A stretch of DNA of 41,240 nucleotides from Bacilli bacterium. Lineage in GTDB: Bacteria > Bacillota_I > Bacilli_A > RFN20 > CAG-826. Numbering within the stretch: the stretch's first letter is position 1; every line of letters starts with the position of its first letter. This document shows, one piece after another, positions 1-41,240 of this stretch. The stretch spans positions 1 to 41,240 of the forward strand of contig JAFSMX010000013.1 in NCBI GenBank assembly GCA_017447725.1. The letters run 5' to 3'. The notes under the pieces are model-generated. The model had not been told where the DNA came from and made no database searches. It saw only the letters and a list, made by a program, of their open reading frames with translations. Both the position numbers and the translations under genes were made by a program.

Positions 1-667
<667 letters not shown>

Positions 668-675
668 TTACCTCC

Positions 676-1514
676 TTAGAGTTGACCCGAGACGATTTCA
701 GTAATCTCTTGGGTAATGGCGGCTTGTCTAGCCTTATTGTATTCGAGTGTTAATTGATCAATTAATTCATCAGCATTATCTGAGGCGTTTTCCATTGCGG
801 TACGTCTGGCAGTTTGTTCAGAAACAATTGATTCAACTACTTTTTGGAAAAGAATGGCATTTAAGTAAATTGGAACAAGTTCTTCGATTAAGGTCTTAAC
901 ATCGGTATCAAAAATTGGTGGATATCGATAATCTTCACTTCTTCCCTCGTTTACTAGTGGGAATAATTTGAGGTCGCAAGGAACAAATTTTAAAGAGTTG
1001 ACATAATGTGTGTAAACAAGGTGTACGCTACGATATTTTTCTTCTTTAAATAAGGAATCAAGCGTACGTCCAAGTTTATTGATGTGAGTCATACTAATTG
1101 AGTCAGCACAATGAAGAAGATCATTATTTACTTCATAACCTTCCTCACTATAAATGTTTTGTGACTTTGAGCCGACAAGATATAAAACAGAATTGTTTTT
1201 ATCAATGTTTTGTTTAACATAGTTAAACAGGTTATTGTTGTAACCGGCACAAAGTCCGAAATTAGAATGAATCACGACATATAAATCTTTGTCAGCTTTT
1301 GGTTCTTTGCAGTAAACAATTTCTTCATCAATTTGACGTGCGAAAAGTTCTTGAATGAGTGCAGCAATTTCGTTGCTGTATCGTTCATTGTTTTCCATTA
1401 ATCGACGGAACTTTTTTAACTTCACGGTGGAAACAAGTTCCATCGCTTTGGTTATTTTCTTTGTCGAGTTAATCGAGGCGATTCGACGTTTAGTTTTGTG
1501 AAGAGATTGCGCCA

Positions 1515-1515
<1 letters not shown>
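676..1515 (-). CDS. atpG: ATP synthase F1 subunit gamma
   Basis: Central rotor shaft linking the c-ring to the alpha3beta3 head. It has 279 residues, close to the family's usual 280-290. The N-terminal helix contains the typical SLHKTKRRIASINSTKKITKAMELV pattern (residues about 4-28) and the C-terminal helix contains ENASDNADELIDQL and the QAAITQEITEIVSG end. The start codon shares its A with the atpA stop (TAATG), so translation is probably coupled. No Cys-rich regulatory insert is seen. Confidence 0.97.
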
Positions 1516-3559
<2,044 letters not shown>

Positions 3560-3561
3560 AA

Positions 3562-4104
3562 TTATTCTTTATGTTCTAAATCAGAGATAAACTCATTAAT
3601 GAGTTTTTCGTTATCCTTTTGATTAACTTCCCTGGATAAGACTTTCTTTGATGCGTCAAAAGCAACATCAACGATTTGGGAATGGATTTCATCCTTACTC
3701 TTTTCAATTTCTTGTTCAATTTCTTGTTTGGCACGCATGACTTCTTGATCAGCTTCTTCTTTGGCTTTGGCGTGGATTTTTTGTCTTTCTTTATCAGCGT
3801 CAACTTTGGCTTGTTCAACAATAACTAAAGCTTCTTGACGAGATTTTTTTAGTTCAAGTTGGGCTTCTTCGACTTTTTCGGCAGCTTCTTTTTCGCTTTG
3901 TTCAGCATTGCGAAGCTTTCCTTCCACGTAGTCAGCACGTTTTTTGATCAGTTTTTTCACTGGTTTATAGGCAAAGTAGAAAACAACGATTAGCAAAAGA
4001 ACGAACGCTAAGAAAACAGCTAAAGCATCCCAAGGATTTGGGAAGAGTTTTTCTAAGAAACCTTCTTTTGTAATAACGTCATCATAAATGACAAGATGTT
4101 CCAT
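3562..4104 (-). CDS. atpF: ATP synthase Fo subunit b
   Basis: Membrane-anchored peripheral stalk. It has 180 residues: one transmembrane helix at about residues 25-47 (WDALAVFLAFVLLLIVVFYFAY), then a long charged coiled coil (about residues 50-165) rich in E, K and A. The length is typical for single-b systems of Firmicutes. A Shine-Dalgarno (AAAGGAGGC) precedes the ATG at 4104. It lies 27 bp after atpE. Confidence 0.96.
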   Translation of the reverse strand: MEHLVIYDDVITKEGFLEKLFPNPWDALAVFLAFVLLLIVVFYFAYKPVKKLIKKRADYVEGKLRNAEQSEKEAAEKVEEAQLELKKSRQEALVIVEQAKVDADKERQKIHAKAKEEADQEVMRAKQEIEQEIEKSKDEIHSQIVDVAFDASKKVLSREVNQKDNEKLINEFISDLEHKE

Positions 4105-4131
4105 AAGTGCCTCCTTTCAATCAACAAGAAA

Positions 4132-4356
4132 TTAGAATACGAAGAGTAAGAGAATAGAAATCAATAAAGAGTAAATACCACAGGTTTCGACAAGGGCACA
4201 GCCGATAATCATTGAGGAACGTAATTTTCCATACATTTCTGGATTACGTGACATACCTTCAATGGCTTTACCACAAAGATAACCTTCACCAATTGATGAT
4301 GCGCCAGCACTAAGAATGGCGATACCAGCAGCAATGGCAATTAATGGATCTTTCAT
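4132..4356 (-). CDS. atpE: ATP synthase Fo subunit c (ion-binding rotor ring)
   Basis: Hairpin of two transmembrane helices that forms the rotor ring. It has 74 residues with the conserved polar loop SRNPE (residues 36-40). The ion-binding carboxylate is E57 in the second helix (CALVETCGIYSLL). A second carboxylate, E24, replaces the Gln of classic Na+ rings in the IGEGY motif of helix 1, and T58 and Y62 sit at the Ser66/Tyr70 positions of the Ilyobacter ring. This set matches the two-carboxylate Na+ motif known from Fusobacterium c-rings. The start overlaps the atpB stop (ATGTATGA region). Na+ coupling is inferred from these residues only. Confidence 0.96.
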   Translation of the reverse strand: MKDPLIAIAAGIAILSAGASSIGEGYLCGKAIEGMSRNPEMYGKLRSSMIIGCALVETCGIYSLLISILLLFVF

Positions 4357-5114
4357 ACATGATTCTCCTTTCTAGTAGCTAAAGCTACTTCTGTTTCAAC
4401 ATCTTCTGGACGTTCTTGAGCAATAAATAGCATCGTCAAGAAGACAAAGACCATCGTCTGGATAAATCCAGAGAAGAGGTCAAAGTAAGCATGGAAAACT
4501 GGGGTTACAATCGGAGTAATAAACACCGAATTAAGACCTGCCGGAGCGAATGAGAAAATCGCTGATGAGATATTTCCAAGCAAACTATTCAGTAAAGAAA
4601 TTAACACCCAACCAACAATGGCGTTACCAAACATACGAAGGGTCATCGAAATTAATGGAGCCCACATGGAGATCAAGTTCACTGGTAAGAAAACTGGGAT
4701 TGGGTCAATAAAACGTTTGAAGTATCTCCATCTCGTATAACGAATTGAGGTGACGTGAATCAAAACGAAAGTAATTAACGCTAATGTAAGTGGAACCGCA
4801 ATATTACTCATTGGAGTTGGTAAACCAGTAATTCCAATAGTAAAGGAGAGGAATAAGAACGGAATTATTGCCAGCAATAATCCACCAAAGTTTTCAAATC
4901 CTGGTCCCATTGTCTCGTGAACTGTTGCGTCGAGTTTTTCAACACACCATTCCACAAGTAAAAGCAAACCTCTTGGTTTCTTTGTTGGATCTGCTTTTTT
5001 AGCTAAGATACCAACAACTATGGCTAAAATCATTAAAACTCCGATTATCAAAAGAGCGAGGATGATTTCGCCGGTTGGGTTAAAGCTCTTAAATGATTCG
5101 GAGGAGTAAGGCAT
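4353..5114 (-). CDS. atpB: ATP synthase Fo subunit a
   Basis: Stator ion channel facing the c-ring. It has 253 residues and about five hydrophobic helices. The essential arginine is R160 in the conserved SMTLRMFGNAIVGW segment, and the C-terminal helix contains LFSGFIQTMVFVFLTMLFI, where the conserved Gln is Q218-219-like within the GFIQ motif. It ends in TGA overlapping the atpE start. The start codon overlaps the atpI stop (TAATG). Confidence 0.96.
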   Translation of the reverse strand: MPYSSESFKSFNPTGEIILALLIIGVLMILAIVVGILAKKADPTKKPRGLLLLVEWCVEKLDATVHETMGPGFENFGGLLLAIIPFLFLSFTIGITGLPTPMSNIAVPLTLALITFVLIHVTSIRYTRWRYFKRFIDPIPVFLPVNLISMWAPLISMTLRMFGNAIVGWVLISLLNSLLGNISSAIFSFAPAGLNSVFITPIVTPVFHAYFDLFSGFIQTMVFVFLTMLFIAQERPEDVETEVALATRKENHV

Positions 5115-5536
5115 TATTTTAATTCACCAATATTCATGAAGTTCTTTTTCTCTCTTGTCATCACAACAGCAACAACAACGACCATTGGGACAAAAGCGAT
5201 TAATAGGCCAAAAACAGAGTTTTTAAAGGCTGGAATTTGTTGAGAGATATCAAGATATGCTAATAAAACTGTCATTCCGACATAGATGAGCATTCTTGTG
5301 AAATAGAAAAGCAAGAATAACGAGGCTTTGTAGTTCTTTAAAGCAATGCTGCTACCTTTGAAAAGTAAAACAACATTGATTGCTGAGACCACCATCCCGA
5401 TTGATGCACCAATCAACCATCCTGGTTGAGAGAAGAATAAACCAATACAAGATAAGGCAATTAAAGCTAGACCAAAAAGGCAGCAATAAAGAACTAAACG
5501 CACTAAAGTGCTTTGAGAAGAGAATAACTTTTTCAT
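5114..5536 (-). CDS. atpI: ATP synthase subunit I-like membrane protein
   Basis: Small protein with four predicted transmembrane helices at the head of the F-ATPase operon. It fits the ATP synthase I family, whose members assist c-ring assembly or cation supply. I place the start at the ATG at 5536 (MKKLFSSQ, 140 residues) rather than the in-frame ATG at 5542. A good promoter (TTGACT at 5571-5566, 17-bp spacer, TAATAT at 5548-5543) puts the expected transcript start at or next to the 5536 codon, with no room for a Shine-Dalgarno. The sequence itself is poorly conserved, so the identification leans on topology and position. Confidence 0.82.
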   Translation of the reverse strand: MKKLFSSQSTLVRLVLYCCLFGLALIALSCIGLFFSQPGWLIGASIGMVVSAINVVLLFKGSSIALKNYKASLFLLFYFTRMLIYVGMTVLLAYLDISQQIPAFKNSVFGLLIAFVPMVVVVAVVMTREKKNFMNIGELK

Positions 5537-5542
5537 ACGCAT

Positions 5543-5571
5543 ATATTAAATACGCAAGCAAAAAAAGTCAA
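5543..5571 (-). promoter_or_regulatory. Promoter of the ATP synthase operon
   Basis: TTGACT (5571-5566), a 17-bp spacer and TAATAT (5548-5543), read on the minus strand. The -10 ends exactly 6 nt before the ATG at 5536, so the transcript would be leaderless. The -35 lies inside the hairpin that follows the phosphofructokinase gene. Confidence 0.7.
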
Positions 5572-5591
5572 TCCATTTGGACTGACTTTTT
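5561..5591. terminator. Hairpin terminator after the phosphofructokinase gene
   Basis: Inverted repeat AAAAAGTCA...TGACTTTTT with inner CC/GG pairs, U-rich on both strands. It lies 16 bp past the minus-strand stop of the phosphofructokinase gene. It overlaps the -35 box of the atp promoter. Confidence 0.75.
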
Positions 5592-5607
5592 ATTAGTTGG
5601 TTTTATC

Positions 5608-6813
5608 TTACTTTACGAGCACTCTTTTTAAGACGCATGATTTGATAATTCCGTTTTCCATTTGAACTGGAATTTCACCTTGAATGAGTGGTAAGCAGTA
5701 GTCACGGAATGATTGTGCCATTTTGGTATCATCAACCATCATTGATGTTGGAACTTTTTGTTCAACATTCGCGATTAATGAGATATCAACTGGTTCATAA
5801 CTTACTTTGTAAGGTTTGTTCGAAACTCGCTTAATAGCGATCATGTGTCCGGTCATTCCTTCAAGGGCTTTTTGGACAGCGATTGAACCACACATGATCG
5901 CTTCATCAGAGTCAACTTTAGAGGTTAAGAATGAGTAGGCACGTTGTGGTAAGGAAAGTTCAATGGCGCGGATTGGATAACCAAGTTTATCTTCAACGAT
6001 TTTAGCAAGGTCTGCTCCAGCTCCACCAAGTTGCATATGACCAAAGGAGTCGACACGAGCATTAGAAGTGTCTCTTTCGAAGATGATTCCTTCGGAAACA
6101 GCGACAATAGCGTTGCCTTTCTTCTTGTATAATGCGTCAACTTTCTTTAAGAAATCTTCCATATCGAATTTGTTTTCTGGAAGATAAATTAAGTCTGGAC
6201 GAGCTTCTTCTGGGAGAAGATCAACCGCTGCTGTTAACCAGCCAGCGTTACGTCCCATCACTTCGATGATGTAGACTTTACCTTTCTTATAACACACCGC
6301 GTCTAAGATAATTTCTTTTGTGGTATTAACAACGTATTTTGCAGCACTACCAAAACCTAAAGAGTGATCGGTAATGGCGAGGTCGTTATCAACAGTTTTT
6401 GGAACACCCATAACCTTGATATCAAAACCTTTCTCTTTACAAAGTAAAGAAAGTTTGTAACAAGTATCCATGGAGTCGTTACCACCGTTGACAAAAACAT
6501 AACCAATATTATGCTTCTCACAGGTCTCTAAAATCTTTGCATATTCTTCATCATGGAAGTCTTTTGGAAGTTTATGACGGGAGGTTCCTAAAATTGAACC
6601 TGGAGTTTGTTTTAAGAGTTCGATTTGTTCTGGATCTTCTTTACCAAAATCGATGATGTTATCGGTAAGAAGTCCTTCAATTCCGTTAAGTGAACCATAG
6701 ATATGGGAAATTTCTGGATGCTTTTCAGCTTCTTTGATTGCTCCATATAAGGAAGTGTTAATAACACTTGTTGGTCCACCAGATTGAATGTAAACCATTG
6801 CTTTTGAATTCAT
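5608..6813 (-). CDS. 6-phosphofructokinase, probably PPi-dependent
   Basis: Phosphorylates fructose-6-phosphate to fructose-1,6-bisphosphate in glycolysis. It has 401 residues, the size of pyrophosphate-dependent enzymes rather than the 320-residue ATP-PfkA. The phosphoryl-donor motif reads GGNDSMDT, with Asp where ATP enzymes have Gly (GGDGS), and PKTVDNDL carries the Lys typical of PPi users. Catalytic TVDND and the substrate motif MGRNAGWL are both present. The start follows a good Shine-Dalgarno (AAGGAGAC). It diverges from the nucleoside kinase. PPi use would make this step reversible and spare ATP; donor assignment is from motifs only. Confidence 0.93.
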   Translation of the reverse strand: MNSKAMVYIQSGGPTSVINTSLYGAIKEAEKHPEISHIYGSLNGIEGLLTDNIIDFGKEDPEQIELLKQTPGSILGTSRHKLPKDFHDEEYAKILETCEKHNIGYVFVNGGNDSMDTCYKLSLLCKEKGFDIKVMGVPKTVDNDLAITDHSLGFGSAAKYVVNTTKEIILDAVCYKKGKVYIIEVMGRNAGWLTAAVDLLPEEARPDLIYLPENKFDMEDFLKKVDALYKKKGNAIVAVSEGIIFERDTSNARVDSFGHMQLGGAGADLAKIVEDKLGYPIRAIELSLPQRAYSFLTSKVDSDEAIMCGSIAVQKALEGMTGHMIAIKRVSNKPYKVSYEPVDISLIANVEQKVPTSMMVDDTKMAQSFRDYCLPLIQGEIPVQMENGIIKSCVLKRVLVK

Positions 6814-6866
6814 TTAATAAGTCTCCTTAATTATCAAAATAAGAAATACGCTATAATTTTATTGAA

Positions 6867-6872
6867 ATTATA
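6867..6872 (-). promoter_or_regulatory. Likely -10 box of the phosphofructokinase gene
   Basis: Perfect TATAAT on the minus strand, 53 nt upstream of the ATG at 6813. No convincing -35 is seen at the right distance, so an activator or another start is possible. Confidence 0.4.
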
Positions 6873-6907
6873 TTACCTCGTAAAGCAAAAATCGTTCTAT
6901 AGGCGTA

Positions 6908-6921
6908 TGTAAGCGCTTGTA
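6908..6921. promoter_or_regulatory. cre-like CcpA operator
   Basis: TGTAAGCGCTTGTA matches 12 of the 14 positions of the catabolite-responsive element palindrome TGTAAGCGCTTACA, including the whole AAGCGCTT core. It sits between two divergent sugar/nucleoside metabolism genes and overlaps the -35 of the nucleoside kinase promoter, a repressing position, while lying upstream of the phosphofructokinase -10. CcpA itself is not in this window. Confidence 0.55.
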
Positions 6922-6945
6922 TAAACTTTCTTAATCATTTAAAAT
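6917..6945 (+). promoter_or_regulatory. Promoter of the nucleoside kinase gene
   Basis: TTGTAT (6917-6922), 17-bp spacer, TAAAAT (6940-6945), followed by the Shine-Dalgarno AAAGGAGG just before the ATG at 6976. The -35 overlaps the cre-like site. Confidence 0.6.
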
Positions 6946-6975
6946 TAATCGTGCGATATTAAAGGAGGCATATAA

Positions 6976-8619
6976 ATGTCATTCAAACTGAAATATCTTG
7001 GAAAAGAGAAAACTTTCGCATCAAAAGTTAAACTTCTTGATCTACTTGAAAAAGAAGATAAATCTTTTGTTTGTGCCCGTGTGAACAACCGTGTTCGCGA
7101 ATTAACTTATGAAGTCTATTACGACGCTAATGTTGAATTTTTAACTGTCAAAGACAGTGATGCAATTCGTACATATGAAGCTTCACTTCGTTTCGTTTTA
7201 GCGATGGCGATCCACAATGTTGATCCATCTCTAGATGTACGATTCTGCTATAACGTTTCACGTTCAGTCTTCGTTCAAATTTTAAACCAAGGAAGATATG
7301 CAACACCTGAACTTGTTGAACAAATTGATAAGGAAATGCAAAAAATTATTGCAGCTGATTATCCACTTGAAAGAGGTGTTTATACCAAAGAAGAAGCTGC
7401 TGACATCTATCGTGACCACCACTTAGATGATAAGTTAGCTATTCTCCAATACCGTCCAGAAAAAACTGTTCACCTTTATAACTGTAATGGTTATATGAAC
7501 TATATGTTCAGCAGAATGGTTCCATCAACTGGTTACCTTACATCTTATAAATTAAGACTTTATTCTCCAGGCATTATTGTCCAATATCCACGTAGTGAAT
7601 GTGGAGGAGAAATTCCACCATTCGAAGATGCTCCAACATTCGGTAAGACTCTAAAAGAGTCTCATGAATGGGGAAAGATTGCTGGTGCTGACTCTGTTGC
7701 CGGAATTAATGAGCACATCCACCGTGATGGCGTAATTGATTTTATTCAACTTTGTGAAGCTCGTCATAACCGTATGTTAACAACTCTTGGAGATATGATT
7801 TCCAAAGATATTGATAACATTCGTTTAATTTGTATTGCTGGACCATCAAGTTCTGGCAAAACAACATTTGCTAACCGGTTAAGAGTAGAACTCTTATCAA
7901 GAGGCATTAAACCAATCCGTATCTCGATTGATGACTACTATTTAACGAAAGCAGAAGCACCAAAGGATGAAGATGGAAAGCCAGATCTTGAATCAATCGA
8001 AGCTCTCGACATTGAATTATTCAACCAAAACATGCTTGATTTAATCAACGGAAAAGAAGTTCAATTACCAAAATTTGATTTCAAACTTGGTAAGAGAGTT
8101 CCAGGACGTATCTTAAAGGTCGGCCCAACTGAACCAATTATTATTGAAGGTATTCACGCGTTAAATGATCGTATGACAACACTCATTCCGCGTCACCAAA
8201 AATTCAAAATCTTCATTGCTCCTCAAGCACAAATTAACCTTGATAACGTGAACCCAGTATCAATTACTGATCTTCGTTTACTCCGTCGTTTAGTTCGTGA
8301 CTACAAGTTCCGTGCTGCCTCAGCTGAAGAAACATTCAGTATGTGGCCAAGTGTCCGTCGTGGAGAATTTAAATGGATCTATGACACCCAAGAAGGTGCT
8401 GATTACGTTTATAACTCCATGCTCTCATACGAACTTTGTGTGATGAAGAAATACGCGATGCCACTTCTTGAAGCAGTTGATCGTGAAGACAAATACTTCC
8501 CAGTTGCTGAAAGACTCATCCGTATGCTCAAATACTTCGATGATATGCCAGATGAATGGGTCCCATGTAACTCCCTTATGAGAGAGTTTATTGGCGGATC
8601 TTGTTACGAAGGCGCTTAA
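6976..8619 (+). CDS. TGS-domain uridine kinase-like nucleoside kinase
   Basis: Likely phosphorylates a nucleoside, as in the uridine kinase (Udk) family, for pyrimidine salvage. It has 547 residues, far longer than Udk (about 210). The N-terminal TGS and ThrRS-like second domain (about residues 1-200) resemble threonyl-tRNA synthetase. The C-terminal P-loop kinase carries GPSSSGKTT at residues 289-297, DDYY in the substrate loop and an IIEGIHALND motif. This fused architecture is common in Firmicutes and Mollicutes-related genomes, but the substrate is not well established. A Shine-Dalgarno (AAAGGAGG) fixes the start. Confidence 0.9.
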   Translation: MSFKLKYLGKEKTFASKVKLLDLLEKEDKSFVCARVNNRVRELTYEVYYDANVEFLTVKDSDAIRTYEASLRFVLAMAIHNVDPSLDVRFCYNVSRSVFVQILNQGRYATPELVEQIDKEMQKIIAADYPLERGVYTKEEAADIYRDHHLDDKLAILQYRPEKTVHLYNCNGYMNYMFSRMVPSTGYLTSYKLRLYSPGIIVQYPRSECGGEIPPFEDAPTFGKTLKESHEWGKIAGADSVAGINEHIHRDGVIDFIQLCEARHNRMLTTLGDMISKDIDNIRLICIAGPSSSGKTTFANRLRVELLSRGIKPIRISIDDYYLTKAEAPKDEDGKPDLESIEALDIELFNQNMLDLINGKEVQLPKFDFKLGKRVPGRILKVGPTEPIIIEGIHALNDRMTTLIPRHQKFKIFIAPQAQINLDNVNPVSITDLRLLRRLVRDYKFRAASAEETFSMWPSVRRGEFKWIYDTQEGADYVYNSMLSYELCVMKKYAMPLLEAVDREDKYFPVAERLIRMLKYFDDMPDEWVPCNSLMREFIGGSCYEGA

Positions 8620-8631
8620 TTGAATACGAAT

Positions 8632-8663
8632 AAAAAAGAACCAGCAATTCCTGGTTCTTTTTT
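8632..8663. terminator. Bidirectional terminator carrying the AACCAG palindrome
   Basis: AAAAGAACCAG, loop CAATTC, CTGGTTCTTTT: an 11-bp stem with A/T tails on both sides, between two converging genes. Its core (8638-8657) is copy A of a dispersed element seen again at 17053, 20559 and 30730. Confidence 0.9.
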
Positions 8664-9780
8664 ATTTTTCGTCACGTTTTGAGTAGGTTTTTGCAAATCT
8701 CTTTTTTTCGCGGTTGTAAATGTAAAAGAGGATTGAATAATACGTTTTCTTCATCACCATGTATCGGTCAGCTTCTTCTTTGGAAATACGAGATAAATAG
8801 AATTCCGAGAAGATCTTTTCATAACGGAAGAAACATTCATAAACGGTGAGTAATGTGAGTCTTAAGTAATACTCATCTCGAGAATAAATCAAAATTGGCG
8901 AGGAGTGAGAAATCTCTGACGCCATTTCATAAAGTTTGGAGTAGGCGGATAATCCAGCTAAACGTTCTACTCCATCTCTGAAGTTAAACTTGAATTGTGG
9001 ATCTTCATTATAATTTGGTACAGCAGTTAACCAACCATACTCGATATATTTCTTCATGTCCTTACTCTTTAATTCAAGAGCACGCATTCCTTCTTTCAGT
9101 TCGGCAAAGATTTTGTCATCTTCTTCTTTATCTTTAACTCCACCGCGGAAGGCAACACCGTATTTTAAGTGTTGGACATACTTATTTTGGATTGGAGTTC
9201 CATATTTATTTAATAGATGAAGAATACATTCATTTTCATGGAGTGTTCTCCATAAGGAGAACGCCTCTGTTCCAAACCCATCAACGACAAGGTCTAAAAT
9301 GGCTTTCATAATGGAGAAGCCTTTGTGCATCACATCAAGAACTAATGTTTCATTTGGGTTGTTTTTTGGAAAACGAGAAAGCATTCCAAGCATAAAGTTC
9401 AGATATAAATCTAAATTAGAAACAACTGGAGAATACTTTGTTGTTAGACGTGTGTTCTTGTAGTTTAGATGTTCATTGGTAAAGTATTTGTCGACCGCTA
9501 ATGAAACAATGCGAGAAATCGCTGCTTCATCATCTTTGAGTGATTTACAATCAACATCGTGGGAATCAAGATAGAATCCAAACTCATTAATTAAGTAAAG
9601 AGTTAATGGGAATGAATTAACAGGAACAGCTTTACCAAATAGATTTGATTGAGATAATTCGATTGCTCCCTCATAAGCAATTTCATATGCTTCAAAAACA
9701 ACTTCTGGATCAATTTGCGAACGAACTTGAAGTTGGTTGAAGAGATTAATAAATTGTTCGTGAGAAAGAATATTTTTCAT
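8662..9780 (-). CDS. Uncharacterised DUF5677-like protein
   Basis: I do not recognise it with certainty. It is a 372-residue, mostly helical, soluble protein without signal peptide. The block around residues 160-190 (VVDGFGTEAFSLWRTLHENECILHL) and a later SEISHSSP motif followed by an aromatic helix resemble DUF5677-family proteins, whose function is unknown. It begins 2 bp after the glpK stop and is the last gene of the yigZ-pepP-glpK operon, so it is co-transcribed with glycerol kinase. Its stop codon lies next to a bidirectional terminator. Confidence 0.75.
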   Translation of the reverse strand: MKNILSHEQFINLFNQLQVRSQIDPEVVFEAYEIAYEGAIELSQSNLFGKAVPVNSFPLTLYLINEFGFYLDSHDVDCKSLKDDEAAISRIVSLAVDKYFTNEHLNYKNTRLTTKYSPVVSNLDLYLNFMLGMLSRFPKNNPNETLVLDVMHKGFSIMKAILDLVVDGFGTEAFSLWRTLHENECILHLLNKYGTPIQNKYVQHLKYGVAFRGGVKDKEEDDKIFAELKEGMRALELKSKDMKKYIEYGWLTAVPNYNEDPQFKFNFRDGVERLAGLSAYSKLYEMASEISHSSPILIYSRDEYYLRLTLLTVYECFFRYEKIFSEFYLSRISKEEADRYMVMKKTYYSILFYIYNREKKRFAKTYSKRDEK

Positions 9781-9782
9781 TG

Positions 9783-11261
9783 TTAATTTTTGAATTTAAT
9801 AGCAGATTTCACCGCAATTTCCCATCCTTTATATAATCTTCGAGCCTCATTTTGGTTCATCTTTGGATGGAAGTTTTTAGCGATCGTATGAGCGTTACTA
9901 ATTTCATCAAGTGAGGAGAAGAAACCAGAACCTAAACCAGCCATAAATGCTGCACCAATCGCAGTTGATTCTAGGCAAGTAGGTTTAGAAACTGGAATAT
10001 CTAAAATATCGCTTTGGAATTGAAGCATAATGTCTGAGTTAGTGACACCACCATCGACATAAAGTCGATTAATCTTTATTTTTGATTCTTGTTCCATGAC
10101 AGAGAAGACATCTTTACATTGGAAAGCAATTGCTTGTAGAGTTGCTAGAGCAAAATGGTCTAATGTTGTTCCAGCGCTAATTCCAAAGAAAGCACCGCGA
10201 ACATCATCATCCCAATATGGAGTTCCAAGACCAACAAATGCTGGAACAAAATAAACTCCACCAGTGTTTGGGACACGTTGAGCCATGATGTTCACATCAT
10301 TTGAATGCTTAATAATATGTAATCCGTCTCTTAACCATTTAATTGCGGAGCCACACACGAACACTGAACCTTCTAGCGCATAAGAGACTTCTCCGTGAAG
10401 ATCCCAGGCGATTGTTGTTAATAATCCTTTTTTAGAAAGAACTGGTTTATCACCAATGTTCATTAACATGAAGCAACCTGTTCCGTATGTTGATTTAGAC
10501 ATTCCTGGATCAAAACAATTTTGACCAAATAAAGCGGCTTGTTGGTCACCGATAACACCAGTAATTGGAGTGTCTTTATCAAGAAGAGAGATTGTACCAA
10601 AGCTAGCATCACAGGATTTCACTTCTGGAAGCATTTTTCTTGGAATATTAAATAGTTTTAATAAGTCTTCATCCCATTCTTTGGTGTTAATGTTAAATAA
10701 CATGGTACGGGATGCATTGGTGATATCAGTTGCGTGTACATCACCTTTTGTTAATTTATAAATTAACCAGGAGTCAACAGTACCAAACAAAAGTTCTCCA
10801 GCTTCGGCTCTTTCTTGACCTCTTGGGAGATGATCAAGGATGTAACGAATCTTTGAAGCTGAGAAATAAGGGTTAATAATTAAGCCAGTCTTTTCATGAA
10901 TCGTTTCTTCATGTTTCATGATTCGGTCACAAATATCTTGTGATTGGCGAGATTGCCAAACAATACCTTTGGAAACTGGTAATCCTGTGGTCTTTGACCA
11001 CACGATTGTTGTTTCACGTTGGTTAGTAATCCCAACGCAGGCAATCGAATCCCATCCAACATTGGCTTTTTCCAAAGCTATTTGAATAACATCCACTACT
11101 CCAGCAAAAAGTTCGTTTGCGTCAACTTCGACGTATCCGCTTTTTGGGTATTCTAATGGGAGTTCTCTTTGGGCAAAGGCAACAGTTAAGCCACCTTTGT
11201 TAAAAAGAATTGCTCGACTAGATGTTGTTCCTTGGTCAATAACGAGAATGTACTTATTCAT
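9783..11261 (-). CDS. glpK: Glycerol kinase
   Basis: Phosphorylates glycerol to glycerol-3-phosphate. It has 492 residues, the usual length for the FGGY family. The N-terminal ATP-binding DQGTTSSRAI motif, the INQRET-type loop (GITNQRETT), GVIGDQQAALFGQ and the YGTGCFMLMN segment are all in place, as is the C-terminal DGGVTNSDIMLQFQSDIL. The start codon lies inside the end of pepP (8-nt overlap), so it is translated from a polycistronic message. No glpF or glpO is seen in the window. Confidence 0.97.
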   Translation of the reverse strand: MNKYILVIDQGTTSSRAILFNKGGLTVAFAQRELPLEYPKSGYVEVDANELFAGVVDVIQIALEKANVGWDSIACVGITNQRETTIVWSKTTGLPVSKGIVWQSRQSQDICDRIMKHEETIHEKTGLIINPYFSASKIRYILDHLPRGQERAEAGELLFGTVDSWLIYKLTKGDVHATDITNASRTMLFNINTKEWDEDLLKLFNIPRKMLPEVKSCDASFGTISLLDKDTPITGVIGDQQAALFGQNCFDPGMSKSTYGTGCFMLMNIGDKPVLSKKGLLTTIAWDLHGEVSYALEGSVFVCGSAIKWLRDGLHIIKHSNDVNIMAQRVPNTGGVYFVPAFVGLGTPYWDDDVRGAFFGISAGTTLDHFALATLQAIAFQCKDVFSVMEQESKIKINRLYVDGGVTNSDIMLQFQSDILDIPVSKPTCLESTAIGAAFMAGLGSGFFSSLDEISNAHTIAKNFHPKMNQNEARRLYKGWEIAVKSAIKFKN

Positions 11262-12522
11262 TTCTAAACCTCAACAGTTTTTCGATATCACTAACTTCTT
11301 TAATGATGTTCTTAGAAAGGACTTCACGACCATTTTCAGTTACTAAAACATCGTCTTCAATACGAATACCAATGTTATATTCAGCAAAATATAATCCTGG
11401 TTCACAGGTAATGACGTTTCCAGCAACTAGAGCACTACTACGATCTGTTCCATCATGGGTGTCTAGACCTAAATGATGGGAGACACTATGGTAGTAAACA
11501 CGAGTGATTTCTTCTTTAGAAGAGATTAAACCCTTTGCAAAGCATTCTTCAGCAAGGAAGTTCTTCGCGAAATCGTTTAATTCAACGAGTGTAATTCCCG
11601 GGCGAATGAAGTTAATTGTAGCCTTGTTACACTCTAAAACGATTTCGTAGATCTTCTTTTGAAGATCGCTGAATTTTCCATTAATTGGGAAGGTACGTGA
11701 AATATCCGCGGAATAATGGGATTTCGCCGCACCTAAATCAAATAAAACGAGTTCTCCATCGTTAAGCATATCTTTGGCTTCTGGATAATGGAGGATGACA
11801 CCGTTTTTTCCACTAGCAATGATCGTATCAAAAGCTAATGTTGTTCCGTATTCTTCCATAATGGAATATTCAAAGGCGTTACGTAAATTATATTCATATC
11901 GACCTTGTTTCATGACACGTAATGCATTGCGAATTCCAAGGTCTGTTGTTTCAATTGCTTCACGAATACAGTCGATTTCTGCTGGTGATTTCACCATTCT
12001 TTCTTTTAAAATCATCTCATTTACATCGATGATTTTAGTTTGACATTTCTTCTTTAATTCTTCAGCGTAATGAACTGTGGAAACACATTCATCAATCTTT
12101 AATTCTTTTTCTAAATCAAGATAGACTTGGTCAATTTGGCCGAAATGAGACATGTTATTTGAGAATGCAGCTTCAATCTTTCCTTCAAATGTCGAACGCA
12201 TTAAGACTGTTTCAATACCAGAGATTTCTCTAGCTTCTTCAACAGTCATCTTAATACCAGTCCATTTCTCGATTTTTTCATTTTTTTCATCAATAAAAAG
12301 ATATTCACCAATTTCTCCATCGCATTTTACTAGTAAAAGAACAGAGTTTTCTTGTTCAATTCCAGTTAAATAGTAGAAATTACGGTTAATATCAAACGGG
12401 AAAGAGGCATCTCCACTTTTCTTTCTAGCTTGTCCAGCAAAAAGAATGAGTAGAGAATTATTCTCTAACTTATCTAAGATTTTATTTCTTCTTGAAGAAT
12501 ATTCGTTTGAGTTAATCATCAT
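11254..12522 (-). CDS. pepP: Xaa-Pro aminopeptidase (M24 family)
   Basis: Cytoplasmic dinuclear metallopeptidase that removes an N-terminal residue before proline. It has 422 residues: a creatinase-like N-terminal domain, then a pita-bread catalytic domain. The five metal ligands are visible in order in FDLGAAKSHYSADISRTF (two Asp), HSVSHHLGLDTHD (His), CEPGLYF (Glu) and RIEDDV (Glu). Two ATGs (12522 and 12519) stand after the Shine-Dalgarno AAGGTG, so the start is uncertain by one codon. It lies 9 bp after yigZ and overlaps glpK. Confidence 0.93.
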   Translation of the reverse strand: MMINSNEYSSRRNKILDKLENNSLLILFAGQARKKSGDASFPFDINRNFYYLTGIEQENSVLLLVKCDGEIGEYLFIDEKNEKIEKWTGIKMTVEEAREISGIETVLMRSTFEGKIEAAFSNNMSHFGQIDQVYLDLEKELKIDECVSTVHYAEELKKKCQTKIIDVNEMILKERMVKSPAEIDCIREAIETTDLGIRNALRVMKQGRYEYNLRNAFEYSIMEEYGTTLAFDTIIASGKNGVILHYPEAKDMLNDGELVLFDLGAAKSHYSADISRTFPINGKFSDLQKKIYEIVLECNKATINFIRPGITLVELNDFAKNFLAEECFAKGLISSKEEITRVYYHSVSHHLGLDTHDGTDRSSALVAGNVITCEPGLYFAEYNIGIRIEDDVLVTENGREVLSKNIIKEVSDIEKLLRFRNE

Positions 12523-12531
12523 TACACCTTC

Positions 12532-13125
12532 TTATCTATGATAAATTGTTTTGGTTCCAACGACTTCTAAGTGGGAGTGTGGGAAATGGTTTACTAATGT
12601 TTCCCCAATTTCTTCAGGGGCTAAAACATCAACTTTTATTGTATCTTCATATTGGACATTTTCCAATGAAAATGAATCCATCTTAGCGAGATGTTTTAAT
12701 TCATCAAATTGGGAATAAGTTAATTCAACTCGGTAGACATAAACCTGTTCAATCTCAAGTAAATCGGCACTTTCGACAACTTGAACACCGGTTTCTAAGT
12801 AGGTTGACATGAGTCGAGATGCACCAAGCAAAACCCCACCAAAATATCGCACAACTACCAGCAAAACCTCATCCATTTCCTTTTTTTCAAGTAGATTCAT
12901 GAGTGGTCTTCCAGCAGTCTTTGCTGGTTCTCCATCATCACTACATTTCTTTTGTCCGTGGATAGAGTAGGCATAACAATAATGTTTTGCTTTTGGGTAT
13001 TGTTTCTTAATTTCGGTTAAATAGTTTTTAACTTCGCTCACATCTTTAACGTGAAGTAAAATACCGATAAAACTTGATCGGTCACGAATTAGCGTTATTT
13101 CTCTTCTCTCTAAGATGGTTACCAC
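12532..13125 (-). CDS. yigZ: YigZ/IMPACT family protein
   Basis: A 197-residue protein with the UPF0029 signature: HYCYAYSIHGQKKCSDDGEPAKTAG, then VVVRYFGGVLLGASRL, then a C-terminal DUF1949-like domain. Family members bind RNA or ribosomes in eukaryotes (IMPACT); the bacterial role is not settled. No in-frame ATG is available early, so the start is taken as the GTG at 13125. A TATAAT (13138-13133, minus strand) ends 7 nt before it, and no Shine-Dalgarno is present. It heads the yigZ-pepP-glpK operon. Confidence 0.9.
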   Translation of the reverse strand: MVTILERREITLIRDRSSFIGILLHVKDVSEVKNYLTEIKKQYPKAKHYCYAYSIHGQKKCSDDGEPAKTAGRPLMNLLEKKEMDEVLLVVVRYFGGVLLGASRLMSTYLETGVQVVESADLLEIEQVYVYRVELTYSQFDELKHLAKMDSFSLENVQYEDTIKVDVLAPEEIGETLVNHFPHSHLEVVGTKTIYHR

Positions 13126-13132
13126 GTGTTTA

Positions 13133-13163
13133 ATTATACATTTTAGAAATTAAATTGTATAAT
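13133..13163. promoter_or_regulatory. Two-fold symmetric divergent promoter (yigZ / CPBP gene)
   Basis: ATTATACA (13133-13140), 15 bp, TGTATAAT (13156-13163): a perfect inverted repeat. Each arm provides a TATAAT -10 on one strand and a TATACA -35 on the other, 17 bp apart in both directions. The start codons lie 7 nt (yigZ) and 10 nt (CPBP gene) past the -10 boxes. The same layout recurs at 31754-31784. Confidence 0.65.
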
Positions 13164-13173
13164 CAGTTTAATT

Positions 13174-13989
13174 ATGAACAAGAAATGTCCATATTGTGAA
13201 AAGGAATATCCAGAGGTCAGTCGATACTGTCCTTATTGCGGATCCCCTAATCCAGCATACAAACAAATCAAAGGTCCAAGTCTCCAAATTGCTCGACAAA
13301 TTCTTTTGTTTGTGATTGGTTTTATCGGTTTCCAAATTGTTGGTACACTTCTTGAAGTTCCGTTTTATTTCAAAGCAATAAGTGATTTTGGATCAGACAA
13401 AAAAGCAATTGTTGAATATTTAACCAGTGCACCAATATCGATGTTTATCAATTCTTTTTCGTATTGCATTATCTTTACTGTTTTAACGTTTGTTGCAAAG
13501 CCTGGATTAAGAAATCTATTCCAGTCATTTAAGGATAGGAAACCTTATATTGCTGCTCTCATCGCAATGGCATGTATTTATGGATTTAACATTGCTTATA
13601 ACATCTTTCTAAATTCTCTTGGTGTTAGCGCTAGCGCAAACAATAACCAAAGTACGCTTGATTCGATTGTTAAAGATTATCAACTTATCTCTTTGATTGT
13701 GTTTGGCATAATGGGACCAATTTGTGAAGAATTAACTTATCGAGTTGGCTTGTTTGATTGTGTAAAAAGAAAGAATCGCTATTTAGCATACGCCGTCACA
13801 ATTATTGTATTCACTTTGATTCACTTTGACTTTGCCTCAACCAATATGGTGAATGAATTACTCAATATTCCGTTCTACGCTGTTGCGGCATTTGCATTCA
13901 CATTTATTTATGACCAATATGGATTTGCTGCATCGGTTACAGCACACATTACGAATAACTTAATTTCAATTATTATTTCCATTATTTAA
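13174..13989 (+). CDS. Zinc-ribbon CPBP-family intramembrane protease
   Basis: A 271-residue membrane protein. It starts with a zinc ribbon (C5-C8, C19-C22), followed by about seven hydrophobic helices. The CPBP/CAAX-protease (ABI) motifs are intact: EE185-186xxxR190, F213xxxH217 and H258xxxN261. Such proteins are membrane-embedded endopeptidases or scaffolds, some giving bacteriocin self-immunity, but the substrate here cannot be read. The start has no Shine-Dalgarno; TATAAT ends 10 nt before it. It is 1 bp from the following TraX-like gene, in one operon with thioredoxin. Confidence 0.9.
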   Translation: MNKKCPYCEKEYPEVSRYCPYCGSPNPAYKQIKGPSLQIARQILLFVIGFIGFQIVGTLLEVPFYFKAISDFGSDKKAIVEYLTSAPISMFINSFSYCIIFTVLTFVAKPGLRNLFQSFKDRKPYIAALIAMACIYGFNIAYNIFLNSLGVSASANNNQSTLDSIVKDYQLISLIVFGIMGPICEELTYRVGLFDCVKRKNRYLAYAVTIIVFTLIHFDFASTNMVNELLNIPFYAVAAFAFTFIYDQYGFAASVTAHITNNLISIIISII

Positions 13990-13990
13990 T

Positions 13991-14842
13991 ATGACTCAAA
14001 AGTTTTCCTACCACATCTTCTCATCATTCTGGATTAAGGTTGTTGCCTTATTTTTAATGACACTAGATCACGTAGCAAAATTTATGTATTTTAACGGAAT
14101 TTCACCGCAAATCGCGGATATTTTAGAAATTATTGGTCGTTTGGGATTCCCATTATTTATCCTTCTTTTAGTGGAGGGAGTAAGGCACACCAGAAACTTT
14201 GGAAAATACATTCTTCGATTAGGAATATTGGCTGGTGCAGTTCTACTTGGGCAGATTGTTATCCACCACTTTTTCATGGATATTTATGGGTTTTATTCAC
14301 CAATCATTGATTTGGTTTTATGTGCCTTAACTTTATATTTATTAAAACAAAGAAATAAGAAGTCTTTCTTAGCGATCATTCCGATTGCCTATATTCTTCT
14401 TTCCTTTGTTGTCATGGTTTTAGAAAACGCTAATGACATCGAAATCTGGTGGTTCCCATTCTATTTAAGAAGTGGATATAACATTTTTGCATTACTGATT
14501 TCTCTAGGATTTTTCTATGCCTATCCATTAGCAAAAGTAATGATGAAAAACTTTGGTAATAGTGTGGATAATTTAGAAGGAACCGCTTATGAAAGAGTGT
14601 TTGTAAACACATTGATGTGTTTCGTTCTATTTCTAACAGTCCTTATTATCTATTTAATCAGTCTTGTTCCATATGCTGATATTTATCACATTGCGCATGA
14701 ATCATATTCTGTACTTGCTGTTATATTTATCTTTATGTATAGCGGAGAACTTGGATATAATAAGAACTGGTTTAAGTATGGCGCCTACGTCTACTTCCCG
14801 TTACATATTGCGATTATTTTCTTATTCTTTTTACTCATCTAG
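13991..14842 (+). CDS. TraX-family membrane protein
   Basis: A 283-residue integral membrane protein with about eight hydrophobic segments. The N-terminal MTLDHVAKFMYF and IIGRLGFPLFILLLVEGVRHTRN blocks match the TraX family. TraX acetylates F-pilin in E. coli, but chromosomal homologues in Firmicutes have no pilin and probably acylate another substrate. It ends in TAG, which overlaps the Shine-Dalgarno of the thioredoxin gene. Confidence 0.85.
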   Translation: MTQKFSYHIFSSFWIKVVALFLMTLDHVAKFMYFNGISPQIADILEIIGRLGFPLFILLLVEGVRHTRNFGKYILRLGILAGAVLLGQIVIHHFFMDIYGFYSPIIDLVLCALTLYLLKQRNKKSFLAIIPIAYILLSFVVMVLENANDIEIWWFPFYLRSGYNIFALLISLGFFYAYPLAKVMMKNFGNSVDNLEGTAYERVFVNTLMCFVLFLTVLIIYLISLVPYADIYHIAHESYSVLAVIFIFMYSGELGYNKNWFKYGAYVYFPLHIAIIFLFFLLI

Positions 14843-14853
14843 GAGGAGTTATC

Positions 14854-15153
14854 ATGATTAAACATTTAGAAAAAGAAGCTGATTTCGAATCAGAAATTAA
14901 ACATGGTCGAGTTCTTGTCGACTTCTATGCCGATTGGTGTGGCCCATGCCAAATGCTCGCACCAAACCTCGAACAACTTTCTAAAGAAGACGATATTAAG
15001 ATCGTTAAGATTGATGTTGATTCATTACCAGGAATTGCTCGTACATATCGCGTCATGGCTATCCCAACACTACTTCTCTTTGAGAATGGTCAATTAAAGA
15101 AGCGCGAAACGGCTTATATGCCTATCGAACAATTACGTCGTTTCGTTTCTTAA
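14854..15153 (+). CDS. trxA: Thioredoxin
   Basis: Cytoplasmic dithiol oxidoreductase. It has 99 residues, a few shorter than usual. The active site WCGPC is intact (C29, C32), preceded by FYAD, and the cis-proline is in MAIPTLLLF. The C-terminal helix ends in EQLRRFV. The Shine-Dalgarno TAGGAGGAG comes from the end of the TraX-like gene. Two tRNA genes follow. Confidence 0.95.
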   Translation: MIKHLEKEADFESEIKHGRVLVDFYADWCGPCQMLAPNLEQLSKEDDIKIVKIDVDSLPGIARTYRVMAIPTLLLFENGQLKKRETAYMPIEQLRRFVS

Positions 15154-15205
15154 AAAATACTCTTTTCAATACGAATAAGATGTGATAACATTTATCTCGC
15201 ACTGA

Positions 15206-15281
15206 GGACCGTTGGTATATCGGTTTATTATGCCTCCCTGTCACGGAGGCGAGAGGGGTTCGACTCCCCTACGGTCCGCCA
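15206..15281 (+). tRNA. tRNA-Asp (GUC)
   Basis: Acceptor stem GGACCGT/ACGGTCC, anticodon stem CCTCC/GGAGG with loop CTGTCAC (anticodon GTC), T-arm GGGG TTCGACT CCCC, and an encoded CCA end. It is 6 bp upstream of tRNA-Gly, probably in the same transcript. Confidence 0.95.
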
Positions 15282-15287
15282 GACAGT

Positions 15288-15361
15288 GCAGATGTAGTTC
15301 AGTGGTAGAACATCAGCCTTCCAAGCTGATTATGCGGGTTCGATTCCCGTCATCTGCTCCA
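15288..15361 (+). tRNA. tRNA-Gly (UCC)
   Basis: Acceptor stem GCAGATG/CATCTGC, anticodon loop CTTCCAA (anticodon TCC) within a TCAGC/GCTGA stem, T-arm CGGG TTCGATT CCCG, and an encoded CCA. A terminator follows within 20 bp. Confidence 0.95.
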
Positions 15362-15378
15362 CTTGATAATGTTATATG

Positions 15379-15403
15379 GTTTCGAGAGATCGAAACTTTT
15401 TTT
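15379..15403 (+). terminator. Terminator of the tRNA-Asp/tRNA-Gly transcript
   Basis: GTTTCGA, loop GAGA, TCGAAAC and seven T: a textbook intrinsic terminator. Confidence 0.9.
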
Positions 15404-15447
15404 ATACCAAAAGAAAGTTAGAAAATAAAATTAATACTAATTTTTTG

Positions 15448-15456
15448 TGATATGAT
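15448..15456 (+). promoter_or_regulatory. Extended -10 of the zinc-ribbon protein gene
   Basis: TGATATGAT, a TGn-extended -10, 24 bp upstream of the start at 15481, with the Shine-Dalgarno GGAGA in between. Confidence 0.5.
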
Positions 15457-15480
15457 TAAGTTGAAATTGGAGAAAAGAAT

Positions 15481-15807
15481 ATGAAATATTGTCCACATTG
15501 CGGCACCGAATTAGCCGAAGATGCTCGTTTCTGTTCTAGCTGTGGTTGCCCAGTAAATACCGGTAATCTACCAGCAAATAGAGCTGAAGAACCTGTTATC
15601 CGTACAGTCGCTAAAGTCTTTATGATTATTTCCACTGTGTTATGCGGATTTGCGATTATTCCACTTTGCTGGATGATCCCGATGACTGTTCACTATTTTA
15701 ATGTTACTGAAAGAGGCGAAAAGGCAACTGCTACTTTCGCTGTTTGCACACTTCTATTTTGCAGTTTAGTTGCTGGCATCTTAATGCTAGTTGATGATGA
15801 TCGATAA
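15481..15807 (+). CDS. Zinc-ribbon membrane protein
   Basis: A 108-residue protein of unknown function. A double-CxxC zinc ribbon (KYCPHCG, RFCSSCGCPV) occupies residues 3-25, a linker follows, and two transmembrane helices span about residues 44-65 and 85-103. Similar small proteins are common in Firmicutes. The Shine-Dalgarno TTGGAGA supports the ATG. It is followed by rdgB, whose start lies 1 bp past its stop. Confidence 0.85.
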   Translation: MKYCPHCGTELAEDARFCSSCGCPVNTGNLPANRAEEPVIRTVAKVFMIISTVLCGFAIIPLCWMIPMTVHYFNVTERGEKATATFAVCTLLFCSLVAGILMLVDDDR

Positions 15808-15808
15808 A

Positions 15809-16402
15809 ATGTTTGATTTATTAGTTGCTACAAATAACGCCCATAAGATCCATGAGTATGAAGAAATGTTTTCTCCATACGGAATTAAAGTTCATTCTCC
15901 AAAAGAGCTTGGTATTCATGTTGATCCAGATGAAAACGGGACAACTTTTGAAGCGAATTCGTTGATAAAAGCTAAAGCTTTGCAAGAATTTACTAAGATG
16001 CCTTTAATCGCTGATGACTCAGGATTATGTGTGAACGCCTTAAATGGATTCCCAGGATTACATACAGCTCGTTTTGCTTCAGAAAATGGCGGCAATGCAA
16101 TAGCTAATCTAAAATTAATTGAGATGTTAAAAGACTACGAAGATAAAACTGCAAACTTTGTTTGTGTGATTACTCTTTTAAACGTTGAAGATCAACCAGT
16201 TGTCTTTAAAGGTGTTTGCCCAGGAAAGATTCTTCCTGCGCCTCAAGGAGAGCATGGATTTGGTTATGATCCAATCTTTTATAGTAATGAAGCGAAGATT
16301 TGTTTTGGAATTGCTCCAGAAGAAGTCAAAAACACTTATTCACATCGTGCTTTAGCGTTAAAACAACTACTAAGTTATTTAAAAACAAAACATTTAATTT
16401 AA
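15809..16402 (+). CDS. rdgB: RdgB/HAM1 non-canonical purine NTP pyrophosphatase
   Basis: Hydrolyses dITP, ITP and XTP to monophosphates, keeping damaged purines out of nucleic acids. It has 197 residues with LLVATNNAHKIHEYEE at the N-terminus, PLIADDSGLCVNALNGFPGLHTARFA in the middle and GEHGFGYDPIF and the SHRALAL end, all family hallmarks. In-frame TTG/ATG codons at 15791-15797 lie inside the previous gene; the ATG at 15809 places LLVATNN at the usual distance from the N-terminus. No clear Shine-Dalgarno is seen. Confidence 0.95.
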   Translation: MFDLLVATNNAHKIHEYEEMFSPYGIKVHSPKELGIHVDPDENGTTFEANSLIKAKALQEFTKMPLIADDSGLCVNALNGFPGLHTARFASENGGNAIANLKLIEMLKDYEDKTANFVCVITLLNVEDQPVVFKGVCPGKILPAPQGEHGFGYDPIFYSNEAKICFGIAPEEVKNTYSHRALALKQLLSYLKTKHLI

Positions 16403-16435
16403 TTATTATTAATCTTTGCTATAATACATATCGCT

Positions 16436-16523
16436 GGAGCAGTACCCAAGAGGCTCAAGGGGACGGTTTGCTAAACCGTTAGATCGGGTTACCGGTGCAT
16501 GGGTTCGAACCCCATCTGCTCCG
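16436..16523 (+). tRNA. tRNA-Ser (GCU)
   Basis: Long variable arm (class II). Acceptor stem GGAGCAG/CTGCTCC, anticodon stem ACGGT/ACCGT with loop TTGCTAA (anticodon GCT), T-arm ATGGG TTCGAAC CCCAT. The sequence after the discriminator G is CCCA, so an exact CCA is not encoded. A TATAAT lies at 16420-16425. Confidence 0.95.
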
Positions 16524-16533
16524 CCCACTAACT

Positions 16534-16559
16534 AGACTAGGCTATGCTTAGTCTTTTTA
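16534..16559 (+). terminator. Terminator of tRNA-Ser (GCU)
   Basis: AGACTAGGC, loop TAT, GCTTAGTCT (one G-T pair) and a T run. Confidence 0.85.
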
Positions 16560-16588
16560 TTTTTCATTATTTATTAGATAATTAATTT

Positions 16589-17029
16589 ATGATTCAGAAC
16601 ACTTTTAACGAAGAATTTATAAAGAAAGATAAATCCCATCAACAAAAGAGAACCAAACTCACGATTATGTGCATGGTTTATAAAGATGATGGATCTTTTC
16701 TTGTAGAAAATCGTGTTAAAAAGGATTGGCCAGGATTAACTTTTCCAGGTGGACACGTGGAAGATGATGAATACATCACTGATGCTGTCGTTCGCGAGAT
16801 GAAAGAAGAGACTGGTTTAACTGTTTCTAACATAGAACCACGTGGATATATTGAATGGAACAACTTCGGAGATGATGTTCGTCATCTCGCGATGCTATTT
16901 AAAACGAAATCCTTTGAAGGACAAGTCAAGTCTTCCAAAGAAGGTGAAATATTCTTCATTAAAGAGGCGGATATTGAGAAGTATCCACTCTCTAATGACT
17001 TCCTAAAAATCTACGAATTATTAAAGTAA
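16589..17029 (+). CDS. NUDIX hydrolase
   Basis: A 146-residue nucleotide-diphosphate hydrolase. The Nudix box Gx5Ex7REUxEExGU is complete: G55, E61, R69, E70, E73, E74, G76. The overall shape resembles MutT/8-oxo-dGTP-type enzymes of Firmicutes, but the substrate cannot be fixed from sequence. There is no Shine-Dalgarno; a GATAAT at 16577-16582 ends 6 nt before the ATG, suggesting a leaderless message. The gene stands alone between two terminators. Confidence 0.92.
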   Translation: MIQNTFNEEFIKKDKSHQQKRTKLTIMCMVYKDDGSFLVENRVKKDWPGLTFPGGHVEDDEYITDAVVREMKEETGLTVSNIEPRGYIEWNNFGDDVRHLAMLFKTKSFEGQVKSSKEGEIFFIKEADIEKYPLSNDFLKIYELLK

Positions 17030-17046
17030 AATATTCAAGAATTGCA

Positions 17047-17077
17047 AAAAAAGAACCAGCAAATCCTGGTTCTTTTC
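17047..17077. terminator. Bidirectional terminator carrying the AACCAG palindrome
   Basis: AAAAGAACCAG, CAAAT, CCTGGTTCTTTT between the converging NUDIX and proS genes. Core copy B (17053-17072) differs from copy A by one loop base. Confidence 0.9.
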
Positions 17078-17089
17078 ACTTTTTGCTAA

Positions 17090-18520
17090 TTAGTAAGCTC
17101 TAGCAAAGAAGACTACTTTTTCGGCCTTCTTACCACAGACTAAGCACTTATGTTCGAATGGTACTTGATCGAATGGTAAGCAACGAGCTGTGGCTTGATA
17201 AAGTTCTTTAATTTTATCTTCACAAGCTTGATCACCGCACCACATGACTTTGGCATATCCACCACGGTCAAGAATTTGACCAAGTTCTTCAATGGAATGA
17301 GCTTCTGTTGTATGTTCAAGAAGATATTTAAATGCTTTTTGATACATTTCGTGATGAATGATTTCCATTAAGCTAGAAACTTCCTTCACCACATCTTCTT
17401 CTTTAGTAACAAGTTTTTGACCATCGTTACGTTTAGCTAGAACGCAAACACCGTTAGCAATATCACGAGGACCAACTTCTAAACGAAGTGGAATACCTTT
17501 CATTTCGTATTCAGCATATTTCCAACCGGGTGAACGATCAGAGTCATCAAGTTTTACACGAATTCCAGCTTTCTTAAGAACTTCATAATATTCTTTAGCT
17601 TTCTTGATGACTTCTGGGTTTTTCATCATAACTGGAATAATGACGACCTGGATTGGTGCGACCTTTGGTGGAAGAACTAATCCGTTATCATCACCATGGA
17701 CCATGATGATTGAACCAAGCAATCTTGTCGAGACTCCCCAGGAAGTTTGGAATGGTGCTTGAAGTTTATTTTCTCTATTAGAGAAAGAGATTCCGAATGC
17801 TTTAGCAAATCCATCACCAAAGTAGTGTGTTGTTCCACTTTGTAAAGCTTTGCCATCTGGCATTAATGCTTCAATGGAATAAGTTTCTTTTGCACCAGCA
17901 AATTTCTCTTTATCAGTTTTAATACCTTTAACGAATGGAACAGCTAATAAGTCACGTCCCATTTCATCATAGATTTCAAGCATGCGAAGAGCATCTTTTC
18001 GAGCCTCTTCTTCGTTTTCATACATCGTATGACCTTCTTGCCAAAGGAATTCGCTACCTCTTAGGAATGGACGGGTTGTTTTTTCCCAGCGGACAACGCT
18101 GCACCATTGGTTATAACGTTTTGGAAGATCACGGTATGATTCAATAATGTTTTTATAGTGTTCACAAAATAAAACTTCACTTGTTGGGCGAATAATGAGT
18201 TCGTCATCAAGAACGTTTTTACCACCTTTAGTAGCAATTAATGTTTCTGGAGCAAAGCCACTAACGTGGTCTTTTTCCTTTTGGAATAATGAACTTGGAA
18301 TAACTAAAGGCATGTAGACATTTTCTACACCAACATTTTTAAATTTCGCATCTAAATAATGTTGAATTTCTTCCCAGATGGCATAGCCATAAGGACGATA
18401 AATAATAAAACCTTTGACTGAACTATAATCCATTAGTTCAGCTTTTTTACAGACGTCTGTATACCACTGGGCAAAGTCGTCTTCTTGGCGTGTAATAGCG
18501 TCATTTTTCATTTGTGCCAT
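17090..18520 (-). CDS. proS: Prolyl-tRNA synthetase, archaeal/eukaryotic (short) type
   Basis: Charges tRNA-Pro. The 476-residue class II enzyme lacks the editing insertion of the long bacterial ProS and has the archaeal/eukaryotic-type layout also found in Mollicutes and some Firmicutes. Visible motifs include motif 2-like SVVRWEKTTRPFLRGSEFLWQEGHT, TSWGVSTRLLGSIIMVHGDDNGLVLPP, and a C-terminal zinc-binding region with C443-like CGDQACE and CLVCGKK. The Shine-Dalgarno AAAGGAG is only 3 nt from the ATG at 18526 but 8 nt from the ATG at 18520, so the latter (MAQMKND) is chosen. It follows the EAL-like gene by 19 bp. Confidence 0.95.
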   Translation of the reverse strand: MAQMKNDAITRQEDDFAQWYTDVCKKAELMDYSSVKGFIIYRPYGYAIWEEIQHYLDAKFKNVGVENVYMPLVIPSSLFQKEKDHVSGFAPETLIATKGGKNVLDDELIIRPTSEVLFCEHYKNIIESYRDLPKRYNQWCSVVRWEKTTRPFLRGSEFLWQEGHTMYENEEEARKDALRMLEIYDEMGRDLLAVPFVKGIKTDKEKFAGAKETYSIEALMPDGKALQSGTTHYFGDGFAKAFGISFSNRENKLQAPFQTSWGVSTRLLGSIIMVHGDDNGLVLPPKVAPIQVVIIPVMMKNPEVIKKAKEYYEVLKKAGIRVKLDDSDRSPGWKYAEYEMKGIPLRLEVGPRDIANGVCVLAKRNDGQKLVTKEEDVVKEVSSLMEIIHHEMYQKAFKYLLEHTTEAHSIEELGQILDRGGYAKVMWCGDQACEDKIKELYQATARCLPFDQVPFEHKCLVCGKKAEKVVFFARAY

Positions 18521-18538
18521 AAACATCTCTCCTTTATA

Positions 18539-20263
18539 TTAATCACTCATTTTTTCTAATTTAAGGATGGTCTTCTTCGAGATCGGAAGGACATTTTCAT
18601 CACTTGGGCTAATCACTTCACTAGAAACGATTTCAATGCCTAATCGAACTAAAAGTTCGACGGAGTCCCAAGAACTCATATTATCTGCAACAAGAATTTT
18701 ATTAAATTTCAGTAAGTTCTCGATGAGGTTTTGGAAAATTGGTAACTGGTTCATTGAACGGTTAGAAAGTTGTGCATCCGAGTCAATGATAAAGTAATCA
18801 AAAGATTCATAAATCTTTGGAAGTAATGTTAATTCACTCTTATCTTTTAAACGGAGTGCTGCGGCATAACCATTTGAACGAAGGTTTGTCACCATCGAAA
18901 TCACGGATTCGGTCGACATTGATGGAAGATCAATAAATTCTTGTTCAGCAATACAAATAACAATCTTTGTTTCTTTAATACCGTTAATGTGTGAGAGCGT
19001 ACGAGCAACAAAAGCGATTTCGTTATAACTCACATCAAAGAATAAAGTGTGGTTTTTCTCGGACTTTTGCTGGATAAATCGTGAAATTGAGTTACGGGCA
19101 ATTGTTGAGAAAAGTTCACGGTCATCATTAGTTTTATAAGCATAACTCTTGAGTTCTTCAATTGAACCAAAGAAGGAATCTAATGGTTTAATAATCGCCT
19201 TATAACCAATCGTTCTTTGGCGACCGACATCATAGATTGGACGATATAAATATTGGAAACGTTTATCAAAGATAATACGTTCAACTTCTGTACGATAGTT
19301 TTGAGAATTAACTGGAGAAATTGCATCTCCATTCTCTTCATAGAAGAGATAAGTTAATCCTTCTTCTTGAGCATTCTTGGCTAACTTTTCACCTTCAACA
19401 ATAATCTTTTCTAAATCAGAATCGAGAAGTTTATTTTCAATAATAGCAATCGAATATGAAATAAAATCAACTGAAGAATGAACAGACATACGACGTCTAG
19501 TTTCAACTTCGATTGTATGTAGGGCCTGAACAACTTGTCCACGAATCGATGCCTTAAAATCTGTTACAAAGATTTCATCATCACTATATTCAATCATCAT
19601 TCGGTCTTTGCTAATAAATGGAACAAGAGCGTTTTTAATGGTAACGAAATCGAGTCTTGAAAGCTTTTCAGTGGAATTGGTTCTAAAGAACTTCACACAG
19701 CAGGTGAAACCTCGATTTGGTTTTTCTTTTAATGTTGCTGATAAACCAGCCTGAGTAGAGAACTTATAAAATCCTTCATTATTACGGCGTGAACGAGAAA
19801 CGTTCATGAATCTTAATAAGTGGGATTCGAGATGAATAATTTGATTTTCGTAATCAATCTTTGTTACTTGTAACAAAGTGAAATATTTTTTACGATTACG
19901 ATGAACAATAACACTAATTTCTAATGTTTGTGGAGTATCCGCATCTTTATCAAGCAAAGAACTAACCCAGTCAATCAAACGTTCACGTTCGTTAGATGGG
20001 AACATGTTATAGAAATTAGTTAATGTAGAACTACGACGACGTCTAATCGAAGAAGCGTTGTAGTAATCAGTTTTGTCGTTTTTAATGTCGAGTCTAAAAA
20101 CACGAATGGAATTGGATGAATCTTGAATTTTTCCAGCAAAAAGGACATCCCCTCTTTTCGAAACAATAAAAGAGATAACGATAAAGAGTAAAAGGACGAT
20201 TAAAAATAAAAGACCCCCTATAAGAAGGTATTTATCCAGTGTTGACTCAGCTAAAATCGACAT
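18539..20263 (-). CDS. Membrane-anchored degenerate EAL-domain protein
   Basis: A 574-residue protein with one N-terminal transmembrane helix (about residues 8-35), a middle region resembling a PAS plus decayed GGDEF domain, and a C-terminal EAL-like domain (about residues 320-570). Key phosphodiesterase residues are altered: the EAL motif reads YKAIIKP, the metal-binding Asn is replaced in LFFDVSYNE, and the DDFG position reads AALRLKD. It is therefore probably inactive and may act as a binding or structural protein. The start is taken at the ATG at 20263: TATAAT (20275-20270) ends 6 nt before it. It is co-transcribed with proS. Confidence 0.8.
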   Translation of the reverse strand: MSILAESTLDKYLLIGGLLFLIVLLLFIVISFIVSKRGDVLFAGKIQDSSNSIRVFRLDIKNDKTDYYNASSIRRRRSSTLTNFYNMFPSNERERLIDWVSSLLDKDADTPQTLEISVIVHRNRKKYFTLLQVTKIDYENQIIHLESHLLRFMNVSRSRRNNEGFYKFSTQAGLSATLKEKPNRGFTCCVKFFRTNSTEKLSRLDFVTIKNALVPFISKDRMMIEYSDDEIFVTDFKASIRGQVVQALHTIEVETRRRMSVHSSVDFISYSIAIIENKLLDSDLEKIIVEGEKLAKNAQEEGLTYLFYEENGDAISPVNSQNYRTEVERIIFDKRFQYLYRPIYDVGRQRTIGYKAIIKPLDSFFGSIEELKSYAYKTNDDRELFSTIARNSISRFIQQKSEKNHTLFFDVSYNEIAFVARTLSHINGIKETKIVICIAEQEFIDLPSMSTESVISMVTNLRSNGYAAALRLKDKSELTLLPKIYESFDYFIIDSDAQLSNRSMNQLPIFQNLIENLLKFNKILVADNMSSWDSVELLVRLGIEIVSSEVISPSDENVLPISKKTILKLEKMSD

Positions 20264-20269
20264 AGAAAT

Positions 20270-20297
20270 ATTATACACGTGATTAAATTATATACAA
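20270..20297 (-). promoter_or_regulatory. Promoter of the EAL-like/proS operon
   Basis: TTGTAT (20297-20292), 16 bp, TATAAT (20275-20270), then 6 nt to the ATG at 20263. An inverted repeat TACAAC-AAAT-GTTGTA (20293-20308) covers the -35 and could bind a regulator. Confidence 0.6.
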
Positions 20298-20387
20298 CAA
20301 ATGTTGTAAAAATAATGCGATTTAATCATAGATTAGACACCGTTTATAGGGCAAACAGTTTCTTATACAAACAATCAGTAGATATGA

Positions 20388-20393
20388 TATAAT
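20388..20393 (+). promoter_or_regulatory. Promoter of tRNA-Ser (CGA)
   Basis: TATAAT preceded by TGA (extended -10), with TATACA at 20364-20369, 18 bp upstream; the tRNA starts 12 bp downstream. Confidence 0.6.
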
Positions 20394-20404
20394 AGTCGCC
20401 AGCT

Positions 20405-20492
20405 GGAGAAATACCCAAGCGGCTGAAGGGGCTGGTTTCGAAAACCGGTAGGAGGTGCAAGCTTCGCGGGGGTTCAAATCCCTCTTTCTCCG
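20405..20492 (+). tRNA. tRNA-Ser (CGA)
   Basis: Class II tRNA. Acceptor stem GGAGAAA/TTTCTCC, anticodon loop TTCGAAA (anticodon CGA), long variable arm, T-arm GGGG TTCAAAT CCCT. CCA is not encoded exactly (CCCA follows the discriminator G). Confidence 0.94.
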
Positions 20493-20502
20493 CCCAAAAC
20501 AC

Positions 20503-20538
20503 GATCCCAGAAATTAATAAAAAACGGGATCTTTTTTT
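20503..20538 (+). terminator. Terminator of tRNA-Ser (CGA)
   Basis: GATCCC...GGGATC with a 17-nt loop and seven T. The same CGGGA can also pair with TCCCG at 20541-20545, giving an alternative hairpin. Confidence 0.75.
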
Positions 20539-20558
20539 GTCCCGATTTTTCTAATTTT

Positions 20559-20574
20559 AACCAAGAATTGCTGG
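20559..20574 (-). repeat. Copy D of the AACCAG intergenic element
   Basis: On the minus strand it reads CCAGCAATTCTTGGTT, identical to copy C at 30732-30747, and it lies 5 bp past the stop codon of the VanZ-like gene in sense orientation. Confidence 0.6.
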
Positions 20575-20579
20575 CAATT

Positions 20580-21089
20580 TTACTGCAAAACCTTAATATT
20601 TTTCTTTTTACGTTCAGAAACGAAAAGACACAAAAATATAATTAATGCACCAAGCAAAAATCCACCCGAATCAATGAGAATATCGATACCTGAAAAAGCG
20701 CGTCCGTTTGTGGTGAGTTGGGCGAGTTCAGAAAGTGTCGCCATCACTACTCCAAAACCAAAGGCAAAAGCGAGAACAAAATATGATTTTCTGAGTTTTG
20801 GATGCTTGATCAAATTGTGAATGGCAAATGTTGATGTAAGTCCACTAGTTGTAAATAGAAGGAAGTGTCCGAATAGTTTTCGGTTAAAACCAGCAAAAGC
20901 AGGAAAGTTCTCTTTGGTGATAGTGTCTTGTGCGACTGAATTAATAACATCTGCTGCAGCTTTGGAAAATCCATCGGATTCTTTAGTGGAGACTTCTCCA
21001 TTTAAAAACCCATTTACCAAAATAAAAATATTGATTGCGATTGCTAATCCAAAAATAACCCAATTAAAAATAATTCTTTTTTTGCTCAT
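20580..21089 (-). CDS. VanZ-like family membrane protein
   Basis: A 169-residue protein with four predicted transmembrane helices. The conserved VanZ pattern is present: FGHFLLFTTSG, then SELAQLTTNGRAFSGIDILIDSGGFLLGALI. VanZ gives low-level teicoplanin resistance in enterococci, but most family members have no known role. The start overlaps the YitT stop (TAATG), so the two are translated together. Confidence 0.88.
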   Translation of the reverse strand: MSKKRIIFNWVIFGLAIAINIFILVNGFLNGEVSTKESDGFSKAAADVINSVAQDTITKENFPAFAGFNRKLFGHFLLFTTSGLTSTFAIHNLIKHPKLRKSYFVLAFAFGFGVVMATLSELAQLTTNGRAFSGIDILIDSGGFLLGALIIFLCLFVSERKKKNIKVLQ

Positions 21090-22123
21090 TAGCGAATTTT
21101 TTGACTAAAGAAGCGACCATAAACTTGAATCAATGATTTACAAGTTACAAAGCTAGTTGGATCAACTTCTTTAATGAGTTTTAAAGCACTCTTCACTTCA
21201 AGTGAAGAAACAACTAAATAAAGTAATAAACGATCTTGTCCGGAATACGCACCTTTAGCTTTTACAACGGTTAAACCGTGTGGAATTCGAGCAAGTAATA
21301 AACGTGGTAATTCTTGATTGGTTGTATTGACTTCGATTTGAACTTTTTTATTTCGAACGTTAATCGCATCTACGACAAGCATAACAGTGAATAAGTAAAC
21401 AACAGAGAAGAACACACAAGCAAAAGCTGTAGCCCATGTTGAATAACCGGCAAATCCAGCTGAATCTCCACCACCAAATCCATAGATGAGATAGAACATT
21501 GTAATAATCACAGCGTTAATCATGACGCTATATTTACCAGCAGTTGTTGATTTTCTTAAAGAAACATAATAACTAACAATGTCGAATCCGCCTGCGCTTG
21601 TTTCAAACTTGTAGGCGATTGCGCTACTTAAGCCAGTACACATACCAGCAAATAAAGCACGAGCAAGGAATCCACCTTCTGTATTTATTAGTGTGGCAAT
21701 TTCTTGGAAGAATTGACCTTTAAAAATATTTGAGAACAAGAAGACAAATAAAACATTTATTAAAGTAAATGAAGCAAACCTGACCCCAATTCCTTTAAAA
21801 GCCAAGACAATTAAAGGAGCGTTAACAGCAAGATAGGCAATTGAGAAGAATAATGTGTTACCTGGTTCAATTTGCACACCAAGCACACGTAACAATGATG
21901 CGATAACCTGCGCAAGACCAGATGAACCACCAGAAACAAGTTCAAGTGTTGTATGTCCTTCAGTTAATGTTGGGTTTAAAAAACAAACGATTCCGAAGGC
22001 AAAAATTGCTGCTGAAAGGACAGAAGCAATAAAAGCTGTTCCGTAATCAACAGTAAATTTTAACCATAAATGGTTATATAAATAGGAATGGTAACGTTCA
22101 TTTAAGCTATGTTTCTGTTTCAT
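21089..22123 (-). CDS. YitT family membrane protein (DUF161/DUF2179)
   Basis: A 344-residue protein with about six transmembrane helices carrying two DUF161 halves (SGGSSGLAQVIASLL; CTGLSSAIAYKFETSAGGFDIVSYY) and a soluble C-terminal DUF2179 (HGLTVVKAKGAYSGQDRLLLYLVV...). The function is unknown; small-molecule transport is suspected for the family. A TACAAT (22145-22140, minus strand) lies 16 nt before the ATG. It heads a two-gene operon with VanZ. Confidence 0.9.
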   Translation of the reverse strand: MKQKHSLNERYHSYLYNHLWLKFTVDYGTAFIASVLSAAIFAFGIVCFLNPTLTEGHTTLELVSGGSSGLAQVIASLLRVLGVQIEPGNTLFFSIAYLAVNAPLIVLAFKGIGVRFASFTLINVLFVFLFSNIFKGQFFQEIATLINTEGGFLARALFAGMCTGLSSAIAYKFETSAGGFDIVSYYVSLRKSTTAGKYSVMINAVIITMFYLIYGFGGGDSAGFAGYSTWATAFACVFFSVVYLFTVMLVVDAINVRNKKVQIEVNTTNQELPRLLLARIPHGLTVVKAKGAYSGQDRLLLYLVVSSLEVKSALKLIKEVDPTSFVTCKSLIQVYGRFFSQKIR

Positions 22124-22200
22124 AATCTTTACCGCAACTATTGTATGCTACCTTAGGAAAAAAGCATAGCAAAATTAATAAAAATAAGACATAAGTGTCT

Positions 22201-22229
22201 TTGACAAAAATGAATGTTGCAACTATATT
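22201..22229 (+). promoter_or_regulatory. Promoter of the CxxC membrane protein gene
   Basis: Consensus TTGACA (22201-22206), 17 bp, TATATT (22224-22229); the Shine-Dalgarno AGGGGG stands before the ATG at 22276. Confidence 0.75.
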
Positions 22230-22275
22230 TATATAGTGTTAAAATACACTCACCGCGTTTAGGGGGTTATCAAAT

Positions 22276-23079
22276 ATGATCGTATTAAGAGCAATTGGAG
22301 CATTCTTCGCCAAGATTTGGCGTTGGATTCGCGAAACAGCATGGGTTCAACCATTATTAATCGTTGGATTAATTTTCGGTATTATGTTCTCCATCAAACC
22401 TATTTATAATGCGATTAAAGATGCTCAAGCAAAATCCTCCTCTGCCGAAACCTATTACCGTCAATTCCAAGTTTCATTAGCTAATGGATCGGACAGCCAA
22501 GCCTCTAAACTTACTAACCAAATCTATGAATCTATTGAAGCTCAAGAAAACAAAATCGATGCTAGCTTCGGCTTAGGCAACAAATTCTTCTTAATGTATG
22601 TTGCTGAAGACTGCGATAAATGTAACTCTGCCAAAGGTGGATTTGAATACTTCCAAGAGAACTTTAGTTCAATCTACTCCAAAGATAATGAAGAACCATT
22701 CCATTTAGTTACCATCTTTACAGATGAAGTTATGAGTGATGGTTCAGACTCAGAGAAAACAGCCTTTATTTCCTATCTTGAAGATCACGTTGACTTCTTT
22801 GAAACAGTTGGCGGATCAATCTGGGATAGTCCATATCACATTAATGGTGGAATCTCTGATTCCGATATTGAAGCGATTCAAGAAGCCGATCCTGATAACT
22901 TCCTCACCCCAACAATTATGCTTGTTGACTTCTCCGCTAGCTGCCCAGATGCAACTAAGGGTGTCACCGATGTCTTCGTTGGTGTTGAAGAAGTTGGTAC
23001 CAGCGGAAATGCTGATGCGAACAAAGCTGAATTTATCTATGACGCTTGGACACATCAAGGAAAATTTGAAAGAGTTTAA
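22276..23079 (+). CDS. Membrane-anchored thioredoxin-fold-like protein with CxxC
   Basis: A 267-residue protein. One transmembrane helix (about residues 24-42) after a positively charged N-terminus suggests an extracytoplasmic C-terminal domain. That domain opens with a beta strand and CDKC motif (C113, C116; FFLMYVAEDCDKCNSAKGGF), as in thioredoxin-like folds, and contains one more Cys in FSASCPDATKG. It could be a surface thiol oxidoreductase; the partner is unknown. It has its own promoter and terminator, so it is a single-gene unit. Confidence 0.75.
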   Translation: MIVLRAIGAFFAKIWRWIRETAWVQPLLIVGLIFGIMFSIKPIYNAIKDAQAKSSSAETYYRQFQVSLANGSDSQASKLTNQIYESIEAQENKIDASFGLGNKFFLMYVAEDCDKCNSAKGGFEYFQENFSSIYSKDNEEPFHLVTIFTDEVMSDGSDSEKTAFISYLEDHVDFFETVGGSIWDSPYHINGGISDSDIEAIQEADPDNFLTPTIMLVDFSASCPDATKGVTDVFVGVEEVGTSGNADANKAEFIYDAWTHQGKFERV

Positions 23080-23096
23080 TTATTTATAATTAAGAT

Positions 23097-23126
23097 AAAA
23101 AAATAAGCCGTCGGGCTTATTTTTTT
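23097..23126. terminator. Bidirectional terminator over the coaD stop codon
   Basis: AAATAAGCC, GTCG, GGCTTATTT with A/T tails. The coaD stop codon (23117-23119) lies inside the stem. Confidence 0.85.
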
Positions 23127-23593
23127 TCTTTATACATTTTCACAACTGATTCAGGAACCAGCGAACTAATGTCAACTCCACTACTATATAAAGAATCAAT
23201 ATAACTAGAAGAGATGAAGTTATGACCGGTAGTCGACATGAAGTAGACTGTGTCAATGTCGTGGTCAATGTATTCATTTGCGGCATTTAAGGTGAATTCA
23301 TATTCGAAGTCACTAACAGCGCGTAATCCACGAATTAGAAACTTTGCTCCATGTTCCTTAGCGTATTTCACGGTTAATCCTTTGGTGGAATCAACTTTGA
23401 CGTTATCCATCTTCTTAACTGCGCCTTTAATCATCTCTAATCGTTCGTTAACTGAGAAACGACAATGTTTGTTGGAGTTATCGGCGATTAAGACAATAAT
23501 CTCATCAAAGGCTTTCGAAGCTCTTTTTAAGATATCAAGATGTCCGTTAGTAATTGGATCAAATGAACCTGGATAAATAGCAATTCTTTTCAT
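23117..23593 (-). CDS. coaD: Pantetheine-phosphate adenylyltransferase
   Basis: Makes dephospho-CoA from ATP and 4'-phosphopantetheine, the penultimate step of CoA synthesis. It has 158 residues, as usual. The nucleotidyltransferase motif GSFDPITNGH (residues 9-18) and the second motif around ISSSYI are intact. It follows rsmD by 6 bp, a near-universal bacterial pairing. CoA also supplies the arm for the peptidyl carrier domain of the NRPS in this window. Confidence 0.97.
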   Translation of the reverse strand: MKRIAIYPGSFDPITNGHLDILKRASKAFDEIIVLIADNSNKHCRFSVNERLEMIKGAVKKMDNVKVDSTKGLTVKYAKEHGAKFLIRGLRAVSDFEYEFTLNAANEYIDHDIDTVYFMSTTGHNFISSSYIDSLYSSGVDISSLVPESVVKMYKEKK

Positions 23594-23599
23594 ATTAAT

Positions 23600-24130
23600 T
23601 TAATTCCTCAATATATACACGTGGGCAAGGCCATAACTGTAATGGCGGATATCAACGTAATTTCCATTAAAAGAGATTTCGTGTTCACTTTCAACAATAA
23701 TCGCTCCACCACTCTTTAATAGTTGTCTTTTTTCAATCACTTCAATGACTTTTTCTATGATGTCAAGTTTATATGGTGGATCCATGAAAATAAGATCAAA
23801 TTGTTTGTTTGTTTCATATAAATATGAAAGAGCATCACTAAAAACGAACTCATAGTTTGTTTCTTTTAAAATATTAGCGTTACTAGTGACAGCATCTTTA
23901 GAAAACTTTGTTTGATCAACAAAAGTCACAAAGTTTGCTCCACGAGAAATGGCTTCAAAACCATAAGAACCCGATCCAGCGAATAAATCGAGAACTTCTT
24001 TTCCTTCTAAATAATTATTAAGTGCGTTAAACACACCAGCACGTACTTTATCCATAGTTGGTTTGGTTAAAGTAGTCTCCGGAGTGACTAGTTTTCTTGA
24101 ACGATGTTTTCCGCCAGTGATACGAATCAT
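23600..24130 (-). CDS. rsmD: 16S rRNA (guanine(966)-N2)-methyltransferase RsmD
   Basis: SAM-dependent methylation of G966 in 16S rRNA. It has 176 residues: N-terminal ITGGKHRSRKL, SAM-binding VLDLFAGSGSYGFEA and catalytic DPPY at 117-120. The ATG overlaps the ylbF TGA stop (ATGA), so it is coupled to ylbF. Confidence 0.96.
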   Translation of the reverse strand: MIRITGGKHRSRKLVTPETTLTKPTMDKVRAGVFNALNNYLEGKEVLDLFAGSGSYGFEAISRGANFVTFVDQTKFSKDAVTSNANILKETNYEFVFSDALSYLYETNKQFDLIFMDPPYKLDIIEKVIEVIEKRQLLKSGGAIIVESEHEISFNGNYVDIRHYSYGLAHVYILRN

Positions 24131-24483
24131 TTCTCTTCTTCTTTCATATTAAAATCATCGAAGAGTTTTTCATTCACTTTTCGATCCATTTCGCGGACTT
24201 TTTGCAAAGCTAAATAATACTCTTTTACGAGAGGATGATTATCGAGATTTAATTTACATTTAGCCAAATTTTGCTGGGCTTTTTTGAGTTCTACACTATT
24301 TTTTCCATAGTGGTTTAAAGCATCCTCATATTCAACAATTGCCATCTCTTTTTGATAAGCAAGTTTCATCACTTCTTCATCATTATTTAGTTTTTCATCC
24401 ATCTCTTTTAGCGTAAGAAAACGTGGATCAGACTTCATTTGATCACGTAATTTATAGACTTCTTCATAAAGAGAGTTGTTCAT
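24127..24483 (-). CDS. ylbF: YlbF/YmcA family protein
   Basis: A helical, charged protein of 118 residues matching the YlbF family (Com_YlbF): conserved ...LKEMDEKLNNDEEVMKLAYQKE... and a later LDNHPLVKEYYLALQKV. In Bacillus, YlbF, YmcA and YaaT form the Y-complex that modulates RNase Y and sporulation/competence. The start could be 24495 or 24483. TATGAT (24496-24491) would overlap the first and ends 7 nt before the second, which I prefer. It heads ylbF-rsmD-coaD. Confidence 0.85.
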   Translation of the reverse strand: MNNSLYEEVYKLRDQMKSDPRFLTLKEMDEKLNNDEEVMKLAYQKEMAIVEYEDALNHYGKNSVELKKAQQNLAKCKLNLDNHPLVKEYYLALQKVREMDRKVNEKLFDDFNMKEEEK

Positions 24484-24502
24484 GCTAATAATCATACCAT
24501 TT

Positions 24503-24522
24503 TTGTATCAATAGTGATACAA
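24503..24522. promoter_or_regulatory. Inverted repeat between ylbF and def promoters
   Basis: TTGTATCA-ATAG-TGATACAA, perfect 8-bp arms, overlapping the def -10 (TACAAT, 24518-24523) and just upstream of the ylbF -10. This is an operator-like position. Confidence 0.45.
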
Positions 24523-24529
24523 TAATCGC

Positions 24530-25090
24530 ATGTCGAAAGTATTCAAAATTGTTAAAGACAAAATTCCATCTCTTAGAGAAAAATGCGTTCCTGTGGAAAA
24601 TCCAAATGATCCAGCAATTCTTGGATTAATTGATGAAATGCATGATTATTTAGTGCTTTCTCAAGATGAGGAATATGCCAAAAAACACAACATTCGTGAA
24701 GGTGTTGGTTTGGCTGCACCACAAATTGGACATAACATTAGAATGCTTGTCGTTTATTACAAAGACTATGTCGATGATAAGGAAGTCACAGTTGACCACC
24801 GCTTAATCAACCCAAAGATTGTTTCTGAATCTGTCAAAAAAGCCGCACTTAGCGCAGGAGAAGGTTGTCTATCCGTTGATGATTCTCATCCAGGATACGT
24901 CTATCGACCATATAAAATCATTGTTAAAGCGTTTGACGCTAAACAAAAGAAAGAAGTTTTCATTACTGCTCGAGGATACGAGGCCATTGTTCTACAACAC
25001 GAACTTGACCACTTAGATGGTGTGCTTTTTTATGATCACATCTCTAAAAAAGATCCGTTTGAACGAATCGAAAATTCTGAACTGATTTAA
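24530..25090 (+). CDS. def: Peptide deformylase
   Basis: Removes the formyl group from nascent N-termini. It has 186 residues, type 2 (Firmicutes) length. Motif 1 GVGLAAPQIG (58-67), motif 2 EGCLS with metal ligand C113, and motif 3 HELDH with H157, E158 and H161 are all intact. There is no Shine-Dalgarno; TACAAT ends 6 nt before the ATG. Confidence 0.96.
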   Translation: MSKVFKIVKDKIPSLREKCVPVENPNDPAILGLIDEMHDYLVLSQDEEYAKKHNIREGVGLAAPQIGHNIRMLVVYYKDYVDDKEVTVDHRLINPKIVSESVKKAALSAGEGCLSVDDSHPGYVYRPYKIIVKAFDAKQKKEVFITARGYEAIVLQHELDHLDGVLFYDHISKKDPFERIENSELI

Positions 25091-25096
25091 TCAAAC

Positions 25097-25126
25097 TTGT
25101 ATTTTCTTATAGAAATACAGTAAAAT
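25097..25126 (+). promoter_or_regulatory. Promoter of rnjA
   Basis: TTGTAT (25097-25102), 18 bp, TAAAAT (25121-25126). An imperfect hairpin TGTATTT...AAATACA lies in the same stretch. The Shine-Dalgarno TTAGGAGGT stands before the ATG at 25201. Confidence 0.5.
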
Positions 25127-25200
25127 ATTATCAATAACTTAATTCAACGAAGATAATTCGTCTATCGCTTTTTATCCCAATTTTATAGTTAGGAGGTTAT

Positions 25201-26865
25201 ATGGATACAACTAAAGGTCCAATTTCTATTTATGCCTTAGGTGGTCTTTGTGAAGTCGGTAAAAATACGTATTGTATTGAATCCGATGAATCTTTGATTG
25301 TCATCGACGCTGGCATCATGTTTCCAGATGAGAACCACCCAGGTGTTTCCTATGTTATTCCTGATTACCAAAAAATTAGATCTGCTCGTCAAAAGCTTAA
25401 AGCTTTAATTATTACTCACGGACACGAAGACCATATTGGAGCGATTCCATTCCTTGTTCAAAGTGTACATGTACCAGTCATCTATGCTCCAAAGCTTGCA
25501 GCAGCCTTAATTAAGCATAAACTACAAGACCACCGTATTCGCGAGGAAATCAAAATTGTCGAATACGATGAAAATACTGTTTTAAACATTGGAGAATTTA
25601 CTGTCTCCTTCTTCTATGTCACCCACTCCATTCCAGACGCCTATGGCGTCGTTGTCGATACTCCTCATGGTCGTATCGTTCATACTGGAGACTTTAAAAT
25701 TGACTTATCACCAGTTGGAAAGCAATTTGAACTCGCTAAACTTTCCCGTATTGGTTCAGAAGGTGTTGATCTTTTACTAAGTGACTCCACTAATGCGGAA
25801 ATTGAAGGTTATACTCCAAGTGAATCGAATGTTTTACATTCTATTAATGAGATTTTCGATTCTGCTCATGGACGTGTCATTGTTTCCACCTTCTCTTCGA
25901 ATATTTCCCGTATTCAACAAATCTGCCAAGTGGCTGTTGAACATAATCGAAAAATCCTCATTCTTGGACGATCGATGGAATTCGCCGTACAAGTCGCTCG
26001 TGACTATGGCTATATTAAAGTGAAAGATTCATCTTTCATTACTCCTGAACAACTATCTGAATTAAAGAAAAACGAGATCTGTATTCTTTGTACTGGTTCA
26101 CAAGGTGAAGATATGGCGGCTCTTTCTAGAATTGCCAATGGAACACATAAAGATGTGACACTTTATCCAGGTGATACAGTTGTCTTCTCATCAAGTGCAA
26201 TTCCAGGTAATGGTGTCTTTATTGATACTGTGGTTAATATGCTTGTTCGTAAAGGAGCAAATGTCCTTAAGAACTCTGTTCTTTACGCTGTTCACTCTTC
26301 CGGACACCCATCCAAACAAGAACTTCGTTTAATGATTCGTCTAGTTAGACCGAAATACTTTATGCCAATCCATGGTGATTACCGTATGTTAAAAATTCAC
26401 GCTGATTTAGCCACAACTGTTGGTGTCGAAAAAGGTAACACTTTTGTTATGGAAAATGGCGATTCTCTTTTACTCAGTAAACATAAGATTACTAAAGGTC
26501 CTCATTTCCCAGCTGAACCAATCTATATTGATGGACGTGATATTAACGGATTAAATGAAGCAGTTATTAAAGACCGTGAAATCTTACAAGAAGATGGTTT
26601 AATCGCGGTTGTTGTCGCGATTAACTCCGCTAAGTCTAAACTGGTTGGTGATCCTCAAATTATTACTCGTGGATTTATGTCAAATAGTCCAGAAATGAAC
26701 CAAAATATTGCCGAAATTGTGACATCTTCCTTAACTAAGAAGCTTTCTGAAAAAGTAACTTTTGCCGATATTAAAAATGAAATTCGTCATTGTGTTGCTA
26801 ACTACGTCTATTTTAAGAGTGAAAGGAAACCACTAATTATCCCAGTGGTTATGGATTTAAAATAA
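25201..26865 (+). CDS. rnjA: Ribonuclease J
   Basis: Metallo-beta-lactamase/beta-CASP exo- and endoribonuclease in mRNA decay and rRNA maturation. It has 554 residues, typical. The metal site HGHEDH is at 73-78; further motifs are VHTGDFKID, SDSTNAE, the beta-CASP VSTFSSNISRIQQI, and PIHGDYRML near residue 395. The strong Shine-Dalgarno TTAGGAGGT fixes the start. The stop overlaps the maf start (TAATG). Confidence 0.97.
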   Translation: MDTTKGPISIYALGGLCEVGKNTYCIESDESLIVIDAGIMFPDENHPGVSYVIPDYQKIRSARQKLKALIITHGHEDHIGAIPFLVQSVHVPVIYAPKLAAALIKHKLQDHRIREEIKIVEYDENTVLNIGEFTVSFFYVTHSIPDAYGVVVDTPHGRIVHTGDFKIDLSPVGKQFELAKLSRIGSEGVDLLLSDSTNAEIEGYTPSESNVLHSINEIFDSAHGRVIVSTFSSNISRIQQICQVAVEHNRKILILGRSMEFAVQVARDYGYIKVKDSSFITPEQLSELKKNEICILCTGSQGEDMAALSRIANGTHKDVTLYPGDTVVFSSSAIPGNGVFIDTVVNMLVRKGANVLKNSVLYAVHSSGHPSKQELRLMIRLVRPKYFMPIHGDYRMLKIHADLATTVGVEKGNTFVMENGDSLLLSKHKITKGPHFPAEPIYIDGRDINGLNEAVIKDREILQEDGLIAVVVAINSAKSKLVGDPQIITRGFMSNSPEMNQNIAEIVTSSLTKKLSEKVTFADIKNEIRHCVANYVYFKSERKPLIIPVVMDLK

Positions 26866-27410
26866 TGTTAATTCTTGCTAGCGAATCTCCACGAAGAAGA
26901 CAGCTCATTAAAAAGATTGTCAAAGAGTTCACTGTTATTCCAGCAAATATTGATGAATCCTCTCTTCATATTGCTGCGCATGACCTTCCAGGAGAATTAA
27001 GTAAGCTAAAAGCTTACGATGTCTATTCTAAGTATCCTAATGACGAAGTTTTAGCTTGTGACACAGTCGTCATCCTTCATGGAGAACTGATGGGTAAACC
27101 AAAATCCAAAGAAGATGCAAAAAGAATGCTTAAAGAACTAAGCGGAGAAAAACATGTTGTTATCTCTGGCTACACTTATATCTCTAAAGAAAAAGAAGTG
27201 ACTCGTACTGTCCGTACATACGTCTACTTCAATAAACTTAGTGATGAATTAATTGATAAATATATCGCTAGCGGATCTCCAATGGATAAGGCTGGTGCCT
27301 ATGGAATTCAAGACCAAGAATTTGATCTTGTCAGCCACATTGAAGGAAGTTTTGATAACGTGATTGGTCTTCCTGTTGAAGACATTAAAGCGCACGTCTT
27401 TAACAAATAA
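26865..27410 (+). CDS. maf: Maf-like nucleotide pyrophosphatase
   Basis: Hydrolyses dTTP, UTP or modified pyrimidine nucleotides; Maf in Bacillus is linked to septum arrest. It has 181 residues with LASESPRRRQLI at the N-terminus, ACDTVV, GKPKSKEDA and GAYGIQD, the family's conserved blocks. It is translationally coupled to rnjA and converges on the EIIB-like gene with no room for a long terminator. Confidence 0.95.
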   Translation: MLILASESPRRRQLIKKIVKEFTVIPANIDESSLHIAAHDLPGELSKLKAYDVYSKYPNDEVLACDTVVILHGELMGKPKSKEDAKRMLKELSGEKHVVISGYTYISKEKEVTRTVRTYVYFNKLSDELIDKYIASGSPMDKAGAYGIQDQEFDLVSHIEGSFDNVIGLPVEDIKAHVFNK

Positions 27411-27818
27411 TTAGAATAAGCTTTTATAAAAGCTTGAAGCATCACCCTTTACAACAAGGGTGATTTTATTTGTCATTTTAACAATGGAAGACACTCCCAT
27501 TTCTTTTAAAGCTTTATCATCAACAAGATCATAATTGTTTAAAACAAGAATGACTCTGGAACCATTCAAAGAATGGTCAAGAATATTTTCAGCTCCGCCA
27601 AGAGCTTTTAAAGCTTCTTCGTTTTGGATGACTTTTCTTTCTGGAGCTTTAATAATAGGTCCTTGTTTTTTACCTTTAAAGTATGTGTATAAGAATAAGC
27701 CTAAGACAGTTAGAAAAACTGCTCCAGCTAAACCAATGGCAATATAAAGTCCATAGCTTCCAAGCCATTCATTAAATGAATTTTTTGATGCGTCACCGTA
27801 AATTATTAAGTTTTCCAT
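27411..27818 (-). CDS. Membrane-anchored PTS EIIB-like protein lacking the catalytic Cys
   Basis: A 135-residue protein with a short extracytoplasmic N-terminus, one transmembrane helix (about residues 22-46), a basic linker and a C-terminal domain like glucose-family PTS EIIB: ALKALGGAENI, then a VDDKALKEMGVSSIVK-type block and a final VVKGDASS. The phosphorylated Cys of EIIB (CITRLR motif) is absent: the segment reads HSLNGSRVIL and the whole protein has no Cys. It therefore cannot phosphorylate sugar and may be a sensor or scaffold. Confidence 0.75.
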   Translation of the reverse strand: MENLIIYGDASKNSFNEWLGSYGLYIAIGLAGAVFLTVLGLFLYTYFKGKKQGPIIKAPERKVIQNEEALKALGGAENILDHSLNGSRVILVLNNYDLVDDKALKEMGVSSIVKMTNKITLVVKGDASSFYKSLF

Positions 27819-27848
27819 GTGAATAATGTTATCATATTTAAGATAAAA

Positions 27849-28421
27849 ATGAGTAAGAACATTGAAATTGAAGCTAAAGGAAAATTAACAAAAGAAGAAT
27901 ACGAGAAAATCATCGCTTCTTTTTCTCATCCTCGTTTTCAATATCAAACGAATTTTTATATTGATTCTCCTTCATTCGAATTAAGTAAAGAATCTCTTGG
28001 ATTACGCATCCGAAAAGAGAAGGATTTACTCGAACTGACAATGAAAGTTCCAAGCGAAGAAGGACGGCTGGAAATTAACCAAAAATTAAGCCCAAAAGAA
28101 TTCGAAAATTTCCTCTTTAACAACGAGTTTCCAAGTGGCGAAATAAATCAGTATTTGCATGTAAATTATCCAAAAATTGCTGGTGATTTTTCAATTTTTG
28201 GCACTCTTCATAACCAACGTTTAATACTTGAAATTGAAGATGGAGAAATCGCTATTGATCACTTCACTTATTTTAATCAGGAAGAGTACGAAATTGAATG
28301 TGAATCTTCCTCAATGAAAAATGCCGAAAAGCTGCTCAAAGAATATCTTGAAAAGTTCGGAATCAAATATCAAAAAAACACGTCCACTAAACTAGAACGT
28401 GTTATTAACTTAGTCAAATAA
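27849..28421 (+). CDS. CYTH domain protein
   Basis: A 190-residue CYTH (triphosphate tunnel) protein. The hallmark ExExK is EIEAK at residues 6-10; other tunnel residues are seen in LGLRIRKEKD, LELTMKVP and EIECESS. Family members hydrolyse inorganic triphosphate or thiamine triphosphate, so the substrate is uncertain. A GTG at 27819 would add ten residues but overlaps the divergent gene's start; the ATG at 27849 gives the standard N-terminus. No Shine-Dalgarno is visible. Confidence 0.88.
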   Translation: MSKNIEIEAKGKLTKEEYEKIIASFSHPRFQYQTNFYIDSPSFELSKESLGLRIRKEKDLLELTMKVPSEEGRLEINQKLSPKEFENFLFNNEFPSGEINQYLHVNYPKIAGDFSIFGTLHNQRLILEIEDGEIAIDHFTYFNQEEYEIECESSSMKNAEKLLKEYLEKFGIKYQKNTSTKLERVINLVK

Positions 28422-28835
28422 CTAATTTGACTTCTTTAAAGTTTCACAAACATCATCGGAACAGTTGATTTCGATGAATTTTTTAGCTCGAGGAATAAAT
28501 GTTGTCATTTCGTCGGCATCATAACCAACTTGAATATGACGATCATCGACAACAATTGGTCGGCGTAAAACGGATGGGTTTTCTCTTACGAAGGCAATCA
28601 TTTGGGAAATAGTCATGTTGTCTAAATCAACATTTTGTTCTTTCATGATTTTGCTTTTCTTCGCAATAATGTCTTCGGTTCCGTTTTCACTCTTCTCTAG
28701 AATTTCTTTTAATTCAGCGTCATTGATTCCCGACTTAAAAATGTTCTTTTCTTCGAAAGGAATGTGTTGTTCATTAAACCACTGTTTCACTTTTCGGCAA
28801 GAACTACAAGTTGGAGAAACATAGACCTTAATCAT
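28422..28835 (-). CDS. spx: Spx-type ArsC-family regulator
   Basis: A 137-residue ArsC-fold protein. The N-terminal CxxC redox switch (C10-S-S-C13) and the RRPIVVDD segment match Spx, which binds the RNA polymerase alpha C-terminal domain and controls thiol-stress genes, rather than arsenate reductase. Two extra Cys near the C-terminus (NCSDDVC) are unusual and could add a second switch. The promoter TTGACT-16-TACAAT ends 7 nt before the ATG, so the message appears leaderless. Confidence 0.88.
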   Translation of the reverse strand: MIKVYVSPTCSSCRKVKQWFNEQHIPFEEKNIFKSGINDAELKEILEKSENGTEDIIAKKSKIMKEQNVDLDNMTISQMIAFVRENPSVLRRPIVVDDRHIQVGYDADEMTTFIPRAKKFIEINCSDDVCETLKKSN

Positions 28836-28842
28836 GCTATTT

Positions 28843-28870
28843 ATTGTATATTTTAATGCTTAAAAGTCAA
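28843..28870 (-). promoter_or_regulatory. Promoter of spx
   Basis: TTGACT (28870-28865), 16 bp, TACAAT (28848-28843), 7 nt to the ATG. Its -35 stands back-to-back with the trpS -35 in an inverted repeat GTCAAT-N8-ATTGAC (28866-28885). Confidence 0.65.
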
Positions 28871-28880
28871 TTCTATAAAA

Positions 28881-28909
28881 TTGACAATACACATTAGTGT
28901 TAGTATAAT
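28881..28909 (+). promoter_or_regulatory. Promoter of trpS
   Basis: Perfect consensus: TTGACA (28881-28886), 17 bp, TATAAT (28904-28909). The leader to the ATG is too short for a T-box. Confidence 0.9.
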
Positions 28910-28935
28910 CTACACATTATTTGGAGGAGAAAACT

Positions 28936-29919
28936 ATGGATCGTATTCTCAGTGGTATTAAACCTACCGGCCAATTAACATTGGGCAATTATATTGGTGC
29001 TATTAAAAACTTTGCCAAGGTTCAAGAAGAAGGAGACGCTTATCTCTTTATCGCTGACCTTCACGCTTTAACACTACCAATTGATCCTGATTTCTTAAGA
29101 AATAACTCCAGAGATTTAGCTGCTTATTATTTAGCTGCTGGTCTTGATCCAAAGAAAACAACCATCTTCCTCCAAAGCGATGTTCCAGCTCATTCTGAGT
29201 TAGCGATCATTCTTCAAAACTATCTTTATATGGGTGAACTTTCTCGTATGACCCAGTTCAAAGATAAGTCAGCGAAAATGAAAGACGAAGCTATTGGCTT
29301 AGGTTTATTTGCTTACCCTGTTTTAATGGCTGCCGACATTGTTATTTATGACGCTAAACGTATTCCTGTTGGTGAAGACCAACTTCAACACATTGAACTG
29401 GCTCGTGATTTAGTCCACCGCTTTAACAATCGTTATGGCGAAACACTAGTTATGCCAAAAGGTGAAATGGTTAAAGTTGGAAGCCGTATTATGTCTCTTT
29501 CTGATCCAACTAAAAAGATGTCTAAATCTGATCCAAAAGGAGACATTTATTTAAATGACTCCTTAGAAGTGATGAGAAAGAAAATCATGTCTGCGGTAAC
29601 AGATATGGAAGCTCGTGTCCACTATGATGTTGAAAAACAACCTGGAATTTCTAACTTAATGACAATCATGTCAGCTTTAACTGGTAAGTCATTCGAACAA
29701 ATAGAAAAAGAATTCGAAGGCAAGGGTTATGGCGACTTTAAGCGTGCGGTTGCTGATGCTGTTTGCGCAGAGATGGGGCCATACAAAGCGCGTTATGAAG
29801 AAATCATTAAATCAGGCTTAGTCGATCAAGTCTTAGCTGATGGGGCAAAACGTGCCTCAGTTGTTGCTAATGCAACATTAAAGAGAGTTCAAAAAGCTGT
29901 TGGACTTTATAACAAATAA
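28936..29919 (+). CDS. trpS: Tryptophanyl-tRNA synthetase
   Basis: Charges tRNA-Trp; class I enzyme of 327 residues. The HIGH-equivalent PTGQLTLGNYIG lies near the N-terminus and KMSKS is in TKKMSKSDPKG. The Shine-Dalgarno GGAGGAG at 28923-28929 decides for the ATG at 28936; the TTG at 28921 in the same frame lies upstream of it. The stop overlaps the HAD gene start (TAATG). Confidence 0.97.
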   Translation: MDRILSGIKPTGQLTLGNYIGAIKNFAKVQEEGDAYLFIADLHALTLPIDPDFLRNNSRDLAAYYLAAGLDPKKTTIFLQSDVPAHSELAIILQNYLYMGELSRMTQFKDKSAKMKDEAIGLGLFAYPVLMAADIVIYDAKRIPVGEDQLQHIELARDLVHRFNNRYGETLVMPKGEMVKVGSRIMSLSDPTKKMSKSDPKGDIYLNDSLEVMRKKIMSAVTDMEARVHYDVEKQPGISNLMTIMSALTGKSFEQIEKEFEGKGYGDFKRAVADAVCAEMGPYKARYEEIIKSGLVDQVLADGAKRASVVANATLKRVQKAVGLYNK

Positions 29920-30731
29920 TGGTCAAAACTGATAAACCTTACTTAATTGCATTTGATATGGACGGTACTCTTTTAAACGAGAGAAAGTCCATTTCTTTTA
30001 GAACAAAAAAATATCTACAAAAGTTAGCCAAACAAGGACATAAAATTATTCTTGCTTCTGGTCGTCCAAGTCGAGCCTTATATAAGTACTACAATCAATT
30101 GAAAATTGATACTCCAATGATTTGTTATAACGGAGCATACTATTTTTCACCTGTTGATAAGAACTTCAAAGCCGTTGCTTTTGAGTTCCCAAGAAAAGTC
30201 ATTATTGAAGTTATCGAAGCGATTAAACCATACGTTTATAACGTCATGTGTGAAACTGATGATGAAATTTGGATCGATAAACCAGATTCTTATTTAGATA
30301 AGTTCTTCTGGTATAAAAACATGACTCTTCATTACGGAGAACTCAAAGACACATTAGACAAAGATCCGATGACTTGTATTGTTCAAACTCCATTTGAATA
30401 TCGTGAAACAAAAGAAATCGAGAAAATTCTAGAAAAGTATCCACAAATTGCTGCACGATTCTGGACAGGCTCTCCTTATTTTGAATTACACTACAAAACC
30501 ACATCTAAGGCAACAGCTCTAAAAGCAATTGGAGAGTATTATGGTATCCCAAAAGAAAGAACAATCGCCTTTGGTGACTCAACAAATGATATTGAAATGT
30601 TTGAGTATGCTGGTATCTCTGTGGCAATGAAAAATTGTAAGGGTGGAATTGACAAAAAAGCCACCACAGTTTCCCTTAAAGATAACGACCATAACGGCAT
30701 TTATCACACACTCAAAAAATTGTTAAAATAA
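29919..30731 (+). CDS. Cof-type HAD hydrolase
   Basis: A 270-residue haloacid dehalogenase-superfamily phosphatase, subclass IIB. Motif I is DMDGTLL (D13, D15), motif II is ASGRPS, and motif III/IV is FGDSTNDIEMF. These enzymes act on sugar phosphates, flavin nucleotides or similar; the substrate cannot be read. It is coupled to trpS. Its stop runs into copy C of the AACCAG element. Confidence 0.93.
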   Translation: MVKTDKPYLIAFDMDGTLLNERKSISFRTKKYLQKLAKQGHKIILASGRPSRALYKYYNQLKIDTPMICYNGAYYFSPVDKNFKAVAFEFPRKVIIEVIEAIKPYVYNVMCETDDEIWIDKPDSYLDKFFWYKNMTLHYGELKDTLDKDPMTCIVQTPFEYRETKEIEKILEKYPQIAARFWTGSPYFELHYKTTSKATALKAIGEYYGIPKERTIAFGDSTNDIEMFEYAGISVAMKNCKGGIDKKATTVSLKDNDHNGIYHTLKKLLK

Positions 30732-30747
30732 CCAGCAATTCTTGGTT
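30730..30747 (+). repeat. Copy C of the AACCAG intergenic element
   Basis: AACCAGCAATTCTTGGTT begins on the last two bases of the HAD stop codon, in sense orientation, and precedes a separate terminator. Confidence 0.65.
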
Positions 30748-30753
30748 AAAATG

Positions 30754-30786
30754 AAAAATCACACGGGAATTTGCGTGTGATTTTTT
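30754..30786. terminator. Bidirectional terminator (HAD / pseudouridine synthase)
   Basis: AAAAATCACACG, loop GGAATTTG, CGTGTGATTTTTT between converging genes. Confidence 0.92.
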
Positions 30787-30788
30787 CT

Positions 30789-31742
30789 TTATAATTTAGA
30801 CAGGATTTCTTCCTCTTTTTTTGGTAATGGAGCAGTTAATGTTTTATTAGATAAATAAGATAATTTTCCTTTAATGTTTTTAAACCTTATTTGGTATGCG
30901 TGAAGAAATTGATTATCGAATTTATAGAGATCTTTAAATTCTTTGTTTAATTGGAAATCGCCGTATTTACTATCGCCAACAACTGGTAATCCTTTGCTAG
31001 CTAAATGGACTCTAATTTGATGTGTTCTTCCAGTAAAGATTTGGACTTTCACTAATGAGAGGTCATCGTAGTACTTATAAGGTTCAACTCTTGTTAATGC
31101 AGACTTACCTTGTTTAGAGATTTTCACTAAACCCGTTTTCTCATCTTTGAGAAGTGGAGCGTCAATCATCATCACTTCATCAAGATGGCCTTTAACTAAT
31201 GCTAGATAGATTTTATCTATCTCTTCTTTGTCCTTGAATAAATCTTCTAAGATTTGGAGACTTTCTAGATTCTTCGCAAAAAGAACTAATCCACTAGTAT
31301 TTCGATCTAATCGGTGTGCCGGAGCAGGTCTAAATGCCTGGTTCTCTTTTGGATCATATTCTCCTTTGAAATAAAGATAATTTAAAACTTCGTTCGCTAA
31401 TGTTACACGTTGTTCATCTTTATCTCCATGAACAAGTAATCCACGAGGTTTATTAATCACGAGAATATTTTCATCTTCATAAACGATTGGATGATTTAAA
31501 GATACTTTCTCAACTTTTCTTGGTTGATTGAATTCTTCGAGTTGTTCATCGCTCACATAAACAACAAGTTCTTCACCTTCATTTAAGATGTAGTTTTCTT
31601 TCACCCAATGTCCGTTAATTTTCACGTCTTTCTTACGGAAAAGTTTATAAATAAAAGACAAAGGCGCTTGTGACAAATATTTTCGTAAATACTTATCCAC
31701 TCTTTGGTGTGCTTCTAAAGAAGAGATTGTCTTTTTTAACAT
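30789..31742 (-). CDS. RluA-family 23S rRNA pseudouridine synthase
   Basis: Isomerises uridines in 23S rRNA. It has 317 residues: an N-terminal S4 RNA-binding domain (about residues 12-65) and a catalytic domain with HRLDRNTSGL (catalytic D146), then GRTHQIRVHLASKGLPVVGDSKYG. RluC or RluD-type; the target cannot be fixed. TATAAT (31759-31754) lies 11 nt before the ATG, with no Shine-Dalgarno. Confidence 0.93.
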   Translation of the reverse strand: MLKKTISSLEAHQRVDKYLRKYLSQAPLSFIYKLFRKKDVKINGHWVKENYILNEGEELVVYVSDEQLEEFNQPRKVEKVSLNHPIVYEDENILVINKPRGLLVHGDKDEQRVTLANEVLNYLYFKGEYDPKENQAFRPAPAHRLDRNTSGLVLFAKNLESLQILEDLFKDKEEIDKIYLALVKGHLDEVMMIDAPLLKDEKTGLVKISKQGKSALTRVEPYKYYDDLSLVKVQIFTGRTHQIRVHLASKGLPVVGDSKYGDFQLNKEFKDLYKFDNQFLHAYQIRFKNIKGKLSYLSNKTLTAPLPKKEEEILSKL

Positions 31743-31753
31743 AAAGTAAATAT

Positions 31754-31784
31754 ATTATACATAACTCAAAAAATAATGTATAAT
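31754..31784. promoter_or_regulatory. Two-fold symmetric divergent promoter (RluA / tRNA-Ser)
   Basis: ATTATACA (31754-31761), 15 bp, TGTATAAT (31777-31784): the same inverted repeat and spacing as at 13133-13163. It gives TATACA-17-TATAAT on both strands, driving the pseudouridine synthase leftwards and tRNA-Ser rightwards. Confidence 0.7.
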
Positions 31785-31795
31785 ACTCCTACGCT

Positions 31796-31886
31796 GGAGG
31801 ATTACCCAAGAGGCTGAAGGGGCGGGCTTGGAAAGCTCGTAGGTGCTGAAAGGTGCGCTAGGGTTCAAATCCCTAATCCTCCGCCA
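31796..31886 (+). tRNA. tRNA-Ser (GGA)
   Basis: Class II. Acceptor stem GGAGGAT/ATCCTCC, anticodon loop TTGGAAA (anticodon GGA), long variable arm, T-arm AGGG TTCAAAT CCCT, encoded CCA. Its 3' end marks the left border of the accessory segment. Confidence 0.95.
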
Positions 31887-31901
31887 TCATCGATTGTCGA
31901 G

Positions 31902-31928
31902 ACACGTACAAATTGTATGTGTTTTTTT
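31902..31928 (+). terminator. Terminator of tRNA-Ser (GGA)
   Basis: ACACGTAC, AAATT, GTATGTGT and a run of T. Between here and the ATPase stop (32085) I see only AT-rich sequence and the hairpin at 32053. Confidence 0.85.
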
Positions 31929-32052
31929 ATCTTATATACTTTGTATATAACAAGAAGAAAAGCGCGCTTCATTCTCTTGAATATACATAATTTTGCCGCT
32001 AAATTTTGGCTTATTTATTCTTGACTCATGCTTCATAGAAAACTGGAAAGAC

Positions 32053-32071
32053 ACGAGGGTTTAACCCTCGT
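32053..32071. terminator. Hairpin downstream of the DUF4143 ATPase
   Basis: ACGAGGG, TTTAA, CCCTCGT: a strong hairpin 13 bp past the minus-strand stop. It lacks a T run, so it may act as an RNA-stabilising 3' end or a weak terminator. Confidence 0.5.
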
Positions 32072-32084
32072 ACACAGTTTGAAA

Positions 32085-33374
32085 TTAATCTTTTAAGCAT
32101 CCAATTGGAATTACATATACGCCATCTTCTTCACGTATATAGCCATATTGTGTAGCAGTAATAACTATTTTTAAATCGGGAAGCCTTAGAGGAACTTGAT
32201 CTTCTGTTTCATTATGCTTTTTAATCAACTCTTCTATTTTGCAAAGGTGTTCTGCGGCATCATCGATTTCTTGCTGCCCTAATTTAAATTCAATCAATGC
32301 ATATCTACCATCTTGTAAATGTAAAACACTATCAGCCTCCAAACCATACCTATCATGATAATAAGATAGTTCCCCTCTCATCTTTGAAGAATAAACTTTT
32401 AAATCTCTTATGCACAAGGATTCGAACAAGAAACCAAGAGTTTTGAAATCAGTATTAAAGAAATCAGGGCTAACGCCTAATGCTGCGACGGCAATCGATG
32501 GATCAACCATGTTTCTTTTTGCACTTGCTCTTATTAATTCCCTGCTCCTTATAGAAGGACACCAAGCGGGCAAATCTTCAATTATGTATAATTTATTCAA
32601 AGCATTAATGTATTCATAAAATGTCGATTTTGTCATCCCTGTAGTAGCTGTGGCATCCGCAAATATTGTTTTTGTTTCTGCAAGGGTGCAAATATTTCTC
32701 GCATAAGATTTTAGTATTATTTCAGCCCATTTCTTGTTACGTTTAACACCATCAATAGAACTTATATCTTTATTACAAGTTTGAACGAATATATCTTTTG
32801 CCACTTCTAATTTGGACTCTGGTGTTTTGTTAAACAAACTTCTTGGCCATCCACCTCTACAAATAGCAAATACCAATTCATCCATTGTTAATTTGGATTC
32901 GACAAATTCAAAGCTTTTTCCGTTAAATAAGTCAATTAAGGACACCTCTCCTGTTGATTCACCGCTTTCATATAAGGACATAGGGTACATTCTCAAAGTG
33001 GATATGCGAGCCGTCCCTGTGTGAGGAGTTTCAATATCGATAGATGAAGAGCCAGTCAAAATGTAAAGACCATTCTCATTTCTATCATCGACACTTTTTC
33101 TAATAGCGCCCCAAATCTTCGGCGCATCTTGCCATTCATCAAACAATCTTGGATTTTCACCAATTAGCAATTTCGATGGCATTGTATTAGCAGTAGCAAG
33201 ATATCCATCACGTAAGTCTTCATCCTGAAATTCAATAATACTTTTAGCCTTTTGTTTAGCGCTTGTAGTTTTACCACAACTCTTAGGCCCAACTATTAAA
33301 GTTGCACCAAACGAATCTAACTTAAGTTGAAGTTGATCGTCTATAATTCTTTTTTTGTATTTTTTAGTTTCCAT
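32085..33374 (-). CDS. AAA ATPase with DUF4143 and nuclease-like C-terminus
   Basis: A 429-residue member of the widespread AAA_14/DUF4143 family. The P-loop GPKSCGKTT is at about residues 29-37; FDEWQDAP acts as Walker B and LTGSSS as sensor. The DUF4143 half contains a winged-helix-like stretch (TTGMTKSTFYEYINALNKLYII) and ends in LEADSVLHLQDGRYALIEFKLG, which has the D...ExK spacing of PD-(D/E)xK nucleases. Function is unknown; such genes are often mobile. The ATG at 33374 follows TTAGGAAA; the longer frame to 33422 has no ribosome site. It is an isolated gene beside a tRNA. Confidence 0.88.
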   Translation of the reverse strand: METKKYKKRIIDDQLQLKLDSFGATLIVGPKSCGKTTSAKQKAKSIIEFQDEDLRDGYLATANTMPSKLLIGENPRLFDEWQDAPKIWGAIRKSVDDRNENGLYILTGSSSIDIETPHTGTARISTLRMYPMSLYESGESTGEVSLIDLFNGKSFEFVESKLTMDELVFAICRGGWPRSLFNKTPESKLEVAKDIFVQTCNKDISSIDGVKRNKKWAEIILKSYARNICTLAETKTIFADATATTGMTKSTFYEYINALNKLYIIEDLPAWCPSIRSRELIRASAKRNMVDPSIAVAALGVSPDFFNTDFKTLGFLFESLCIRDLKVYSSKMRGELSYYHDRYGLEADSVLHLQDGRYALIEFKLGQQEIDDAAEHLCKIEELIKKHNETEDQVPLRLPDLKIVITATQYGYIREEDGVYVIPIGCLKD

Positions 33375-33432
33375 GAGTGTATTTCCTAAGCATATTCTAA
33401 TAGAAATTAATTGAATTCTCAATTTATATTTT

Positions 33433-33476
33433 ACATTTGTGAGGTTTTTTGTCGGACATTTGTGAGGTTTTTTGTC
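33433..33476. repeat. Two tandem 23-bp repeats upstream of the ATPase gene
   Basis: ACATTTGTGAGGTTTTTTGTC occurs at 33433 and again at 33456, with a decayed third start (ATATTTGAGAG) at 33479. They lie about 60-100 bp upstream of the ATPase start. Confidence 0.85.
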
Positions 33477-33488
33477 ATATATTTGAGA

Positions 33489-33542
33489 GATGTATGCTAA
33501 GTTTAAATCCGCTGTCTCCCGCCATCATTGATTGTCAAGATA
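33489..33542 (+). pseudogene. Decayed tRNA-Ser 3' end with flanking sequence
   Basis: About 53 bp aligns with 31852-31902: the variable-arm end, T-arm (GTTTAAATCC for GTTCAAATCC), acceptor and GCCA, plus 17 bp past the tRNA with three changes. The 5' two-thirds of a tRNA is missing, so it is not a functional gene. Confidence 0.65.
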
Positions 33543-33576
33543 GGTATGAAAAAGTGTGTGTGTTCATATCTTAAAG

Positions 33577-33620
33577 CGTTTTCCCCACTTTCTTTTATAC
33601 GTTTTCCCTACCTTTCTTTT
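33577..33620. repeat. Tandem 23-bp repeat pair
   Basis: CGTTTTCCCCACTTTCTTTT (33577) and CGTTTTCCCTACCTTTCTTTT-like (33600), 23 bp apart. Confidence 0.75.
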
Positions 33621-33819
33621 GAACAAAAATAGGCACTTCTTTTTACACAAAAAACTTTTTCGACCAAAGCAATATCGCTTGAATAATAAACACCGATAGT
33701 AAACTCTATGAGGTGATATATCTATATTCCGTAATTTTTGGAGTTCAACTCCTAATTTTTCATAAATACATAGTAACCGAAATCACTAAATGTTTCGATA
33801 ATAGCCGCGGTTTAGCTGA

Positions 33820-33870
33820 TTCGTGTACGGACAATTGGGCCTTAAAATGTATTAGGGTACCGACAATTAG
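33820..33870. repeat. GTGTAC-GACAATT repeat pair, first copy
   Basis: TTCGTGTACGGACAATTG, then CCTTAAAATG, then GGTACCGACAATTAG. It is a decayed version of the pair at 34158-34209, in the same orientation. Confidence 0.7.
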
Positions 33871-34157
33871 AGACATCTTAACAAAAATCAGTCCTAAGAT
33901 ATTGGGATTTTTTTAAAAAAAGGCTTATATTTAATATACTCGAAAGTTAGTAACTTTAAAGTATATAAAGAAGACTAATCGACTTAAATACTTTATTATC
34001 TTAATAATCGCTCAACAATTGAGCTTTATAAATTAACTAATATTAACTAATTCTTGTTCAACAAGAAATTTACTATATAAGAAAAACGAAGCATAAGCTC
34101 CATTATGGTATTTACATCAATTAAAGGGTTAAATTCCTCTTTTTTTATGATTTTATG

Positions 34158-34209
34158 TTCGTGTATCGACAATTGACCTTAAAACAATGTTCGTGTATCG
34201 ATATTTAAG
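34158..34209. repeat. GTGTATCGACAATT repeat pair, second copy
   Basis: TTCGTGTATCGACAATTGAC, CTTAAAACAATG, then TTCGTGTATCGATATTTAAG. It is a direct repeat of the 33820 pair about 338 bp away. Confidence 0.75.
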
Positions 34210-34221
34210 GGCATTATGAAT

Positions 34222-34240
34222 AAGATACAAAAGTATCTTT
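34222..34240. terminator. Hairpin after the symporter gene
   Basis: AAGATAC, AAAA, GTATCTT, just past the symporter stop codon (minus strand). T-richness is better on the plus side, so terminator function for the symporter is moderate. Confidence 0.45.
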
Positions 34241-34245
34241 TATTT

Positions 34246-35763
34246 TTATTCAGCCTCTTCAGCCGTATTATCACCGGTATTCTTATTTTTTAAGAAAAGG
34301 AAATAAATTCCAATTAATAAAGCAATCAATCCAATGCCAATTAACTCAACAATTAATCCGCAAGGTTCAAAACTAGAGTTTGGGAACACTCGATCAATTA
34401 ATCCAAGAACATCAATTCCAAGAATAAAAAGTGGAGCAAGATATTTAATCAAAAATGCGAAAACATAATTAAATTTCCCCAGCAAAAGTCCTTCTTCTTG
34501 GAGTTTTTTACTTAAATAACGGAAATCAAATAATTCCTTTTTGTTCTTCGTCGGAAACATAAACCAACCAATACATAAAGAAATAAATAACGCTGCAATC
34601 GGAATCACACATGAGGTGACAATTTGATCAAGAATTTCTAGTAGGTTCAGACATCCGATTGTTAAAACACTCTTTTCGTTTAAAGCAAATCCAAGAGAGA
34701 TTCCTATCGGAATGGAAACAACAAAAATAAATAAAGCAATGAAAATACATGCTTTCTTTCTTTTAATATTAAATCTTTGAATAAGATATTGGGCAGCAAC
34801 TTCAATTAGAGAAATCAAACTAGTAATCGCGGCGATAGCAACCATTCCAAAGAAGAGGAAGGAAACAATCATTCCCGCTGTACCTAATGTATTAAAAATC
34901 ACTGGCATTGATGAGAAAAGTAAGACAATTCCATTGTTATCTAAATCAATGCCTGTTGTTGCTTTATAGTGGTAAATTGCTGGGAAAATCGCTAATCCAG
35001 CAAGTAAAGCAACACCCGTATCAAAGATGGCCACCCAGACCGCACATTTACCAATTTTGATTTCTTTTCCGGTGTATGAACCATAGGCTAAAAGAGCACC
35101 ACAGCCGACCGACATGGAGAAGAATGCTTGTGCCATCGCACCAAGGATTCCTTTTGCTCCTAATGCTTTAAAGTCTGGATTAAGATAGAAATTTAATCCT
35201 TCTTTAACGCCGCTTCCTAAGCAGAGACAATAGATGACAATGCCGATTAAGATAATAATCAAAGTTGGCATCAAGATTTTACTGGCTTTTTCAATCCCTT
35301 TTTTCACTCCAAAAGAGATAACAACAATCGCTAGAGCGAGGAAAATTCCGGAATATAAAATGACTTCCCAAATGTTTCCGGAGAAACCTTTCAGATCAAT
35401 CGGAGTCGATGAGAAGGAATAGACGGTGTATTTAATCGTAAATCCACCAATAACAGTGTAATAAAAGGAGATTAATAGAGCGCCGACAATCATAATTAAA
35501 CCTACCCAACCAAGGTTCGGATGGATTTTTTTAAATGAAGTCACGTTATTAGCTTTCGCTCTTTTACCAATGTACATTTCAGCAATGGATAAAGCTAAAC
35601 CTAGGACAATAACGCTTAAAATGTAGACAAAAACGAAGGCAGCTCCACCGTTTTGACTAGTCTTATATGGAAAAGACCATAAATTACCTAATCCAACGGA
35701 GCCACCGGCTGTCGCTAAGATAAAGCCTAGGCCACTTCCGAAGCTATTTTTCTTTTGACTCAT
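34246..35763 (-). CDS. Sodium-dependent transporter, NSS/SNF family
   Basis: A 505-residue LeuT-fold symporter with 11-12 transmembrane helices. Helix 1 carries the Na+/substrate signature GFILATAGGSVGLGNLWSFPY, with N27 at the LeuT Na1 position. Prokaryotic members import amino acids with Na+. A charged tail ends in EEAE. It diverges from the NRPS gene over 103 bp. TATAAT (35781-35776) lies 12 nt before the ATG and no Shine-Dalgarno is seen. It may feed amino acids to the synthetase or be unrelated; the shared promoter region is the only link. Confidence 0.94.
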   Translation of the reverse strand: MSQKKNSFGSGLGFILATAGGSVGLGNLWSFPYKTSQNGGAAFVFVYILSVIVLGLALSIAEMYIGKRAKANNVTSFKKIHPNLGWVGLIMIVGALLISFYYTVIGGFTIKYTVYSFSSTPIDLKGFSGNIWEVILYSGIFLALAIVVISFGVKKGIEKASKILMPTLIIILIGIVIYCLCLGSGVKEGLNFYLNPDFKALGAKGILGAMAQAFFSMSVGCGALLAYGSYTGKEIKIGKCAVWVAIFDTGVALLAGLAIFPAIYHYKATTGIDLDNNGIVLLFSSMPVIFNTLGTAGMIVSFLFFGMVAIAAITSLISLIEVAAQYLIQRFNIKRKKACIFIALFIFVVSIPIGISLGFALNEKSVLTIGCLNLLEILDQIVTSCVIPIAALFISLCIGWFMFPTKNKKELFDFRYLSKKLQEEGLLLGKFNYVFAFLIKYLAPLFILGIDVLGLIDRVFPNSSFEPCGLIVELIGIGLIALLIGIYFLFLKNKNTGDNTAEEAE

Positions 35764-35803
35764 AACTTAATTCAAATTATATAACAAAATAGTTATTCAT
35801 AAA

Positions 35804-35831
35804 TTGAAATTTATTTTGTAAAATGTATTTA
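35804..35831 (+). promoter_or_regulatory. Candidate promoter of the NRPS gene
   Basis: TTGAAA (35804-35809), 16 bp, TATTTA (35826-35831). The -10 lies inside a palindrome. The Shine-Dalgarno AAAGAGGTG stands at 35853-35861. Confidence 0.5.
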
Positions 35832-35852
35832 TCGATAAATATAAATATTTAT
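35826..35852. promoter_or_regulatory. Adjacent palindromes between the symporter and NRPS genes
   Basis: A perfect 16-bp palindrome TATTTATCGATAAATA (35826-35841) and a 12-bp palindrome ATAAATATTTAT (35841-35852) share one base. They cover the NRPS -10 and run up to its ribosome site, where a bound repressor would block expression. Confidence 0.5.
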
Positions 35853-35866
35853 AAAGAGGTGTCGTT

Positions 35867-38800
35867 ATGAATGAAAGTAAGAAAACTACTTTAGTCAATG
35901 ATGCTGTGCCATTAAACCAAGCACAACTAGCGATTTATTTAGCGTGTCAAAATCAAATAGAAGGATCTAGTTACAATAACCCTGTTCTTCTCCGATTTGG
36001 TTTAGACACAGATGAAAACAAATTATGTGAAGCTATTACAAAAGCTTTTAAAAACCATCGTGGTTTATTCACTTCCATCAGTGTCAATAAAGATGGCTTA
36101 CCTCAAATGAGTTATAGTGAACTCATCGCCAAATTACCTGTTTGTGAAGTAGAAAACGTTACCGAAAAAGATTTTTCAAAGATCAAAGAAAAACTTGTTC
36201 AACCATTTGACCTTTCAAAAGAGAGATTATTTAGAGTCAACTTATTCAAAACGGAAAAATCATTATATTTATTCTTCGATATTCACCACATCGTTTTTGA
36301 TGGATATTCTTTAAACATCTTAATGTCTGAATTAGTTCAGTTCTATGAGGGAAAAGATGTTCCAGAAGAAAAACATGACGCTTTTGAAGCTTCTTTAGAT
36401 GAAGCAAAAAAGAGAAGTGGCAAGAAATATGAAGACGCGAAGAAATGGTATTTAGAAAAGTTCGCCGATGTTGAAGAAGTCTCTTTACCACAAGGCGACA
36501 AGAAAGATAACGAAGTCAAATTTGCTGATTTTGAAATGTCTTTTGACATGAGTGTCAAAGATATTGAATCATTCTGTGAGAAAAACAAGTGTAGTGTAGC
36601 ATCATTTACCACTGCTGCTTTCGGTACACTTTTATCTCTTTATACGATGAATCGAAAGGCCGCATTTGCTTCGGTTTATAGCGGACGCCATGGTGACAAA
36701 TATGAAAACACGGTCTCCATGTTTGTTAAAACTCTTCCTGTTTTATGTCAAAACGATGCAAATTTAACTGTTGTTGACTATGTTAATAACGTTCAAAACC
36801 TACTTCTTGGAAGTATGCTTAACGATGTTTATTCGTTTGCTGAACTTGTCTCTAACTCTGGTTATACCAGTGAGGTTTTATTCGGTTATCAAGGTGATTT
36901 ATTTGAAATCGACGAATTAAAGAAACTCCACGTTGAAAGAGTTGATCTCCCATTTAACGCAACTGGAGAAAAACTCGCTGCTCAACTTTTTAATAAGAAC
37001 AATAAACTTGTTTTCAATATTCAATATCAATCTAATTTATATAGTGAAGAATGGATTAAAAACTTCGCTAAACGCTACGAAAGAATTCTCAAAGCTTTCC
37101 TAACAACAAAGGATTTAAAAGATATTTCCTTAGTCAATAAAGAAGAAGTAGAAGAAATTATCAAAGTATCTTATGGCGGAGATTTGTCCTATGACAAAAC
37201 AAAGACATTTATTGATCTTTTCTTGGAGCAAGTCAAAAAACACCCAGATAAAAAAGTTGTTTTTGATTCAACAAGTTCATACACCTACTCTGAACTTGAT
37301 CAAGCATCGAACAAAGTCGCTCACTACTTAATTTCTCACAAAGTTAAGAAAGGTGAATTCATCACTTTAAAAGTGAACCGTGTCAAAGAATTCTTTGCTG
37401 GTTTTATTGGTGCACAAAAAGCTGGTGCTGGTTATGTCCCAGTTGATCCAGCTTATCCAGAAGATCGTATCGAATACATGATTGAAGATTCGATGTCCAA
37501 AATCACCTTAACTGAAGATGCGATTAGAAAAATCATTGCTGAAGAAAAAGATGATTCACCAATTAACCTTTGTGAAGTAAATTCACCTGCCTACATGATT
37601 TATACTTCCGGTTCTACTGGAAAACCAAAAGGTGTTGTGATTGCTCAACACGCTTTAGTTAGTTTCCTGGCTTGGAACGTGATCGACTTCGATATTAATG
37701 AAAATAGTGTCGTTGCTGAACATCCAAGTTTCTCCTTTGATGCTTCCGTGATTGATTTATACACACCACTTGTTGTTGGTGCTTGTGTCCATATTCTTAA
37801 TGAAGAAGTACGTAAAGACCTTGATTTAGCCTACCAATACATCATTGATCACAAAGTCACAAGCGCTTGTATGTCCACCCAGATTGGTATGTCGATGATT
37901 AACCTTCATCCAGATGTCCCACTAAAATACCTCATTGTTGGTGGAGAAAAGTTCCTCCAGGTCGCGAAAACTAAAGTCAAAGTTTATAACGCCTATGGAC
38001 CAACAGAATTTACTGTTTCTTCATCATATCAACTAGTTGATCAAAGTAGTGATAAAGATGTTCCAATTGGTAAAGCAGTTAAAAATACTTATTCCTTTAT
38101 CTGCGATTATAACGGAAATCTCTTACCTTTAGGTATGGTTGGTGAAATCTGTCTTGCTGGTGCTCAACTTAGTGATGGCTATTTCCACCGTGAAGAACTT
38201 AACATAGAAAGATTTATTCCTTGTAAGTTCCTTAAAGGAAACAAGATGTATAAGACTGGTGACCTTGCCAAGTATAACCAAGAAGGCACAATCGATTATT
38301 GCGGTCGTATTGACTTTCAAGTCAAACTCCGCGGCTTTAGAATTGAGCTCGGCGAAATTGAAAATGTTGCCTCTAATTATCAAGGTGTCCAACAATCCAT
38401 CGCTCTTGTTAAAAACAAGTTACTAGTTCTCTATTTTGTTGCTGATAAGAAGATTGAAGAGAACGACTTAAAAGCGCATATGGCAAGTAGTCTAACCGAA
38501 TACATGGTGCCAAACATCTACATTCAGTTAGATAAAATGCCACTTACTCCAGGTGGAAAGATTGACCGTAAAGCTCTTCCTGATGTTGAAAACAAATCAA
38601 CTGATTTAGTTAAACCAACTAACGAAGATGAACAAAAGATCTACGAAATTTTAGTAAAAATCTTAGGTTACGAAGATTTCGGTATCACCGATGACTTTGG
38701 TGATATTGGTTTAACCTCTCTTAGTGCGATGCAGTTTGCTTCCCTTTTATCTACATCAATGAAGAAAACTATCCGCGTCAATGATTTAGTCAAATATCCA

Positions 38801-41240
38801 ACGATTCAAAAAATCGCCGCATTCCTCGGTTCTAAAGGAGAAGAAGCAACTTATAAACTTCAAGAATTCTATCCTCTCACGATGAATCAAAAAGGTATTT
38901 TAAGTGAGGTTCTAGCGCATCCAGACACCACGATTTATAACCTTCCATTCGTGATTGATTTACCAGAAAAAACTGATTTAAAGAAATTTGAATTAGCTCT
39001 CAAAGCATCCATTGATGCTCACCCATACTTAAAAGCTAAGATTATCGATAAAGATAATAACTTTATGGTGAGACGTAACGATGAAGAAGACGTTAAAATC
39101 ACTCATCTAGCTTTAGAAAGCCTTAAAGGAGGCGTCGAAGAACTAGTTCAACCATTTGATTTACTCAAAGAACCTCTTTATCGCGCCTACATCTTAGAAA
39201 GTAAGACAGGAAACAAGTTCTTCTTCGACGCCCACCACATTGTTTTTGATGGAGAATCTCTTGATGCTTTCTATAGTGATTTAAATAAAGCCTATCAAGG
39301 TGAGAAACTTCAAAAAGAAACTTACACCGAATATGAACTAGCCTTAGATGAAGCTAAACTTCGTGAAAGTGAAACTTACACCGAAGCAAAGAAATACTAC
39401 ACTGATTTACTTGATGGACGTGACACTGATTCATGTCTAGTCAACGACCACTCCGAAACTGGAATTGGTAAACAAGAATTTGAATTAACATTTAAGTTAA
39501 ATCGAAGAGATGTTGATCAATATATTTCTAAGACCAAAACAACAATTAATAGTTTATGGATCTCCTCGATTGGTTTTGCTTTAGCAAAATACCTCAATCG
39601 AGATGATGCATTGTTCGCTACCGTTTATAACGGTCGAAGTGATAGTCGAGTCCTTCATGATGTTGGAATGTTTGTTCATACCTTCCCAGTTGTGGTTGAA
39701 CCATATAAATCTAAAACAGCCATAGATTATGTCCGCACAGTTGGACAACAAATTCAACAATGTATGGCGCATGATCTCTTTAGCTTTATGGAGATCGCCC
39801 ATGACTTTGGTGTGCGTTCAGATATTCTCTTTGTCTATGAAGGAAAGATTTCTCAAAACCTTAAACTAGGTGATGAAGAAATTAAGAACGCTATTCTACT
39901 TCCAAATAATGAAGCGAAAGCAGCATTATTAATCGCCGTTAATGATGTGGATGAAGGATTTAGTATCCACATTGAATATAACGGCGATAAATACCAAGAA
40001 TGGTCATTAAAATCGTTCATCTCTAGCGTGGTGAAAGTCTTTGTCTCATTGGTTAAAAACGAAGACTTAGCATCACTCTCTTTACTTGATAAAGAGGATC
40101 TAAAGAAGATCGATGAATATAACGCGACGGAAGTCGAAATTGTTCAAGATGATATCGTTACTGAATTTAATAAAGCGGCGAAGAAATATCCAAATAACAC
40201 CGCTGTCATCTTTAATGATGAAAAATATAGTTACGCTGAAGTTGATGAATTAAGTAACCAGATCGCCTACTATCTTTCCTCGAAAGGAATTAAGAAAGGT
40301 GATGTGGTCTCGATTCTTATTTCCCGTAGCGCGTTTATGCCAATTACCGCGCTAGGCGTATTAAAGACTGGTGCAGCATATCAACCTCTAGATTGTTCTT
40401 ATCCAGAAGATCGACTCTTATTCATGATTCAGGATGCTAACGCTAAATACCTCATCGCCGAAAAAGAGTTACTTAGTAAAATCCCAGGATGTAAATTACC
40501 AGTCTTAGATGTTAACGAAATTAAGTCGTTAAAGGAAAAGAAAGTCCCACTTGTTGGACCAGACAAGGATAGTTTATTCATTCTTCTTTATACATCTGGT
40601 ACCACTGGCACTCCAAAAGGGGTGATGCTAAGACATCTTAACTTAGTAAACTTTGTTTCATGGTATCGAAGATTCTATAATTTAACGCCAGATAGCGTTG
40701 TTTCCGCATACGCTGGATTTGGTTTTGACGCTTGTATGATGGATATGTATCCAGCATTAACTAGTGGCGCAGCTGTCTGCGTTGTTCCAGATGAACTAAG
40801 AATGAATCTTGATCAACTTGCTAAGTATTTTACTGATAACAAAGTTACGCATTCATTTATGACTACCCAAGTTGGTCGACTGTTTGCAGCCGAAGGTTAT
40901 GAATCCACATTAAAATACCTTTCTGTTGGCGGAGAAAAACTGACACCACTTGATCCACCAAAAGGTTATGAACTTTATAACGGTTATGGACCAACCGAAT
41001 GTACGATTTTCTCCACCACTTATTTAGTGGATAAAATGTTTCATCGTATTCCAATTGGTCGACCACTAGATAACTACAAGTTATACGTTGTCGATAAATT
41101 TGGAAAACAAGTTCCTAATGGTGCTCTAGGTGAGCTCTGGATTTCTGGTCTAGGTGTTGGCTTAGGTTATCTCAACTTAAAAGAAAAGACTGAACAAACA
41201 TTTATTAAAAATCCGTTCTCTAATCAAGAAGGATACGAAA
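35867..41240 (+). CDS. Non-ribosomal peptide synthetase, C-A-T-C-A... (partial, open at right edge)
   Basis: A continuous 1791-codon frame from the ATG at 35867 (Shine-Dalgarno AAAGAGGTG) with no stop before the window end. Domains: condensation C1 (about 12-430; HHIVFDG at 140-146); adenylation A1 (448-905; TSGSTGKPKG near 580, NAYGPTE at 708, YKTGDL, GRIDFQVKLRGFRIELGEIE, A10 Lys K898); carrier T1 (about 920-985; DIGLTSL, pantetheine site S951); C2 (1002-1420; HHIVFDG from 1123); A2 (1431 onward; YTSGTTGTPKG at 1575, NGYGPTE). The enzyme activates two amino acids and joins them, with C1 able to acylate or accept an upstream donor. The second carrier and release domain lie outside. Specificity residues read by eye against GrsA: A1 D-A-I-C-I-G-A-V-S, A2 D-A-M-F-S-G-G-I-F; no safe substrate call, though A2 looks hydrophobic. 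Confidence 0.95.
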   Translation, partial: MNESKKTTLVNDAVPLNQAQLAIYLACQNQIEGSSYNNPVLLRFGLDTDENKLCEAITKAFKNHRGLFTSISVNKDGLPQMSYSELIAKLPVCEVENVTEKDFSKIKEKLVQPFDLSKERLFRVNLFKTEKSLYLFFDIHHIVFDGYSLNILMSELVQFYEGKDVPEEKHDAFEASLDEAKKRSGKKYEDAKKWYLEKFADVEEVSLPQGDKKDNEVKFADFEMSFDMSVKDIESFCEKNKCSVASFTTAAFGTLLSLYTMNRKAAFASVYSGRHGDKYENTVSMFVKTLPVLCQNDANLTVVDYVNNVQNLLLGSMLNDVYSFAELVSNSGYTSEVLFGYQGDLFEIDELKKLHVERVDLPFNATGEKLAAQLFNKNNKLVFNIQYQSNLYSEEWIKNFAKRYERILKAFLTTKDLKDISLVNKEEVEEIIKVSYGGDLSYDKTKTFIDLFLEQVKKHPDKKVVFDSTSSYTYSELDQASNKVAHYLISHKVKKGEFITLKVNRVKEFFAGFIGAQKAGAGYVPVDPAYPEDRIEYMIEDSMSKITLTEDAIRKIIAEEKDDSPINLCEVNSPAYMIYTSGSTGKPKGVVIAQHALVSFLAWNVIDFDINENSVVAEHPSFSFDASVIDLYTPLVVGACVHILNEEVRKDLDLAYQYIIDHKVTSACMSTQIGMSMINLHPDVPLKYLIVGGEKFLQVAKTKVKVYNAYGPTEFTVSSSYQLVDQSSDKDVPIGKAVKNTYSFICDYNGNLLPLGMVGEICLAGAQLSDGYFHREELNIERFIPCKFLKGNKMYKTGDLAKYNQEGTIDYCGRIDFQVKLRGFRIELGEIENVASNYQGVQQSIALVKNKLLVLYFVADKKIEENDLKAHMASSLTEYMVPNIYIQLDKMPLTPGGKIDRKALPDVENKSTDLVKPTNEDEQKIYEILVKILGYEDFGITDDFGDIGLTSLSAMQFASLLSTSMKKTIRVNDLVKYPTIQKIAAFLGSKGEEATYKLQEFYPLTMNQKGILSEVLAHPDTTIYNLPFVIDLPEKTDLKKFELALKASIDAHPYLKAKIIDKDNNFMVRRNDEEDVKITHLALESLKGGVEELVQPFDLLKEPLYRAYILESKTGNKFFFDAHHIVFDGESLDAFYSDLNKAYQGEKLQKETYTEYELALDEAKLRESETYTEAKKYYTDLLDGRDTDSCLVNDHSETGIGKQEFELTFKLNRRDVDQYISKTKTTINSLWISSIGFALAKYLNRDDALFATVYNGRSDSRVLHDVGMFVHTFPVVVEPYKSKTAIDYVRTVGQQIQQCMAHDLFSFMEIAHDFGVRSDILFVYEGKISQNLKLGDEEIKNAILLPNNEAKAALLIAVNDVDEGFSIHIEYNGDKYQEWSLKSFISSVVKVFVSLVKNEDLASLSLLDKEDLKKIDEYNATEVEIVQDDIVTEFNKAAKKYPNNTAVIFNDEKYSYAEVDELSNQIAYYLSSKGIKKGDVVSILISRSAFMPITALGVLKTGAAYQPLDCSYPEDRLLFMIQDANAKYLIAEKELLSKIPGCKLPVLDVNEIKSLKEKKVPLVGPDKDSLFILLYTSGTTGTPKGVMLRHLNLVNFVSWYRRFYNLTPDSVVSAYAGFGFDACMMDMYPALTSGAAVCVVPDELRMNLDQLAKYFTDNKVTHSFMTTQVGRLFAAEGYESTLKYLSVGGEKLTPLDPPKGYELYNGYGPTECTIFSTTYLVDKMFHRIPIGRPLDNYKLYVVDKFGKQVPNGALGELWISGLGVGLGYLNLKEKTEQTFIKNPFSNQEGYE

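Follow-up and report, generated by a model that had tools for sequence, protein, structure and literature searches.

We found that the window, that is, the whole 41,240-nucleotide stretch of DNA analysed here, ends inside a gene that almost certainly encodes a non-ribosomal peptide synthetase (NRPS). Judging from its domains and those of its homologues, the complete enzyme is quite likely a bimodular, reductase-terminated C-A-T-C-A-T-R synthetase making an N-acylated dipeptide aldehyde, and the product is probably a protease inhibitor resembling leupeptin or ruminopeptin. Such NRPS enzymes are common in rumen microbes; what look new here are the loss of the starter module and the widely shared switch genes.

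Results

The NRPS frame and its domains

The open reading frame (35867-41239, forward strand) starts with ATG, runs for 1791 codons with no internal break and is still open at the window end, the contig stopping exactly at 41240, inside the gene. Domain searches and sequence motifs gave the order C1-A1-T1-C2-A2 in the window's own genome. The Pfam content (two Condensation, two AMP-binding and one PP-binding domain) was far over cut-off throughout, and the scores for AMP-binding (462 bits) and Condensation (368 bits) exclude a chance match. HHIVFDG is present in both C1 and C2, the A3 cores of the adenylation domains read TSGSTGKPKG and TSGTTGTPKG, and the carrier serine, whose position was read from the sequence, is S951 (GLTSL). 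The C, A and T domains of an NRPS are thus found in modular order with their catalytic motifs, and the single C-A-T-C-A frame with intact motifs and S951 described in the sequence-only reading is borne out by the ORF, the Pfam matches and the motifs. The features of the locus are the following.

34246-35763 (-): SNF-family sodium-dependent transporter (Pfam), divergent, 103 bp from the NRPS; SNF lies beside the NRPS in 13 related loci
35764-35866 (no strand): intergenic region between SNF and NRPS genes, with the NRPS ribosome-binding site (aaagagg), from the sequence
35867-41240 (+): NRPS gene, 5' 1791 codons, C-A-T-C-A, cut by the contig end; homologues are 2402 aa, C-A-T-C-A-T-R
35897-37159 (+): Condensation domain C1, HHIVFDG at 36284-36304; proposed N-acylating first domain
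37223-38560 (+): Adenylation domain A1, N-terminal core (37223-38185) plus C-terminal subdomain; motif-derived code DAICLVAVSK
38633-38827 (+): Carrier (thiolation) domain T1 from the domain search, S951 at 38717-38719 from the sequence
38861-40063 (+): Condensation domain C2 from the domain search, HHIVFDG at 39233-39253
40166-41240 (+): Adenylation domain A2, code DAMFLVGIF-, with K517 past the contig end; search match 40166-41173

The A2 code is identical in many rumen relatives, and this conserved code suggests a hydrophobic substrate residue.

The missing tail and full-length homologues

Because the contig ends at 41240, the second carrier and the release domain cannot be read in the window's genome. 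A search of the whole bin recovered no copy of the T2-R tail elsewhere, and the PF07993 matches in the same genome were rejected as an R domain, since they belong to ordinary epimerase-type proteins. The NRPS occurs at 96-97% amino-acid identity in four further members of the genus. The gene is complete, at 2402 aa, in two of these four near-identical genomes (UBA4278 and UBA4365, "Bacillales bacterium" in GenBank), as is a homologue of 75% identity in genome G082. All complete homologues are C-A-T-C-A-T-R and end in an AusA-like thioester reductase, so that a stop or frameshift just past the window with no further domains, which the sequence-only reading had named as a possible refutation, does not apply; its expectation of a product of at least two residues is likewise supported. 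The R domain motifs, GATGFLG and YxxxK (YANSK), are seen in the 96-97%-identical relatives, at a place where the window's genome has a gap. The best solved match of this domain is 6vtj (1e-64), which we take to be from Mru_0351 of Methanobrevibacter ruminantium, followed by the AusA reductase 4f6c (1e-35).

Another contig of the window's genome, C38, aligns downstream of the NRPS in UBA4278, UBA4365 and G006, the alignment edge lying about 100 bp after the NRPS stop codon of these three genomes. On locus L061 the alignment of the window runs to position 15374 and that of C38 sets in at 17326, so that the tail falls in an assembly gap of about 1.95 kb, as long as the remaining part of A2 plus T2 and R should be. 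In G006, contigs C10, C23 and C27 (L044, L045 and L163) hold three overlapping NRPS fragments at 93-97% DNA identity, two of which share downstream genes. These are either mixed strains or copies of the gene, and may account for the assembly breaks within the NRPS.

Selection, priming enzyme and acyl supply

The window's genome (G000) measures 0.9 Mb and is 94% complete, in keeping with the earlier description of a large NRPS in a compact genome. Pairwise dN/dS of the NRPS against the four close relatives was 0.055-0.082 overall and 0.09-0.12 for C1, which is slightly less constrained than the rest. All NRPS domains are under purifying selection, as had been surmised from the unbroken frame.

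The NRPS needs a carrier-priming enzyme, and the one phosphopantetheinyl transferase (PPTase) that we detected in the bin, an Sfp-type protein of 199 aa on contig C36, most like AusB, is predicted from its sequence to provide it; the lack of any such enzyme, the other refutation named in the sequence-only reading, does not apply either. We found no AcpS-type PPTase in this 94% complete bin, and the Sfp-type enzyme may also prime its single stand-alone ACP. An IS200/IS605-like tnpA-tnpB pair on C36 (L153:4564-6146) ends about 34 bp upstream of the PPTase gene.

No ketoacyl synthase was found in G000 (94% complete) or in six relatives, so a genome-encoded fatty-acid synthase was rejected as the acyl source. 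The window's own genome also holds no AMP-binding or adenylation enzyme besides the NRPS, and a loader module acting in trans was rejected on this ground. Close relatives have one stand-alone acyl-CoA-ligase-like gene, and the stand-alone AMP-binding gene of G120 has no carrier domain fused or adjoining.

Ancestry of the first condensation domain

In trees of C domains, C1 of the window groups with C1 of the enzymes from G188, Ruminiclostridium, Butyrivibrio and Oribacterium, all of which begin with an additional A-T module (A-T-C-A-T-C-A-T-R or longer). Within this loader-fed set the window clade has a nested position (bootstrap/SH-aLRT 100/97 and 100/100), and the AU test rejects (p 0.011) a tree in which the four loader-bearing C1 form a clade excluding the window clade, a group chosen after the first tree. 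The parsimonious reading of this nested position is that the loader was lost in the window's lineage.

Position 235 is Val or Ile in 12 of the 16 N-terminal A domains and Asp in 200 of the 201 internal ones, and among the four N-terminal exceptions at least one (L065) is in fact part of an internal domain cut off by a contig end. In GrsA, Asp235 binds the amino group of the substrate. The lost loading module was thus probably specific not for an amino acid but for a carboxylic acid that bears no alpha-amino group. Its ancestry among domains fed by acid loaders makes C1 a likely acyl-transferring domain, which would now be fed in trans. This assignment is a phylogenetic one and involves no starter-domain signature, since the best solved relatives of C1 are ordinary condensation domains; the solved-structure search likewise gave no support to C1 as a classical lipopeptide starter domain.

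Alternative readings of the enzyme

The cut at the contig end might suggest a decaying or mis-binned fragment without function. Our data contradict this, and we regard it as highly improbable: synteny with UBA4278 and UBA4365 extends from housekeeping genes into the NRPS, dN/dS is 0.06-0.08, and the full-length frame is free of stops in these two near-identical genomes and in G082. Synteny and dN/dS led us to reject both a pseudogene and mis-binning. The main rival is instead that C1 is idle at initiation and that the enzyme acts as an AusA-like A-T-C-A-T-R synthetase, its free-amine dipeptide aldehyde giving a dihydropyrazinone or pyrazinone like phevalin. The C-terminal two modules do match AusA best, the loading module is gone, the bin has no obvious acyl supply, and the omega of C1 (0.09-0.12) is slightly raised. 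On the other hand, C1 has kept HHIVFDG and is clearly under purifying selection in all pairs, whereas a useless domain of 430 aa ought to degenerate, particularly where the genome is reduced; we therefore hold an idle C1 to be unlikely.

It is also conceivable, but to our mind distinctly improbable, that a separate carrier protein hands C1 an aminoacyl or acyl group in trans, giving a tripeptide aldehyde or an unusual cap. The trimodular relatives (A-T-C-A-T-C-A-T-R) and the stand-alone ACP would fit such a route, but the window's genome lacks a further adenylation domain, the AMP-binding gene of G120 comes with no carrier, and the N-terminal A domains of the relatives have no Asp235 and so would not load an alpha-amino acid. 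The N-acylated aldehyde, which we favour, has points against it too: the reductase is unread in the window's own genome, the bin has neither a ketoacyl synthase nor another AMP-binding enzyme, and the nearest solved structures to C1 are ordinary condensation domains.

Distribution among relatives

An NRPS match (E<1e-100) is present in 39 of the 196 genomes of the family, the window's genome counted, and 5,346 NRPS clusters have been reported in 8,160 rumen genomes (PMC8241843). The surprise of the sequence-only reading, in which secondary-metabolite enzymes were held to be rare in such genomes, is therefore unfounded. We found no relevant report of an NRPS in RF39-like genomes in the open-licence literature. 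A second, more distant NRPS type in the family (36-40% identity) is also C-A-T-C-A-T-R, and its gene often directly follows one for a PPTase and directly precedes one for MATE. The wider relatives come mostly from ruminant foregut Bacteroidales, Lachnospiraceae and Ruminococcus-like genomes, and one from a Thermoplasmata archaeon. Two enzymes of about 4,460 aa from Butyrivibrio and Oribacterium (L068:3563-16978 and L069:3563-16933) read A-T-C-A-T-C-C-A-T-C-A-T-R, the second of the two adjacent C domains being odd.

Switch genes near the NRPS

The downstream neighbours, carried on C38, are a small lipoprotein-like frame, a 714-aa HAMP-SpoIIE-HATPase protein and a 122-aa STAS protein. We clustered 1,036 flanking ORFs of 95 NRPS loci and identified the recurrent families by Pfam: SpoIIE-type phosphatases with a C-terminal HATPase occur at 61 of the 95 loci, STAS proteins at 50, MATE exporters at 26, PPTases at 24, outer-membrane-type proteins at 23, SNF symporters at 13 (the window included) and stand-alone HATPases at 7. 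No sigma factor was found among these recurrent families. SpoIIE ORFs reach 14.1 per 100 kb at less than 2.5 kb from the NRPS and 0.42 per 100 kb at 5-10 kb, and STAS ORFs 11.1 and 0.21, for families picked for their recurrence near the NRPS in interrelated loci and against a background of the 5-10 kb flank rather than whole Bacteroidales genomes.

At least one switch element (SpoIIE phosphatase, STAS or HATPase) is present in 74 of the 90 loci whose flanks span 3 kb or more, a set that spans Bacillota, Bacteroidota and one archaeon; archaeal locus L088 has PPTase, SpoIIE and STAS genes. The window was scored as lacking switch genes only because of the contig end, and C38 supplies them: partner-switching elements (SpoIIE/PP2C phosphatase, STAS, HATPase_c_2) are linked to the NRPS in its own genome. 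HATPase_c_2 is fused to the C terminus of the MATE protein in 17 of the 26 MATE loci. These MATE-HATPase_c_2 fusions, whose HATPase_c_2 domain is anti-sigma-kinase-like and which mostly immediately adjoin the NRPS, include L055:5626-7383 (-), L048:13528-15300 (+), L049-L060, L068, L069, L090, L119 and L129.

Discussion

Synthesis would start with the priming of T1 and T2 by the Sfp-type PPTase encoded on C36. A1 and A2 would load two amino acids, the latter hydrophobic according to the A2 code, and C1 would cap the first residue with an acyl group from acyl-ACP or acyl-CoA, which, the loader module having been lost, must arrive in trans. C2 would then form the peptide bond, and the R domain, seen in the 96%-identical homologues, would release the chain as an aldehyde through NAD(P)H reduction. 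The adjoining SNF protein may import a substrate amino acid, possibly coupled to Na+, and the membrane SpoIIE-HATPase phosphatase and the STAS protein, linked through C38, probably turn the pathway on upon an outside signal. Peptide aldehydes strongly inhibit serine, cysteine and threonine proteases, and protein breakdown in the rumen matters in practice for nitrogen use. Since a bacterium of 0.9 Mb with no detected fatty-acid ketoacyl synthase maintains a 7.2-kb enzyme under strong selection, it must benefit from it.

The rup NRPS has an N-terminal C domain, a terminal R domain and an N-acylated product. The rup enzyme of Ruminococcus bromii and the human-gut NRPSs for dipeptide aldehydes and pyrazinones are, like ours, bimodular and from gut bacteria. 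The window clade, in contrast, has its origin in forms that possessed an acid-loading A-T module, a comparison made by description, and the organism and the A-domain codes probably differ as well. Human-gut bimodular NRPSs, including that for ruminopeptin (rup), have been reported to make dipeptide aldehydes (PMC12327764). The idea that the pathway could be undescribed hence does not hold for the class, the R-terminated bimodular gut NRPSs of dipeptide aldehydes (PMC12327764), but it stands for the clade, the lost loader and the shared switch genes, which we did not find described.

The best NCBIfam models for our NRPS and PPTase are AusA (1192 bits) and AusB (66 bits) of Staphylococcus aureus, although the scores lie far below the cut-offs for these assignments (1191.7 bits against 2500 for the AusA equivalog NF047350, and 66 against 225 for AusB). 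The A-T-C-A-T-R core is shared, and the R domain resembles the solved AusA reductase. However, AusA starts with an A domain (A1-T1-C-A2-T2-R; PMC12153313), whereas the enzyme described here has an extra first C domain that would block or cap the N-terminus.

In Methanobrevibacter ruminantium, mru0068 and mru0351 encode bimodular, C-first NRPSs beside two serine phosphatases, an anti-sigma antagonist and a MatE exporter (PMC2812497), the termination domain being given as a thioesterase in the text and as a thioester reductase in a figure legend of that report (PMC2812497). These enzymes too come from the rumen and have a similar gene arrangement, but their host is archaeal, and in the window clade SNF takes the place of MATE. 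Apart from this M. ruminantium report, we found no description of the lost loading module or of the broad linkage to switch genes in the open-licence literature.

SpoIIE-type phosphatases, HATPase kinase folds and STAS proteins likewise make up SypE/SypA and RsbU/RsbV/RsbW. SypE/SypA pairs a serine kinase with a STAS protein (PMC10120452). To our knowledge, the output of SypE/SypA is not a sigma factor. Archaea have no bacterial sigma factors; in archaea at least, the switch must consequently act on another target. Unlike in these systems, the genes found here accompany an NRPS and, in many of the relatives, also a MATE exporter that bears a HATPase domain of its own, a fusion that suggests the exporter as the target of the switch. 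We tentatively raise the possibility that one mobile peptide-aldehyde cassette is common to the bacteria and archaea of the rumen. In it, synthesis or export would be gated directly, with no release of a sigma factor, by a membrane sensor phosphatase together with a STAS protein and a HATPase kinase domain that is often part of the MATE exporter beside the NRPS; the window's lineage would carry a trimmed form without the acyl-loading module. The link between NRPS and switch genes in three phyla, one archaeon included, offers a testable handle on the timing of synthesis or export.

The HATPase fused to SpoIIE in L061:20058-22202 (-) and L067:17516-19666 (+) has lost the G1-box Asp (NNG or SNG, not DxG), and the window genome's own copy on C38 (L175:1911-4055, +) also reads NNG. 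From this motif, the kinase half of the SpoIIE-HATPase protein in the window clade may fail to bind ATP.
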